From Streptacidiphilus sp. P02-A3a (lineage in GTDB: Bacteria > Actinomycetota > Actinomycetes > Streptomycetales > Streptomycetaceae): a stretch of 64,000 nt of DNA. Under the pieces are notes generated by a model. That model was not told the DNA's origin. It searched no databases and was given only the letters and a program-made list of their open reading frames with translations. The stretch is taken from assembly GCF_014084105.1 (NCBI RefSeq), contig NZ_CP048289.1, positions 5,961,922-6,025,921 on the forward strand. The letters are read 5' to 3'. The position numbers were made by a program, and so were the translations under genes. Shown here piece by piece: positions 1 to 64,000 of the stretch (positions are counted from its first letter, which is position 1; every line of letters starts with the position of its first letter).

Positions 1-1439
<1,439 letters not shown>

Positions 1440-1440
1440 G

Positions 1441-1484
1441 CGGTTGAGTCGTTGAGCGACTGAGTCGTTGAGTCGCTGAGGAGT
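1441..1484. repeat. Degenerate GTTGAGTC-type direct repeats
   Basis: Directly after the icd stop, short units of the form GTTGAGTC or ACTGAGTC recur at about 8-15 base spacing. They have no coding or structural role that can be read from the sequence. They lie just before the shared terminator. Confidence 0.5.
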
Positions 1485-1485
1485 C

Positions 1486-1525
1486 ACGGAGGTCCCCGGG
1501 CCGGTTTCGGCCCGGGGACCTCCGT
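1486..1525. terminator. Bidirectional hairpin terminator between convergent genes
   Basis: A perfect 17-18 bp inverted repeat (arms 1486-1503 and 1508-1525) closes on a four-base GTTT loop. It separates icd from the convergent ABC permease gene and can act on both strands. There is no strong T-tract, as is usual in high-GC actinomycetes. Confidence 0.85.
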
Positions 1526-1540
1526 CGTTCCCGTGGCGGC

Positions 1541-2404
1541 TCAGCGACCGTGGGCGCTGAACCGGCGGACCGCCAGCGGGACGAACAGGGCGAGCAGCAG
1601 CGCCGACCAGGACAGCGCGGCGGCCAGCGGGTGGTGCAGCGGCCAGGGCGCGGCGGCGGTCTGCGGAGCGGCGTCGCCGAACAGCTCGCGGACGGCCTCG
1701 GCCACCGAGCTGACCGGGTTCCAGTCGGCGGCGGCACGCAGCCAGCCGGGCATCCCGCCGGTGGTCACGAAGATGTTGGTGACCATGCTGAACGGGAACA
1801 CCAGCACCGACAGCTGCCCGGCGGTGTCCTCCCGGCCGACCAGCAGCCCCAGGAAGACGCCGACCCAGTTGGCGGTGAACCGGAACAGCAGCAGCAGTCC
1901 GAACGCCGCCGCCGCGTCGGCCAGGCCGCGGTGCGCGCGCCAGCCGAGGACCAGCGCCACGCCGATCATCATGGCCAGCACCACCACGCTGACCAGCAGG
2001 TCGGCCAGGGTCTGGCCGAACAGCGCGGCGGAGCGGGAAATCGGCATCGAGCGCAGCCGGTCGGTGACCCCGCGCCCGACGTCGCGGGCGGCGCCGGTCA
2101 TGCTGGGCATCACCCCGTTCACCGCGACCAGCATGAACATCCCGGGCATCAGGTAGTCGCGGTAGCTGCCGCCGCCGGGGACGCTCATGGCGCTGCCGAA
2201 GATGTAGCCGAAGACCAGCAGCATCGCCAGCGGCGCCAGCAGTGAGGCGGCGATCAGGCCCGGCGAGTGGCGGTAGTGGAGCAGGACCCGGAGCGTCAGC
2301 GTGCCCGCGTCGGAGGCGGCCCGGCGCGCCCGGCCGGGCTCCGGCGCGGGGACGCCGGGGGTCGGCGGGCCGGGGGTCGGCGGGCTGGGGGTCAGGGCGC
2401 TCAT
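1541..2404 (-). CDS. ABC-2 type transporter permease, DrrB family
   Basis: A membrane subunit of an export ABC transporter, 287 residues. The first 30 or so residues are a Pro-rich cytoplasmic tail. About six hydrophobic segments follow, beginning near SPGLIAASLLAPLAMLLVFGYIFG. The conserved loop DVGRGVTDRLRSMPISRSAALFGQTLADLL is the coupling-type motif of DrrB and NodJ permeases. The start overlaps the stop of the upstream ATPase gene by four bases (ATGA), so the two are translationally coupled. Family members export small hydrophobic drugs or lipids. The substrate here is unknown. Confidence 0.9.
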   Translation of the reverse strand: MSALTPSPPTPGPPTPGVPAPEPGRARRAASDAGTLTLRVLLHYRHSPGLIAASLLAPLAMLLVFGYIFGSAMSVPGGGSYRDYLMPGMFMLVAVNGVMPSMTGAARDVGRGVTDRLRSMPISRSAALFGQTLADLLVSVVVLAMMIGVALVLGWRAHRGLADAAAAFGLLLLFRFTANWVGVFLGLLVGREDTAGQLSVLVFPFSMVTNIFVTTGGMPGWLRAAADWNPVSSVAEAVRELFGDAAPQTAAAPWPLHHPLAAALSWSALLLALFVPLAVRRFSAHGR

Positions 2405-3408
2405 CGGGTCACCGTTCGGGTCCGGTCGGAGCCGGAACCGGCCTGCGGGCGGCCGGTCAGGGCGAGGAAGGCGTCGTCCAGCGAGGGGTGCCCCAGGGCC
2501 ACGTCCACCGCGGCGACACCGGCGGCGTCCAGCTCGCGGACGAGCTGCGGCAGGGCGATCCGGCGGCCGGGCGCGGTGACCGCGCTGACCCGGCCGCCGA
2601 CCGGGTCGAGCGCCGGTTCGCCGCCGGTGAGCGCGGCCAGTACCGCCGCCGCCTCGGGCAGCCGGACCGGTTCGGCCAGGGCCACCTCGACCCTGGTCCC
2701 GATCGCGGACTTGAGCCGGTCCGGCGGTCCGGAGGCGATCACCCGGCCGTGGTCGACCACCACCACGTCGTCGGCGAGCCGGTCGGCCTCGTCCAGGTAC
2801 TGGGTGGTGAGCAGCACGGTGGTGCCCTCGGCCACGAGCTCCCGGACGACGGTCCAGATGTCGTTGCGGCTGCGCGGGTCGAGGCCGGTGGTGGGCTCGT
2901 CCAGGAAGAGCACGGCGGGCCGGGTGACCAGGCTGGCGATCAGGTCAAGGCGGCGGCGCATGCCGCCGGAGTAGGTGCGCACCAGCCGGTCCGCGGCGTC
3001 GGCGAGCCCGAAGCGCTCCAGCAGTTCCTCGGCCCGGCGGCGGGCGCCCCGGCGGCCGAGGTGGTGCAGTCGGCCCACCAGGTGCAGGTTGTCGCGCCCG
3101 GTGATGCCCTCCTCGACGGCCGCGTGCTGGCCGGCGAAGCCGATGGCGCGGCGCACCAGGTCGGGCTCGCGGACCACGTCGTGCCCGGCCACCCGGGCGC
3201 GCCCGGCGTCGGGGTGGCACAGCGTCGCCAGGATCCGTACGGCGGTGGTCTTGCCCGCGCCGTTGGGCCCGAGCACCCCGCAGACCGTCCCGGCCGGGAC
3301 GGACAGGTCGAGGCCGCTCAGCGCCCTGGTGCCGCCGAAGCTCTTGTGCACGCCCTCGGCCTCGACGGCCGGGCCGTCGCGGGAGGCGTCATAGCTGTTC
3401 GGGCCCAT
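2401..3408 (-). CDS. ABC transporter ATP-binding protein, DrrA family
   Basis: The ATPase that powers the adjacent permease, 335 residues. Walker A is GPNGAGKT (47-54), the ABC signature is YSGGM (146-150) and Walker B is AVLFLDEP (165-172), followed by the D-loop TTGLD. The extra C-terminal domain of about 110 residues (after LKSAIGTRVEVAL) is characteristic of the DrrA subfamily rather than of importers. It is the first gene of a two-gene operon with the permease. A TetR gene diverges from it across 168 bases, which suggests a drug-inducible or self-resistance exporter. Confidence 0.93.
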   Translation of the reverse strand: MGPNSYDASRDGPAVEAEGVHKSFGGTRALSGLDLSVPAGTVCGVLGPNGAGKTTAVRILATLCHPDAGRARVAGHDVVREPDLVRRAIGFAGQHAAVEEGITGRDNLHLVGRLHHLGRRGARRRAEELLERFGLADAADRLVRTYSGGMRRRLDLIASLVTRPAVLFLDEPTTGLDPRSRNDIWTVVRELVAEGTTVLLTTQYLDEADRLADDVVVVDHGRVIASGPPDRLKSAIGTRVEVALAEPVRLPEAAAVLAALTGGEPALDPVGGRVSAVTAPGRRIALPQLVRELDAAGVAAVDVALGHPSLDDAFLALTGRPQAGSGSDRTRTVTR

Positions 3409-3438
3409 ACGTCCGCCTTTCCAGGCTTTCTAAGTGCA

Positions 3439-3489
3439 GTGTACGTAGAAGCGCTCCGCGCCGAGAGTACTACGACGTACGGTGTACGT
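3439..3489. promoter_or_regulatory. Putative TetR operator region between drrA-like and tetR genes
   Basis: The intergenic region contains the octamer GTGTACGT twice as a direct repeat (3439-3446 and 3482-3489). The palindromic core GTAC occurs five times in about 55 bases, in ATG-poor, AT-richer sequence. This is where a divergently encoded TetR protein would be expected to bind. The operator function is inferred from position and symmetry only. Confidence 0.45.
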
Positions 3490-3576
3490 GTCCAGCCCCG
3501 GGTCCGGCAGCGCACCGGGCTCCCGGCACCCACTACCGTGAGAGCGTTGGGAAGCTCCAGAAACGAGGTGGCCCGC

Positions 3577-4311
3577 GTGCCGTCCATCGCATCCGAGTCC
3601 GGCGGCAGGCCGCCCGCGAAGGCCGCCCCGGGCATGATCTGGCTGCGGCCCGAGCGCACCGGCCGGGGTCCGGAACCGGCGCACAGCCGCGCCGAGATCG
3701 CCGCCGCCGCGATCGCCCTCGCCGACGCCGACGGCCTGGAGGGGGTCTCCATGCGCAAGATCGCGGCGGCCCTCGGCGCGGGCACCATGTCGCTGTACAA
3801 CTACGTGCCCAAGAAGGAGCACCTGTTCGACCTGATGCTGGACGCCGCCGCGGGCGAGCTCACCCTCCCCGAGCAGCCCTCGGGAGAACCCAGGGCGGAT
3901 CTCACGCTGCTGGCGCACGAGCAGCTGGCCGCCATGCGCCGCCACCCCTGGCTGCCGCAACTCGTGGTCAGCCGACCGTCGATGGGGCCGAACGCGCTGC
4001 GCTGCACCGAGTTCTTCCTGGGCGCGCTGGCGGACTCACCGCTCGGCGGCGGCACCAAGATGCAGCTGTTCGCCATGTTCAACGGCTTCGTCACGCAGTT
4101 CGCGGTGTGGCAGCACACCGCGGCCGGGGAGGACACCGCGCGCTGGCAGGCCGACCTGGTCGACTACCTCGGCGGCGTGATCGCCGGGGGCCGGTACCCG
4201 TACCTGGCCGCCACCCTGGGCTCGGGCGCGGCGGCGCCACCGGACGCGGACAGCGTCTTCGCCGACTCGCTGGACCGCACCCTCACCATGATCCTCGGCC
4301 CCCGGCCGTGA
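3577..4311 (+). CDS. TetR/AcrR family transcriptional regulator
   Basis: A DNA-binding regulator of about 244 residues. After a short basic N-terminal tail, the HTH lies in SRAEIAAAAIALADADG through KIAAALGAGTMSLYNYVPKKEHLFDLML. The pattern G(A)GTMSLYNYVPKKEHL is typical of the actinobacterial TetR group with the C-terminal domain TetR_C_1. The GTG at 3577 was chosen because AACGAGG lies nine bases upstream. A GTG at 3568 and an ATG at 3634 are alternatives. The gene diverges from the DrrAB-type exporter and probably represses it. The ligand cannot be predicted. Confidence 0.88.
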   Translation: MPSIASESGGRPPAKAAPGMIWLRPERTGRGPEPAHSRAEIAAAAIALADADGLEGVSMRKIAAALGAGTMSLYNYVPKKEHLFDLMLDAAAGELTLPEQPSGEPRADLTLLAHEQLAAMRRHPWLPQLVVSRPSMGPNALRCTEFFLGALADSPLGGGTKMQLFAMFNGFVTQFAVWQHTAAGEDTARWQADLVDYLGGVIAGGRYPYLAATLGSGAAAPPDADSVFADSLDRTLTMILGPRP

Positions 4312-4321
4312 CCGCCCCGGC

Positions 4322-4996
4322 TCAGCCCGCCGCCAGGACGTCGCGGCAGAGCCGGTCCGCCAGCCGGGTGGTCTCCGGCTGCCGGTACCTCGGGCTCAGC
4401 GCGAGCGTGTACCGGCAGGCGTGGTCGAGGTCGATCAGGTGCCCGGCCGAGACGAAGACCGGCTTCACCCCGGTCCTGGTCCGCACCGCCCGGCCGACCG
4501 TCTCCGCGCCGTCCAGCAGCGGGGCGGTGGCACCGCGCTCCGCGCCCAGCTCCGGACAGGCGTACCGGAAGGGCGATTTGGCGACACCGAAGCACGGGAT
4601 CCCGGTGACCACGCCGAGATGGCTGGCCAGGCCGAGCCGACGCGGGTGCGCCACGCCGTAGCCGTCGCAGACGATCAGATCCGGCGCCCGCTCCAGCGCG
4701 GCCAGCGCGTCCAGCACCGCCGGCAGTTCGCGGAAGGCCAGCAGTCCGGGCAGGTACGGGAAGGTCACCCGGCCGGTGGCGGTGGCCCGGTCCACCACAG
4801 CGAGCGTAGCCGCGTCCAGCACCACGGCCGCGGCCACCACCCGGTCCCGGGCGTCGTCATAGGCCACGTCCACCCCCGCGATGGTGCCCCCGCCGGACAG
4901 GTCGGGGCCCGGACCGGCGACGTCCACCAGCGACCGCAGCCGCTGCTGCACCCGGATCGCCGACTCCTCGTCGGCGGGCCAGCTCTGCTCCCGCAC
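4322..4996 (-). CDS. nfi: Endonuclease V (deoxyinosine 3' endonuclease)
   Basis: This enzyme nicks DNA one phosphodiester 3' of deoxyinosine as part of alternative excision repair of deaminated adenine. The protein has 224 residues, the normal length. Every signature is present: GVDVAY with catalytic Asp43, YLPGLLAFRE with Glu90, and DGYGVAHPRRLGLASHLGV with Asp111 and His117. The GVAKS loop is also present. It converges on the tetR gene with ten bases between them and stands alone as a transcription unit. Confidence 0.96.
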   Translation of the reverse strand: MREQSWPADEESAIRVQQRLRSLVDVAGPGPDLSGGGTIAGVDVAYDDARDRVVAAAVVLDAATLAVVDRATATGRVTFPYLPGLLAFRELPAVLDALAALERAPDLIVCDGYGVAHPRRLGLASHLGVVTGIPCFGVAKSPFRYACPELGAERGATAPLLDGAETVGRAVRTRTGVKPVFVSAGHLIDLDHACRYTLALSPRYRQPETTRLADRLCRDVLAAG

Positions 4997-5116
4997 GATC
5001 CCCCCTCCGGCACCCGGTACTCCGGCCGCTCCGGCCCGGGTTCACCACCGTAGGGCACGCCACCGACACGCTGGGAATCCGGTTGACGTCCGGCACCGGA
5101 CCGGCAGGATGGCGGC

Positions 5117-5665
5117 ATGAGAGATCACCTGCTGACCGGGTCCGGCTTGCTGCTCCGCCCCTGGCTGGAGGCGGACGCGGGCGCGGTGCTGGACGCGTTC
5201 GGGCCGCCGGAGATGGCCCGACAGTCCGGCCGGGCCATCCGGGAGCGGGCGGACGCCCTGCTCTGGGTGCGGGAGCGCCAGGCCGACCGGGCCGCCGGGA
5301 CCGGCTACGCCTGGGCGGTCGTGGACGACGCCGACGGGACCCTGCTCGGCTGCGCGGCGGTGACCTCGGTGGACCGGCGGCACGACACCGGCTGGGTGTC
5401 GTACTGGACGGTAGCGGCCGCCCGGGGCCGGGGCGTGGCGACCGCGAGCGCGCGGACGGTCGCCGACTGGGCCTTCCAGGACCTCGGACTGTTCCGGCTG
5501 GAGCTGGGGCACCGGACCAACAATCCGGCCTCCTGCCGGGTGGCGACCGGGGCCGGGTTCGCGGTCGAGGGCCTGGAGCGCTCCAAGCTGCGCTACGGCG
5601 CCAACCGCTACGACGTGGAACTGCATGCCCGCCTCGCCGACGACGCCCCCGGTGACCCCGGGTGA
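5117..5665 (+). CDS. GNAT family N-acetyltransferase, RimJ/RimL-like
   Basis: A 182-residue acetyl-CoA-dependent acyltransferase. The N-terminal strand LLLRPWLEADA and the region AVVDDADGTLLGCAAV precede the acetyl-CoA pyrophosphate-binding loop RGRGVATAS at about residues 103-111. The C-terminal RLELGHRTNNPASCRVATGAGF is the classic RimJ/RimL motif in which Asn and Ser contact CoA. Members acetylate protein N-termini, antibiotics or small amines, and the acceptor here is unknown. A perfect hairpin starts at the stop codon. Confidence 0.9.
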   Translation: MRDHLLTGSGLLLRPWLEADAGAVLDAFGPPEMARQSGRAIRERADALLWVRERQADRAAGTGYAWAVVDDADGTLLGCAAVTSVDRRHDTGWVSYWTVAAARGRGVATASARTVADWAFQDLGLFRLELGHRTNNPASCRVATGAGFAVEGLERSKLRYGANRYDVELHARLADDAPGDPG

Positions 5666-5687
5666 CGCCCCGGAGCCGGGGCGTCAC
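5662..5687 (+). terminator. Hairpin terminator at the GNAT stop codon
   Basis: A perfect 11 bp inverted repeat (5662-5672 and 5677-5687) overlaps the TGA stop of the GNAT gene. It makes a coupled GTG start at 5662 for the next gene unlikely and supports the later GTG at 5731. Confidence 0.7.
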
Positions 5688-5730
5688 GCTCACCCCCGGC
5701 TTGTCGGTCCGGCGTGCCATGCTGGGGCAC

Positions 5731-6456
5731 GTGAGTGAGAAACGACGTGGTGACCAGCACACCGACGGCTACGCGGTGCCGCTCGGGCGCCCCTACCTGC
5801 TCGCCGAGTTCCGCACCAAGCTCGCGGCCGTCAACTCCGGCCTCAGCGGGCTGTACAGCGATTCGCACCCGGCCGAGTTCGACGCGACCAGCGACGCGGT
5901 GTACCTGCTGTTCCACATCGCCCGCAACCTGGCCCCGGCCCGCACCTACACCGGCTGCGAGCGGCACCCCAACGGCGCGATCGACCCCGAGCCGCCGCAG
6001 GGCTGGACCCGCTGCCTGCTGTGCAACGAAGCCCGCCGACTGGGCACCAACCCGGCCAACATCCCGCCGGTCGCCCGCACCAGCTCGCTCGGCTTCCCGG
6101 TGCCCGAGGGGCCCTACAGTTTCGAGCAGTTGAGCCAACTGCTGCGTCGGGTCAACGAACTGGCCTTCGAGCTGTCACTGCGCTCGGAGGACGCCGACTT
6201 CGCCCGCTTCGCCGACGCCACGCACCAGGCCTTCATCGTCGCCCGCGAACTGGCCCGTCCCAGGAACACCTCCGGCTGCGACATCCACCCCGGCGCGCCG
6301 ACCGACCCGACCGCCGACAACGCCTGCCTCTTCTGCGTCGCCGCCCGGCGCCGCCGCCAGGACGAGCAGAACAACACCCCGGTCATGATCAGCCGCCCGC
6401 GCCGCAGCCCGGTCCCGCGCCGCCCCCGGCACTTCCCCCCGGCCCCGCCGACGTAG
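5731..6456 (+). CDS. Protein of unknown function with a duplicated Cys-His-Cys-Cys module
   Basis: I do not recognise this 241-residue protein. It is an internal duplication. Each half starts with a helical segment containing paired hydrophobic and acidic residues. It continues with an (I/V)AR-(N/E)-LA-x-(A/P)-R signature and ends in a Gly-Cys-x2-His-Pro ... Cys-Leu-x-Cys motif followed by Ala-Arg-Arg. In the first half this reads GCERHPNG ... CLLCNEARR, in the second GCDIHPGA ... CLFCVAARR. Each half therefore carries a Cys-His-Cys-Cys set that could bind zinc. The basic, Pro-rich tail ends inside a tandem repeat. The GTG at 5731 was preferred over the GTG at 5662, which falls inside the preceding terminator. 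Confidence 0.7.
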   Translation: MSEKRRGDQHTDGYAVPLGRPYLLAEFRTKLAAVNSGLSGLYSDSHPAEFDATSDAVYLLFHIARNLAPARTYTGCERHPNGAIDPEPPQGWTRCLLCNEARRLGTNPANIPPVARTSSLGFPVPEGPYSFEQLSQLLRRVNELAFELSLRSEDADFARFADATHQAFIVARELARPRNTSGCDIHPGAPTDPTADNACLFCVAARRRRQDEQNNTPVMISRPRRSPVPRRPRHFPPAPPT

Positions 6457-6518
6457 CCGGTCGCGCCGACGTAGCCGGTCGCGCCGACGTAGCCGGTCGC
6501 GCCGACGTAGCCGGTCGC
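6447..6518. repeat. Four perfect 18-bp tandem repeats across a stop codon
   Basis: The unit GCCGACGTAGCCGGTCGC occurs four times without a mismatch (6447, 6465, 6483, 6501). The first copy contains the TAG stop of the upstream gene, so each further copy repeats an in-frame stop. The unit length is a multiple of three and suggests replication slippage. Confidence 0.95.
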
Positions 6519-6541
6519 GCCGCGCCGCTGGGCTCACCGAA

Positions 6542-6570
6542 CGGGGGCGCCGGGCCCGGCGGCGCCCCCG
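6542..6570. terminator. Bidirectional hairpin terminator
   Basis: A perfect 11 bp inverted repeat (6542-6552 and 6560-6570) with a seven-base loop lies between the convergent duplicated-motif gene and the DUF4241 gene. Confidence 0.8.
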
Positions 6571-6600
6571 CCGGGTTGCGCCGCTCGGGACGCCCGGCCC

Positions 6601-7311
6601 TCAGGAGTGGTCGCTGCGGTCGTCCGGTATCACGAAGAACTCCGTGACCAGGCAGGCCACCTCGCCGCTGGCGGTGCGGCCGATCCAGGTCGGGTAGACG
6701 CCGTCGCCCCAGCCGGACGAGAAGGCGACCAGGTTGTGCCCGCTCTCCGGGGCGGTGAGGGTGACCACCCCGGCGGACCACTCCACCGCCTCGAACGCGG
6801 CCATCAGCGTCTCGGTGTCGCTCTCGAAGTCGCCCAGCGGCTCGACCGCCTCCGCGTCCACGAAGCAGCCCGTCCCGGCGTCGACGCCGTAGCCGTAGAA
6901 CTCGTCCTCACCCAGCGCGCCGAGGTCCTGCTCCGGCACGACCGCCTGCTCCCAGACGGCGACCGGCTGGTCCGAGATCACCAGCCGGGCGGCGGCGACC
7001 CGCCGGTGCGGCTGCTCGGGCTCGGGCTCGTGGTCCAGTTCACGGTCGGACTCCGACTCCGGGTCCTCCGGCGCGGTGATCTCCAGCATCGAGGCGGTGA
7101 CCTGGTAGCGGCCGGGCGGGACGGTCACCGTGAACGGGTCGCCGCCGTAGGCGCCGAGGCCGGTGAACGGGTCGCAGGCGACGATCCGCCCGCTGGGCAG
7201 GGACAGCTCCACCGGAGGGGTGACCAGGACCGTGCCGAGTTGACCGCTGGGGAAGGCGAATTGCTCACCGGCGGTGAACATGCGGGCGACATCGGGCGCG
7301 GCGAACGACAT
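6601..7311 (-). CDS. DUF4241 domain-containing protein
   Basis: A 236-residue soluble protein with no signal peptide or membrane segment. The stretch YGYGVDAGTGCFVDAEAV and the ending SSGWGDGVYPTWIGRTASGEVACLVTEFFV are diagnostic of DUF4241. The N-terminal half carries a PPGRY strand and an acidic insert rich in Glu-Pro pairs at about residues 82-103. The function of the family is not established. Some relatives occur beside polymorphic toxin or immunity genes, but no toxin is visible here. Confidence 0.85.
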   Translation of the reverse strand: MSFAAPDVARMFTAGEQFAFPSGQLGTVLVTPPVELSLPSGRIVACDPFTGLGAYGGDPFTVTVPPGRYQVTASMLEITAPEDPESESDRELDHEPEPEQPHRRVAAARLVISDQPVAVWEQAVVPEQDLGALGEDEFYGYGVDAGTGCFVDAEAVEPLGDFESDTETLMAAFEAVEWSAGVVTLTAPESGHNLVAFSSGWGDGVYPTWIGRTASGEVACLVTEFFVIPDDRSDHS

Positions 7312-7413
7312 GAGGCAGTCCTCGGCAGTGTGGGTGGGATCGACCGAAGACTATCGGCGACCACCGTCAACCGCGCCAGGCGGCCCGCCCGCAGGTTTCC
7401 CCGGTCCGCCCGG

Positions 7414-8022
7414 TCAGCCCTCCGCCGTGGCGCCCAGCCGGGCCGCCAGCGTGCTCGGCAGCGGGTAGGAACGCTCCGCCGGGAGCAGCCCGGCGGCGTC
7501 CGGGTCGCCCCGGCGGGCCAGGTCGCGGATGCGGTGGGCCTGCTCGGTGACGTCGGTCAGGGAGACCGTCCAGGAGTCGAGGTACTGGTCCACCGCGGGG
7601 CCGCTCAGGCCGAGTTGCAGTGAGCGCCAGGGCAGTGGCCGCAGCCGCAGGTCGCGCTCGGGGTCCCACTGGAACCGCACCGGGCTGTGGTGCAGGTCCT
7701 GGCGCCACTGCTCGCGGGTGGCGTGCAGGGCCGGGGTGTAGCTGGACGCGGTGGCCAGGCCGAGCGCCGCCTCGAAGCCCTCCCGGGTCAGCTCGACGGC
7801 CAGCACCCGCTCCTGGCCGGGGGCGGTGGCCCAGGCGCTGCGGTACATCATCCACAGGAACGAGGGCTTGATCCAGGTCATCCGCTGCCGCTTGAACCCG
7901 GCGCCGAGGCGTTGCCCGGCGACCGCCGGTCCGGCGATCGCCGGGTCGAAGGCCTGGTAGACGGTGACGGTGTGCTCGGTGTGGGCGGCACGGATCTGAT
8001 GGTTCGGGGCATTTGTCGACAC
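7414..8022 (-). CDS. DUF4291 domain-containing protein
   Basis: A 202-residue protein that starts at a GTG. It holds the family signature VYQAFDP near residue 21 and RMTWIKPSFLWMMYRSAWAT (47-66), followed by QERVLAVELTREGFEAAL. DUF4291 proteins are widespread in bacteria and fungi and have no assigned biochemical role. There is no clear ribosome binding site. It lies 102 bases from the DUF4241 gene on the same strand, so co-transcription is possible. It diverges from a small HTH gene. Confidence 0.87.
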   Translation of the reverse strand: MSTNAPNHQIRAAHTEHTVTVYQAFDPAIAGPAVAGQRLGAGFKRQRMTWIKPSFLWMMYRSAWATAPGQERVLAVELTREGFEAALGLATASSYTPALHATREQWRQDLHHSPVRFQWDPERDLRLRPLPWRSLQLGLSGPAVDQYLDSWTVSLTDVTEQAHRIRDLARRGDPDAAGLLPAERSYPLPSTLAARLGATAEG

Positions 8023-8105
8023 ATCTGCGATGATCGCCGCTCCGCCGGGCCCGGCGCCACGGAATTGAGCGGGACATCTCCGCGTCCGGCCCCCGCCGCC
8101 CCACG

Positions 8106-8151
8106 TGTCAGGAATTCTTGACAGGATGATCGATTGTCAGGATAACCTGAC
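8106..8151 (+). promoter_or_regulatory. Paired TGTCAGGA palindromes before a small HTH gene
   Basis: Two symmetrical elements share the octamer TGTCAGGA. The first is TGTCA-N8-TGACA (8106-8123). The second is GTCAGG-ATAA-CCTGAC (8136-8151) and ends three bases before the ATG, leaving no room for a normal leader. The GATAAC inside the second element resembles a -10 box. Autoregulation by the adjacent HTH protein is the natural reading, but it is inferred. Confidence 0.6.
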
Positions 8152-8154
8152 GAC

Positions 8155-8397
8155 ATGACAGACGAAGAGATCCCGACCGCGCTGGCCGGGCAGGTCACCA
8201 GCAAGGACCCGGCCATCGGCCTGCAGGCCATCGTCGCCCTCCGCCGCCTGATGGAGGAGCTGGAGCGGCTGCATGTCGACAGTGCCCGCGACCAGGAGTG
8301 GACCTGGCAGCGGATCGCCAACGAGCTACAGGTCAGCAGGCAGTCCGTGCACGAGAAGCACGCCCCCCGACGGAAGGCCACCGGCAAGGAGAAATGA
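8155..8397 (+). CDS. Small helix-turn-helix protein
   Basis: An 80-residue protein. An N-terminal helical part (LQAIVALRRLMEELERLHVDSAR) leads into a sigma-region-4-like HTH, TWQRIANELQVSRQSVHEKHAPRRK (50-74), and a basic tail. The ATG is essentially leaderless and abuts a palindrome. From memory, relatives of this protein in actinomycetes are often followed by a gene with a Clp N-terminal domain. That partner is absent here, since the next gene 285 bases on is a glycosyltransferase. It is probably a DNA-binding autoregulator. Its targets are unknown. Confidence 0.8.
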   Translation: MTDEEIPTALAGQVTSKDPAIGLQAIVALRRLMEELERLHVDSARDQEWTWQRIANELQVSRQSVHEKHAPRRKATGKEK

Positions 8398-8619
8398 CGT
8401 GTTCGACCGCGGCCCGGGCGTCCACCGGGCCGCGCCCGGTCCGCGACCGGCCGCCTGGCTGCCCGACAGATATTCGTGCACATATCCCGGAGCACCGGAA
8501 GGCGTTCATCCCGCCCGGGAAATGACCATTCTGACGGCCACTCACGTCCGTCGCGCCGAGCGGTCCGGCGGGGGGCAATTCCGAACCTGTTAACGTCCGG
8601 TACCCGGAACCGACGCATG

Positions 8620-8631
8620 TGGTCTAGACCA
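8620..8631 (+). promoter_or_regulatory. DasR-responsive element (dre) upstream of the polysaccharide operon
   Basis: The sequence TGGTCTAGACCA is a perfect 12-base palindrome identical to the core of the known Streptomyces dre site bound by the GntR-family repressor DasR, which is released by glucosamine-6-phosphate. It lies 50 bases before the start of the glycosyltransferase gene, in a position that suits transcriptional control. Binding has not been shown here. Confidence 0.75.
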
Positions 8632-8681
8632 TACGGCTATGATGTCCACCAAGGCTGACGCACCACCAGCTTGGGGGATAC

Positions 8682-10355
8682 ATGACCGCAGCACCATCGC
8701 CGACGCCGTCGGCAGCACACCTGCCCCAGCCGCCCGACGACCGCGAACTGTACTGGTACTTCGGGCCGCAGCGGCGCTGGGTCCTGATCTGCGCCTCGTT
8801 CGCGTTCGTACTCACCGCCGCCAGCATGCTGGCCTTCTCGCTCCGAACCCCCGCCCTGTGGGGATTTCTGGGCGTGCTCCTGCTCAATCTCGTGGCCTTC
8901 GCGCTCTCCTGCGTCAACAGCCTGCGCGGCCGCAGGCTCACCCGCCGGTCGCACGAGGTACTGCTGCGCGCCTGGCAGCCGCCCGACCCGCCGAGCGTCG
9001 ACCTGTTCCTGCCCACCTGCGGCGAACCGCTGGACGTGCTGGACAACGCCTACCGGGCCGTGGCGACCCTGGAATGGCCGGGGGAACTGGCCGTCTGGGT
9101 GCTCGACGACGGCGACCGGCCCGAGGTGGCCGCGCTCGCCGAACAGCACGGCTACCGCTACGTGGTCCGCCCCGACCGGGGCCGACTGAAGAAGGCGGGC
9201 AACCTCAACCACGCGCTGACGCTCAGTCAGGGCGACTATGTCGCCATCCTGGACGCCGACTTCGCACCCCGGCACGACTTCCTGCTGCACCTCGCGCCCT
9301 ACTTCGCGGACCCGGCCGTCGGCATCGTGCAGAGCCCGCAGTGCTTCGACACCGACGCCACGATGAACTGGATCGAGCGCGCCGCCGGATCCGCCCAGGA
9401 GTGGTTCTTCCGCTGGATCCAGCCCTCCCGCGACGCCAGCGACGCCGCGATCTGCTGCGGCAGCAACGCGCTGTACCGGCGATCCGCGCTGGACCTGGTC
9501 GGCGGCGTCGCCGAGTTGGAGCACAGCGAGGACATGTACACCGGGCTCGCGCTGTACGAGCGGGGCTACCGCACCCTGTACGTCCCGGTGCTGCTCGCCA
9601 AGGGCACCTCGCCGGACAGCCTGGGCGCGTTCGTCAACCAGCAGTACCGCTGGGCGATGGGCAACCTGCACCTGACCCGCAGCCGCGACCTGTCCCGGAT
9701 CGGCGCGACCTGGCGGATGCGGCTCTGCTTCTACGAGGGCGTCGTCGGCTACCTGTCGATGTTCGTCAACACGGTCACCGCGCCGCTGCCGCCGCTGGTG
9801 ATGATGTTCGGCTATCCGCAGCTGGTCCGCCCGCTGGACGTGCTGCCGCTGCTCGCGCCGCTGTGGCTCTGGCAGGTGCTGCTGCCCCGGGTCAGCCGCA
9901 CCCGCTGGCGGATGGAGGTGATCCGCGCCAACACGCTGATGAGCATGTCCGCCGGAGCCGCGCTGCTGGACACCCTGCGCGGGCGCACCGCCGCCTGGGT
10001 ACCCACCGGCGCCGGACGCGGCGGCAGACTCGCCCGGCGGGTCCTGCTGGCCTCGGCCGGATGGCTGACGCTCTGCCTCGGCGCGGCCGTCGTCGGCCTG
10101 GCGCTGACCGTGGCCCGGGTCGGCTGGCAGCCCGCCTGGGGGCTCGGCCTGTACGTCCTGGTCCAGGGCCAGATCGGGCTGCCACTGCTGCGCGACCTGG
10201 CACGCGAACTGCGCCCGCGCCCCCGGGCGACGGCCGCGAGCGGCGCCCGGCCGCTGGTGCAGCCCCGGCGCTGGCCGGAGGCCCTGGCCATCACCTCGGT
10301 GCTGGCCCTGGTCGCCCTGTTCGCCTCCGGCTGGGTCACCCCCATGCTCCCGTAG
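8682..10355 (+). CDS. Processive family 2 glycosyltransferase, cellulose/chitin synthase-like
   Basis: An inner-membrane polysaccharide synthase of 557 residues. Two N-terminal membrane segments precede a cytosolic GT-A domain that holds all processive-synthase residues: DDG (142-144), DAD (191-193), SED with the catalytic base Asp284, and QQYRW (320-324). Four or five further membrane segments form the export channel. There is no PilZ domain, so the cyclic di-GMP control of BcsA is missing. The nucleotide sugar cannot be told from sequence. The next gene, 100 bases downstream, encodes a membrane acyltransferase fused to a glycanase, which suggests a made, decorated and trimmed exopolysaccharide. 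A dre palindrome 50 bases upstream links expression to amino sugars. Confidence 0.9.
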   Translation: MTAAPSPTPSAAHLPQPPDDRELYWYFGPQRRWVLICASFAFVLTAASMLAFSLRTPALWGFLGVLLLNLVAFALSCVNSLRGRRLTRRSHEVLLRAWQPPDPPSVDLFLPTCGEPLDVLDNAYRAVATLEWPGELAVWVLDDGDRPEVAALAEQHGYRYVVRPDRGRLKKAGNLNHALTLSQGDYVAILDADFAPRHDFLLHLAPYFADPAVGIVQSPQCFDTDATMNWIERAAGSAQEWFFRWIQPSRDASDAAICCGSNALYRRSALDLVGGVAELEHSEDMYTGLALYERGYRTLYVPVLLAKGTSPDSLGAFVNQQYRWAMGNLHLTRSRDLSRIGATWRMRLCFYEGVVGYLSMFVNTVTAPLPPLVMMFGYPQLVRPLDVLPLLAPLWLWQVLLPRVSRTRWRMEVIRANTLMSMSAGAALLDTLRGRTAAWVPTGAGRGGRLARRVLLASAGWLTLCLGAAVVGLALTVARVGWQPAWGLGLYVLVQGQIGLPLLRDLARELRPRPRATAASGARPLVQPRRWPEALAITSVLALVALFASGWVTPMLP

Positions 10356-10455
10356 CCGGTCCGCCGAACCCCGTACCGTCCCGTCCCGTCCTGACCCGTC
10401 CTGACCCGAGAAGCTCCAGAACCACCGCACCATGCGCTGAAAGGCCATCACACAC

Positions 10456-13419
10456 ATGTCGTCCCTTGCCGATCCGGCCACAAGCCGGAAGGCGGACGCG
10501 CCCCCCACGGCGGACCCCCGCCGCGCATTCCGTCCCGATATCGAGGGCCTGCGGGCTCTCGCCGTCCTCGTCGTCCTCGCCTTCCACGCCGACATCCCCG
10601 GGTTCACCGGCGGATACGTGGGGGTGGACGTCTTCTTCGTGATCTCCGGCTACCTGATCACCGGGCTGCTGCTGCGTGAGGCCCTGGCCACCGGCCGGGT
10701 CCGGCTCGCCGAGTTCTACTCCCGCCGCGCCCGTCGCCTGCTCCCCTCCGCCGGACTGGTCCTGGCCGCCGTCAGCCTCGCCGCACTGGTCCTGATCGGG
10801 CCACTGAGCCGGACCGACGTCTACCACGACATCCTCGCCGCCGCCCTCTCCGTCTCCAACTGGCGCTTCATCAGCGAGCAGACCAACTACCTGGCGGCGG
10901 GGCGCGATCCGAGCCCGCTGCTGCACTTCTGGTCGCTGGCCGTGGAGGAGCAGTTCTACCTGCTCTGGGCGCCGCTGTTCGCCCTGCTGGCCTGGCTGTT
11001 CCGGCGCGGCGGCGCGGAGCGGACCCCCGCCCGGCGCCACCGCCGCAACCGCCGACTGCGCGGCACGCTGGCCGTACTGGTCGCCGTCACCACCGCCGTC
11101 TCGCTGCTGCTCTGCCTGCGCTGGAGCCAGGACTCGGTGTCGCTGGCCTACCTGGGCACCCCCTCCCGGGCCTGGCAGTTCGGCGTCGGAGCGCTGCTGG
11201 CGCTGCTGCCGACCGGGCTGCGCCTCCCGGCCGCGCTGCGCCGCTGCTGCGGCTGGGCCGGGCTGGCCGCGATCCTGCTGGCCACCGTCTGGTACACGGC
11301 GGCCACCCCCTACCCCGGGTCGGCCGCGCTGCTGCCGACCCTCGGGGCCGCGGCGGTGCTCGCGGCCGGGCTGCCCGGCCCCGGTGACGACGGCCAACTG
11401 TCCTACAGCGCCGCCAGGTTGCTCGGCACCCGGGCGCCGCGCGCGCTCGGCCGGCTCTCCTACAACCTGTACCTGTGGCACTGGCCGGTGCTGGTCCTCG
11501 CCGACGACTGGACCGGCAGAACACTGCCCTGGCCAGTGAAGGCCGCGCTGGTACTGGCGTCCGCGCTCCCGGCGGCGGCCACCCTGCGCTGGGTCGAACG
11601 TCCGCTGCGCCGCTCCCCCGTGGTCACCGAACTGCCCAGGCGCGGGCTGTCGTTGGGCCTCACCGCGATCGCCGTCCCGGTGGTCCTGGCGCTGGTCGCG
11701 GGCACCGGCACACTGCACACCCTGGGCTCGGCCGCGCCGGTCGCCAGCGCCGGGCTCCCGGCGGGCGCCGTCACCGGCGGCAGCCTGCTGGTCGGCGGCG
11801 CCAAGGCCGCCGGCAGCGGCCCGGTGATCCCCACCCCGATCCAGGCCCGCAACGACTACCCGCCGGACGGCGACTGCGAGGTCGCCCCGGCGGCGGTCAG
11901 CAGCCCGCCCTGCGAGTTCGGCGACCTCAGCAGCTCGCACCGGATCGTGCTGCTCGGCGACTCCCACGCCGGCCAGTGGTTCTCGGCGATGCTCGGCATC
12001 GCCGCCACCCGCCACTGGGGGCTGGAGGAGCTGGTGAAGCAGGGCTGCCCGCTGCCGCAACTATCAGTGGTAAATCCGCAGTTGGGACACACCTACACCG
12101 AGTGCGACAGCTGGCGGACGAACACCGTGGCCCGGCTGCGCAGCGAACCCAAGCCGGACCTGATCGTGATCGCCTCGCTCAACCGCTACACCGACAACCA
12201 GTCGCTGCTGCTCAACGCCTGGAACCGGACGCTGGCGCCGCTGCGCGCGCTGGGCGTGCCGATCGTCTACCTCACCGACACCCCGGTACCCGGCCTGGAC
12301 GTCCCCGCCTGCGTCTCCGACCACCCCGGCGACCTGGGACTGTGCGCCGTGCCCCGGTCGCAGGCGCTGTGGCCGGACCCGCTGTCGGCCGCCATCGCCG
12401 CCGGGCGCGAGCCGGGCGTGCACCAGGTCAGCGTCAACGACGTGCTGTGCCCGGGCTCCGGCAGCGACTGCCCGGCGGTACTGGACCGGGTGCTGCTCTA
12501 CCGGGACACCGCGCACCTGACCAACGCCGCGGTGGTCATCCTCACCGACCGGTTGCAGCAACTGCTGTCCGCGCAGGGGTTGTTGGGTGACGGCTGGACC
12601 ACCCTGCTGGAGGACGGCTTCCAGGGCCCGGCGGGCAGTCGGCCGAACCCCGCCCTGTGGGAGTACGACACCGGGACCTGCTACCAGGGCTGCCCGGCAC
12701 CGCACTGGGGCACCGGCGAGGTGGAGACCATGACCGACTCGACCGCCAACGTCCGCCTCGACGGGCACGGCGACCTGGAGATCGTGCCCACCCGCGGCGG
12801 CGGCCCGTCCGGGGCCTGGTCCTCGGGCCGGATCGAGAGCCGCGGCTCGTCCTTCGCGGCGCCGCCCGGCGGGATCCTGCGGATCTCGGCGACGATCGCC
12901 CTGCCCGACGTCAGCGGTCCCGCCGCCACCGGCTACTGGCCGGCGTTCTGGACGCTGGGGGCCGGGCTGCGCCCGAGCTTCAGCAGCTGGCCGGGCGTCG
13001 GCGAACTCGACGCCATGGAGAGCGTGGACGGCCGCCCCTCGGTGTTCGGCACCATGCACTGCGGGATCACCCCGGGTGGCCCCTGCGACGAGCCGACCGG
13101 CCTCGGCTCGGGTGAACACCCCTGCGCCGCCTGCGTTCAGGGGTTCCACACCTACACGGTGGAGGTCGACCGCTCGACCTCGCCCGAGCAGGTCCGCTGG
13201 TACCTCGACGGCACCCTCTACCACGAGGTGACCGCCGCCCAGATGGACGCGGCCACCTGGGACGACGCGGTGCACCACGGAGTGTTCCTGATCCTCGACG
13301 TGGCGGTCGGCGGCTCGTTCCCGGGCGTCTACGGCGGCGCGGTGCCCACCGGCGCCACCCAGCCGGGCCATCCGATGCTGGTCCGCAACGTCACCGTCTC
13401 CGCCAGAGCCGGGAACTGA
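10456..13419 (+). CDS. Three-domain fusion: acyltransferase 3, SGNH domain and GH16 glycoside hydrolase
   Basis: A 987-residue membrane protein with three catalytic-type domains. Residues about 25-410 are an OafA/YrhL acyltransferase (AT3) with roughly ten membrane helices and the motifs RPDIEGLRALAVLVVLAFH and FWSLAVEEQFYLLW. Residues about 480-705 form an extracytoplasmic SGNH hydrolase-like domain with GDSH (501-504) and the C-terminal pair Asp684 and His687. Residues about 713-987 form a GH16 beta-jelly roll with the intact active-site motif ELDAME (850-855). AT3-SGNH proteins O-acylate exported polysaccharides. GH16 enzymes cleave beta-glucans and related polymers. Joining decoration and cleavage in one polypeptide is unusual. 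The frame is continuous, with no sign of an assembly join. A small AT-richer patch (about 12058-12080) lies in the SGNH part. Confidence 0.9.
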   Translation: MSSLADPATSRKADAPPTADPRRAFRPDIEGLRALAVLVVLAFHADIPGFTGGYVGVDVFFVISGYLITGLLLREALATGRVRLAEFYSRRARRLLPSAGLVLAAVSLAALVLIGPLSRTDVYHDILAAALSVSNWRFISEQTNYLAAGRDPSPLLHFWSLAVEEQFYLLWAPLFALLAWLFRRGGAERTPARRHRRNRRLRGTLAVLVAVTTAVSLLLCLRWSQDSVSLAYLGTPSRAWQFGVGALLALLPTGLRLPAALRRCCGWAGLAAILLATVWYTAATPYPGSAALLPTLGAAAVLAAGLPGPGDDGQLSYSAARLLGTRAPRALGRLSYNLYLWHWPVLVLADDWTGRTLPWPVKAALVLASALPAAATLRWVERPLRRSPVVTELPRRGLSLGLTAIAVPVVLALVAGTGTLHTLGSAAPVASAGLPAGAVTGGSLLVGGAKAAGSGPVIPTPIQARNDYPPDGDCEVAPAAVSSPPCEFGDLSSSHRIVLLGDSHAGQWFSAMLGIAATRHWGLEELVKQGCPLPQLSVVNPQLGHTYTECDSWRTNTVARLRSEPKPDLIVIASLNRYTDNQSLLLNAWNRTLAPLRALGVPIVYLTDTPVPGLDVPACVSDHPGDLGLCAVPRSQALWPDPLSAAIAAGREPGVHQVSVNDVLCPGSGSDCPAVLDRVLLYRDTAHLTNAAVVILTDRLQQLLSAQGLLGDGWTTLLEDGFQGPAGSRPNPALWEYDTGTCYQGCPAPHWGTGEVETMTDSTANVRLDGHGDLEIVPTRGGGPSGAWSSGRIESRGSSFAAPPGGILRISATIALPDVSGPAATGYWPAFWTLGAGLRPSFSSWPGVGELDAMESVDGRPSVFGTMHCGITPGGPCDEPTGLGSGEHPCAACVQGFHTYTVEVDRSTSPEQVRWYLDGTLYHEVTAAQMDAATWDDAVHHGVFLILDVAVGGSFPGVYGGAVPTGATQPGHPMLVRNVTVSARAGN

Positions 13420-13423
13420 CGCG

Positions 13424-13465
13424 GCGTCCGGGGCCCGTCGCCATTCGGCGGCGGGCCCCGGACGC
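13424..13465. terminator. Bidirectional hairpin terminator
   Basis: A 19 bp inverted repeat with one mismatch (13424-13442 and 13447-13465) and an ATTC loop lies between the convergent acyltransferase-GH16 and GH59 genes. Confidence 0.85.
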
Positions 13466-13481
13466 GTTCGCGCGGTCCGGC

Positions 13482-15908
13482 CTACCCGGCCGCGGGCGGC
13501 GTCCACTGCTGGTTGGACCCGCCGTTGCAGGTCCACAGGTCCAGCTGGGTGCCGTTGGTGATGTTGAACCCGGGGTCGTCCAGGCACTTGCCCGACACCG
13601 GGTTGTAGAGCATGCCGATCTGCTGCTGCCACTGCTGGTTGGCGCCGCCGTTGCAGTCCCACAGCTCGATCTCGGCGCCGTTGACCTTGCTGCCGCCGGT
13701 GATGTCCAGGCACTTGCCGTTGATCCGGACGGTGCCGTCGGTCTCCACCGTCCAGTTCTGCGCGCCGGTTCCGTTGCAGCCCCACATCTGCACCGGGGTA
13801 CCGTCGGCGCTGGACCCGGTGTTGTCGTCCAGACAGGCGAGGCTGTCGTCCCCGGCGGTCACCGGACCGGTGACCGCGCTCGGCGTGCCGTTCTGAGTGA
13901 CCGTCAGGTTGTCGAACTGGTCCGTCTGGTAGCCGCTGGTGCCGAGCCCGACCATGCCGGTGCGGTAGGTCCCGTCACTGGCGGAGCCCACGGTGACACC
14001 GTCGATCGCGGCGGTGACGGTGCTGCCCTGGAAGGACAGCGACAGGTGGTGCCAACTGCCGAGGCCCAGCGCCGACACCGTCCCGGCGGCCAGCGTGGTG
14101 AGCGTGTCACTGGTGTTGTTGCGCACGATCGACCAGGCTCCGGTGTTGCTGACCTGGAGGTAGTACGCGTCGATCCCGGCCGGACCGAAACTGTGCTGCC
14201 AGCCGACGCGGCCCAGCAGCTGGACCGCGCCCGCCTGTTGGATCAGCGCGTCGGCCGAGACCGTGTAGTCGCTCCAGCCGAGCCCGCCGCCGATGGTGTA
14301 CGGGTTGGAGTTGCCGTCCCACTCGATCGGCTGCGTCGGGGCCTGCTGCGCCAGGCACTTGCCGGAGCGCCCGCCCGCGCAGGGCTCCACCTCGAACGCC
14401 CCCTGCTGCTGGCTCAGGTAGGGCGGCTGCTGGTCGGTGGTGTCGTTGTCGAAGGTGTCCGAGTAGGGCAGCGACAGCGTGCTCCCCGCCGGACCGGCCG
14501 CACTGCCCTTGCCCTGGCCGCTGGTGGTGGTCAGCGAGTAGACGTACCCGGGTTGCACGGTCAGCGTGTACGAGCCGTTGACCGGGGTGACGCTGGGCTG
14601 CTGGACGAAGTAGTCGGCCGGGTCGCTGGAGTCCAGGTCGGTCGCCCACACGTGCACCGTGCCGTCGGACAGGCCGCCGGACACGTTCAGGGTGACCGTC
14701 TGCGCGGCGGTCGCGGTGGTGGTCTCGATGACCGTCGAGTAGTCGGAGCCGTTCGTGGACTTCAGCGAGACGTAGCTGCCGTTGGACTCGCTGCCGCCCA
14801 GGTAGCCGGAGCCGGAGTCGAGGAACTGCCAGCCGGGGGCCGTGAACTGGGTGACCTGGGCGGTGGCCCAGGTGCTCGCGCCGACGCTGTAGCCGCCCGA
14901 CCAGGGCTGGTCGGCCAGGACCAGGCCGTCGGTCTGGTACGGCAGGTTCGGGTAGACGGCGGCCACCACCGGCCAGTTGATGTACGCGGTCAGGCCCGCG
15001 TCGGTGTAGCCGCGGGTGATCGAGCGGATCAGCGCGGGCGCGCCCGCGTCGTCGTCCTGCGAGCCGTTCTCGCTGGCCCACAGCGGCTTGCCGGTACCGG
15101 TCGCGGTGGAGTTGCCGGTGCAGGTGTCGGCGCTGCCGCCGTCGCCGCCCGCGCACGGGTAGTGCACGCCGATGATGGAGACCGCGTTGGCGAAGGCCGA
15201 GTTGTCGGCGACGTCGGTGGCGATGCTCCAGTCACTGTCCGCGCCGACGATCTGCACCGATCCGTAGCCGTCGGCGTTGAGCGTGGACCGCAGCTGCTCG
15301 TACCAGGCGACGTTGTAGCCGCGTTCGTTCCAGCCGCCCAGGTAGTTGATGGACAGCCCGTGCGAGGCCGCGCAGCCGAGCCAGTCGACCAGGTAGTTGA
15401 TCATGTCGGTGGACCAGAAGGTGCCGTTGCCGATCCAGCCGGGCGCACCCCAGGCCAGCCCGTACAGCTTGATGCCCGGGTTGAGCGCCTTGGCCTGCTC
15501 CATCAGCCACCACTCGTAGCCGGTGCCGCAGTCGACGGCCGAGGCGGTGTGCATGTGGCTCGACTCGGAACCGTCGGTGGAGTTGGTGTCGCCGCCGATC
15601 TCGACCTTCAGGATCTGCAGGTCGGCCCCGTAGCCGGGCTTGAACAGGTAGTCCAGGATCTGCTGCCGCTGGGCCGCCGGGTAGTCGGTGAGCAGCCGGG
15701 TGTTGCCCCCACCGCCGCTGATCGCACCGATGCCGTCGAACGTCCGGCCGCCGCTGCCGCCGTTGACGGCGATGGTGGTGGCGGTGGCGGCGCTGGCCGC
15801 CGGGGCGGACAGGCCGCCGACGAGCGCCGATCCCAGCAGCGCCAGCAGGACCAGCAGCACGAGCTGTCGTAATCTCCGTCGGTATCTCCGTCGGTGGATC
15901 CGGATCAC
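13482..15908 (-). CDS. Secreted GH59 beta-galactosidase (galactocerebrosidase-like) with ricin-type lectin domain
   Basis: An exported glycosidase of 808 residues. The GTG at 15908 was chosen because GAAGGGA lies seven bases upstream. A very basic n-region then leads into the hydrophobic core LVLLVLLALLG and an AxA cleavage site. The GH59 domain starts at FDGIGAISGGGGNTRLL. The acid/base glutamate is in GGWNERG (Glu195) and the nucleophile in WASENGSQ (Glu280). A beta-sandwich follows. The C-terminal 130 residues are a ricin-type trefoil with three repeats of the GKCLD ... NQQW type (CBM13). GH59 enzymes remove galactose from galactosylceramide or other beta-galactosides. Here the likely target is environmental glycan. 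Confidence 0.92.
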   Translation of the reverse strand: MIRIHRRRYRRRLRQLVLLVLLALLGSALVGGLSAPAASAATATTIAVNGGSGGRTFDGIGAISGGGGNTRLLTDYPAAQRQQILDYLFKPGYGADLQILKVEIGGDTNSTDGSESSHMHTASAVDCGTGYEWWLMEQAKALNPGIKLYGLAWGAPGWIGNGTFWSTDMINYLVDWLGCAASHGLSINYLGGWNERGYNVAWYEQLRSTLNADGYGSVQIVGADSDWSIATDVADNSAFANAVSIIGVHYPCAGGDGGSADTCTGNSTATGTGKPLWASENGSQDDDAGAPALIRSITRGYTDAGLTAYINWPVVAAVYPNLPYQTDGLVLADQPWSGGYSVGASTWATAQVTQFTAPGWQFLDSGSGYLGGSESNGSYVSLKSTNGSDYSTVIETTTATAAQTVTLNVSGGLSDGTVHVWATDLDSSDPADYFVQQPSVTPVNGSYTLTVQPGYVYSLTTTSGQGKGSAAGPAGSTLSLPYSDTFDNDTTDQQPPYLSQQQGAFEVEPCAGGRSGKCLAQQAPTQPIEWDGNSNPYTIGGGLGWSDYTVSADALIQQAGAVQLLGRVGWQHSFGPAGIDAYYLQVSNTGAWSIVRNNTSDTLTTLAAGTVSALGLGSWHHLSLSFQGSTVTAAIDGVTVGSASDGTYRTGMVGLGTSGYQTDQFDNLTVTQNGTPSAVTGPVTAGDDSLACLDDNTGSSADGTPVQMWGCNGTGAQNWTVETDGTVRINGKCLDITGGSKVNGAEIELWDCNGGANQQWQQQIGMLYNPVSGKCLDDPGFNITNGTQLDLWTCNGGSNQQWTPPAAG

Positions 15909-15970
15909 AGTGGTGTCCCTTCCAGCGGGCGACTGGTGACTTTGGGTGGAAAGTGTTTGCATCTGTTTAG

Positions 15971-18109
<2,139 letters not shown>

Positions 18110-18177
18110 GCCGGACGGCGCGGCGGCGCCCGCGATCAGCGCCGCCGAGCCGCGTCCGGCCGCCTAGGATCGGATCC

Positions 18178-18735
18178 ATGTCGCTGCCGCACGCCATCCT
18201 CACCGCCCTGCTGGAAAAGCCCTCCTCGGGGCTGGAGCTGACGCGCCGGTTCGACAGGTCCATCCGCTACTTCTGGTCGGCCACCCACCAGCAGATCTAC
18301 CGCGAACTGGGCAGGCTGGAGCAGCAGGGCCTGATCCGGGAGCTGCCGCAGCCGCCCTCCCAGGGCCAGCGCAAGGAGTACGAGGTGCTTCCGGCCGGGC
18401 GGGCGGAGCTGGGGGCCTGGGTGGCCCGGCGCGAGGACCCGAAGCCGCTGCGGGACGCGCTGCTGCTGCGGCTGCGGGCGGCGGCCCTGGTCGGCCGGCA
18501 CGGGCTGGCCGCCGAGCTCGACCGGCACCGGGCGCTGCACCAGCAGACCCTGGACACCTATCTCGGCATCGAGCAGCGGGACTTCACCCCGGACCGGGAC
18601 ACCGAGGCGGACCGGCTCCAGCACCTGGTGCTGCGGGCCGGGATCAGCCTGGAGCGGAACTGGCTCGACTGGCTGGACGAGGCGCTGGCCGAACTGGCCC
18701 GGCCGCCCGCCGCCCAGCCCGCTACCCCGGTGTGA
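18178..18735 (+). CDS. PadR family transcriptional regulator
   Basis: A 185-residue regulator. The winged-helix domain begins SLPHAILTALLEKPSSGLELTRRFD and includes ATHQQIYRELGRLEQQGLI, the typical PadR recognition helix. The C-terminal Vir-type helical domain ends in an Ala/Pro-rich tail. It lies 68 bases after the FadH-like gene and may control it. Its 3' end overlaps the convergent TetR gene by 14 bases. Confidence 0.9.
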   Translation: MSLPHAILTALLEKPSSGLELTRRFDRSIRYFWSATHQQIYRELGRLEQQGLIRELPQPPSQGQRKEYEVLPAGRAELGAWVARREDPKPLRDALLLRLRAAALVGRHGLAAELDRHRALHQQTLDTYLGIEQRDFTPDRDTEADRLQHLVLRAGISLERNWLDWLDEALAELARPPAAQPATPV

Positions 18736-19315
18736 CCGCGCCGTCCAGCAGCGGTCCGAGCTCGTGCACCACCGCCGTCAGCGCCCGCGCGTCCTGTTCC
18801 GCCCGGGCGATCAGCAGCGCCCCCTCCAGTGCGCTGATCATGACCGTGGCCAGCGGGTCGGCCCGGTGCGGTGGCACGCCCAGCCGGGTCAGCGCCCCGG
18901 CCAGTGACCCGTTCCAGCCGCCGAAGGCGGCGGCAGCGGCGGTCCGGGTGGACTCGGCGGAGTCGGCGCAGTCCACCGTGGCCGCCGCGACCGGGCAGCC
19001 CGAGCCGAAGCCCGCCGCCTGGAACTCGTCGGTCCACTGGCGCACCATGGCCGCGAAGAGCGCGCTCGGTGAGGGCTCCGGCAGCGCGTCCAGGTACCGG
19101 GCGACGCGCTCCCCGGCGTACCGGCCGGCCCAGTCCACGGCCTCGTTGACCAGCTGTTCCTTGCCCTGGGGGAAGTAGTACTGGAGCGATCCGCGGGGCG
19201 CCCGGGCGTGCGCGGCGACCTCGCGCATGCCGGTCGCGGTGACTCCGTCCCGCCGGATGAGCTGGGCCGCGCTGAACACCATGCGCTCGCGCGGGCCGCG
19301 CGCGGAACCCGCCAT
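18722..19315 (-). CDS. TetR family regulator, LmrA/YxaF-like
   Basis: A 197-residue repressor. The HTH region is SAAQLIRRDGVTATGMREVAAHARAPRGSLQYYFPQGKEQLV. RGSLQYYFPQGKEQL is the signature of the LmrA/YxaF branch. The C-terminal domain contains the conserved FQAAGFGSGCPVAAATVD. It diverges from a dehydrogenase gene across twin palindromic operators, which it very probably binds. The start is the ATG at 19315. No strong ribosome binding site is seen. Confidence 0.92.
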   Translation of the reverse strand: MAGSARGPRERMVFSAAQLIRRDGVTATGMREVAAHARAPRGSLQYYFPQGKEQLVNEAVDWAGRYAGERVARYLDALPEPSPSALFAAMVRQWTDEFQAAGFGSGCPVAAATVDCADSAESTRTAAAAAFGGWNGSLAGALTRLGVPPHRADPLATVMISALEGALLIARAEQDARALTAVVHELGPLLDGAVTPG

Positions 19316-19398
19316 GACACCTCCCGAGGACCGCCGGGGCGGGTCCGGTTCCCGCTCCGCAGACCAGGCCAGCCTAGACGTCCCGGCGCCGGGCCCTC

Positions 19399-19446
19399 GA
19401 CTATGACCAGCGTCATAGTCCGGGTTACTATGACCGTCGTCATAGT
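19399..19446. promoter_or_regulatory. Twin TetR operators ACTATGAC-N4-GTCATAGT
   Basis: Two near-identical perfect palindromes, 19399-19420 (nine-base arms) and 19427-19446 (eight-base arms), have centres 27 bases apart. They fill the divergent promoter between the TetR and dehydrogenase genes. The quality of the symmetry makes an operator role very likely. Confidence 0.85.
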
Positions 19447-19478
19447 GCGTGCTGCCGACGCCTCGGAGGGCTGGCCGG

Positions 19479-20366
19479 ATGGTGGATGTGGGATTCCTGG
19501 GGCTGGGCGTCATGGGGCAGCCGATGGCGCTGAACCTGGCCCGGGCCGGGACCCCGCTCGTGGTCTGGAACCGCACCCCCGCCCGGAGCGAGCCGCTGCG
19601 GGCGGCGGGCGCGCTGGTGGCGGCCGAACCGGCCGAGGTCTTCCGGCTGGCCGAGGTGGTGGTGCTGATGCTCGCCGACGGCGACGCCATGGACGCCGCC
19701 CTGGGCCGGGGCACACCCGACTTCGCCGCCAACGTCGCCGGACGCACCGTGGTGCACATGGGCACCACCGCGCCGGAGTACTCCCGCGCGCTGGCGGACG
19801 AGGTGCTGGCGGCGGGCGGCCGGTACGTCGAGGCGCCGGTCTCCGGATCGCGGGCACCGGCCGAGGCCGGGGAGCTGGTGGCGATGCTGGCCGGGGAGCC
19901 GTCGGCGGTGGACGCGGTGCGTCCGCTGCTCGCCCCGGTCTGCCGGGAGACCGTCGACTGCGGTCCGGTGCCGAACGCGCTGACGATGAAACTCGCGGTG
20001 AACCTGTACCTGATCACCATGGTCACCGGCCTCACCGAGGCCTTCCACTTCGCCGAGCGGCACGGGCTCGACCTGGAGCGGTTCACCGCCGTGCTCGACG
20101 CCGGACCGATGGCCAGCGGCGTCTCCCGGGTGAAGGCGCCCAAGCTGCTGACCGGCGACTTCACCGTCCAGGCCGGGGTGGTGGACGTGCTCAAGAACAA
20201 CCGGCTGATCGCCGAGGCGGCGCGAGCGGCGGGACTGGCCTCCCCGCTGCTCGACGTCTGCCACGCGCTCTTCGGTGAGGCCGTGGCCCTGGGCCACGGC
20301 GGCGCCGACATGGTGGCCGTGCTGCACGCGATCGAGGCCAGGACCGACGGCGGGCCGCCCGGCTAG
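19479..20366 (+). CDS. NAD(P)-dependent beta-hydroxyacid dehydrogenase family protein
   Basis: A 295-residue oxidoreductase of the 3-hydroxyisobutyrate/6-phosphogluconate dehydrogenase superfamily. The N-terminal Rossmann fold has [16 protein letters not shown] (GxGxxG). [20 protein letters not shown] is the substrate-binding DGPVSGG-type motif. [13 protein letters not shown] holds the catalytic lysine (K in the TMKLAVN stretch). The ATG at 19479 has GGAGGG eight bases upstream. The divergent TetR repressor suggests induction by a small molecule, possibly an aldehyde or hydroxyacid. The TAG stop lies exactly at an IS630 end, so the last residues may not be original. Confidence 0.88.
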
Positions 20367-20485
20367 TGTCCTGCGCCAGGAATTCGTTCACGATATGAGG
20401 CGAGTCGTTCGAGGATCTCGTCGGTGGTTCTGGTCCAGGTGAACGGCCGTGGGTTCTCGTTCCAGGTCTTGGTCCAGTCCCCGAT
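20363..20485 (-). mobile_element. IS630-family transposase remnant (C-terminal 40 residues)
   Basis: Read on the minus strand, this segment encodes IGDWTKTWNENPRPFTWT followed by RTTDEILERLASYRERI and PGAGH with a stop. That is the characteristic end of IS630-family transposases. The similarity ends abruptly near 20485, so the rest of the element is lost. The IS end begins with TA, the target of this family, and that TA forms part of the stop codon of the upstream dehydrogenase gene. Confidence 0.85.
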
Positions 20486-20862
20486 CGCGGTCGCCCGGGC
20501 GGGACCGCTGGAGGTCGCCCTGCTCCGGGCCCTGGGCGACGCCGGTACCGGCCACGGCGTCCGGGACCTCTACCTGCACGTCGGCCCCACCGCCGACGAC
20601 GGCGGCCTGGACCCGGCGCTGTACCCGCGCGCCGGATGGACGCTGACCGCGCTGCGACGGCCCGGGGTGCGGCTGCGGGCCTGGCTCGGCGACGTGGTGG
20701 ACTCCGAGGGGCCCACCGGCCTCGACCTGTCCCGGGCGCGCGGCCGGGTGCTCCCGGTCACCGTCCCGCAGGTGGACCCGCTGCCCCCGCGGCGGAGACG
20801 GTGGCCGCCGCGATCCGCGGCGGCCGGCTCGGTCCGTCAGGTGAGCCGCGGCCGAGGGGAGT
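20486..20862 (+). pseudogene. Truncated, apparently frameshifted gene fragment of unknown family
   Basis: Beyond the IS remnant a plus-strand frame has normal actinomycete codon bias and reads VARAGPLEVALLRALGDAG, then DLYLHVGPTADDGGLDPALY and RAWLGDVVDSEGPTGLDLS. It loses its protein-like character near 20785. There a neighbouring frame continues as AAETVAAAIRGGRLGPS. It lacks a start of its own because the IS remnant replaces its 5' end. I do not recognise the family. This may equally be non-coding sequence with biased composition. Confidence 0.4.
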
Positions 20863-21963
20863 TCACTCGCGCTGCCGCCGAAGGGCCTCGCGCCGGGCAT
20901 CCTCCCGCTGGAACAGCGCGATCATGTCCCGCTCCGCCGGGCCGGGCTCACGCGGCGGCTGCTCCTGGTCGTGGTCGATGCCCTGCGCCTTCAGCTGCTG
21001 GTCGTGCACCATGACCGGCGGTTGCGGGTCGTGGTCGGAGCGGCGCGGGCCCTCCGGACCGTCCGGGCCGATCCGCATCAGCCGCTCGACCCGCACCAGC
21101 CGGAACCGCCGCTCACCCACCCGCAGTTCGACGCCGCGTTCGCGGTCCAGCCGGTCGGCGGCGCGCGCGTACCGCTCGCGCTCCCGGCCGCTGAGCTTCC
21201 TGACGATCGGGGCCACCACCCGCAGGTCCAGGGCCAGCACGTCCCGGGCGCCCTGCGGGCTGCTGGAGGCACCGGCCGACGGCGACCAGCGTCCCTGGAG
21301 CAGCTCGGCCATCATGAAGGTCGCGGGCAGCAGCACCCCGCCCGGATGACTGCGCACGGCCCGGCGGGAGTCGATCCACACCCGGTCCGGAACACTCCCC
21401 TCCTCCCAGACCATGCAGAGCAGTTCGTGCTTCAGGATCCCCTCGGACATGCCGGTGGCCGTGAACGGGTCCACCACGAATCCGTCGACCGGGTCGGGGA
21501 ACCGGTGGCTCTCCCCCACCGGGGCCGGATCCGGGTCGGACGGACGCGGGGGCTCCGGGCCGGTGGGCCCGAGCCGGATGAACTGCTCCGCCCGCACCAC
21601 CCGGTAGCGCGAGCCGCGGACGGTCATCTCGTTCAGCGGCTCCCAGTCCAGGCGCACGGCGGCGGCGGTGTACTCGTCGTGCGCCGCCTGGTCGCCCGCC
21701 TCCCGCGCCAGCCCGCGAAAGGTCGCGGCCAGGTCGTCCCGACACTCCTGCGGCGCACCGGCGCTGACGTTCCCCTGCAACTCCCAACCGCCCGCGTCGC
21801 GTTCGCGGGCCACCCCGAACACCGGTCGGCGGGCCCCGAGGATCTCCGGATAGGCCTCCCGGGCCCGCCACGCGTCCGCGTCCGCTCTGGCCGCCTCCGG
21901 CTCCGGCGGCGCGGTCATCCTGATCGTCCGGTACGCCGGGACGCTGTCACTCTGATCGGGCAT
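20863..21963 (-). CDS. DUF5954 family protein
   Basis: A soluble protein of 366 residues, typical of Streptomycetaceae. It contains two related halves. The segments YRVVRAEQFIRLGPTGPEPPRPSD (first half) and FRLVRVERLMRIGPDGPEGPRRSD (second half) repeat the same pattern, which is the mark of DUF5954. The tail is charged and ends ALRRQRE. The function is unknown. The ATG at 21963 was chosen. An upstream ATG at 21975 and a TTG at 21987 are also in frame, and a GGGAGG lies only one base before 21963, so the start is uncertain. Confidence 0.85.
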   Translation of the reverse strand: MPDQSDSVPAYRTIRMTAPPEPEAARADADAWRAREAYPEILGARRPVFGVARERDAGGWELQGNVSAGAPQECRDDLAATFRGLAREAGDQAAHDEYTAAAVRLDWEPLNEMTVRGSRYRVVRAEQFIRLGPTGPEPPRPSDPDPAPVGESHRFPDPVDGFVVDPFTATGMSEGILKHELLCMVWEEGSVPDRVWIDSRRAVRSHPGGVLLPATFMMAELLQGRWSPSAGASSSPQGARDVLALDLRVVAPIVRKLSGRERERYARAADRLDRERGVELRVGERRFRLVRVERLMRIGPDGPEGPRRSDHDPQPPVMVHDQQLKAQGIDHDQEQPPREPGPAERDMIALFQREDARREALRRQRE

Positions 21964-22084
21964 GCCTCCCAGCATGCCGTCGGCCAATGATCCAGAACCG
22001 GCAAACCGTCGAGCAAACGGAGCGCGCCCCCGCCCGCACGCCGGGTGGCGCGACGGTGGCGGGGGCGAGGGCGTCCGGCGCGGG

Positions 22085-22633
22085 TCAGTGGCGGCCGGCG
22101 GAGACCGGCTGGTAGTCGGCCCGGTCGGCCGGGGCGAGGTGGGCGGCGCGCAGGGCCATGCCGGTGGTGCGGGTGAGCAGCATGGCCACGGCCATGAAGA
22201 TCAGCGCGTCGGTGATGGCCGCGCCGGTGACCTGGTTGGTCACGCACCAGTGGTCCAGTTGGCTGGGGAACCAGTGGACGGAGCCGTAGGAGAAGGCCGC
22301 CCGGGCGCCGATGACCAGGGTCCACAGCAGGGCGTACGGACCGGTCGCGTGGCTGACCGGCTTGCCGGTGGCCGGGCTGCGGTGGACCCGCATCAGCGCG
22401 AGGGCGCCCAGTCCGCCGAGCAACCCGGCCGCGGCTCCGGCGAGTTCGAGCGACAGGCCGGTACCGTGGGTGACCGGGCTGTCGACGAACAGCGGGATCA
22501 CCGCACCGGCCACGAGCAGCGGGCGCAGGATCCGCACCGGCCCGATCTTCCGGGCCCGGCCGAGGTCCCCGTGCAGGACCGCGACCAGCACCGCGCCGTT
22601 GACGATCATTGCCTGGGTGAGTTCGGACATCAT
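22085..22633 (-). CDS. Integral membrane protein, DUF1453/CcdC-like
   Basis: A 182-residue protein with four to five hydrophobic helices (for example LVAGAVIPLFV and TDALIFMAVAMLLT). The segment GPVRILRPLLVAGAVIPLFV resembles CcdC/DUF1453 proteins. The ATG at 22633 has AGGGAG six bases upstream, so the frame upstream of it is not used. It diverges from a second membrane protein of similar type across 275 bases, which suggests a functional pair. The role is unknown. Confidence 0.7.
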   Translation of the reverse strand: MMSELTQAMIVNGAVLVAVLHGDLGRARKIGPVRILRPLLVAGAVIPLFVDSPVTHGTGLSLELAGAAAGLLGGLGALALMRVHRSPATGKPVSHATGPYALLWTLVIGARAAFSYGSVHWFPSQLDHWCVTNQVTGAAITDALIFMAVAMLLTRTTGMALRAAHLAPADRADYQPVSAGRH

Positions 22634-22742
22634 GGCGTGCTCCCTGGTTCGGTTTCCCGTTGACGTCCTCAACTCTCTTCGGGTTCGACCGTGCCGGGAT
22701 CGGTCCGTGGGTTGGCCCGCGGCATGAGCCGACGGGCCCGGT

Positions 22743-22761
22743 CTGGTACCGCCTGGTACCG
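22743..22761. repeat. Tandem CTGGTACCG
   Basis: The nonamer CTGGTACCG occurs twice, ten bases apart, in the region between two divergent membrane-protein genes. A similar tandem with an 11-base period occurs at 28755-28776. The palindromic GGTACC core could be a protein site, but none is known to me. The rest of the 275-base gap shows no clear signal. Confidence 0.5.
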
Positions 22762-22908
22762 GACCGGGCGGTTCTCCACCCGGCGGGTCAACCCGGGACT
22801 CGGCCCCGGGACCGAGGCGGTGGTACCGGGCTCGTCCGTAGCGTCCGGGTTGCCGGTGGACGCCGCCGGTGCACGGTCAGCGCAAGCAGCCAACCATCGG
22901 AGCGGGCC

Positions 22909-23679
22909 ATGTCCGGACTGGAAATCCTCGCCGTCATCGGCATCCTCGGATTCATCATCTTCCAGCAGGTGCGCGGGCAGGCACTGCGCGGCAAGCGGGT
23001 GGTCCTGCTGCCGGTGATCCTCACCGTCATCGGCTTCACCGACCTGCACGGCACCGGGAAGCAGCACCTGGCGGCGGCCGACATCGTCTGCCTGGCCATC
23101 GGCGCGGCCGGATCGATCGCCGTCGGCCTCGCGTTCGGGGCGCTCACCCGGCTGGAGTCCCGGGACGGCGCGCTGTGGGCCCGGCTGCCGCTGCGCGGCC
23201 TGTGGCTGTGGGCGGCGCTGCTGGGCTGGCGGGTGCTGGTCATGGTGCTCGCCACCGGGATGCACGCCCAGGTGGCCGCCTCCAGCGCCACCCTGCTGTT
23301 CACCCTGGGCCTGAACCGGCTGGCGCAGGCCGCCGTGATCATGCCCAGGGCGATGGCGGCGGGGATCCCCTTCGCTCCGGAGAAGGACGGCCGGACCTTC
23401 CTGGCCGGTGCGTTCGAACAGGGCCGGTCGGGACGTCAGGACGCGCGCTGGGACGCGGACGCCCCGAGTGGGTACCCGGTCCGGCCCCGGATCGTGCGCC
23501 AGGAGGACTTCGCCGAGCAGCGGTGGGACAGCGGCCCCTGGGAGCGCGACGAGCCCGGCCACGACCACCGGGACCGGGACCGGGACCGGGACCGCGACCG
23601 CGACCGGCGGCGGGACCGCCGGGACGGCCGTCGCTCCGACCGGCGCGCGGACTCCTTCGACCGCCGGTACCGCCGGTGA
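22909..23679 (+). CDS. Integral membrane protein, DUF1453-like, with Asp-Arg repeat tail
   Basis: A 256-residue protein. Residues 1-150 hold about five membrane segments starting LEILAVIGILGFIIFQQV and including LRGKRVVLLPVILTVIGFTDL, a CcdC/DUF1453-like pattern. The cytoplasmic tail is highly charged and contains a run of Asp-Arg dipeptides encoded by a hexamer repeat. The ATG at 22909 has GGAG six bases upstream. It precedes the two-component system genes on the same strand by 101 bases. The function is unknown. Confidence 0.75.
   Translation: MSGLEILAVIGILGFIIFQQVRGQALRGKRVVLLPVILTVIGFTDLHGTGKQHLAAADIVCLAIGAAGSIAVGLAFGALTRLESRDGALWARLPLRGLWLWAALLGWRVLVMVLATGMHAQVAASSATLLFTLGLNRLAQAAVIMPRAMAAGIPFAPEKDGRTFLAGAFEQGRSGRQDARWDADAPSGYPVRPRIVRQEDFAEQRWDSGPWERDEPGHDHRDRDRDRDRDRDRRRDRRDGRRSDRRADSFDRRYRR
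23568..23606 (+). repeat. CGGGAC/CGCGAC hexamer repeat
   Basis: Six or more tandem copies of CGGGAC grading into CGCGAC encode an Arg-Asp dipeptide run in the C-terminal tail of the membrane protein. Confidence 0.85.
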
Positions 23680-23780
23680 CCGCGCCGGACGCAGGCACCG
23701 CGCCGGGCTCGCCGAGTGCGGGCCCGGCGCGGGTGGTGCGCCCACGCTCCTGGTCGGCCCGCTCGGGCCATACTGATCAC

Positions 23781-25022
23781 ATGCTGACCACGGCCGTCTG
23801 GCTGACCCGCCCGGTGGGCTTCGCGGTGGTCGGCGCGGTGACCTTCCTGAACCCGCCGCGCGGACCGCACGCCCTGCTGGTGACGGTCGTCGGCTACTGC
23901 CTGCTGGGCGTGGGGCTCACCCTCTGGGGTCTGCTGGAGCTGTACCCGCCCGCCATGCGGCGCCGCGAGCGCGACCTGCCGCTGGTACTCGGCCTGGTCG
24001 CGGTGGTCGCCGGATTCGCCGCGGCGCCCGACGGCGGCGGCGAGTGCCTGGTGGCGTTCGCGGCGGTGGCGGTGATGTCGGCGGGCAGCGACCTCGGCCC
24101 GACCGCGGCGCTGGCGGTCGCCACGTCCGGGATCCTGGCGATCGAGATCGGCGGGGTGGTCTACAGCCAGGGCTTCGGCACGCTGCTGGGCTTCCCGCTG
24201 CTGCTGGTCCTGGGGCTGCTGATGGGCCGCAACCGCGGCGCCTACCGGGTCCAGGCCGAACAGTCCGCGGCCCTGCTGGCGCAGTACGAGCGGCTCCAGG
24301 CGGAGCAGCGCCGGGCGGACGTGCTGGACGAGCGGACCAGGATCGCCCGGGAGATCCACGACGTGCTCGCGCACTCGCTCGGCGCGCTGGGGATCCAGAT
24401 CCAGGCGGCCCGCGCGGTGCTGGTCGACCAGGGCGACGTCGACCGGGCGGTGGAGGTGCTGGCCACCGCGCAACGGCTGGCCGCCGACGGCCTGGTCGAG
24501 ACCCGCCGCGCGGTCCACGCGCTGCGGGTGGACACACTGCCGCTGGACGAGGAGCTCGCGCACGCGGTCGACATCCACGGGCGGCGCTACGGCGCGGCGG
24601 TCTCCTTCGCCACCGGCGGCGTTCCCCGGCAGCTGCCGCCGGACGCCACCGTCGCGCTGCTGCGCACCGCGCAGGAGGCGCTGATCAACGCCGCCAAGCA
24701 CGCCGGGGGGCAGCGGATCGCGGTCCGGCTGGACTTCGGCGCGGACCAGGTCCGGCTCACCGTGGTCAACGACCTGGCCCCGGGCCGGGCGCACCGGCCC
24801 GCGAGCGCGAGCGGGGTCGACGGCGGATACGGTCTGACCGGGATGCACGAGCGGCTGCTGCTGATCGACGGCACCCTGACGGCGGGTCCGCGCGGCGACC
24901 GGTGGACCGTCACCGCCGAACTCCCGCTCGCCCCCGGACCGGCGGCCGGGTCCGCCGCTCACCGACCCCGATCACGATCCCGATCCCGATCCCGATCCCG
25001 ACCGGACGAGGAGACCAGATGA
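23781..25022 (+). CDS. Two-component sensor histidine kinase, NarL/DesK type
   Basis: A membrane sensor of 413 residues. Residues 1-150 contain about five membrane helices and no periplasmic domain of any size. A short coiled region (about 155-180) leads to the HisKA_3 dimerisation box RTRIAREIHDVLAHSLGALG with phosphoacceptor His193. The HATPase domain follows, with the N-box AQEALINAAKHA and G-box GGYGLTGMHERL. The C-terminus is a run of Arg-Ser repeats. The stop overlaps the ATG of the response regulator gene (ATGA), so the pair is translationally coupled. The stimulus is unknown. Confidence 0.93.
   Translation: MLTTAVWLTRPVGFAVVGAVTFLNPPRGPHALLVTVVGYCLLGVGLTLWGLLELYPPAMRRRERDLPLVLGLVAVVAGFAAAPDGGGECLVAFAAVAVMSAGSDLGPTAALAVATSGILAIEIGGVVYSQGFGTLLGFPLLLVLGLLMGRNRGAYRVQAEQSAALLAQYERLQAEQRRADVLDERTRIAREIHDVLAHSLGALGIQIQAARAVLVDQGDVDRAVEVLATAQRLAADGLVETRRAVHALRVDTLPLDEELAHAVDIHGRRYGAAVSFATGGVPRQLPPDATVALLRTAQEALINAAKHAGGQRIAVRLDFGADQVRLTVVNDLAPGRAHRPASASGVDGGYGLTGMHERLLLIDGTLTAGPRGDRWTVTAELPLAPGPAAGSAAHRPRSRSRSRSRSRPDEETR
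24964..25002 (+). repeat. CCCGAT hexamer repeat
   Basis: Five to six tandem copies of a CCCGAT-type hexamer encode the Arg-Ser dipeptide tail of the sensor kinase, immediately before its stop. It is the second such tail within 1.5 kb. Confidence 0.88.
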
Positions 25023-25705
25023 CGGCCGCTGCCGCCCCCGCACCGCTGCGCGTGGTGATCGCCGACGACCAGACCAGCGTCCGGGAGGGGCTGGTGCTGC
25101 TGCTCGGCGGTCTGCCGGACATAGACGTGGTCGGCGCCGCCGGGGACGGTCGGCAGGCGTTGGCGCTGGTGGCCGAGCTCCGGCCGGACGCGATCCTGCT
25201 CGACCTGCACATGCCGGTGCTGGACGGTATCGGCGCCACCCGCAGGCTGGCCGCGGAGCACCCGGAGGTGGCCGTGGTGGTGCTCACCACCTATGTCGAC
25301 GACACGTCCGTGCTGGAGGCGCTGCGGGCCGGAGCGCGCAGCTACCTCACCAAGGACGCCGACCGCCTCGACATCGCCCGGGCGCTGCACGCCGCCGCCG
25401 GCGGGCTGGCCGTACTCGACCCCCGGGTGCAGGCGACGCTGCTGGCCGCGACGACGACCGCGACGGCACGCCCGGAGCCGTCCCAGCCGCCCGCGCGACT
25501 CCCCTTGCCGCCTGATGGACTGACGCACCGTGAGGTGGAGATCCTGGGCCTGATCGCCGTGGGGCTGACCAATCCGGAGATCGCCGGACGGCTGTTCCTG
25601 AGCAACCACACGATCAAGACCCACATCAACCGGATCTTCGCCAAGACCGGCTCCCGGGACCGGGCCGCCGCGATCGGCTACGCCCACCGCCACGGCATCG
25701 GCTGA
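25019..25705 (+). CDS. Two-component response regulator, NarL/LuxR family
   Basis: A 228-residue DNA-binding response regulator. The receiver domain has VVIADDQTSVREG, the phosphoacceptor Asp in ILLDLHMPVLDG and the conserved Lys in YLTKDA. A Pro-rich linker of about 20 residues precedes the LuxR HTH LTHREVEILGLIAVGLTNPEIAGRLFLSNHTIKTHINRIF. It forms one operon with the overlapping sensor kinase gene. Confidence 0.95.
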   Translation: MTAAAAPAPLRVVIADDQTSVREGLVLLLGGLPDIDVVGAAGDGRQALALVAELRPDAILLDLHMPVLDGIGATRRLAAEHPEVAVVVLTTYVDDTSVLEALRAGARSYLTKDADRLDIARALHAAAGGLAVLDPRVQATLLAATTTATARPEPSQPPARLPLPPDGLTHREVEILGLIAVGLTNPEIAGRLFLSNHTIKTHINRIFAKTGSRDRAAAIGYAHRHGIG

Positions 25706-25716
25706 TCGGGGCTGTG

Positions 25717-26343
25717 ATGATCCCTCAGGAGTACCGCGAGTTCTTCACCGCGGCGGCCGGGGCGAGCGGCGCCCTGATCGGCCTGCTGTTCGTGGCCATC
25801 ACGGTCTCCCCGGAACGCGCGCGCCACGAGGAGACCCGGGTGCAGTTCCGGATCCGGGCCTCCGCCGCCCTGCTGGTGTTCTCGAACGCGCTGACGCTGT
25901 CGCTGGCGGCGCTGGTCCCGGACGTCAACCTCGGCTGGTGGTGCCTGGTCAGCAGCCTCGGCATGCTCGCCTTCGCCTTCGCCACCACCCGGTCGTGGTT
26001 CGAGGAGAACCGTCGCAGCCCGGGGGCCTGGCGCCCGCTCGGGCTGGTCACCGGCCTGCTGCTGATCGTCGGCTTCGAGGCCTGGGCAGGGGTCAGGCTG
26101 GTGCGCGACGAGTCCGACCTGGACGCGATCCGGGTGCTGGACTACGTCGTCATCACCGACCTGCTGATGGGGATCGCCCGCGCCTGGCAGTTGGCGAGCA
26201 TGCGCGAGACCGGGTTGCTGACCTCGCTGCGGGTACTGGCCTCGGGCGAGGAGCCGGCCGCGCCCGGGGTACCGTCCGCCGCGCCCGCGCCCGAGGCGCC
26301 GCAGCCCCCGGCCGAGCCGCCGACCGACGGCACCCGGGACTGA
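25717..26343 (+). CDS. Conserved membrane protein of unknown function
   Basis: A 208-residue protein with four predicted membrane helices. The first holds FFTAAAGASGALIGLLFVAITV, a signature I associate with uncharacterised actinobacterial membrane proteins. The C-terminal 35 residues are Pro/Ala-rich. The ATG at 25717 sits five bases after GGGG. A GTG three bases earlier is possible. It starts 11 bases after the response regulator stop and is probably the third gene of that operon, so it may be a target or accessory of the signalling pair. Confidence 0.75.
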   Translation: MIPQEYREFFTAAAGASGALIGLLFVAITVSPERARHEETRVQFRIRASAALLVFSNALTLSLAALVPDVNLGWWCLVSSLGMLAFAFATTRSWFEENRRSPGAWRPLGLVTGLLLIVGFEAWAGVRLVRDESDLDAIRVLDYVVITDLLMGIARAWQLASMRETGLLTSLRVLASGEEPAAPGVPSAAPAPEAPQPPAEPPTDGTRD

Positions 26344-26355
26344 ACCGACGGTACG

Positions 26356-28575
26356 TCAGGATTCGTCCGGGGAAGCGCCGGTGGGGTGCGAGGCGGCCTT
26401 CCCGGCGCTGGAGAGCCGGTGTTGCAGGCGCCCGCCCTCGATGTCCGGGTCGGGTACGTACCGGGCGAACCACTGCGGGTGGTACCAGAGTTTGGCCCGG
26501 ACGATCGCCATCACCGCCGGTACCAGGGTGAGTCGGACCACGAAGGCGTCCAGGAACACGCCGACCGCGAAGCTGAAGCCGATGGCCTTGACGATCGGGT
26601 CGTTGGTGAGCAGGAAGGCCACGAAGATCACGAACATGATCAGCGCGGCGGCGGTGACCACCCGCGCGGCCAGGCCGGTGCCGCGTTCCACCGCGCCGCG
26701 TGCCTCGCCGGTCCTGGTGAAGTCCTCCTTGATCCGGGACACCACGAAGACCTCGTAGTCACTGGAGAGGCCGAAGATGATGGCGAGTGTGAGGATCGGC
26801 AGGAAGCTGATGGTCTCGGTCGGGGTGATCCCGAACACGTGCTTGCCCCAACCCCATTGGAACATCGCCACCTCCGCGCCGAAGGCCGCCGCCACCGACA
26901 GCAGGAACCCGATGATGGACTTGATCGGCACCAGGATGGTCCGGAAGGCCAGCGTCAGCAGGATGAACGCCAGTCCCACGACGACCACCAGGAACACCGG
27001 CAGCGCCGAGGAGAGCTTGGTGGAGACGTCGATGTTGGACGCGGTGGTGCCGCCGACCAGGATCCGGATGCCCGAACTTCCCTCGATGGTGCTCCGGTTG
27101 TGTCGGATGAGGTTGACCAGGTCGGCGGTGGCCGGGTCGTTGGGGCCGGTGGTGGGGATCACCCGGACCACGGCGACGCCGTTGGCCGAGGCGAGCTGAC
27201 TGGCCGACGCCACGCCGGTCAGTCCGCGCAGCGCCGAGGCGATCGGCACCACCTGGGCCGGTCTGCTGACCCCGTCGGCGACCACCAGCAGCGGGCCGTT
27301 GAAGCCGGGGCCGAACGCGTCGGTGGTCAGGTCGTACGCCCGGCGCTGGGTGTCCGAGGTGGGCTTGGCCGAGCCGCTGGGCAGCCCCAGCTGCATGCTG
27401 AGCGCCGGTACCGCCAGGACCAGCAGCAGCAGCACGCCGCCGACCAGCAGCGGGTGCCGCCGACGGACCACGAACCGGGCCCAGCGGGCGCCGAAGGTAC
27501 GCGCGGGCTCGTTCGCGGCGATCTGCGCGACGTCCTCGTGGTGGCCGGGGCGCAGCGGGGTGTTGATGAACTTCGCGACCTTGCGCCCGGCGAAGCCCAG
27601 CATCGCGGGCAGCAGGGTGAGCGCGATCAGCAGCGCCACCAGCACGGCGGCCGCCGCCGCGAAGCCCATGACCGACAGGAACGGGATGCCGACCACGGCC
27701 AGTCCGCACAGCGCGATGATCACGGTGAGCGCGGCGAAGACCACCGAGCTGCCCGCGGTCCCGGCCGCCAGCGCCACCGACTCCTCGATCTCCATCCCGG
27801 TGAGCAGCTGGTTGCGGTGCCGGGCGAGGATGAACAGGCCGTAGTCGATGCCGCAGGACAGGCCCAGCATCAGCGCGACGGTGGTGGACGCGGAGGCGAT
27901 GGTGACCACCGAGGCCAGCGCGGTGACGGCCATCAGGGTGATCACGATGCCGATGATCGCGGTGAGGATGGGCAGCCCGGCGGCGACCAGGGCGCCGAAG
28001 GTGATCAGCAGGATCACGAAGGCGACCACCAGGCCGATCAGCTCCGGCAGTTCGGAGGGGGCGGTCCGCCAGCCGGGGTAGGCGCTGCCCGAGTACTCGA
28101 CCTCCACCCCGGCGTCCCGGGCCGGGACGACGGCGGCGCTCACCGCGTTCAGGGTGGCGTCGGTGACGTCGGTGGCCTGCGCGGTGTACTGCACCGAGCC
28201 GAGCGCGACCTGGCCGTTCGTCGAGACCCCGGCCGCCGTGAACGGGTCGGAGACGGTGGCGACGCCGGGGACGGTGCGCAGCCGGACGATGCTGGTCTCG
28301 ATGCCCGCCCGGTAGCGCGGGTCGGTGACCTTGGCGGTGCCGTGGGTGGCGAACACCAGCTGGGTCTGCCCGCCGCCCAGCGCGGGCAGCTTCGCCTTCA
28401 GCAGGTCCGCCGCCTGCTGCGACTCGGTGCCGGGGACGGTGAAGGTGTTGTCGGTCTTGCCGCCGCTGGCCACCGCCAGCACGATCGCGACGACCGCCGC
28501 GAGCAGCCACAGGCCGAGCACCAGCCGACGGCGGCGGAACGCCCAGCGGGCGAGGGTGAACAGGTACGTGGACAC
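26356..28575 (-). CDS. MMPL family RND transporter
   Basis: A 739-residue export pump. The N-terminal helix RRRRLVLGLWLLAAVVAIV is followed by a first extracytoplasmic domain, a bundle of five helices that includes GIDYGLFILARHR, and then the duplicated second half with GLSSDYEVFVVSRIKEDF. The paired GxDYxxF-type motifs carry the proton-relay Asp-Tyr pairs of MmpL proteins. These pumps move lipids, siderophores or drugs. It begins at a GTG with CAGGAGAG upstream. It is convergent with the membrane-protein gene of the two-component operon, with only 12 bases between them. Confidence 0.95.
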   Translation of the reverse strand: MSTYLFTLARWAFRRRRLVLGLWLLAAVVAIVLAVASGGKTDNTFTVPGTESQQAADLLKAKLPALGGGQTQLVFATHGTAKVTDPRYRAGIETSIVRLRTVPGVATVSDPFTAAGVSTNGQVALGSVQYTAQATDVTDATLNAVSAAVVPARDAGVEVEYSGSAYPGWRTAPSELPELIGLVVAFVILLITFGALVAAGLPILTAIIGIVITLMAVTALASVVTIASASTTVALMLGLSCGIDYGLFILARHRNQLLTGMEIEESVALAAGTAGSSVVFAALTVIIALCGLAVVGIPFLSVMGFAAAAAVLVALLIALTLLPAMLGFAGRKVAKFINTPLRPGHHEDVAQIAANEPARTFGARWARFVVRRRHPLLVGGVLLLLVLAVPALSMQLGLPSGSAKPTSDTQRRAYDLTTDAFGPGFNGPLLVVADGVSRPAQVVPIASALRGLTGVASASQLASANGVAVVRVIPTTGPNDPATADLVNLIRHNRSTIEGSSGIRILVGGTTASNIDVSTKLSSALPVFLVVVVGLAFILLTLAFRTILVPIKSIIGFLLSVAAAFGAEVAMFQWGWGKHVFGITPTETISFLPILTLAIIFGLSSDYEVFVVSRIKEDFTRTGEARGAVERGTGLAARVVTAAALIMFVIFVAFLLTNDPIVKAIGFSFAVGVFLDAFVVRLTLVPAVMAIVRAKLWYHPQWFARYVPDPDIEGGRLQHRLSSAGKAASHPTGASPDES

Positions 28576-28754
28576 GGTCTCTCCTGGCTACGCGGGCAGG
28601 ACGCAAGCCGGTGACGGTAGGTGTACAGCTCGGCACCGTAAGCCCACTCTCCGCCGGACCGGGGGCCGCTGCCCCCGCGGGAGCGCCATTCGGGCGAGGG
28701 CGCGGGCAAGGGCGACGGCTCGGGCGCTGGCGCGGGCGCTGGCCCGGCCTCGCC

Positions 28755-28776
28755 GCTGGTACCGCGCTGGTACCGC
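28755..28776. repeat. Tandem GCTGGTACCGC
   Basis: Two perfect adjacent copies of an 11-base unit lie just after the stop of the LacI gene. The 205-base gap before the MMPL gene is otherwise GC-rich without recognisable structure beyond short GGGCGC-type repeats. Confidence 0.8.
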
Positions 28777-28780
28777 GCCC

Positions 28781-29803
28781 TCAGCGTCCGGTCCGGGGGG
28801 CCGCCTCGCCGGAGCCGCGCGGGAGCAGCACGGTCGGCAGCTCGATCCGGCGGGGCGGTTCGCGGTCGCCGTCCATCCGGCGGAAGACCAGCTCGGCGGC
28901 GATCCGGCCGAGGCCCACCGGGTCCTGGGCGACCACGGTGAGTCCGGGGCTGAGCAGGTCGGCCAGCTCCAGGTCGTCGAAGCCGACCAGCGCGGGCGGG
29001 TGCGGCAGCCGGGGCAGCGCGCGCAGCACGGCGAGGGTGATCCGGTTGTTGCCGGTGAACAGCGCGGTGGCCGGGTCGGGCCCGCCGACCAGGCGGTCCA
29101 GGGCGGCGGCGACGGTGGCCTGGTCGGTCCGGCCGGTGGCGACCAGGCGCTGGTCGTACCGGAGTCCGGCGTCGGCCAGGGCCTCGCGGTAGCCGCGCAG
29201 CCGCTCGGCGCCGGTGTACAGCTGCGGCAGGTCGCCCAGGAAGCCGATCCGCCGGTGGCCGTGCCGGATCAGGTGCGCGGTGCCCGCGCGGGCGCCGCCC
29301 GCGTTGTCGGTGAGCACCGCGTCGGCCTCGATCCGACCGGCCGGGCGGTCGACGAAGACCACGGCGGTACCGGCGGCCAGCTCCGGCAGCAGGTAGCGGT
29401 GGTCGGTCCCGGTGGGCACGATCACCAGCCCGTCGACCCGGCGGGCGCAGAAGGCGAGCGCGAGCTCGCGCTCCCGCTGCGGCTCCGCCCCGCTGGAGCC
29501 GGTGAACAGCAGCGACTCCCGGCCCCGGGCGATCTCCTCGACCGCGCCGCCGAGCACGGAGGAGAACGGGTCGGCGATGTCCTCCAGCAGCAGTCCGAGG
29601 GTGGCGGTGCGGCCCTGGCGCAGCAGCCGGGCGCTGTCGTTGCGGCTGAAGCCGAGCGCGGCGATGGCCGCGCGGACCCGCTCGGCGGTCCCGGCGGCGA
29701 CCCCGGGCTCGTCGTTGACCACCCGGGAGACGGTCTTCAGGCCCACCCCGGCCGCCGCCGCGACGTCGTTCATGGTCGGTCTGGCTCCGGGACGCGTGGT
29801 CAT
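28781..29803 (-). CDS. LacI family transcriptional regulator
   Basis: A 340-residue sugar-responsive repressor. The HTH and hinge are in TMNDVAAAAGVGLKTVSRVVND and ERVRAAIAALGFSRNDSARLLRQG. The periplasmic-binding-protein-like effector domain follows (TATLGLLLEDI, CARRVDGLVIVPTG, GHRRIGFLGD). It diverges from a ROK-family kinase gene, and a perfect palindrome sits 33 bases before its start. The most direct model is repression of the kinase gene and itself, relieved by a sugar or sugar phosphate. Confidence 0.94.
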   Translation of the reverse strand: MTTRPGARPTMNDVAAAAGVGLKTVSRVVNDEPGVAAGTAERVRAAIAALGFSRNDSARLLRQGRTATLGLLLEDIADPFSSVLGGAVEEIARGRESLLFTGSSGAEPQRERELALAFCARRVDGLVIVPTGTDHRYLLPELAAGTAVVFVDRPAGRIEADAVLTDNAGGARAGTAHLIRHGHRRIGFLGDLPQLYTGAERLRGYREALADAGLRYDQRLVATGRTDQATVAAALDRLVGGPDPATALFTGNNRITLAVLRALPRLPHPPALVGFDDLELADLLSPGLTVVAQDPVGLGRIAAELVFRRMDGDREPPRRIELPTVLLPRGSGEAAPRTGR

Positions 29804-29835
29804 GGGGCGAGCATACGTGCCCGGAGGGCGTGGTA

Positions 29836-29847
29836 GACAACGTTGTC
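29836..29847. promoter_or_regulatory. LacI-type operator GACAACGTTGTC
   Basis: A perfect 12-base palindrome with the central CG typical of LacI-family operators lies between the divergent LacI and ROK kinase genes. Confidence 0.85.
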
Positions 29848-29930
29848 ATAAGCGGTCAGACTCGTCCCGCCCGCGCGTGTCGCCGTGCCTCGCGGGCGAC
29901 CGCCCCCGCCGAACCGACCGAAGGCCCGCC

Positions 29931-30938
29931 ATGAGCTCCACGCAGACCGAAGCTCCGCACTCCCCCGCCGCCAGTCCCCGGCTGTCCGCCGTGGACCCGG
30001 GTGGCCCGCTGGTGGCCGCCCTCGACATCGGCGGCACCAAGATCGCGGGCGGGCTGGTCGCCGCCGACGGCACGCTGCTGCACCAGGTGCGGCGCCCCAC
30101 CCCGGCCCGCGAGCCGGGCCCGGCCGTGCTGCGGGCGGTGCACGAGGTACTGGACCTGCTCGCCGGGGATCCGCGCTGGGCGCGGGTGGACGCCCTGGGC
30201 ATCGGCAGCGCCGGTCCGGTCGACATCGCCCGTGGCACCGTGAGCCCGGTCAACATCCCCGGGTGGCGTGACTTCGCGCTGGTGGATCAGGTCTCGGCGC
30301 ACCCGGCCGCCGCCGGGCTGCCGGTGGTCCTGGGCGGCGACGGGGTGGCCATGACCGCAGCCGAGCACTGGCGCGGCGCCGCCCGGGGCTACGCGGACGC
30401 GCTGTGCCTGGTGGTGTCCACCGGGGTCGGCGCGGGCCTGGTGCTGAACGGCGCGGTGCACACCGGCCGTACCGGCAACGCCGGGCACCTGGGCCATATC
30501 AGCGTCGACCTGGACGGCGAGCCCTGCCCCTGCGGATCGCGCGGCTGCGTGGAGGGACTGGCCAGCGGTACCGCCATCGCCCGTCGGGCGCTGCGCGACG
30601 GCTGGCAGCCGACCGGCGCCGACGCCTCCGCGGCGGCGGTGGCGGCGTCCGCGCTCGCGGGCGACCCGATCGCGGCCGCCGCCTTCGACCGGGCGGCGCG
30701 GGCACTGGCCGCCGGGATCGCGGCGACCGCGACCCTGGTGGAGCTCGAACTGGCGGTGGTCGGCGGCGGGGTGGCCGCCGCCGGGGAGGTGCTGTTCGCA
30801 CCGCTGCGGCGGCACCTGGCCGAGTACGCCACGCTCCCCTTCGTCGCCGGGCTGCGGGTCGAACCCGCCCTGCTGGGCACCGAGGCCGGACTGATCGGCG
30901 CCGCCGCCCTCGCCGTCCCGCACCGCAGCCCGCGCTGA
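29931..30938 (+). CDS. ROK family sugar kinase
   Basis: A cytosolic kinase of 335 residues for glucose or another hexose, such as an N-acetylated sugar. The phosphate-binding motif is ALDIGGTKIAGGLV. The ROK zinc motif GHLGHISVDLDGEPCPCGSRG continues with CVEGLASG and holds His and three Cys. There is no N-terminal HTH, so it is an enzyme rather than an NagC-type repressor. The ATG at 29931 has GAAGG seven bases upstream. About 25 Ser/Pro/Ala-rich residues precede the catalytic fold. Co-regulation with the divergent LacI gene is likely. A glucokinase role is plausible but not proven. Confidence 0.9.
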   Translation: MSSTQTEAPHSPAASPRLSAVDPGGPLVAALDIGGTKIAGGLVAADGTLLHQVRRPTPAREPGPAVLRAVHEVLDLLAGDPRWARVDALGIGSAGPVDIARGTVSPVNIPGWRDFALVDQVSAHPAAAGLPVVLGGDGVAMTAAEHWRGAARGYADALCLVVSTGVGAGLVLNGAVHTGRTGNAGHLGHISVDLDGEPCPCGSRGCVEGLASGTAIARRALRDGWQPTGADASAAAVAASALAGDPIAAAAFDRAARALAAGIAATATLVELELAVVGGGVAAAGEVLFAPLRRHLAEYATLPFVAGLRVEPALLGTEAGLIGAAALAVPHRSPR

Positions 30939-30985
30939 GCCCGCCGCCCGCTCGTGCGGCCGCCCCGCTGGGACCGGTGGTGGCG

Positions 30986-31015
30986 GGGCGGCTGCATACT
31001 GGGCGGCTGCATACT
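30986..31015 (+). repeat. Tandem 15-bp repeat GGGCGGCTGCATACT upstream of a GntR gene
   Basis: Two perfect adjacent copies precede the FadR-type gene by 30 bases. Each copy carries CATACT, which resembles a -10 box. The duplication may have created twin promoters or a tandem binding site. Confidence 0.85.
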
Positions 31016-31044
31016 TGGTGCACGGGATCGATGGAGGGCTGGGC

Positions 31045-31716
31045 GTGGCTGTCACCGACGAGGCAATCGGGAAGATCAAGGAGATGATCGTCTCCGGGGT
31101 GCTGCGTCCGGGCGACCGACTGCCCAAGGAGGCCGACCTGGCCGCCGAGCTGGGGCTGTCCCGCAGCTCGCTGCGGGAGGCGGTGCGCGCCCTGTCGCTG
31201 CTCAACATCCTGCACGTGCGCCAGGGTGACGGCACCTACGTCTCCAGCCTGGACCCGCTGCTGCTGCTGGAGGCGGTCACCTTCATCCTGGACTTCCACC
31301 AGGACGACACCGTGATGCAGGCCTTCCAGGTCCGCGCCGTGCTGGAGCCCGCGGCGACCGAGATGGCCGCCCAGCGCATCGACGACCAGCAGCTGGCCGA
31401 GCTGCGCACGCTGCTGGACAGCCTGGGCGACGACCCGAGCATCGAGCAACTGGTCGCCAACGACCTGGAGTTCCACCGGGGCATCGCCGCCGCCTCCGGC
31501 GTGCCGCTGCTCTGCTCGCTGCTGGAGACGATCACCGGGCCCACCGTGCGGGCCCGGGTCTGGCGCGGCGTCACCCAGGACGACGCGGTCGCCCGCACCC
31601 TGGCCGAGCACCGCTCGATCCTCGACGCCCTGGAGTACCGCGACCCGGTCACCGCCCGCGCCTGGGCCAGCATCCACATCTCCAACATCACCCGCTGGCT
31701 GGCCAACACCCTGTAG
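31045..31716 (+). CDS. GntR/FadR family transcriptional regulator
   Basis: A 223-residue regulator. The winged HTH is in IGKIKEMIVSGVLRPGDRLPKEADLAAELGLSRSSLREAVRAL. The FCD effector domain follows, with AFQVRAVLEPAATEMAA and the metal-site style DLEFHRGIAAASG. The GTG at 31045 has GGAGGG six bases upstream. It lies 106 bases after the kinase gene, so it may be expressed from its own promoter in the tandem repeat. The effector is probably a carboxylic acid, judging by the family. Confidence 0.93.
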   Translation: MAVTDEAIGKIKEMIVSGVLRPGDRLPKEADLAAELGLSRSSLREAVRALSLLNILHVRQGDGTYVSSLDPLLLLEAVTFILDFHQDDTVMQAFQVRAVLEPAATEMAAQRIDDQQLAELRTLLDSLGDDPSIEQLVANDLEFHRGIAAASGVPLLCSLLETITGPTVRARVWRGVTQDDAVARTLAEHRSILDALEYRDPVTARAWASIHISNITRWLANTL

Positions 31717-31882
31717 CCGAACCCCGTAGCCGACCCGCGGTCCGGGCTTGCCGCCCGGCCTTCGGCTCGCTCCCGCTGTCCGCCGCCGGTCCTGGTCGCC
31801 GGGGCGACCACCTACCTGCCGCCGCTCCACTGACCCACCGGCCGCGTTCACCGTGTTCGGTGACGGGTGACATGCCATCAAT

Positions 31883-31913
31883 TCTAGCGACGCTAGATAG
31901 TATTGCGATACTA
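31883..31913. promoter_or_regulatory. Orphan palindrome cluster between convergent genes
   Basis: A 15-base palindrome, TCTAGCG-A-CGCTAGA (31883-31897), is followed at once by TAGTAT-TGCG-ATACTA (31898-31913), all in a conspicuously AT-rich island. It looks like a repressor-controlled promoter. Yet it lies in a 297-base gap between the 3' ends of the GntR and phosphoesterase genes, with no gene start nearby. The rest of the gap shows no credible coding sequence. Confidence 0.65.
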
Positions 31914-32013
31914 GATATATCATCGCTACAGCCGCTGGCACCGCCACCGCAGCGGCGCGCCGCCGTCGGCCGGCCCAGCGACCCGACCGACGGCGGCACC
32001 CTGCGGACTCGCC

Positions 32014-33810
32014 TCAGCCGACCGTCAGCGTGAGCGGTCCGGCCAGGGCGGTGTAGCCGCCGTCGTAGAGGTACCAGACGGCGTAACTGCCGGGCCCGCT
32101 GAGGCTGCTGGTACTGAAGTTCAGGCTGCCGCTACTGCCGGGGGCGTACTGCCAGGTGGTGGACGCCTTGCTGCCCGGGGTCACGCCGACCGGGTAGACG
32201 CCGATCCAGTTGCTGGAGCCGGCGGTCGCCGTCGGGGTGGAGTACTGGAAGGTGACGCCGGCCCCGTTGGCGACCGTGGGTGTGGCCGTGGTCAGCGTGC
32301 TGGTCGGGGCCGGGGCGCCGCTCGGGTCGAAGGCGTCGTTGAGCGGCGTCGCGTAGGTGTCGTTGGCGGTGATGCCGGGCACCCCCAGCGCGGCCTCGAT
32401 GGTGCGGGCGGTGCTGTAGTGGTCGTACCGGGTGGCGCTGACGGTGCCCGCCGGGACGGTGCCCTGCGAGCCGACGACGATCGCCGCGACGTGGTTGTCC
32501 GGCTCGCTGCTGTCCTCGTCCCAGGTGACGATCAGCAGTGACTTCTGCGTGGTCCAGGCCGGGGAGGCGAGCACCGGGGCCAGTGTCTGCCGCAGCCAAC
32601 CGTCCTGCGTCTTCAGGCTGGTGGCGCTGCCGTTGCCGGAGGACTCACCGTCGTAGTAGTCGTCGGCCGCGAGCCAGGAGAAGTTCGGGGTGGTGGCCGC
32701 GCTCTTCAGGTCGGTGGTCAGCTGCCCGGTGTCGAACAGGTGCGCCTGGCAGCGGGCGGTGTTGCCGCTGACGTCGGTGAAGTTGATGAACGGCGCGTCG
32801 TCCGGCTCGTAGTACGAGTCGTACTGGGTGGTGGTGTTGCAGGGGGTGCCCATGCCCTGCTCGTACGCCTTCCAGGTCTTTCCCTGGGCCTCCAGCTCGT
32901 CGCCGAGGTTGCTGTTCGGGTCCTTGATGTTCGGCCAGTAGGTCGCCCCGGTGGTGTAGGTGTCACCGCCCGCTATCGCCATGTAGTTCTCGTCGCTGGG
33001 GTGGTAGACCGCGTGGTAGTCGCTCATGGTCGCGCCCTGCGCCATCAGGCTGTGCAGGTACGGGGTGTCCGTCGGGTCGCCCATGATCTGGTTGTAGTCG
33101 GTGTTCTCCATCATGACCATGAACACGTGGTCGTAGCCGGGCACCTTGGACACCGGCGGGGCCAGCGCCGCCGCGGTGACCGGGGTGGACAGCGTCAGCG
33201 ACAGGTTGTCCAGGTAGCCGGACTCCCCCGAGCTGTCCAGGAACTGCACCTGGACCAGCACCGACCGGCTGCCCGCCGGGACCGACCCGGTCGCGCTGCG
33301 GGCTAGGAAGGAGGTGGCGTCCGAGCGGTTCGCGGCGGAGACGGTGGGCAGGTCCACCACCGGGCCGAGCGGCTGCCCGGTCGCGCCCCGGAACTCCAGC
33401 GACACCTGCGCATAGCCCGCGTACGTGGTCCAACCGCCTTCCCAGCCGGACAGGTTGTAGCTCACGCCGCCGGTGTCGATCGCGGTCGCGGCCGAGGAGA
33501 GGTCCACGGTCTGCGACATCTCCCCGTCGCCCTGGTTGCCCGGCGCGAAGAAGGCCTTGCCGGGCGCGGGACTGGTCGGGTAGCCGAAGCCGCCCGCCGA
33601 GTAGCAGATCACGTCCGGACTCCCGGACTCGACCGTCCACCCCGGTATGGTGGTGGCGGCCGTCCAGTCGGTGGTGCAGTACCCGGCCTCGGCGTCCCCG
33701 TTCACGATCAGGTTGCCGCTGGTGCCGGCCGCTGTCGCGGCCGGGGCCGCCACCAGCAGGGCGCCCAGCAGCGCCAGGACACAGCCGATGGATCTCCAGT
33801 GCAGTCGCAT
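32014..33810 (-). CDS. Exported phosphoesterase-family protein (PF04185-like)
   Basis: A secreted protein of 598 residues. The signal peptide is SIGCVLALLGALLVAAPAATAA. Residues about 30-205 form a beta-sandwich of carbohydrate-binding type (NLIVNGDAEAG at its start). Residues about 220-490 are the phosphoesterase domain, with HVFMVMMENTDYNQIMGD, the metal-binding VTWDEDSSEPDNHVAAIVVG and the YDHYSTARTIEAALG motif. The C-terminal 100 residues form another beta domain (SSNWIGVYPVGVTPG). The family includes phospholipase C and acid phosphatases. A role in phosphate scavenging is likely. Confidence 0.88.
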   Translation of the reverse strand: MRLHWRSIGCVLALLGALLVAAPAATAAGTSGNLIVNGDAEAGYCTTDWTAATTIPGWTVESGSPDVICYSAGGFGYPTSPAPGKAFFAPGNQGDGEMSQTVDLSSAATAIDTGGVSYNLSGWEGGWTTYAGYAQVSLEFRGATGQPLGPVVDLPTVSAANRSDATSFLARSATGSVPAGSRSVLVQVQFLDSSGESGYLDNLSLTLSTPVTAAALAPPVSKVPGYDHVFMVMMENTDYNQIMGDPTDTPYLHSLMAQGATMSDYHAVYHPSDENYMAIAGGDTYTTGATYWPNIKDPNSNLGDELEAQGKTWKAYEQGMGTPCNTTTQYDSYYEPDDAPFINFTDVSGNTARCQAHLFDTGQLTTDLKSAATTPNFSWLAADDYYDGESSGNGSATSLKTQDGWLRQTLAPVLASPAWTTQKSLLIVTWDEDSSEPDNHVAAIVVGSQGTVPAGTVSATRYDHYSTARTIEAALGVPGITANDTYATPLNDAFDPSGAPAPTSTLTTATPTVANGAGVTFQYSTPTATAGSSNWIGVYPVGVTPGSKASTTWQYAPGSSGSLNFSTSSLSGPGSYAVWYLYDGGYTALAGPLTLTVG

Positions 33811-33945
33811 CTTCGGTAGCCTCTCCCATGTCCATGATCACTCGCCATGGCCATGCCATTGCTACCAGCAGCGTCTGGCCCGCAGGGAAACTCCGCAAGA
33901 CACCGGACCGACGGGAAGGTGCCGCGTCCTCCCCCGGGACGCGGG

Positions 33946-34092
33946 TCAGCCGATCTGTTCGGCCAGGGCGACCACGATACCCGCCGGACCACGCAGGTAG
34001 CAGAGTCGGAAGACGTCCTCGTACCCCGCCACCCCGCCGAGGAGTTCGGCGCCGTGGGCGCGCAGCCGGGTGACGGTGTCGTCGATGCGCGC
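33946..34092 (-). pseudogene. Remnant of a glyoxalase/VOC family gene (3' end only)
   Basis: About 48 codons encode IDDTVTRLRAHGAELLGG, then YEDVFRLCYLRGPAGIVVAL and AEQIG with a stop. That matches the last strand-helix unit of vicinal-oxygen-chelate proteins, including the terminal metal-binding region. The N-terminal two thirds are missing and no start is in frame. The remaining gap between 33811 and 34155 holds the promoter side of the phosphoesterase gene and nothing else recognisable. Confidence 0.75.
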
Positions 34093-34155
34093 CGGGCCAG
34101 GTAGGCACCAGGACGTCGGACATCCGGTCCGTGACCCGGTGTCAGCGACCGGCGC

Positions 34156-35505
34156 TCACACCGCGGTGGTCGCCGTCTCGGTCGCGGCCTCCGTCGCCGT
34201 CTCGGTCGTGGTCGCCGTCTCGGTCGTGGTCGTGGGGGTGGCGACCGGGTCCGGCTCCTGGCGCGTCCGGGCCGCCTCGGCCAGCGCGGCGTCGATCCGC
34301 CTGTTGCTGGTCAGCCGGGCCGCGAGGGCCGTCATCAGCACCAGTATCCCGGCCCCGGTCAGGAACGGCGCGCGCAGCCCGGCGGCGTGCCCGAGCCAGC
34401 CACCGAACAGCGCGCCGACCGGTCCGGCGCTCATCGCGGTCAGCCGCGACGCCGCCGTGACCCGGCCCATCAGCTCGTCCGGCACGATCGCCTGCCGGAC
34501 CGAGGGACCGAGCGTCATCGTCGCGCCCATCGCCGCCCCGAGCGCGGCCAACCCGATCCCGGCGAGGTACGCGTTCGGTGACCCGCCGATGCCCAGCAGC
34601 GCGGCGGCCTCGACGCCCGCGGTCAGGGTCAGCGCGCCACCGGTGCCCAGCCGGGCGCCGAGCCAGCCGGCCGCGAGGGTCCCGGCCAGACCGCCGACCG
34701 CCTCGGTGGTGAGGAACACGCCGTAACCGGCCGTGCCCAGGTGCAGCGTCTCGTGCGCGTAGAGCGCCAGCACCGCGCCGGTCCCGGCGAACGCGAAGTT
34801 GCCGACCGCCGGGCGCAGCGACAGTCCGAGCAGAAGGCGGTGGTGGATCAGGTACGAGGCGCCGGCCCAGGCGTCCTTCAGGATCAGGGTCTTCGGCTTG
34901 GCCGCCTTCCTCGGCGTCGCCGGCAGCGTGCGGATCGTCAGGGAGCTGAACAGGAAGGAGGCGGCGTCGGCCACGAACGGCACGGTGCGGCCGAGCGCGA
35001 ACAGGAGGCTGCCGACCGGCGGACCGATGAACCCGCCGCAGGCGCGCTGAGCGGCCTGCAGGCGGGAGTTGGCGCGATGAAGGTCCTGCGTCCCGCGGCC
35101 CAGGAGCTCCGGGACGTAGGCCGTCGACGCGGTGTCGAACAGGACGCCGCCGATCCCGAGCAGGAAGCCGATCGCGATCAGCACGGCGATGTCCAGCAGC
35201 CCGGCGGCGACCGCGACCGCGGCGGCCACCAGCAGGGCGCAGCGGCACAGGTCGACGGCCACCATCGTGCGGCGGCGGTCCCAGCGGTCGACGAGTGCGC
35301 CGCCGATCAGGCCGAAGAGCAGCCAGGGCAGGAGGGTGACGGCCTCCATGATCCCGAAGACGGTGGAGTCGCGGGTCAGTGTCAGGGCGAGCAGCGGCAG
35401 TGCCGAGTAGTAGACGCCGTCGCCGAGCGAGGAGACGGCCGAGGCGGCCCATATGCGGTGGAACGCGCCGGGCAGTGCGACCCGGTCGGTGCGCTGCTCG
35501 GTCAC
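34156..35505 (-). CDS. MFS transporter
   Basis: A 449-residue major facilitator with about twelve helices. The A-like motif GALVDRWDRRRTMVAVDL lies after the second helix, and PELLGRGTQDLHRANSRLQAAQR lies in the middle, as in enterobactin exporter-like and macrolide efflux MFS proteins. The C-terminal tail of about 35 residues is a low-complexity Thr/Glu/Ala repeat. The GTG start overlaps the stop of the ArsR-type gene (GTGA), so the repressor and pump are translationally coupled. The substrate is probably toxic or a secondary metabolite. Confidence 0.92.
   Translation of the reverse strand: MTEQRTDRVALPGAFHRIWAASAVSSLGDGVYYSALPLLALTLTRDSTVFGIMEAVTLLPWLLFGLIGGALVDRWDRRRTMVAVDLCRCALLVAAAVAVAAGLLDIAVLIAIGFLLGIGGVLFDTASTAYVPELLGRGTQDLHRANSRLQAAQRACGGFIGPPVGSLLFALGRTVPFVADAASFLFSSLTIRTLPATPRKAAKPKTLILKDAWAGASYLIHHRLLLGLSLRPAVGNFAFAGTGAVLALYAHETLHLGTAGYGVFLTTEAVGGLAGTLAAGWLGARLGTGGALTLTAGVEAAALLGIGGSPNAYLAGIGLAALGAAMGATMTLGPSVRQAIVPDELMGRVTAASRLTAMSAGPVGALFGGWLGHAAGLRAPFLTGAGILVLMTALAARLTSNRRIDAALAEAARTRQEPDPVATPTTTTETATTTETATEAATETATTAV
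34166..34234 (-). repeat. 18-bp imperfect repeats in the 3' end of the MFS gene
   Basis: Imperfect copies of GTGGTCGCCGTCTCGGTC run through the last 25 codons and encode the Thr-Glu-Thr-Ala tail. Confidence 0.8.
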
Positions 35506-36122
35506 GAGGAGGGTGTTCCGTTCTCGGGAGGGGGCGTGGTGTCATATGGCACGGTGTCATGTGCCATGGCATCGTGCGGCTTGGTGTCCTGCGGCCGGTA
35601 GACCGCGGAGAAGAAGTCCGCGGCCGGCTGCTCCGGATCGTGCAGCGCGGTGAGCTCGGCGTGCAGCGCGGCCACCTTCTCCACGGCCAGCTCGAAGTTC
35701 TCCCGGCTCAGCCGCAGGTGCTTGAGCCGCAGGTGCTTGTCCGCCCCGTCCGGAGCGTCCTCGACGTCCGCCAGGGCGTGCCGCATCAGGATGTCGGGCT
35801 GTCCGGCCCCGCTCATGGGGAGCTGGAACCCGCGGCCCATGCCGTAGTAGAGCTCGGTGACCCCGCGCACCTTCCGGGTGTCCACGATCCGGATCAGCCC
35901 GGCCTTGGCGAGCACCTTGACGTGGTAGTTCGAGCTGCCCTTGGCGATCCCGAGGCGGGCGGCGATCTGGGTGACCGTGGCCGGGCCGTCGCGCAGCACC
36001 CGCAGTACCCGGTGGCGCGTCAGGCTGCCGATGGCATGCAGCTGTTGGTCGGTCTCGATGCGGACGATGTCGTCGCCGGGGGTGCCCGCAGGCTCGGTGG
36101 GTTCGGTGGGTTCAGCGCTCAC
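35502..36122 (-). CDS. ArsR-type winged-helix transcriptional regulator
   Basis: A regulator of 206 residues if it starts at the GTG at 36122. The winged HTH reads LTRHRVLRVLRDGPATVTQIAARLGIAKGSSNYHVKVLAKAGLI. A C-terminal region of about 90 residues (GFQLPMSGAGQPDILMRHAL) resembles the YdfF/ArsR group that controls multidrug pumps. The GTG coincides with the predicted transcription start, so the message is probably leaderless. An earlier TTG at 36137 lies inside the operator. It controls itself and the coupled MFS gene. Confidence 0.88.
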   Translation of the reverse strand: MSAEPTEPTEPAGTPGDDIVRIETDQQLHAIGSLTRHRVLRVLRDGPATVTQIAARLGIAKGSSNYHVKVLAKAGLIRIVDTRKVRGVTELYYGMGRGFQLPMSGAGQPDILMRHALADVEDAPDGADKHLRLKHLRLSRENFELAVEKVAALHAELTALHDPEQPAADFFSAVYRPQDTKPHDAMAHDTVPYDTTPPPENGTPSS

Positions 36123-36129
36123 GCAAGCA

Positions 36130-36158
36130 ATGGTCAATATTCATTGACCATCTGTCAA
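36130..36158 (-). promoter_or_regulatory. Leaderless promoter with overlapping palindromic operator
   Basis: On the minus strand TTGACA (36158-36153) is followed after exactly 17 bases by GACCAT (36135-36130), and the GTG start lies seven bases further on. The palindrome ATGGTCAAT-N4-ATTGACCAT (36130-36151) covers the spacer and the -10 box, so a bound repressor would block polymerase. Confidence 0.8.
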
Positions 36159-36234
36159 GGGAAGGACGTACGCCTGGAAGCCGCTGCCCGCCGAAGACGG
36201 TCTCGGAGGCAGCGGCTACCGGGCGCCGAGTCGG

Positions 36235-37149
36235 CTACTGGCTGTAGATCTCCTTGCCGGACGCGTCGTAGGCGTGGACGTAGGGGCTCGGCCCCTCGAA
36301 GAACGAGGTGGAACCGGCCGAACCGGTGGTGGCGAGGGCAGCCGTGTAGAGGAACGCCCCGCCTGCCATGATCGCCGGGTACTGCTTCGGGTCGTTGCCG
36401 TAGCTGATGGTGATCTTGGCGACGTCCGACGCGTAGTGCCCGGCACCCAGCAGGACGTACTGCCCCTGGCCGGCGGGCTCGCCGACGCTGTCGAAGTACT
36501 CAAGGAGGTGGCCGGGGCTCCACAGCCGGTTGTTGATGAACGTCGCCGGGCTGTCCTGACTGGTGCCCTTCCGGCCCTTGGTCTCGCACTGCACGTACTG
36601 GTCGGCGGAGTTGACGGCGACGACCGCGCCGTCCCAGTCCGACGAGGCGACCGGAGTGCGGACGGCGATCACCGCCTGGTACTGCGAGGCGTCCGCACCC
36701 AGGCAGGAGGCCAGGATCTCGCTGACGGTCCCGGAGTCGATCGGGGTCGTCGTCTCGCTGGCGACCGTGAACGCGGGGGCCGACGCCCCGGAGCCGGTGC
36801 CGCCCCCGCTTGACCCGGTGCCTCCCGCCGCGCTCGGACCGGGCGACGCGGTGGCGCTCGTCGGACTGGCGGGGCTCGTCGGGCTGGCGGGGCTCGTCGG
36901 GCTTCCGGTGCCGAGCGGGGTGGCGGCGAGACCCGTCCTGGGCGTCCCGTGCCCGCCGAGAACGACCACGGCCGTGACGCTCATCGCCGCGACACCGGCG
37001 GCGACCCCCAGCGGCAGCGCCCACCCGCGTCGCAGCGAGGTCGGCAGGTCCTCCGGATCGATCCGCATCAGCAGTTCCTCGCGGATCCGCCGGTGGTTCG
37101 GCAGATCGCGATCGCGGGGAGCCGCGGGAACACCCTGTGGGTCATTCAT
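36235..37149 (-). CDS. Membrane-anchored protein encoded with an ECF sigma factor (possible anti-sigma or sensor)
   Basis: A 304-residue single-pass protein. The cytoplasmic part (1-42) contains RRIREELLMRIDPEDL. One helix (about 44-66, LPLGVAAGVAAMSVTAVVVLG) is followed by a Ser/Pro/Thr-rich spacer made of PTSPAS repeats. A secreted domain of about 180 residues follows that I do not recognise. It has no HxxxCxxC zinc anti-sigma motif. Its ATG overlaps the sigma factor stop (ATGA). That coupling suggests a sigma-controlling or sigma-regulated surface protein. Confidence 0.7.
   Translation of the reverse strand: MNDPQGVPAAPRDRDLPNHRRIREELLMRIDPEDLPTSLRRGWALPLGVAAGVAAMSVTAVVVLGGHGTPRTGLAATPLGTGSPTSPASPTSPASPTSATASPGPSAAGGTGSSGGGTGSGASAPAFTVASETTTPIDSGTVSEILASCLGADASQYQAVIAVRTPVASSDWDGAVVAVNSADQYVQCETKGRKGTSQDSPATFINNRLWSPGHLLEYFDSVGEPAGQGQYVLLGAGHYASDVAKITISYGNDPKQYPAIMAGGAFLYTAALATTGSAGSTSFFEGPSPYVHAYDASGKEIYSQ
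36857..36903 (-). repeat. 18-bp repeats encoding PTSPAS
   Basis: About two and a half copies of an 18-base unit (36857, 36875, 36893) encode the Pro-Thr-Ser-Pro-Ala-Ser spacer outside the membrane helix. Confidence 0.85.
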
Positions 37150-37799
37150 CGTGCGACCTCCTCCTTACTGACGGGATTCTTCGGACCGAACGACATCGGA
37201 ACCGTCGGGCCGCCGACAGCGCCGAGGTCGTCCTTCAGCCTCCGCCGCGCCCGGTGCAGTCTGGACTTCACCGTTCCGACCGCGACCCCCAGCGCCGTCG
37301 CGGCGGCCTGCTGGTCCAGGCCCGACCACACGCAGAGCTCGACGACCTCGCGTTCGTGGCGCGGAAGCCGCGTCAGCGCCCGGTGGATCTCGGACATCCG
37401 GCGTTCGTCGTCGACCCGTCCGGCGACGCGGTCGGCGTGGTCGCCCACCGGCTCGTCGTGCGAGATCAGCCGATGCAGCAGAGCCTCGGCCCGCCGCAGC
37501 CGCCGCCTGGTGTTCGACAGCAGGTGGTCGGCGATGCCGAGCAGCCACGGCAAGGCCGAGTCGCGGTCCAGTACGGTCTCCGATCGCCGACGCCAGGCGT
37601 GCAGGAACACGGTCGACGTGAGGTCCTCGGCCTCGGACCAGTCGGCCGTACGCCGGAACAGGTGGTTGTAGACCGCCTTGGCATGCCGGTCGAAGATCCT
37701 ACCGAACGCCTCCCGGTCACCGTCGACGGCCAGCGCCCACAACTCCCGATCGGATATCGGTCCGACCGATGCGGAGGGAGCAGCGTCGTTCAGTTCCAT
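37146..37799 (-). CDS. ECF-type RNA polymerase sigma factor
   Basis: A 217-residue sigma-70 family factor. Region 2 reads REAFGRIFDRHAKAVYNHLFRRTADWSEAEDLTSTVF, with HAWRR following. Region 4 is the HTH LTRLPRHEREVVELCVWSGLDQQAAATALGVAVGTVKSRLHRARRRL. The linker is short and there is no SnoaL-type extension. It starts at the ATG at 37799 with TAGGA upstream. It is coupled to a membrane protein gene. The set probably answers an envelope signal. Confidence 0.93.
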   Translation of the reverse strand: MELNDAAPSASVGPISDRELWALAVDGDREAFGRIFDRHAKAVYNHLFRRTADWSEAEDLTSTVFLHAWRRRSETVLDRDSALPWLLGIADHLLSNTRRRLRRAEALLHRLISHDEPVGDHADRVAGRVDDERRMSEIHRALTRLPRHEREVVELCVWSGLDQQAAATALGVAVGTVKSRLHRARRRLKDDLGAVGGPTVPMSFGPKNPVSKEEVAR

Positions 37800-37883
37800 G
37801 TCCTATAGGTGTCCGGCAACCGGCCGAAGGTTCCCGAGATCCGAATCTGTTCGGAATCAGCGTCTCATGTGCTGCGTATCGCT

Positions 37884-37929
37884 TCACATAGTGAGACGTT
37901 TGTTCTTGGATTGTGATATGGAGTAGGCT
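37884..37929 (+). promoter_or_regulatory. Promoter and small palindrome upstream of the SDR gene
   Basis: TTGTTC (37900-37905) and TAGGCT (37924-37929), 18 bases apart, fit a HrdB-type promoter. The palindrome TCAC-ATA-GTGA (37884-37894) lies just upstream of the -35 box. The whole divergent region from 37800 to 37990 is AT-richer than its surroundings. Confidence 0.55.
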
Positions 37930-37990
37930 CTGCCGCAGCTGGAAGTGGGAAGCGGGGGCGCCCATCGCGCCCGAATCCAAAGGGGTACCC

Positions 37991-38752
37991 ATGGACTTGA
38001 GGATCGCGGGCAAGGTCTTCCTGATCACCGGCGGGACCAGGGGCCTGGGCCTCGCCGCCGCCCGGGCCCTGCTGGCCGAAGGCGCCCGGGTGGTGGTCTC
38101 CTCCCGCAGTCAGGACGCGGTCGATGAGGCCGTGGCGGCACTGGGCAGCCCGGAGAACGTCCTGGGCCTGGCCGCCGACAATGCCCACGCCGGAGCGGCC
38201 GACCAGGTGACGGCCGACACCCTGCGACACTTCGGCCGCCTGGACGGCGTGCTGATCAGCGTGGGCGGGCCGCCCACCGGTGCGATCACCACGATCACCG
38301 ACGAGCAGTGGCGGGACTCCTTCGAGTCGGTCTTCCTGGGCGCGTTGCGCTTCGCCCGCGCCGCCGCACCCGTGCTCCCGCCCGACGGGGCGATCGGCTT
38401 CGTGCTGTCCCTGTCGGTGAAATCCCCGTGGCCGAACATGGGCGTCTCCAACGGCCTGCGCCCGGGGCTCGCCATGGCCGCCAAGACGCTGGCCGATGAA
38501 CTGGGGCCACGCGGCATCAGGGTCAACGGCTTCGTCGTCGGCTCGATCGCCACCGATCGCCTCAGAAGCCTGGAGCAGGCCAATGACGACCCGGAGCGGG
38601 CCCGCGCCGAGCGAACCGCCAACATCCCCCTGCGACGCTACGGCACACCCGAGGAGTTCGGCCGCATGGCCGCCGTCGTCCTGTCACCGACCGCGTCCTA
38701 CGTCACCGGAAGCATGATCCACATCGACGGCGGCGCCCTGCGCACCCTGTGA
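37991..38752 (+). CDS. SDR family oxidoreductase lacking the usual catalytic Tyr
   Basis: A 253-residue Rossmann-fold protein. NAD(P) binding is at LITGGTRGLGLAAARALL, and the C-terminal MIHIDGGALRTL is typical of FabG-like reductases. The active-site stretch reads LSLSVKSPWPNMGVSNGLRPG, so the YxxxK pair is not present and SN-LR takes its place. This pattern defines a divergent SDR group, so the reaction may differ from ketoreduction. The ATG at 37991 has AAAGGGG seven bases upstream. Confidence 0.85.
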   Translation: MDLRIAGKVFLITGGTRGLGLAAARALLAEGARVVVSSRSQDAVDEAVAALGSPENVLGLAADNAHAGAADQVTADTLRHFGRLDGVLISVGGPPTGAITTITDEQWRDSFESVFLGALRFARAAAPVLPPDGAIGFVLSLSVKSPWPNMGVSNGLRPGLAMAAKTLADELGPRGIRVNGFVVGSIATDRLRSLEQANDDPERARAERTANIPLRRYGTPEEFGRMAAVVLSPTASYVTGSMIHIDGGALRTL

Positions 38753-39021
38753 CCCAGAACGCCGCGCGAGCCGGCAGCAGAGCTGGAGCGGCTTGTCCGG
38801 GGGCAGGCGGCCGAGGCCCGGGACGAGCGGGGCTGACCCGTCGGGGCCATGCCCGACCGCGCCGAGCCGGGGCCGACAAAATCGCGTCAAGGCTGGTCAG
38901 CCGGGCGGATGCGGGGGTGCTGAGCGGGATTACGCTGCTGGTGCCGGGTCGGCCACCGGGGTCGGTGCGGCGTGCCGCGCTCCGCTCCGGGGTGCGGTCT
39001 GGATCGTCCGGGAGGCGCGCC

Positions 39022-39810
39022 ATGATCGCCCTGCACCGGTATCGGGACCGCTTCGCTCTGGTCGCCGCCCTCGCCGTACCACCGGCGGTGGCCGCACTGC
39101 TGATCCCGCTGCGCACCGTACTGCCCGTCGCCAACGCCGCGCTGATCCTGGTGGTGATCGTGGTCGCGGTGGCTGCCAACGGGCACCGCACGGCCGGGGT
39201 GCTGACCGCGCTCTCGGCGGCGCTGTGGTTCGACTTCTTCCTCACCCAGCCCTACTACCGCTTCGCGATCAACGGCCGGGACGACATCGAGACCACCGTA
39301 CTGCTGCTGGTCGTCGGCATCGCGGTGACCGAACTGGCGCACCGGGGACGGCGGATGCACGGGATCGCGGTCGTCGGCGGCGCGCAGGCGGGCGGCGTCC
39401 GGCGGACGGCGGAGCTGGTCGCCGCGGACGTCCCCACCGACGCCGTGCTGGACGAGGTGGCCGGGCAGCTCACCAGTCTGCTGGCGCTGCGCGGTTGCCG
39501 CTTCGTCGTGGACGAACCCACCACCTATCCCCCGGTGCTGCGGCCGGACGGCAGTCTGCGCTGGGGCAGTTCGCTGTGGGACGTGGCCGCCCTCGGGTTC
39601 CCCAGCGACGAGATCGAGTTGCCCGCGCGCTTCCAGGGCCGCCCGCTCGGACGCTTCATGCTGCTGCCGACACCGGCCACCGCGCCCAGCGTCACCGCCA
39701 GGCAGACGGCGGTGGTCCTGGCCGACCTGGTCGGCGCGAAGCTCGCCGGCCACAGCCCCGGCGGCCGACCGCACAACGTCCGACCGGAACAGGTCGCCCA
39801 CGGCGGTTGA
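39022..39810 (+). CDS. DUF4118 membrane protein without kinase domain
   Basis: A 262-residue protein. Residues 10-110 hold the four-helix DUF4118 unit known from KdpD-type sensor kinases (RTVLPVANAALILVVIVVAVAANGHRTAGVLTAL, and WFDFFLTQPYYRF after it). The rest is a cytosolic GAF-like region (TDAVLDEVAGQLTSLLALRGCRFVVDEP). No histidine kinase domain follows. The ATG at 39022 has GGAGG six bases upstream. The 269 bases before it show no other feature. It may be a membrane sensor adaptor. Confidence 0.85.
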   Translation: MIALHRYRDRFALVAALAVPPAVAALLIPLRTVLPVANAALILVVIVVAVAANGHRTAGVLTALSAALWFDFFLTQPYYRFAINGRDDIETTVLLLVVGIAVTELAHRGRRMHGIAVVGGAQAGGVRRTAELVAADVPTDAVLDEVAGQLTSLLALRGCRFVVDEPTTYPPVLRPDGSLRWGSSLWDVAALGFPSDEIELPARFQGRPLGRFMLLPTPATAPSVTARQTAVVLADLVGAKLAGHSPGGRPHNVRPEQVAHGG

Positions 39811-39857
39811 GGCCACGGCGGTTGAGGCCACAGCGGTTGAGGCCACAGCGGTTGAGC
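39798..39857 (+). repeat. Four 15-bp tandem repeats across a stop codon
   Basis: The unit CCACGGCGGTTGAGG (copies three and four with A for G at position five, the last ending in C) begins at 39798, 39813, 39828 and 39843. The first copy contains the TGA stop of the DUF4118 gene. Confidence 0.93.
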
Positions 39858-39940
39858 GCACGGCGGGTGGCGTTGGCGACGGGCGGGGCCGGGGCAGCCC
39901 TGCCGTCCGGGCGCCACCGCCGCTGTGGAAGGCTTGCCGC

Positions 39941-40546
39941 ATGACTCGCCCAACCCGTGCGTACCTATCCACAACTCTGGCGTCCGCCGCAGCGGTAGCC
40001 CTGGCGCTCGCACTCAGCGCCTGCTCGGGTGCGGCGGGCAGCGGCGCCATCGCCACCAACGAGCAGATCCCGGGCTACGGCGAGGTCACCACCGTGCCGC
40101 TCGCGCACCGCGGTTCACCGATCGAGCTCAAGGGCGACGACCTCGACGGCAAGCCGCTCAGTCTCGCCTCCTACCGGGGCAGGGTCGTGGTGGTGAACAT
40201 CTGGAGCTCCACGTGCTCGCCGTGCCGGGCGGAGGCCTCCGGCTTCGAGTCGGTCTTCCGGACCGACGCGGCCAAGGGCGTGCAGTTCCTCGGCATCGAC
40301 ACCCGGGACCTGCAACTGCCCGAGTCCCGGGCCTTCGTGAGCGCCCACGGCCTCACCTACCCGGACTTCTACGACCCGGACGGCTCCCTGCTGCTCCAGT
40401 TCCCCGCCGGTACCGTCGACCCGCAGAGCGTGCCGTCAACTGTGGTGATCGATCGTCAGGGACGAGTAGCGGCACGGGTGTTGGACTCCATGACCAGCAC
40501 CGAACTGGCTCAGGTGATCGCGCCGGTGCTGGCGGAGAAGTCCTGA
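39941..40546 (+). CDS. TlpA-like thioredoxin-fold lipoprotein
   Basis: An exported lipoprotein of 201 residues. A signal peptide ends in the lipobox LSAC (cleavage before Cys28). The thioredoxin fold has the active site WSSTCSPCRAE (CSPC) and the cis-Pro region SVPSTVVIDRQGRVAAR. Such proteins reduce or exchange disulfides outside the membrane, for example in cytochrome c maturation. No cytochrome gene is nearby. The ATG at 39941 has GAAGG upstream. Confidence 0.92.
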   Translation: MTRPTRAYLSTTLASAAAVALALALSACSGAAGSGAIATNEQIPGYGEVTTVPLAHRGSPIELKGDDLDGKPLSLASYRGRVVVVNIWSSTCSPCRAEASGFESVFRTDAAKGVQFLGIDTRDLQLPESRAFVSAHGLTYPDFYDPDGSLLLQFPAGTVDPQSVPSTVVIDRQGRVAARVLDSMTSTELAQVIAPVLAEKS

Positions 40547-40556
40547 CGCCACCGGG

Positions 40557-40629
40557 TCGTGGGCGTGGGCGTGGGCGCGGGCGTGGTCGTGGGCGTGGGC
40601 GTGGGCGTTGATGTGGGCGTGGGCGTGGA
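40557..40629. repeat. GTGGGC hexamer repeat array
   Basis: About twelve perfect or near-perfect GTGGGC hexamers follow the stop of the lipoprotein gene. The array lies between the convergent lipoprotein and stress-protein genes and has no coding role. Confidence 0.92.
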
Positions 40630-40667
40630 CGCGACGGTTGGCGCGACCGTGGGTGTGGGCGACCGGC

Positions 40668-41159
40668 TCAGTTCTCGTACCCGACACCGGCGTGGCAGTG
40701 CGCCGGGGTCCCGACCCAGGCGGCGAGTTCCGGGTGTTCCGCGCGCGGCACGATCAGTACCTCGCAGGCCGCGTGGGTCCAGCAGTGCCTGGTCACCGCG
40801 CCGTGCACGACGTGACCGGCCGCGCCGGGCCGCCCGCTGCCGACCACCAGCAGGTCTCCCGGGCGGTCCGCCGTGGTCACCAGCGCCCGTCCGGGTTCGG
40901 ACCGCAGCACCAGCGGGTGGATCCTGATCCCCTCGGGGATGCCGCCGAAGGCCAGTTCGAGCACCGTGTCCAGGCGCTCGCGCGCGCTGTGCCGCAGCTC
41001 GGACAGCGGGCGCAGCGGGTCGCCTTCCGCCGCCGTCCAGGCGATGACCGGGACGAGCAACGCGTCCCGCTTGCGCGCCTCCGCCGCCGCGCGCCGGACG
41101 ACGTCCGGGCTGCGGTGCGAGCCGCTGACCCCCACGATGACGCGAACGCTTGAGTACAT
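40668..41159 (-). CDS. Universal stress protein (UspA family)
   Basis: A 163-residue nucleotide-binding protein. It starts RVIVGVSGSHRSPDVVRRAA. The ATP-binding loop is LLVVGSGRPGAAGHVVHGAVTRHC, close to the consensus GxGxxGx8-9G(S/T), followed by ACEVLIVPR. The ATG has GAGGA upstream. It is a single-domain member and its partner is unknown. Confidence 0.88.
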   Translation of the reverse strand: MYSSVRVIVGVSGSHRSPDVVRRAAAEARKRDALLVPVIAWTAAEGDPLRPLSELRHSARERLDTVLELAFGGIPEGIRIHPLVLRSEPGRALVTTADRPGDLLVVGSGRPGAAGHVVHGAVTRHCWTHAACEVLIVPRAEHPELAAWVGTPAHCHAGVGYEN

Positions 41160-41560
41160 GGCGATCCTCTTCCTGCTTCACCGGCCGTTCGCTGCTGCTG
41201 CGGCCCCCACCTCCATGGGACCGCGCTCCGGGCCGGTCAGCGGTGATCATTGACGCGAGGTCTACACCGCGGCCCGGCATTTTGACGGGCTCTTGACCGG
41301 GGGCTCCACCAGTCGGGGTCCAGCCGAGGTCAGTCGGGGGTCGGCGCCGGGGGCGCGGTTGCGACCGCCGACCATAGCAAGTTTTTGCGTCGTCTTCTTG
41401 CGATAATTTCGCGATCTGCGCGATGTATTGCGCCCCCATGGCGCGATGGCTACCGTTTGCTGCGGCCGGCCCGTGGCCGTGTGCCGCACCCCCGTCCCGC
41501 TCGCCCCACCTCCTCCGCTTGTCCGCGCCCGCATTCGAACGCCCGAAGGACGGAGATCCC
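41160..41560. other. Divergent intergenic region
   Basis: These 401 bases separate the divergent stress-protein and small secreted-protein genes. An AT-richer stretch (about 41378-41435) contains GATAAT and four close copies of GCGAT. No credible gene or RNA structure was seen. Promoters for both flanking genes are presumably here. Confidence 0.4.
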
Positions 41561-41941
41561 GTGAGACCCAGAGCAATCCTCGCCGCCGCCGCGGTGGCCG
41601 CAGCCACCGTGATCGTCCCCGTGACCGCCCCCGCCGCCAGCGCCGGTACCCCCGGCTGCGGCACCTCCACGATCACCTCCGCGACCACCACCAGCATCGT
41701 CATCACCGAGACGCCGATCTGCGCGGGTGAGAGCTACGCGAGCCTGTGGCTGAACATCCCGATCGCCAACGGCTGGCAGGGTGTCGGGTACTGGACCACC
41801 GTCCCGACCACCACCTCCAGCGGCCAGCTCGTCTACACCTGCCAGGGCAACGCCTACAACACCTTCCAGTTGCAGCAGTCGAGCGGCGGGTACGGCACCG
41901 CCACCATCTTCACCGACGACTGCGGGCCGCAGGAGCCGTAG
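41561..41941 (+). CDS. Small secreted cysteine-containing protein, unknown
   Basis: A 126-residue exported protein that I do not recognise. The signal peptide RAILAAAAVAAATVIVPVT ends in an ASA cleavage site. The mature part of about 97 residues is rich in Thr and Ser and has four cysteines, which suggests two disulfides. It ends TDDCGPQEP. The GTG at 41561 has GGAG five bases upstream. The upstream in-frame codons from 41423 lack signal features. Confidence 0.7.
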   Translation: MRPRAILAAAAVAAATVIVPVTAPAASAGTPGCGTSTITSATTTSIVITETPICAGESYASLWLNIPIANGWQGVGYWTTVPTTTSSGQLVYTCQGNAYNTFQLQQSSGGYGTATIFTDDCGPQEP

Positions 41942-42061
41942 CGCCCCGGGCGGGGGCGTGCCCTGGTGCCGCCCCCACCTGCTCGGGGATGAGCTGAGCC
42001 GTCCGCGCGCGCCCGCCGTGTCGCGCCCGCGCGGCGCCGGGCCGGTGCCGACAATGGTGCG

Positions 42062-43261
42062 GTGACCGATCTGAGCGGCATTCTGCGGGCGCGTGTCGAT
42101 GACGGCGCGCTGCCGGGGGCGGTGGGCCTGGTGGCCCGCGGCGACCGGGTGGAGGTGGCGGCCGTCGGCTCGGCCGACACCGGCGGCGGTACGCCGATGG
42201 CCCGGGACTCCATCTTCCGCATCGCCTCGATCAGCAAGCCGATCACCGCCGCCGCGGTGCTGGCACTGGTCGACGACGGCCGGATCGCGCTGCCGGACCC
42301 GGTCGCCGACTGGCTGCCGGAGCTGGCGGCGCCGCTGGTGGTGCGCACCCCGGCGAGCCCGCTGGACGACCTGGTCCCGGCCGCCCGGCCGATCACCGTG
42401 ACCGACCTGCTGAGCTTCCGCGCCGGGTGGGGCTTCCCGTCCGACTTCTCGCTCCCGGCGGTCGAACCGCTGTTCAGCGTGCTGAGCCAGGGCCCCTACC
42501 TGCCGCACACGGTGCCGCCGACGGACGAGTGGATGGCCCGGCTGGCCCGGATCCCGATGCTGCGGCAGCCGGGCGAGGCATGGCTGTACAACACCTGCGC
42601 CGACATCCTGGGCGTGCTGGTGGCCCGGGTCTCCGGCCGGTCGCTGCCGGAGTTCCTGGCCGAGCGGATCTTCGTACCGCTGGGCATGGACGACACCGGC
42701 TTCACCGTCCCGGCCGCCAAGCGCGACCGGTTCACCAGCTACTACCGGGGCGACGGCGCGGGCGGCCTGGAGCTGCTGGACGCCCCCGATGGGCAGTGGA
42801 GCAGCCTGCCGGGCTTCCCCTCCGCCGCCGGGGGGCTGGTCTCCACCGCCGACGACTGGCTCGCCTTCGCCCGGATGCTGCTGGCCGGGGGCGCCGCCGA
42901 CGGCGCGGGCCACGGGCGACGGGTGCTGTCGCCGGAGTCGGTCCGGCTGATGACCAGCGACCAGCTGACCGAGGCGCAGCGCGACGCCGGCCGGTTGTTC
43001 CTGGAGGGCCAGGGCTGGGGCTTCGGCGGATCGGTGGACGTCGCCCGGATCGACCCGTGGAACGTGCCGGGACGCTACGGCTGGGTCGGTGGCAGTGGCA
43101 CCGCGGCCCACCTCACCCCGGCCACCGGTACCGTCAGCGTCCTGCTCACCCAGGTGCAACTGACCGGTCCGACGCCGCCCCCGCTGCTGCGCGACTTCTG
43201 GCGCTACGCGGCCGACGCGGCTCCGCCCGGCAACGCGTACCAGCCTCAGCCCACGGGTTGA
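42062..43261 (+). CDS. Beta-lactamase-fold serine hydrolase (class C / esterase type)
   Basis: A 399-residue protein without a signal peptide. SxxK is SISK in FRIASISKPITAAAV (catalytic Ser and Lys), the second motif is YNT in WLYNTCADILG, and GGSG near the end corresponds to the KTG/HxG box. Without an export signal it is more likely a cytosolic esterase or transpeptidase-like enzyme, as in lovastatin LovD or EstB, than a true beta-lactamase. The start is a GTG with only a weak ribosome binding site. Confidence 0.88.
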   Translation: MTDLSGILRARVDDGALPGAVGLVARGDRVEVAAVGSADTGGGTPMARDSIFRIASISKPITAAAVLALVDDGRIALPDPVADWLPELAAPLVVRTPASPLDDLVPAARPITVTDLLSFRAGWGFPSDFSLPAVEPLFSVLSQGPYLPHTVPPTDEWMARLARIPMLRQPGEAWLYNTCADILGVLVARVSGRSLPEFLAERIFVPLGMDDTGFTVPAAKRDRFTSYYRGDGAGGLELLDAPDGQWSSLPGFPSAAGGLVSTADDWLAFARMLLAGGAADGAGHGRRVLSPESVRLMTSDQLTEAQRDAGRLFLEGQGWGFGGSVDVARIDPWNVPGRYGWVGGSGTAAHLTPATGTVSVLLTQVQLTGPTPPPLLRDFWRYAADAAPPGNAYQPQPTG

Positions 43262-43383
43262 CCACAGCAACGGGTCCGCGCGGCAGCATGGTTGACGCGG
43301 ATCCGGCGGGCCCGGTCGGCGCTCCCGCGGCGCGGGGCGGCGGTCCTGGTCAAGCGCGTCCATGTGCCCGGAAAGGAACCAGC

Positions 43384-44781
43384 ATGTGCCCTGTTCAGGA
43401 CCCTCCCGTCGGCGGCCGCCCGTCCCGACGCGGTGTGCTCGCCTCGCTCGCGGCGGCCGGTAGCGGGGCACTGGCCCTCGGTGGAGCCGCGTCGGCCGCG
43501 GCGGCCACACCGAGGGCCGCCACCGCGGCACCGTCGTCCGGCCCCGGTGCCACGCAGCTGCTCGCGGCCTCCGACCTCAACTTCAACGCCCTGTTCGCGT
43601 TGGGGGGTTCGGGCCAGCACAGCGGTGAGGTGGGGGAGGTACTGACGGCCGTCAACGCGATCAACGCGGCCGGAGCGGACTACCAGACGTTCACCGACAC
43701 CTTCCACGCGCTGGGCGACCGGTTGGCCCGTCAGGCCGCCGACGCGGGCGCGGACGGGCGTCCGCAGAGTCGGCGCCGGCTCTCGCTGCGGGCCGCGCAG
43801 TACTACGCCCAGGCGCTGTACTTCGTCCTCGGGACCAGTGGGCACGCGCGGGAGGAGGCGGTCTACCGCCGTGGTCGCGACTGCTGGGACACCTTCGCCT
43901 CGCTCTGCGAGCCGGCCGCGGTGCGCGCCACCGTGCCCTGGGGGCGCGCCCGGATGCCGATCTGGTTCTTCCGCCCCGACTCCTCGGACCGGCCGCGGCC
44001 CACGGTCATCCTGGGCAACGGCAGCGACGGCCAGAACGTCGACATGTGGACCTACGGTGTCGCGGCCGCCCTGGAGCGCGGCTGGAACGCGCTCGTCCAC
44101 GACGGCCCCGGCCAGGGGCAGTTGCTCTTCGTCGACCAGATCCCCTTCAGCAGCCGCTGGGAGAGCGTCATCAGCCCACTGGTCGACTGGCTGTACCGGC
44201 GTCCCGAGGTGGACCGGTCCCGCATCGCGCTGACCGGGATGAGCATGGGCGGCAACCTCGCCCCTCGGGCCGCGGCCTTCGAGCACCGGTTGGCCGCGTT
44301 GGTCGCCATGCCCGGCTGCGTCTCGCCCTGGGACGCCTTCCCCGCCGACATCCGCGGCATCGTCGGCAGGGACAAGGCGAAGACCAACCGGATCTGGAAC
44401 GAGGAGATCGTTCCGCACCTGTCCGCCGTCGACCGGTTCACCTTCCAGAAGCGCCTGGAGGGCTTCTCCCCCGCCGCCATGCGGGCCGCGCGCGCGGGCG
44501 AGCTCCTCACCGACTTCTGGACCCCCGCGCAGGTGCTGATCGCGTTGGACATCAGCGCCGTGGCATCCCGGATCACCGCCCCGACCCTGGTCCTGGACTA
44601 CGACGACGAGCAGTTCTACCCGGGTCAGCCGAGCGAACTGTACGGCCTGCTGCGGGCCCCCAGGGACTACGTCAGGCTGACCGCGGCGGAGGGCGCCCAG
44701 CTGCACTGCTCCCCGATGGCCCCGCAGCGCCACTGCCAGGTGGTCTTCGACTGGCTGCAGGGGATCCTCGACCACCGGTAA
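43384..44781 (+). CDS. Tat-exported alpha/beta hydrolase
   Basis: A 465-residue hydrolase. The twin-arginine signal SRRGVLASLAAAGSGALALGG precedes a helical N-terminal domain of about 150 residues and the catalytic domain. The nucleophile is Ser in LTGMSMGGNLA. The oxyanion region is GNGSDGQNVDMWTYG. The acid is probably in LVLDYDDEQFYPG and the base His in AQLHCSP. The layout matches the EstA/2,6-dihydropseudooxynicotine hydrolase-like group that cleaves C-C or ester bonds. AAAGGAA lies before the ATG. Confidence 0.87.
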   Translation: MCPVQDPPVGGRPSRRGVLASLAAAGSGALALGGAASAAAATPRAATAAPSSGPGATQLLAASDLNFNALFALGGSGQHSGEVGEVLTAVNAINAAGADYQTFTDTFHALGDRLARQAADAGADGRPQSRRRLSLRAAQYYAQALYFVLGTSGHAREEAVYRRGRDCWDTFASLCEPAAVRATVPWGRARMPIWFFRPDSSDRPRPTVILGNGSDGQNVDMWTYGVAAALERGWNALVHDGPGQGQLLFVDQIPFSSRWESVISPLVDWLYRRPEVDRSRIALTGMSMGGNLAPRAAAFEHRLAALVAMPGCVSPWDAFPADIRGIVGRDKAKTNRIWNEEIVPHLSAVDRFTFQKRLEGFSPAAMRAARAGELLTDFWTPAQVLIALDISAVASRITAPTLVLDYDDEQFYPGQPSELYGLLRAPRDYVRLTAAEGAQLHCSPMAPQRHCQVVFDWLQGILDHR

Positions 44782-44832
44782 CGGCTGTCGACGGTGCGGT
44801 AGTTCGCGGTCGGCCGACCACCTCCCGCTTTC

Positions 44833-44845
44833 TGACGCACCGTCA
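44833..44845. promoter_or_regulatory. TGACG-CAC-CGTCA palindrome
   Basis: This is an exact second copy of the 13-base palindrome at 15973, here in the 75-base gap between the convergent hydrolase and condensation-domain genes. Confidence 0.5.
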
Positions 44846-44856
44846 TTCCCGTCGCG

Positions 44857-46233
44857 TCAGTCGGCGCCCAGGGCGACCGCCTCGTTCACCACCAGTTCCT
44901 CGATCCCGTGGAGCAGCGCCTCGATGTCCGGCTTCGGCAGTCGGCCGGGGTCCGCCGTGACCGACAGTTCCACGGAGCCCGGGGCGTGTTGGGCGTCCAG
45001 GGCGAAGCTGGCGCCGAGGCGCGGCGGGCACTCCTCCGGCCAGCTCAGTGTGGTCAGCGGCCTCGACCGGACCAGCGGCAGCTTGGACGGGTCGCCCTCC
45101 ACCGGGTAGTGCGGCACCAGGTCACGGCGGTCGTTGAAGATGCAGCTGCGGTCGGCGACCGTGCCCTCCTGCTCCAGCATCCGCTCGATGTCCTGGTCCA
45201 GCAGCCGCTTCCGGTAGTAGGCGTTGCGGTAGGTGGACAGCGTGACCGCCTGGGCGCGGCGCAGCACCTCGGCGAACTCGCGCTCGGAGTGCGGTAGATG
45301 GAGCAGTCCTTCCTGCGCCACCGTGCTCACCGCGTGGGTCAGGTCGGAGCGGAACCGGTTGCTGACCACCACCTGGAACATCGGGTCCGGGGTGCCGGTC
45401 AGCCGGAACAGCATCACCGACGCCGCCGCCAGCAGCACCGAGGAGCTCCCCACCCGGTGCCCGGCCGAGACCAGGTCCACCGCGCGGGCCAGCGACGGCG
45501 AGTTCAGCACCGCGAGCGGGAAGGTCTCGGCCGGGGGTCCGGCCGGGGGCTCCGCGAAGACCGCCCGGGGGCCGAGCCGCAGCTTCTTCGCCCAGAACTC
45601 ACGGGCTCCGGCGTCCCGTTTGCGGCCCCGTTCCGAGGTCTGGAAGGCGGCCTCGTCGAGCGGCCGCAGGTACGGGTACCGCTGTCGCAACCGTTCCGGC
45701 GACTCGCCACCGGCCAGGGCGAACAGGTCCATCACCGCCCGGGACAGGCCCCAGCCGTCCACCGCCGTATGGGACAGGCAGAACCCCACGAAGGTCATCA
45801 GTCCGCCGGTGTCCACCACCGCGATCCGGATCGGCAGCTCGACGGCGCAGTCGAACGACGTCGCGACCAGCCCGGCCAGCAGTTCGCGTCCCCGCTCCTC
45901 GGCGTGGTCCGCGTCGGCCTCCAGCAGGTGCACCGGGACGCTTCCCTCGGCGTCCAGGAACTGGCGCAGCTCACCGTTCCGGTCCGGTGCCAGCCGGGTC
46001 CGCAGCGACGGGTGCAGTCCGAGCAGCTTCGGCACGGCCTCCAGCACCCGGGGTACCGGGATTCCCGGCTCCACCGGGAAGCCGATGAAGATGTTGTAGT
46101 GGTGGGCCCCCTCGCCCAGCACGCGCACCGCGTCCCAGATGGCCTGCTGGCCCCAGGTGGCCGGCCCGGTGCCGGAACTCCCGGACGAGAAGCCGACGTT
46201 CTCCACTCGACTCACACGCGTAGTCACGGTCAT
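44857..46233 (-). CDS. Stand-alone condensation-domain (acyltransferase) protein
   Basis: A 458-residue protein with the CoA-dependent acyltransferase fold of NRPS condensation domains and PapA acyltransferases. The active-site motif reads LSHTAVDGWG. The second His and the Asp-Gly of HHxxxDG are kept, while the first His is Ser. A later VVVSNRFR segment corresponds to the DFG-like latch region. Such free-standing enzymes join acyl groups to alcohols or amines, often in natural-product assembly. The ATG at 46233 is used here. A GTG at 46227 with better spacing from GGGA is possible. It is about 6 kb from the PKS genes. Confidence 0.82.
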   Translation of the reverse strand: MTVTTRVSRVENVGFSSGSSGTGPATWGQQAIWDAVRVLGEGAHHYNIFIGFPVEPGIPVPRVLEAVPKLLGLHPSLRTRLAPDRNGELRQFLDAEGSVPVHLLEADADHAEERGRELLAGLVATSFDCAVELPIRIAVVDTGGLMTFVGFCLSHTAVDGWGLSRAVMDLFALAGGESPERLRQRYPYLRPLDEAAFQTSERGRKRDAGAREFWAKKLRLGPRAVFAEPPAGPPAETFPLAVLNSPSLARAVDLVSAGHRVGSSSVLLAAASVMLFRLTGTPDPMFQVVVSNRFRSDLTHAVSTVAQEGLLHLPHSEREFAEVLRRAQAVTLSTYRNAYYRKRLLDQDIERMLEQEGTVADRSCIFNDRRDLVPHYPVEGDPSKLPLVRSRPLTTLSWPEECPPRLGASFALDAQHAPGSVELSVTADPGRLPKPDIEALLHGIEELVVNEAVALGAD

Positions 46234-46423
46234 TCCCGGAGTTTCGCGTACCTCCAGCCCCGGTGTCGAGACCTCTCCGACCGCTTCGACCACGTCGTCC
46301 GCCTCGGCGCGTCCGGCCGCGTGGCGGCGCTTCGGATCACCCGTCGGCCGTGGCGCCGGGCGAGTCGTACGACCGGTTCACCGCCGTTCGCCTGTTGCCG
46401 GGTGGGCCGCCAACTCGCCTCAT

Positions 46424-46464
46424 TGGTATAGACCTTGACACCCCATCGGCCGCCGGGCCAGATT
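46424..46464 (+). promoter_or_regulatory. Chitinase promoter with dre-like operator
   Basis: TGGTATAGACCT (46424-46435) matches 10 of 12 positions of the dre core and resembles the direct-repeat elements of known Streptomyces chitinase promoters. It overlaps by one base a consensus -35 TTGACA (46435-46440), followed after 18 bases by CAGATT (46459-46464). Confidence 0.7.
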
Positions 46465-46535
46465 GTCCGTGCACGCGCGGCGCCGGCCCGGGACCGCTCG
46501 CGTGGCGTGTCCCCGTCGACATCACCTGAGGTGGA

Positions 46536-47813
46536 ATGATGCGAAGAGTCACAGCCTGCTTCCTGAGTCCGGCGGTCGCCCTGCTCGTCGCCTCCGGCGC
46601 CCTGTTACTCACCGACGGGACGAGTGCGGCCTCCGCACCGCTGCCCGCCTCGGCGCAGCGGGCGCTCGGCAGCAACTGGTACGCGGCCGCGCCGTACGTC
46701 GACGTGAACGGCGCCAATCCCCCGGATCTCGGCCAGGTGATGGCCGCGACCGGGCAGAAGGCGTTCGACCTGGCCTATGTCGTCGCCGCCAAGCGCAAGG
46801 ACTGCGACGCGGTCTGGGCCGGGCGGGCGCACACGCCCGTCTCGGCGGTTCCGGTGGGCGGCGGCGTCGGCAACCTGCAGACCACCGGCGGCGCGCTGGC
46901 CGTGAGCTTCGGCGGCCCCACCGGCGTCCCGCTCGGCGAGGCCTGCGGCGACGCGTACGTGACGGCCGACACCGAGGCCACCGTGCTCTACCAACTCGGC
47001 GCGAGCGCCCTGGACATCGATGTGGAGGGACCGGAACTGGCTGATCCCGCCGCTGTCGCCGCCGAGATCGGCGCGGCCCAGGTGGAGCAGCAGCGGAACC
47101 CGGGGATGTACGTCTCGATCACCGTGCCGACCTCCCCCACCGGGGTGGACAGCGACGTGGTGTCGCTGCTGCGGACCGCCCTCGGCCTCGGCTTCCGGCC
47201 GAACAGTTTCACCATCAAGCCGGAGGGCGCCGGCTTCACCGGCGCGGCGTCCGAGATCACCGCGCTCCAGGACTTCAACGCCCAACTGGCCGGTGTCTTC
47301 GGCTGGGACCCGGCCACCGCCTACGCGTACGAGGGAATCGACCAGACCGTCGGCCGCACCGGCGAGGGCACCCGGCTCAGTACCGCCGACGCCGCGCGGG
47401 TGGTCGACTTCGCCCTGGCCAACAGGATGAGCAGGTACACCTTCTGGTCGGTCGGCCGGGACCGTCCGTGCGCTCCGGCGAGCGGGCTGACCGTGGGATC
47501 GGGCACGTGCAGTGGCGTGTCCCAGACGCCCTACCAGTTCACCGGCTACGCGGCGACGTTCGCGCAGGGCACGAGTCCGGAGCCGTCACCGAGTCCCACC
47601 TGGACCCCGAGCGGCAGCGCCAGCCCGAGCGCCTACCCCAGCTGCTACCCGCTGTGGAATCCGACCGCGTCCTATTCGGCCGGGCAGGGTGTCAGCGAGC
47701 CGGGCGAATGGAACTGGACGGCCGCCCAACCGAATGTCGGCGACTCCCCCTCCCCCGGCTCCAGCTACTGGAACTCCGTGGGTCAGTGCGGAGGCCCGTA
47801 CGGCCAGTCCTGA
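46536..47813 (+). CDS. Secreted GH18 chitinase-like protein with C-terminal chitin-binding module
   Basis: An exported hydrolase of 425 residues. The signal peptide spans about residues 1-32. The GH18 barrel includes the strand ALDIDVEGPEL, in which Asp160, Asp162 and catalytic Glu164 keep the DxDxE core of the family, although the first Asp of DxxDxDxE is absent. A Ser/Pro linker (about 350-370) leads to a CBM5/12-like module with CYPLWNPTASYSAGQGVSE and paired tryptophans. Codon 24 (46605-46607) is TTA, which in streptomycetes makes translation depend on the bldA tRNA. Confidence 0.88.
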   Translation: MMRRVTACFLSPAVALLVASGALLLTDGTSAASAPLPASAQRALGSNWYAAAPYVDVNGANPPDLGQVMAATGQKAFDLAYVVAAKRKDCDAVWAGRAHTPVSAVPVGGGVGNLQTTGGALAVSFGGPTGVPLGEACGDAYVTADTEATVLYQLGASALDIDVEGPELADPAAVAAEIGAAQVEQQRNPGMYVSITVPTSPTGVDSDVVSLLRTALGLGFRPNSFTIKPEGAGFTGAASEITALQDFNAQLAGVFGWDPATAYAYEGIDQTVGRTGEGTRLSTADAARVVDFALANRMSRYTFWSVGRDRPCAPASGLTVGSGTCSGVSQTPYQFTGYAATFAQGTSPEPSPSPTWTPSGSASPSAYPSCYPLWNPTASYSAGQGVSEPGEWNWTAAQPNVGDSPSPGSSYWNSVGQCGGPYGQS

Positions 47814-47827
47814 CGGATGGTCAGTTG

Positions 47828-47858
47828 TCGGCGCGACGGGGTCTCCCCGCCGCGCCGA
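47828..47858. terminator. Bidirectional hairpin terminator
   Basis: A 14 bp inverted repeat with one G-T pair (47828-47841 and 47845-47858) and a three-base loop lies between the convergent chitinase and TetR genes. Confidence 0.82.
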
Positions 47859-47870
47859 CGGCGTTCCCGG

Positions 47871-48497
47871 CTACGCCGCCGCCCGGCCCACCGCGGGGAC
47901 GGCCGGGCAGCGCAGGCTGTCCATGGTGAACGAGAGCAGCCGGTCGACGTCGGCCGAGCCGCCGGACTGCTCGCACACCCAGGCGACGCCGCTGACGAGT
48001 TGCAGCACCTCCGCGGTGGTGGCGTCGGGCCGGATCACCCCGGCCTGCTGGCCGTGCTCCAGCAGTAGCGTCCCGGCCTCGGCCATGACCTGACAGGAGG
48101 GGTTGAGCGGCGAGTTCTGGTTGCCCATGGAGGGGACCAGCGCCGCGACCAGGCCCCGGTAGACGCTCATGTGGGAGACCAGCGAGCGCAGCCAGACGGC
48201 GAGCGCGGCGGCCGGGTCGGGACCGGCGACCAGCTCCCGCGCCTCGGTCAGCACCGCCTCCGTCCAGTCCTGCGCGACCGCGTCCAACAGCGCCTCCCTG
48301 GTGGGGAAGTGACGGTAGAGAGTGGCCACGCCGACGCCCGCCCGCTTGGCGATGTCGTCGAGGAAGACGTCCGCTCCGTGCTTGGCGAAGGAGTCCCTGG
48401 CCTCGGCCAACAGCCGTTCGTAGTTGCGGCGGGCGTCCGCGCGCATCGGGCGGGCGGCGGGGCGGGGTGCCGCCGGGCCTGCGGGCGTCTTCTCCAT
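47871..48497 (-). CDS. TetR family regulator of the adjacent MFS pump
   Basis: A 208-residue repressor. The HTH is in RLLAEARDSFAKHGADVFLDDIAKRAGVGVATLYRHFPTREALLDAV. The C-terminal domain has the SBI-type layout of actinobacterial TetR proteins next to EmrB/QacA pumps. The ATG at 48497 has GGAG six bases upstream. It diverges from the MFS gene over two palindromes that it very probably binds. Confidence 0.93.
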   Translation of the reverse strand: MEKTPAGPAAPRPAARPMRADARRNYERLLAEARDSFAKHGADVFLDDIAKRAGVGVATLYRHFPTREALLDAVAQDWTEAVLTEARELVAGPDPAAALAVWLRSLVSHMSVYRGLVAALVPSMGNQNSPLNPSCQVMAEAGTLLLEHGQQAGVIRPDATTAEVLQLVSGVAWVCEQSGGSADVDRLLSFTMDSLRCPAVPAVGRAAA

Positions 48498-48518
48498 CAC
48501 GCGCTCCTGGTTGCCAAT

Positions 48519-48565
48519 CGGAGGAGTCCTCCGTATTATCCGTTACTGAAGGGGAGGATACCTCC
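48519..48565. promoter_or_regulatory. Twin GGAGGA-type TetR operators
   Basis: CGGAGGA-G-TCCTCCG (48519-48533) and GGAGG-ATA-CCTCC (48553-48565) share the same half-site. They flank an AT-rich promoter stretch (GTATTATCCGTTACTG) between the divergent TetR and MFS genes. Confidence 0.82.
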
Positions 48566-48642
48566 GTTTCCAAATATGTGCGCGCCTGCCGCCGGCCGAG
48601 CCGGTCTCGCGCGGCGCGCACCGACCCGACCACGGGAGAGTC

Positions 48643-50163
48643 GTGACCGAGAACAGCGTCGCACTGGACAACCCTGGTACCAAGAATCCGGACGGCTCGC
48701 CGTCCGGCCCCGCCCCCCGCACCGGTCTGGCCCTCGCCGTGATCCTGACCTGCCAGTTGATGGTGGTGCTCGACTCGGCGGTGGTGACCATCGCCCTGCC
48801 CGACATTCAGCGCACCCTGCACTTCTCCACCGTCGGCCTGTCCTGGGTGCAGAACGCCTACATGCTGGCCTTCGGTGGCCTGCTGCTGCTCGGCGGACGC
48901 ACCGGCGACATCTTCGGCCGCCGCAAGACCTTCATCTACGGCGTCGGCCTGTTCACCATCGCTTCGCTGGTCGGCGGCCTGGCCAACTCGTCCGGGCTGC
49001 TGCTGGTCGCCCGCGCGGCCCAGGGCCTCGGCGCCGCGGTCGCCGCGCCCAGCACCCTGGCCCTGATCATCACCACATATCAGGACGCCACGAAGCGCGC
49101 CCGGGCGATCGCCCTCTACTCCACCGTCACTGGCGCCGGGGCCGCGATCGGCCTGATCCTCGGTGGTGTGCTCACCACCGAGGCCTCCTGGCGCTGGGTG
49201 TTCTTCATCAACGTGCCCTTCGGCGTGGCCGTGGTGCTGCTCACCCCGCTGGTGATCCGCGAGCCCGAGCGGATCCGCGGACGGCTGGACATCCCCGGCG
49301 CGCTGACCGCGACCGCCGGAACCGTCGCCCTGGTGTACGGCTTCATCCGGGCCGCCTCCAACGGCTGGGGCGACGGCGCCGCGATCGGCTCGCTGGTGGC
49401 CGCGGTGGTCCTGCTGGTCGGCTTCGTGCTGATCGAGGCCCGCACCCAGCAGCCGCTGGTGCCGCTGGGCCTGCTGGCGCAGCGCACCCGGGGCGGGTCC
49501 TACCTGGCCCTGCTGCTGGTCGCCGCGTCGATGTTCGGCATGTTCTTCTTCCTCACCCAGTACCTCCAGAACGTCCTCGGCTACAGCCCGCTGCGCGCCG
49601 GATTCGCGTTCCTGCCGTTCGCGGTGTTCATGTTCGTCGGCGCGGCCGTGGTGCAGCCGCTGGTGGCCAAGCTCGGCGGTGTTGCCGTGCTGATCGCCGG
49701 AACGGTGCTGGTCGGCGTCGGTCTGCTGTGGCTGACCCAGGTCGGCGCCGGCACCAGCTACGCGGGCGGGGTGCTCGGCCCGGTGGTGCTCTTCGGCCTC
49801 GGCGGCGGATTCGCCTTCGTGCCGCTGAGCCTGGCCATCCTCGGCGGCGTGCCGCCGGAGGACTCCGGCACCGCCTCCGGCATCCTGCAGGCGACCCAGC
49901 AGGTCGGCGGCTCGCTCGGGACCGCCGTCCTGGTCACCTTCTTCAACACCGCTGTGCGTCACCCCGGCGGCCAGATCTCGCTGAACCCGCTGCTGGAGGC
50001 CCGCCGGGCGCTGTCGCACGGGGTCGACGTGACGATGGGGGTCTCCGCCGCGTTCGCCGCCGGTGCGCTGCTGCTGATCCTGGCCCTGATCAGGCTGCCG
50101 CGCCCGGACGCCGCCGCGCCGTCGGCAGTCGAGGAGGTGGACCAGACCGCCGCCGTGGGCTGA
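48643..50163 (+). CDS. MFS drug exporter, DHA2 (EmrB/QacA) family
   Basis: A 506-residue pump with about 14 helices. The first helix LALAVILTCQLMVVLDSAVVTIALPDIQ contains the D1-type motif. Motif A reads LLLLGGRTGDIFGRRKTF, and motif C-like glycine-rich segments follow (TGAGAAIGLILGGVL). The GTG at 48643 is preceded by GGGAGAG. It is controlled by the divergent TetR gene. Its position next to the PKS region makes it a candidate for export of, or resistance to, the polyketide. Confidence 0.94.
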   Translation: MTENSVALDNPGTKNPDGSPSGPAPRTGLALAVILTCQLMVVLDSAVVTIALPDIQRTLHFSTVGLSWVQNAYMLAFGGLLLLGGRTGDIFGRRKTFIYGVGLFTIASLVGGLANSSGLLLVARAAQGLGAAVAAPSTLALIITTYQDATKRARAIALYSTVTGAGAAIGLILGGVLTTEASWRWVFFINVPFGVAVVLLTPLVIREPERIRGRLDIPGALTATAGTVALVYGFIRAASNGWGDGAAIGSLVAAVVLLVGFVLIEARTQQPLVPLGLLAQRTRGGSYLALLLVAASMFGMFFFLTQYLQNVLGYSPLRAGFAFLPFAVFMFVGAAVVQPLVAKLGGVAVLIAGTVLVGVGLLWLTQVGAGTSYAGGVLGPVVLFGLGGGFAFVPLSLAILGGVPPEDSGTASGILQATQQVGGSLGTAVLVTFFNTAVRHPGGQISLNPLLEARRALSHGVDVTMGVSAAFAAGALLLILALIRLPRPDAAAPSAVEEVDQTAAVG

Positions 50164-50294
50164 CCCCACCGAGGGCCGACCTGGATCGGTCGACGCTCGC
50201 CGGACCGGACCCCGCAGCCCGCACCAGGGCCGCGGGGAACGGTCATTTCGGCGTGCCCACGAACGGCCGCCGCGACCGTCCGCGAGGCATTGAC

Positions 50295-50307
50295 TGACGA
50301 TCCGTCA
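50295..50307. promoter_or_regulatory. TGACG-ATC-CGTCA palindrome
   Basis: A variant of the palindromes at 15973 and 44833 lies 23 bases upstream of the -35 box of the riboswitch promoter. Confidence 0.5.
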
Positions 50308-50330
50308 TCGCCGATCCGTGGTTGGACTGT

Positions 50331-50359
50331 TTGACGGCATTCGCTGCTCGCCATACCCT
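50331..50359 (+). promoter_or_regulatory. HrdB-like promoter directly before the riboswitch
   Basis: TTGACG (50331-50336) and TACCCT (50354-50359) are separated by exactly 17 bases. Transcription would begin near 50366, at the very 5' edge of the aptamer. Confidence 0.7.
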
Positions 50360-50366
50360 CTGTTCA

Positions 50367-50446
50367 GGCAAAGAGCGCCAGCGCGAAACCTCGGTTGGCT
50401 GGCCGGCAACCCTCACACTGCGGTGGGGTGCCCCGAGGAAAAGCCC
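50367..50446 (+). promoter_or_regulatory. SAM-IV-like S-adenosylmethionine riboswitch
   Basis: The aptamer contains the conserved order of the actinobacterial SAM-IV class. GCGCCAGCG pairs through GCCAGC with GCTGGC. Then come GGCTGGCCGGCAACCCTC and GCGGTGGGGTGCCCCG. The loop CCTCGG (near 50389) is complementary to CCGAGG (near 50433). From memory the usual sequences there are CCCCGG and CCGGGG, so the two sites covary and keep the pseudoknot. The closing P1 helix is short and uncertain. A second perfect hairpin (50448-50468) and a leader peptide follow. Confidence 0.75.
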
Positions 50447-50510
50447 GGTGGCATGGGGGTCATGCCACAAGCGCAGGAAGTTCCGGGGGGTTGCCCGGGT
50501 GGAGACTGTC

Positions 50511-50606
50511 ATGCAGCGAGCACATCGCCCCGTCGTCATCCATACCCTGCTCGTGTCCAGGCTCGCCGTAGACCTGGTCCGGATGGCCAGCGCACTCTGT
50601 CGTTGA
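50511..50606 (+). CDS. Short leader peptide with C-terminal Cys
   Basis: A 31-residue reading frame has GGAG six bases before its ATG. Its second half, LLVSRLAVDLVRMASALCR, matches the style of the short actinobacterial leader peptides found ahead of sulfur-metabolism operons. Those have a conserved R-x-VDL-x-R core and one Cys near the end, and ribosome stalling at Cys is thought to control downstream expression. It starts 65 bases after the aptamer. The first gene downstream is a LAL regulator, not a sulfur gene. Confidence 0.7.
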   Translation: MQRAHRPVVIHTLLVSRLAVDLVRMASALCR

Positions 50607-50944
50607 CACCGGTTCCACCGGCCCGCCGGGTCCACGTGCCCCGGCCTGGCCGCCCACTGCTCCCTGCCGGTCGCCCCGCACGGTGAATTCCACCGTCCCC
50701 TGGAGAAACGAATCCAGGGAGAACCGGGGTCCGGCCATGTTCCGCTTCCTCCGTCACTGAATGGCGGAGCAGCGGTCCACCGGTATGCGCCCGCTCCGGC
50801 GGGGGCGCCACGGTTGTGATGATGTGCCGTCAATCGACCTGAACCAGTCTGCCATTCACTCCGGCATTGTTGTGAGGATTCCGGAAATGAGGCAGGTGGT
50901 TCCGGGTACGCCGAATGGCGGCGCCCTCCACGAGGAGTCTTTTC
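50607..50944 (+). other. Leader region between the leader peptide and the LAL regulator
   Basis: These 338 bases contain small hairpins (50680-50696 and 50698-50719) and a seven-codon frame (50737-50760, MFRFLRH). A further 65-codon frame from 50761 overlaps the regulator start and does not look protein-like. Whether transcripts from the riboswitch promoter read through this part is unknown. An internal promoter in the AT-richer part (50810-50900) is possible. Confidence 0.4.
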
Positions 50945-52543
50945 ATGGAACTGGTTGAACGCGGAACCGAGATCGGCCGACTGCGGGAGGCACTGGCCCG
51001 GTGCGCGGACGGAAAGGGGGGCGTGGTCGCGCTGACCGGAGCGGTGGGCTCCGGGCGGACCGAGCTGCTGCACGGCTTCGCCACCGAGGTGGCCCGGGCC
51101 GGCGCCGTCCACCTCGGCGCGGTCGGCTCGCCGATGGAGCGCGAACTGCCGCTGGCGCTGCTGGTACAGCTGTTCCAGAACGCGCCGCTCGACGCCTCGG
51201 CGGCCGCCGAGGTCTGCGCGCTGCTCACCGAGGGGATCCGCAACGCGGACTCGGACAGCTCCCCGGGGCGGCTCACGGTGAGCGTGCTGCACGGCCTGGC
51301 CGGCGCGCTGCTGGCGCTGGCCGAGGCGAGACCGCTGGTCATCAGCGTCGACGACGTGCAGTACGCGGACCCGCAGTCGCTGGAGTGCCTGCTCTACCTG
51401 GTCCGCCGGACCCGGCAGTCCCGGGTGCTGGTGGTACTGGGCGAGCGGGAGTTCGCGGTCGCGGCCCATCCGCTGTTCGACACCGAACTGGTCCGGCAGC
51501 CGCACTACGACCGGGTCCGGCTGCGGCTGCTGTCCCCCGACGGCTCGGCCCAGCTGCTGGGCGCCCGGCTCGGCCAGGACGCCGCCAAGCGCCTGGCCTC
51601 CGGCTTCCACTCGGCCACCGGCGGCAACCCGCTGCTGCTGCGCGCGCTGGTACTGGAGTACGAGTGGGCCCGGGACACCGGGGCCGGGCAGGCCCTGGAG
51701 CAGCTGCTGGCCGGCGAGACCTTCCGCCGGGACCTGCTCAGCTGCCTCTACCGGCTGGACCCGGCGGTGCTGGAGGTGGCCCGGGCCCTGGCCGTGGCCG
51801 CCGGACCGCAGTCACCGGCGGACCTGGCGGAGCTGGCCGGACTGTCGGAGCGGAGCACCGCCCGCGCGGTCGAGGCGCTGACCGTCGCCGGCCTGCTGTC
51901 CCGGGGGGACTTCCGCCACCCGGCGATCCGCGAGCACGTGCTCGGCACCATGACCAGCGAGCAGCAGCGCACCCTGCGCGGCCGGTTGGCGCTGGCCGCC
52001 GCCGGGACGCGGACGACCGGCGTCCAACCCGGGGCGAGCGCCCTGCGGCAGCGCTCGGCGGCGCTGCGCGAGGCCGTGGCGGAGCTCCAGGGCTCGGGCC
52101 ACGACGAGGAGTTGGCACACGCCCTGGCCGACCTCAGCCTGGCCTACCAGGCACTCGGCGAGACCGGGCGGGCGCTGATGACCGCCCGCCGGGCCCTGAA
52201 GATCGCCGAGGACCAGGGCCTCGACGCGCTGTGCGAACTGCTGGCGCCGCAGGTCGCCGCGGTGCCGTTCGGGGTGCGCTCGCTGCCCCGGCAGGGGGGT
52301 CGGCGCGGCCCCGTGGCAGGGACGGCGCCGCGGATCGAGGACGACAGCGTGACCGAGCTCAGCGACGCCGAGCGGCGGGTGGCCGAACTGGCGGCGCAGG
52401 GCCTGATGAACCGGGAGATCGCGGCCAGGCTGTTCATCACGGTGAGCACGGTGGAGCAGCATCTGACCCGGGTCTACCGGAAGTTGGGGGTGACCCGGCG
52501 GCTCGACCTGATGCCCAGGTTCGACGCGGACCTCGCCGGGTGA
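50945..52543 (+). CDS. LuxR-type regulator of LAL class, half-length
   Basis: A 532-residue regulator. The N-terminal ATPase has Walker A GAVGSGRT (32-39) and Walker B LVISVDDV (131-138). The C-terminal LuxR HTH is TELSDAERRVAELAAQGLMNREIAARLFITVSTVEQHLTRVYRKLGV (about 469-515). LAL regulators are normally about 900-1000 residues. Here most of the central helical repeat region is missing, although the frame is intact. GAGGAGT precedes the ATG at 50945. It is the likely pathway activator of the PKS genes that start 218 bases downstream. Confidence 0.92.
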   Translation: MELVERGTEIGRLREALARCADGKGGVVALTGAVGSGRTELLHGFATEVARAGAVHLGAVGSPMERELPLALLVQLFQNAPLDASAAAEVCALLTEGIRNADSDSSPGRLTVSVLHGLAGALLALAEARPLVISVDDVQYADPQSLECLLYLVRRTRQSRVLVVLGEREFAVAAHPLFDTELVRQPHYDRVRLRLLSPDGSAQLLGARLGQDAAKRLASGFHSATGGNPLLLRALVLEYEWARDTGAGQALEQLLAGETFRRDLLSCLYRLDPAVLEVARALAVAAGPQSPADLAELAGLSERSTARAVEALTVAGLLSRGDFRHPAIREHVLGTMTSEQQRTLRGRLALAAAGTRTTGVQPGASALRQRSAALREAVAELQGSGHDEELAHALADLSLAYQALGETGRALMTARRALKIAEDQGLDALCELLAPQVAAVPFGVRSLPRQGGRRGPVAGTAPRIEDDSVTELSDAERRVAELAAQGLMNREIAARLFITVSTVEQHLTRVYRKLGVTRRLDLMPRFDADLAG

Positions 52544-52590
52544 GCCCGGCCGGTGGCCCGGCTCCGACTCCGTCCCGGGCCGCCGGTGGT

Positions 52591-52609
52591 CCGACCCCGT
52601 AGGGGTCGG
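52591..52609 (+). terminator. Hairpin after the LAL gene
   Basis: A perfect 8 bp inverted repeat (52591-52598 and 52602-52609) with a three-base loop lies 47 bases after the LAL stop. It could terminate that transcript, or it could be a protein-binding palindrome, since it overlaps one TAGGGGT copy. Confidence 0.55.
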
Positions 52610-52653
52610 GGCGGAGGTTAGGGGTTTGAGGAGTCGGCACCGCACTCGATAAT
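52600..52653 (+). promoter_or_regulatory. Putative PKS promoter with TAGGGGT direct repeats
   Basis: TAGGGGT occurs at 52600-52606 and 52619-52625, 19 bases apart. It abuts a weak -35 (TTTGAG, 52625-52630), and a -10 like GATAAT lies at 52648-52653. Direct repeats next to a poor -35 are what an activator-dependent promoter would show. Binding by the LAL regulator is inferred. Confidence 0.5.
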
Positions 52654-52761
52654 GGAGACATTCCAACGACATGCACGGTGGCCTTCCGCTGCCCTTCGCA
52701 GTGTCGGACGGGTGCGTCGGGGAATTTGCCTCCCGGGCGGTACCGCGAGGGGGGAGAATTC

Positions 52762-62373
<9,612 letters not shown>

Positions 62374-62449
62374 CGTTCAGGCCGCTGTTCCCGCACCGGA
62401 GAACGCGCCCGAACCGGGCACCCATGACTAACGAAGAGGCTGAGACCGC

Positions 62450-64000
62450 ATGGCGAACGAGGAAAAGCTCAGGGACTACCTCAACCGGGTGGCCACCGAA
62501 CTGCATCAGACCCGGCAGCGACTTCGTGACACTGAGTCAGCCCAGAGCGAGCCGATCGCCATCGTCGGCATGAGCGGCCGCTTCCCCGGCGGCGCCGCCT
62601 CCGCCGACGACCTGTGGCAACTGGTCACCGAGGAGCGGGACGTCATCGGCGGCTTCCCGCTGAACCGGGGCTGGGACCTCGACGGGTTCTACGATCCGGA
62701 TCCCGACAGCACCGGCAAGACCTACGTCCGCGAAGGCGGGTTCCTGCACGAGGCCGCCGAGTTCGACGCCGAGTTCTTCGGGATCTCCCCGCGCGAGGCG
62801 CTGGCCGCCGACCCGCAGCAGCGGCTGCTGCTGGAGGCCTCCTGGGAGGCACTGGAGCACGCGGGCATCGACCCCTCGACCCTGCGCGGCAGCGCCACCG
62901 GCGTGTTCGCCGGAGTCATCGCCCAGGACTACGGCCCCAGCCTGCACCATCCACCGGCCGAGAAGACCGACGGCTATGTGCTGACCGGCAACACCTCCAG
63001 CGTGGCCTCCGGCCGGATCGCCTACACCTTCGGCTTCGAGGGTCCGGCGGTGACCGTGGACACCGCCTGCTCGTCCTCGCTGGTCGCGCTGCACCTGGCG
63101 GTGCAGTCGCTGCGCTCCGGCGAGTCCGACCTGGCCCTGGCCGGCGGCGTCACCGTGCTGTCCACCCCCGGTATCTTCATCGAGTTCAGCCGCCAGCGCG
63201 GCCTCGCCCGCGACGGCCGGATCAAGGCCTTCGCCGGTGCCGCCGACGGCACGGCCTGGGGCGAGGCGGTCGGCGTCCTGGTCCTGGAGCGGCTCTCGGC
63301 CGCCCAGCGGCTCGGGCACCGGGTACTGGCGGTGATCCGGGGCAGCGCGGTCAACCAGGACGGCCGCAGCAGCCAGCTGACCGCCCCGAACGGCCCCTCG
63401 CAGCAGCGGGTCATCCGGCAGGCCCTGACCAACGCCCGACTCACCCCGGCCGAGGTCGACGCGGTCGAGGCGCACGGCACCGGTACCACGCTCGGTGACC
63501 CGATCGAGGCGCAGGCGCTGATCGCCACCTACGGCCAGAACCGGCCCGCCGACCGGCCGCTGTGGCTCGGCTCGCTCAAGTCCAACATCGGCCACACCCA
63601 GGCGGCGGCCGGTGTCGCCGGGGTGATCAAGATGGTCCAGGCGATCCAGCACGGTGTGCTGCCCAAGACCCTGCACGTGGACGAGCCGTCGCCGCACGTC
63701 GACTGGTCGGCCGGGACCGTCGCATTGCTGACGGATGCTCAGCAGTGGCCGGAAACAGGTCAGTTGCGTCGCGCCGGGGTGTCGGCGTTCGGTGTCAGCG
63801 GCACCAACGCGCATGTGATCCTGGAGCAGGCCCCGGCCGTCGAGTCGCAGCCCGCGACCGCTCCGGCCACGCCCCTGCCGTGGGTGCTCTCCGCCCGGAC
63901 CCCGGACGCGCTGGCAGCCCAGGCGGAACGCCTGCTCACCCTCGCCGAAACCCCGGACGCCCCGCACCCGGCCGACATCGCCACCGCGCTGCTGCACTCG
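62450..64000 (+). CDS. Type I modular polyketide synthase, second protein (5' part)
   Basis: The reading frame runs from the ATG at 62450 to the window end without a stop (517 codons). Residues 1-30 ([22 protein letters not shown]) form the N-terminal coiled-coil docking domain that pairs with the C-terminal helices of the preceding PKS. A complete KS follows, starting [15 protein letters not shown], with Cys207 in DTACSSSL, His in EAHGTGT and His in SNIGHTQAA. The KS-AT linker begins at [16 protein letters not shown]. It lies 76 bases after the first PKS gene in the same operon and supplies module 2. Confidence 0.95.

Follow-up and report, generated by a model that had tools for sequence, protein, structure and literature searches.

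An AT3-SGNH-GH16 fusion protein encoded next to a processive synthase in Streptacidiphilus: a candidate enzyme of beta-glucan acylation and trimming

The analyzed window, a stretch of 64,000 nucleotides from the genome of Streptacidiphilus sp. P02-A3a, contains two consecutive genes encoding a processive synthase of the GT2 type and a single protein in which a membrane acyltransferase domain (AT3), an SGNH acyltransferase domain, and a GH16 domain follow one another. The features considered here are listed below in window coordinates.

8682..10355, + strand, processive synthase of the GT2 type resembling BcsA/CesA, 557 aa; opens the module and ends 100 bases before the fusion gene
10456..13419, + strand, AT3-SGNH-GH16 fusion protein, 987 aa (open frame and relatives)
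10537..11586, + strand, AT3 membrane acyltransferase domain, residues 28-377 (PF01757 and motifs)
11635..11724, + strand, 11th transmembrane helix, residues 394-423 (model helix, hydropathy, loop charges)
11875..12558, + strand, SGNH acyltransferase domain, residues 474-701 (PF19040, Foldseek)
12592..13404, + strand, GH16 domain, residues 713-983 (phmmer to 3dgt and 7eo3, Foldseek)
12679..12693, + strand, module-specific cysteine loop C742-C746, CYQGC (alignment of module GH16s)
13003..13020, + strand, GH16 catalytic motif ELDAME (E850, D852, E855)

The fusion gene is a single intact frame of 987 codons with no internal stops, and its codon-position composition supports a real gene; homology, this composition, and the dN/dS values given below rule out a chance open frame in high-GC DNA. 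The preliminary description, which had joined the three domains in one protein, was correct in this respect, and catalytic residues of all three are present in the frame. The sequencing artefact that it had named as a possible objection is excluded, as is an assembly artefact, because many relatives have the same AT3-SGNH-GH16 fusion. A scan for sigma-70 promoters and terminators found nothing, a sigma-70 scan saying little for an actinobacterium. The host of the gene is a soil bacterium.

The AT3 domain was matched by PF01757 (E 9.7e-29) and carries the motifs R-X10-H, RXXR, and GGYxGVD described for this family (PMC7448272) as R33-X10-H44, RRARR (90-94), and GGYVGVD (52-58), with E381 just past the domain. 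S134 seems to be the equivalent, in an alignment by eye, of S112 of OafA, which is essential in that enzyme (PMC7448272); the consensus of 36 fusions at this position is alanine. The following domain was matched by PF19040, the model of SGNH domains fused to AT3 (E 3.7e-25), and the corresponding part of the predicted structure matches the SGNH domain of OafB (6se1) in Foldseek. Its triad, S503 in GDSH together with D684 and H687 in DTAH, is invariant across the 36 fusions. The best-scoring named NCBIfam model was SucT at 253.5 bits, far below its cut-off of 1275. We infer that the AT3-SGNH part is a candidate for acyl transfer to a glycan. Eleven helices, picked by hand, were observed in the predicted model, which is of moderate confidence and falls below a pLDDT of 50 at residues 741-758 and 855-889, the active-site loops of GH16. 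The 11th helix should place the SGNH and GH16 domains outside.

The identity of the third domain rests on close homologs with solved structures. Residues 713-983 align by phmmer to residues 8-275 of the 280-residue 3dgt, an endo-1,3-beta-glucanase of Streptomyces sioyaensis (E 6e-96), which is also the top Foldseek match of the predicted model (54% identity); the model shares the jelly-roll fold of 3dgt and has the E-x-D-x-x-E motif at E850/D852/E855. The complete GH16 domain with an ELDAME site reported from the sequence is thereby borne out. The suggested assignment with Pfam succeeded in part: AT3 and SGNH were called, whereas GH16 was not, PF00722 scoring 16.2 bits against a gathering score of 22. 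Four GH16 paralogues of the same genome also miss PF00722 (one at 21.6 bits, three without a listed score), and we therefore take the miss as a limit of the Pfam model. By homology, E850 would be the nucleophile and E855 the acid/base, these roles being transferred through the motif alignment from E141 and E146 of a GH16 enzyme from compost that acts on curdlan (PMC10992293). The closest solved GH16s found by phmmer are beta-1,3-glucanases, and the domain, 54% identical to 3dgt, is a candidate beta-1,3-glucan hydrolase.

The upstream gene product was matched by PF13632 and PF00535, but not by PilZ, a feature of BcsA that is absent among the Pfam matches of this 557-residue protein. Its best phmmer matches are BcsA chains (E 3.5e-44), and a Foldseek search with its model returned BcsA first, then CesA and hyaluronan synthase. 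Residues D142-D143, D191-D193, E283-D284, and Q320-Q321-Y322-R323-W324 are invariant in 40 sequences; the protein thus combines the D, DxD, ED, and QxxRW motifs of processive GT2 enzymes with membrane helices and a BcsA-like modeled fold. As to a BcsB partner, the gene map shows no sizeable gene lacking an assignment either between the synthase and the fusion or next to them. An attempt to read the polymer linkage from GT2 failed. Among solved structures, cellulose synthases (beta-1,4) come closest, a barley (1,3;1,4)-beta-glucan synthase ranking only 31st, whereas the GH16 domain points to beta-1,3; a report on a Gram-positive (1,3;1,4)-beta-glucan synthase (PMC10374906) yielded no motif that decides the linkage.

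The proposed census of the architecture revealed the fusion as one full-length match in 43 of 200 sampled genomes of the family and in intact form in 48 of 80 named loci. These 80 loci were chosen by GT2; 73 of them have a complete AT3-SGNH part and, with the window, constitute 74 rows, in which GH16 is fused (49 rows), split into neighbouring genes (5), or not intact (20). The tie to the neighbouring synthase that had been suggested is upheld: GT2 lies directly upstream in all 16 loci selected by the fusion (L035-L050, three with a broken fusion frame), while the other flanks vary between groups, and five relatives at a greater distance encode GT2, AT3-SGNH, and GH16 in three adjacent genes; in L161 and L180 the AT3-SGNH and GH16 frames share 4 bases. 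One further locus from the search that gave the fusion-selected loci (L054) is cut off by the end of its contig and shows a partial AT3, with 50% identity to the AT3 domain and no GT2 on its upstream side. All five free GH16s have a lipobox-like signal start, as judged by eye, and thus look like lipoproteins. Since GH16 follows the last helix when fused and appears lipoprotein-like when free, it is probably tethered outside the membrane in both arrangements, in agreement with the outward-facing site expected earlier.

A related module of GT2 and AT3-SGNH without GH16 occupies 15 tree rows. In four other loci GH16 was lost, the protein ending after SGNH, and in Streptomyces candidus the GH16 core was removed by an in-frame deletion; together, the GH16-less module and these five losses indicate that cutting is optional. 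No GH16 remnants were found behind GH16-less modules at E <1e-3 in the loci tested. Long matches with stops (e.g., G543) had hinted at such remnants, and none was confirmed in the two loci checked (L062 and L063). Another candidate for a GH16-free locus (G038, L048) was dropped, as half a GH16 sits in another frame, which makes it a case of breakage or misassembly and not of a missing GH16. No plasmid record covers 80% of the fusion in one place. For GT2, none of 779 matching plasmid records covers 80% of the protein, and the best matches among the 25 of these that were listed reach at most 37% identity over 52%, or 35.6% over 77%. The best match in a viral structure library, a 637-residue protein taken as AT3-SGNH-like, is not relevant.

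Where GH16 is kept, its active site is intact. The triad E850/D852/E855 is invariant in all 77 aligned GH16s (54 from modules, fused or free, and 23 hand-picked solo enzymes). Median dN/dS for 19 close pairs, none including the window, is 0.238 for GH16, 0.252 for SGNH, and 0.181 for AT3, values indicating that purifying selection is keeping the GH16 domain. A decaying passenger is ruled out for the 54 keepers, with catalytic residues intact and dN/dS near that of SGNH. The loss of glutamates named beforehand as an argument against the fusion's role has in part occurred: none of the 54 module GH16s shows it, but the four shortened proteins have lost the domain and S. candidus its core. The module GH16s are separated from the solo ones by a branch with 99% SH-aLRT, and cysteines at both 742 and 746 are present in 53 of 54 module GH16s but in none of the 23 solo ones.

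We consider it reasonably probable, on these comparisons, that the two genes form a polysaccharide system in which the fusion acts as maturation subunit, acylating and trimming a beta-glucan made by GT2. In the manner of cellulose synthase, GT2 would polymerise the glucan in the cytoplasm and extrude it across the membrane. As their motifs and fold suggest, AT3 would take an acyl group, probably acetyl, from acyl-CoA and pass it to the outer side, and SGNH would load it onto the emerging chain. Given its homology and intact active site, the GH16 domain, tethered by prediction on the outer face beside the exit, would then cut this chain, with beta-1,3-linked glucose as the probable target, and so set chain length or release the polymer, which is perhaps beta-1,3-linked.

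GH16-type folds cover both hydrolases and transglycosylases. A transglycosylase would join glucan chains to each other or to an acceptor in the wall; the fusion would then anchor or branch the polymer and not shorten it. The transglycosylase Crh5 (6ibu) is present in the Foldseek list (E 2.8e-3), SKN1/KRE6 was weakly matched in Pfam (E 0.049), the predicted permanent tethering would fit remodelling, and the module-specific C742/C746, F864, and P880 may change the cleft. By far the nearest relatives are nevertheless beta-1,3-glucan hydrolases, and we regard transglycosylation as unlikely. A surface-held scavenging or antifungal glucanase, borne incidentally by the acyltransferase and leaving the cell's own glucan unprocessed, is quite improbable: the nearest solved relatives are of a degradative type and the genome holds four more such GH16 matches, but these paralogues bear further domains, for binding or otherwise (CBM6, ricin-B, F5/8C), that the fused GH16 does not have, and the module GH16s group apart from the 23 solo ones and stay with GT2 and AT3-SGNH, fused or not. 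The host group is monoderm, without an outer-membrane periplasm and hence without a space for trapped polymer, and the lasting attachment of GH16 to the acyltransferase speaks for a routine step; a purely homeostatic enzyme removing polymer jammed at the membrane, as AlgL is reported to do for accumulated alginate (PMC8829089), is thus very doubtful, even with GH16 loss tolerated in some relatives.

Acylation and trimming of synthase-made polysaccharides are common and are usually carried out by separate proteins. ExoH is an AT3 protein and ExoK a GH16 enzyme. In the succinoglycan system they belong to, polymer acylation controls cleavage, the succinoglycan of exoH mutants resisting ExoK and ExsH (PMC4916376); there, in contrast to the fusion, the proteins are separate, and the polymer is a heteropolysaccharide. 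The clostridial ccsZABHI locus is likewise Gram-positive and contains a GT2 synthase, a proposed O-acetylation pair, and a glycanase, but the glycanase is of GH5, the acetylation proteins are PatA/PatB-like, all are separate, and the synthase has PilZ (PMC7710045). PgaB and PelA carry a deacetylase and a glycoside hydrolase in one chain, which alters acyl groups and cuts the exported polymer; in the window, domain architecture and gene order place a chain with predicted acyl-modifying and cutting domains beside a synthase gene. Their domains differ, PgaB having a CE4 deacetylase, and they remove acyl groups, whereas the fusion is predicted to add them. The deacetylase domain of PgaB must be active for in situ-made PNAG to be cut (PMC5933820). 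One may imagine acyl-gated length control, in which SGNH writes acyl marks on a new kind of actinobacterial surface beta-glucan during its exit from the GT2 channel and the short-linked GH16 reads them, its cuts being confined either to marked or to unmarked sites. This idea is tentative and, in our judgment, rather unlikely; if true, the fusion would be a molecular ruler setting chain length, within a further dedicated surface-glycan system of Streptomyces relatives beside CslA/GlxA and MatAB.

With the AT3-SGNH acyltransferases OafA/OafB, OatA, and SucT, the fusion shares the R-X10-H, RXXR, and GGYxGVD motifs, the 11th helix, and the outside SGNH triad, but it has GH16 after SGNH. Compared with 3DGT (S. 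sioyaensis) and 7EO3 (compost), the whole GH16 domain aligns at 54 and 49% identity with the same ExDxxE site, but is borne by a membrane acyltransferase instead of forming its own protein and has the extra C742/C746 pair. AT3 fusions are known with alanine racemase, and others in Eukarya (PMC9833829); an AT3-SGNH-GH16 protein was not described in titles and abstract openings among the open-licence literature matches listed. Modify-and-cut enzymes are already known, and the present chain is a new variant of them. It points to an unstudied glucan on the cells of Streptomyces, Kitasatospora, and Streptacidiphilus. Because nature offers fused, split, and cutter-less versions of the same parts, it can be tested directly how acylation, cutting, and chain length are connected. 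One of the module loci (L113) belongs to the culturable S. griseus, and three assemblies contain two modules each, a GH16-bearing and a GH16-less one in the first two named—Kitasatospora indigofera (L118/L170), K. purpeofusca (L104/L175), and Kitasatospora sp. Root107 (L152/L179).

The frame following the cellulose-synthase-like gene (GT2) encodes 987 residues with zero internal stops, and each of its three domains is of a known kind.

8682-10355, forward strand: GT2, cellulose-synthase-like gene
10456-13419, forward strand: AT3-SGNH-GH16 fusion
residues 28-377: AT3, assigned by Pfam
residues 474-701: SGNH, assigned by Pfam
residues 713-983: GH16, assigned by phmmer against residues 8-275 of 280 of 3dgt, a Streptomyces sioyaensis endo-1,3-beta-glucanase (E 6e-96)

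The preliminary description had proposed a complete GH16 domain with an intact active site. A second phmmer match (residues 713-982 against the compost enzyme 7eo3, 1.6e-84), the Foldseek search of the predicted model (3dgt ranked first, 54% identity, TM 0.79 by target length) and the catalytic residues E850, D852, and E855 agree with this, whereas the Pfam score is below threshold (PF00722, 16.2 vs 22 bits). Foldseek matches also included 6se1, the SGNH domain of OafB. The AT3 catalytic residues, read with motifs described in PMC7448272, are R33-X10-H44, GGYVGVD 52-58, RRARR 90-94, and E381; those of SGNH are S503, D684, and H687. Both the SGNH and GH16 sets are invariant across 36 aligned fusions. 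In the window, a short link joins SGNH to GH16: 23 residues lie between the DxxHLT block and the first GH16 residue, some of them belonging to the last SGNH helix.

The possibility of a sequencing artefact, raised at the outset, is contradicted by recurrence of the fusion: 43 of the 200 family genomes, the own genome included, give a full-length single-row match. Across 394 genomes sampled class-wide, this family was the only one with full-length matches (4 rows including the own genome); G381 has a match in two pieces and G451 a partial one. Among 150 relatives, three genomes from another family of the same order (G093, G095, and G100) carry the fusion as single frames. A named scan with GT2 as bait, in which the best 80 of 114 loci were retained, placed the fusion in Streptomyces, Kitasatospora, Catenulispora, Actinocrispum, and Crossiella; the GT2 most similar among these 80 (84%) belongs to Streptacidiphilus sp. 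4-A2, where the fusion is in broken frames. Within the genus, 3 of 14 genomes among those listed carry the fusion (G000, G003, and G007, the last in pieces).

The proposed tie to the neighboring synthase is borne out by loci selected by fusion match, GT2 not being used as bait: in all 16 (L035-L050), including three with the fusion in pieces (L046, L047, and L048), GT2 immediately precedes the fusion on its strand. The spacing ranges from 100 bases in the window up to about 675 in L049, and the flanking genes other than GT2 vary among genome groups. The weaker match L054, a piece of AT3 at the edge of a contig, has no GT2 upstream and may not be this module. GT2 resembles BcsA/CesA synthases, and its D, DxD, ED, and QxxRW motifs do not vary across 40 sequences; no PilZ domain was found in it by Pfam, and a search of the window's genome matched it to nothing but itself.

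In five loci (L156 Longispora, L159 Solihabitans, L161 Catelliglobosispora, L180 Sinosporangium, and L182 Streptosporangium), GT2, AT3-SGNH, and GH16 are adjacent separate genes in unchanged order. The latter two overlap by 4 bases in L161 and L180; an 89-codon frame follows GT2 in L159, before the other two genes, and a transposase-like gene (7160-8266, opposite strand, by eye) separates GT2 from AT3-SGNH in L180. Judged by eye, and with start codons as given by the gene caller or ORF list, all five free GH16s have a hydrophobic N-terminus with a lipobox-like cysteine (ASC, TSC, or AGC), and therefore look like lipoproteins. Judging from these sequences, GH16 would be held on the membrane's outer face either way, by lipid when free and by fusion when joined; we consider this the most revealing of the new findings.

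A tree built from 77 GH16s by a quick method, with SH-aLRT instead of bootstrap support, has a 99% branch that separates the module GH16s (49 fused, 5 free) from 23 hand-picked solo GH16s, including four paralogs from the window's genome. Cysteines C742 and C746 are each present in 53 of 54 module GH16s vs 0 of 23 solo ones. The module GH16 is kept under selection; median dN/dS over 19 independent close pairs (the window, having no sufficiently close partner, is excluded) is 0.238 for GH16, 0.252 for SGNH, and 0.181 for AT3.

Loss of the catalytic glutamates had been named as evidence against the reading; E850, D852, and E855 are kept in 77 of 77 aligned GH16s, but five relatives have lost the domain or its core. 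Twenty of 74 rows of the AT3-SGNH tree have no intact GH16. Fifteen of them are GT2 + AT3-SGNH modules from Kitasatospora and Streptomyces (L163, L165, L167-L173, L175-L179, and L181) that group in a clade of their own; in three cases such a module shares an assembly with a fused one. Four loci placed near S. griseus, including S. sindenensis and S. parvus (L119, L142, L143, and L174), end after SGNH. In Streptomyces candidus (L147, 7282-9918) an in-frame deletion takes the GH16 core and catalytic motif with AT3-SGNH intact; by its sequence, this is a natural GH16-dead module. On this tree the fused state requires five changes, of which starred branches force four; without a root, the older state is not readable, and several long branches make the deep order unsure.

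The AlphaFold model (pLDDT 77, pTM 0.64) has 11 membrane spans picked by eye from its helices. Loop 185-199 is the richest in basic residues (6/15 K/R) and would lie inside if the N-terminus is inside, the remaining loops mostly having too few charges to inform orientation. Given an inside N-terminus, the last helix (394-423) is predicted to head outward, placing SGNH and GH16 outside, in line with the suggested orientation. Because model quality is low near the GH16 active site, the mutual placement of the domains in it carries no weight here.

With the parts, their partnership, the conserved active sites, and selection observed, the most likely course is that GT2 would make and export a glucan, AT3 and SGNH would acylate it, and GH16, tethered at the exit, would trim or release it. 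The polymer would be a beta-glucan, judging from GT2 relatives, with beta-1,3 links, judging from GH16 relatives; the compost enzyme is active on curdlan (PMC10992293). The transferred acyl group is probably acetyl, and GH16 would cut instead of transglycosylating. In two published systems, acyl state can gate cutting: in situ-made PNAG is hydrolysed by PgaB only if its deacetylase domain is active (PMC5933820), and succinoglycan without succinyl groups withstands ExoK and ExsH (PMC4916376). Such gating may also occur in the fusion.

PgaB and PelA modify and cut an exported polymer with one chain (PelA as described in PMC5933820). In the Gram-positive locus ccsZABHI, a GT2 is accompanied by proteins proposed to carry out O-acetylation and by a glycanase, all as separate genes (PMC7710045). 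No paper on an AT3-SGNH-GH16 protein was among the matches listed in the open-licence literature. A Streptacidiphilus genome-mining paper assigns GH16 to hemicellulose degradation, the word acyltransferase being absent from its text (PMC7601586).

Three other regions of the window were annotated.

13482-15860, reverse strand: GH59 (galactocerebrosidase-like) with a C-terminal ricin-B lectin domain, convergent with the fusion
16115-18109, forward strand: Old-yellow-enzyme/FadH-type oxidoreductase
52861-64000, forward strand: two very long frames whose starts look ketosynthase-like (by eye)

The GH59 gene also adjoins the module in Streptacidiphilus sp. 4-A2 (G007, L046; 87%) and is absent there in the other 15 fusion-selected loci. 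The oxidoreductase lies close to the mycofactocin-associated OYE family, scoring 429.4 bits against a cut-off of 793.15. The two long frames, the second extending past the window end, are probably type I polyketide synthase genes.
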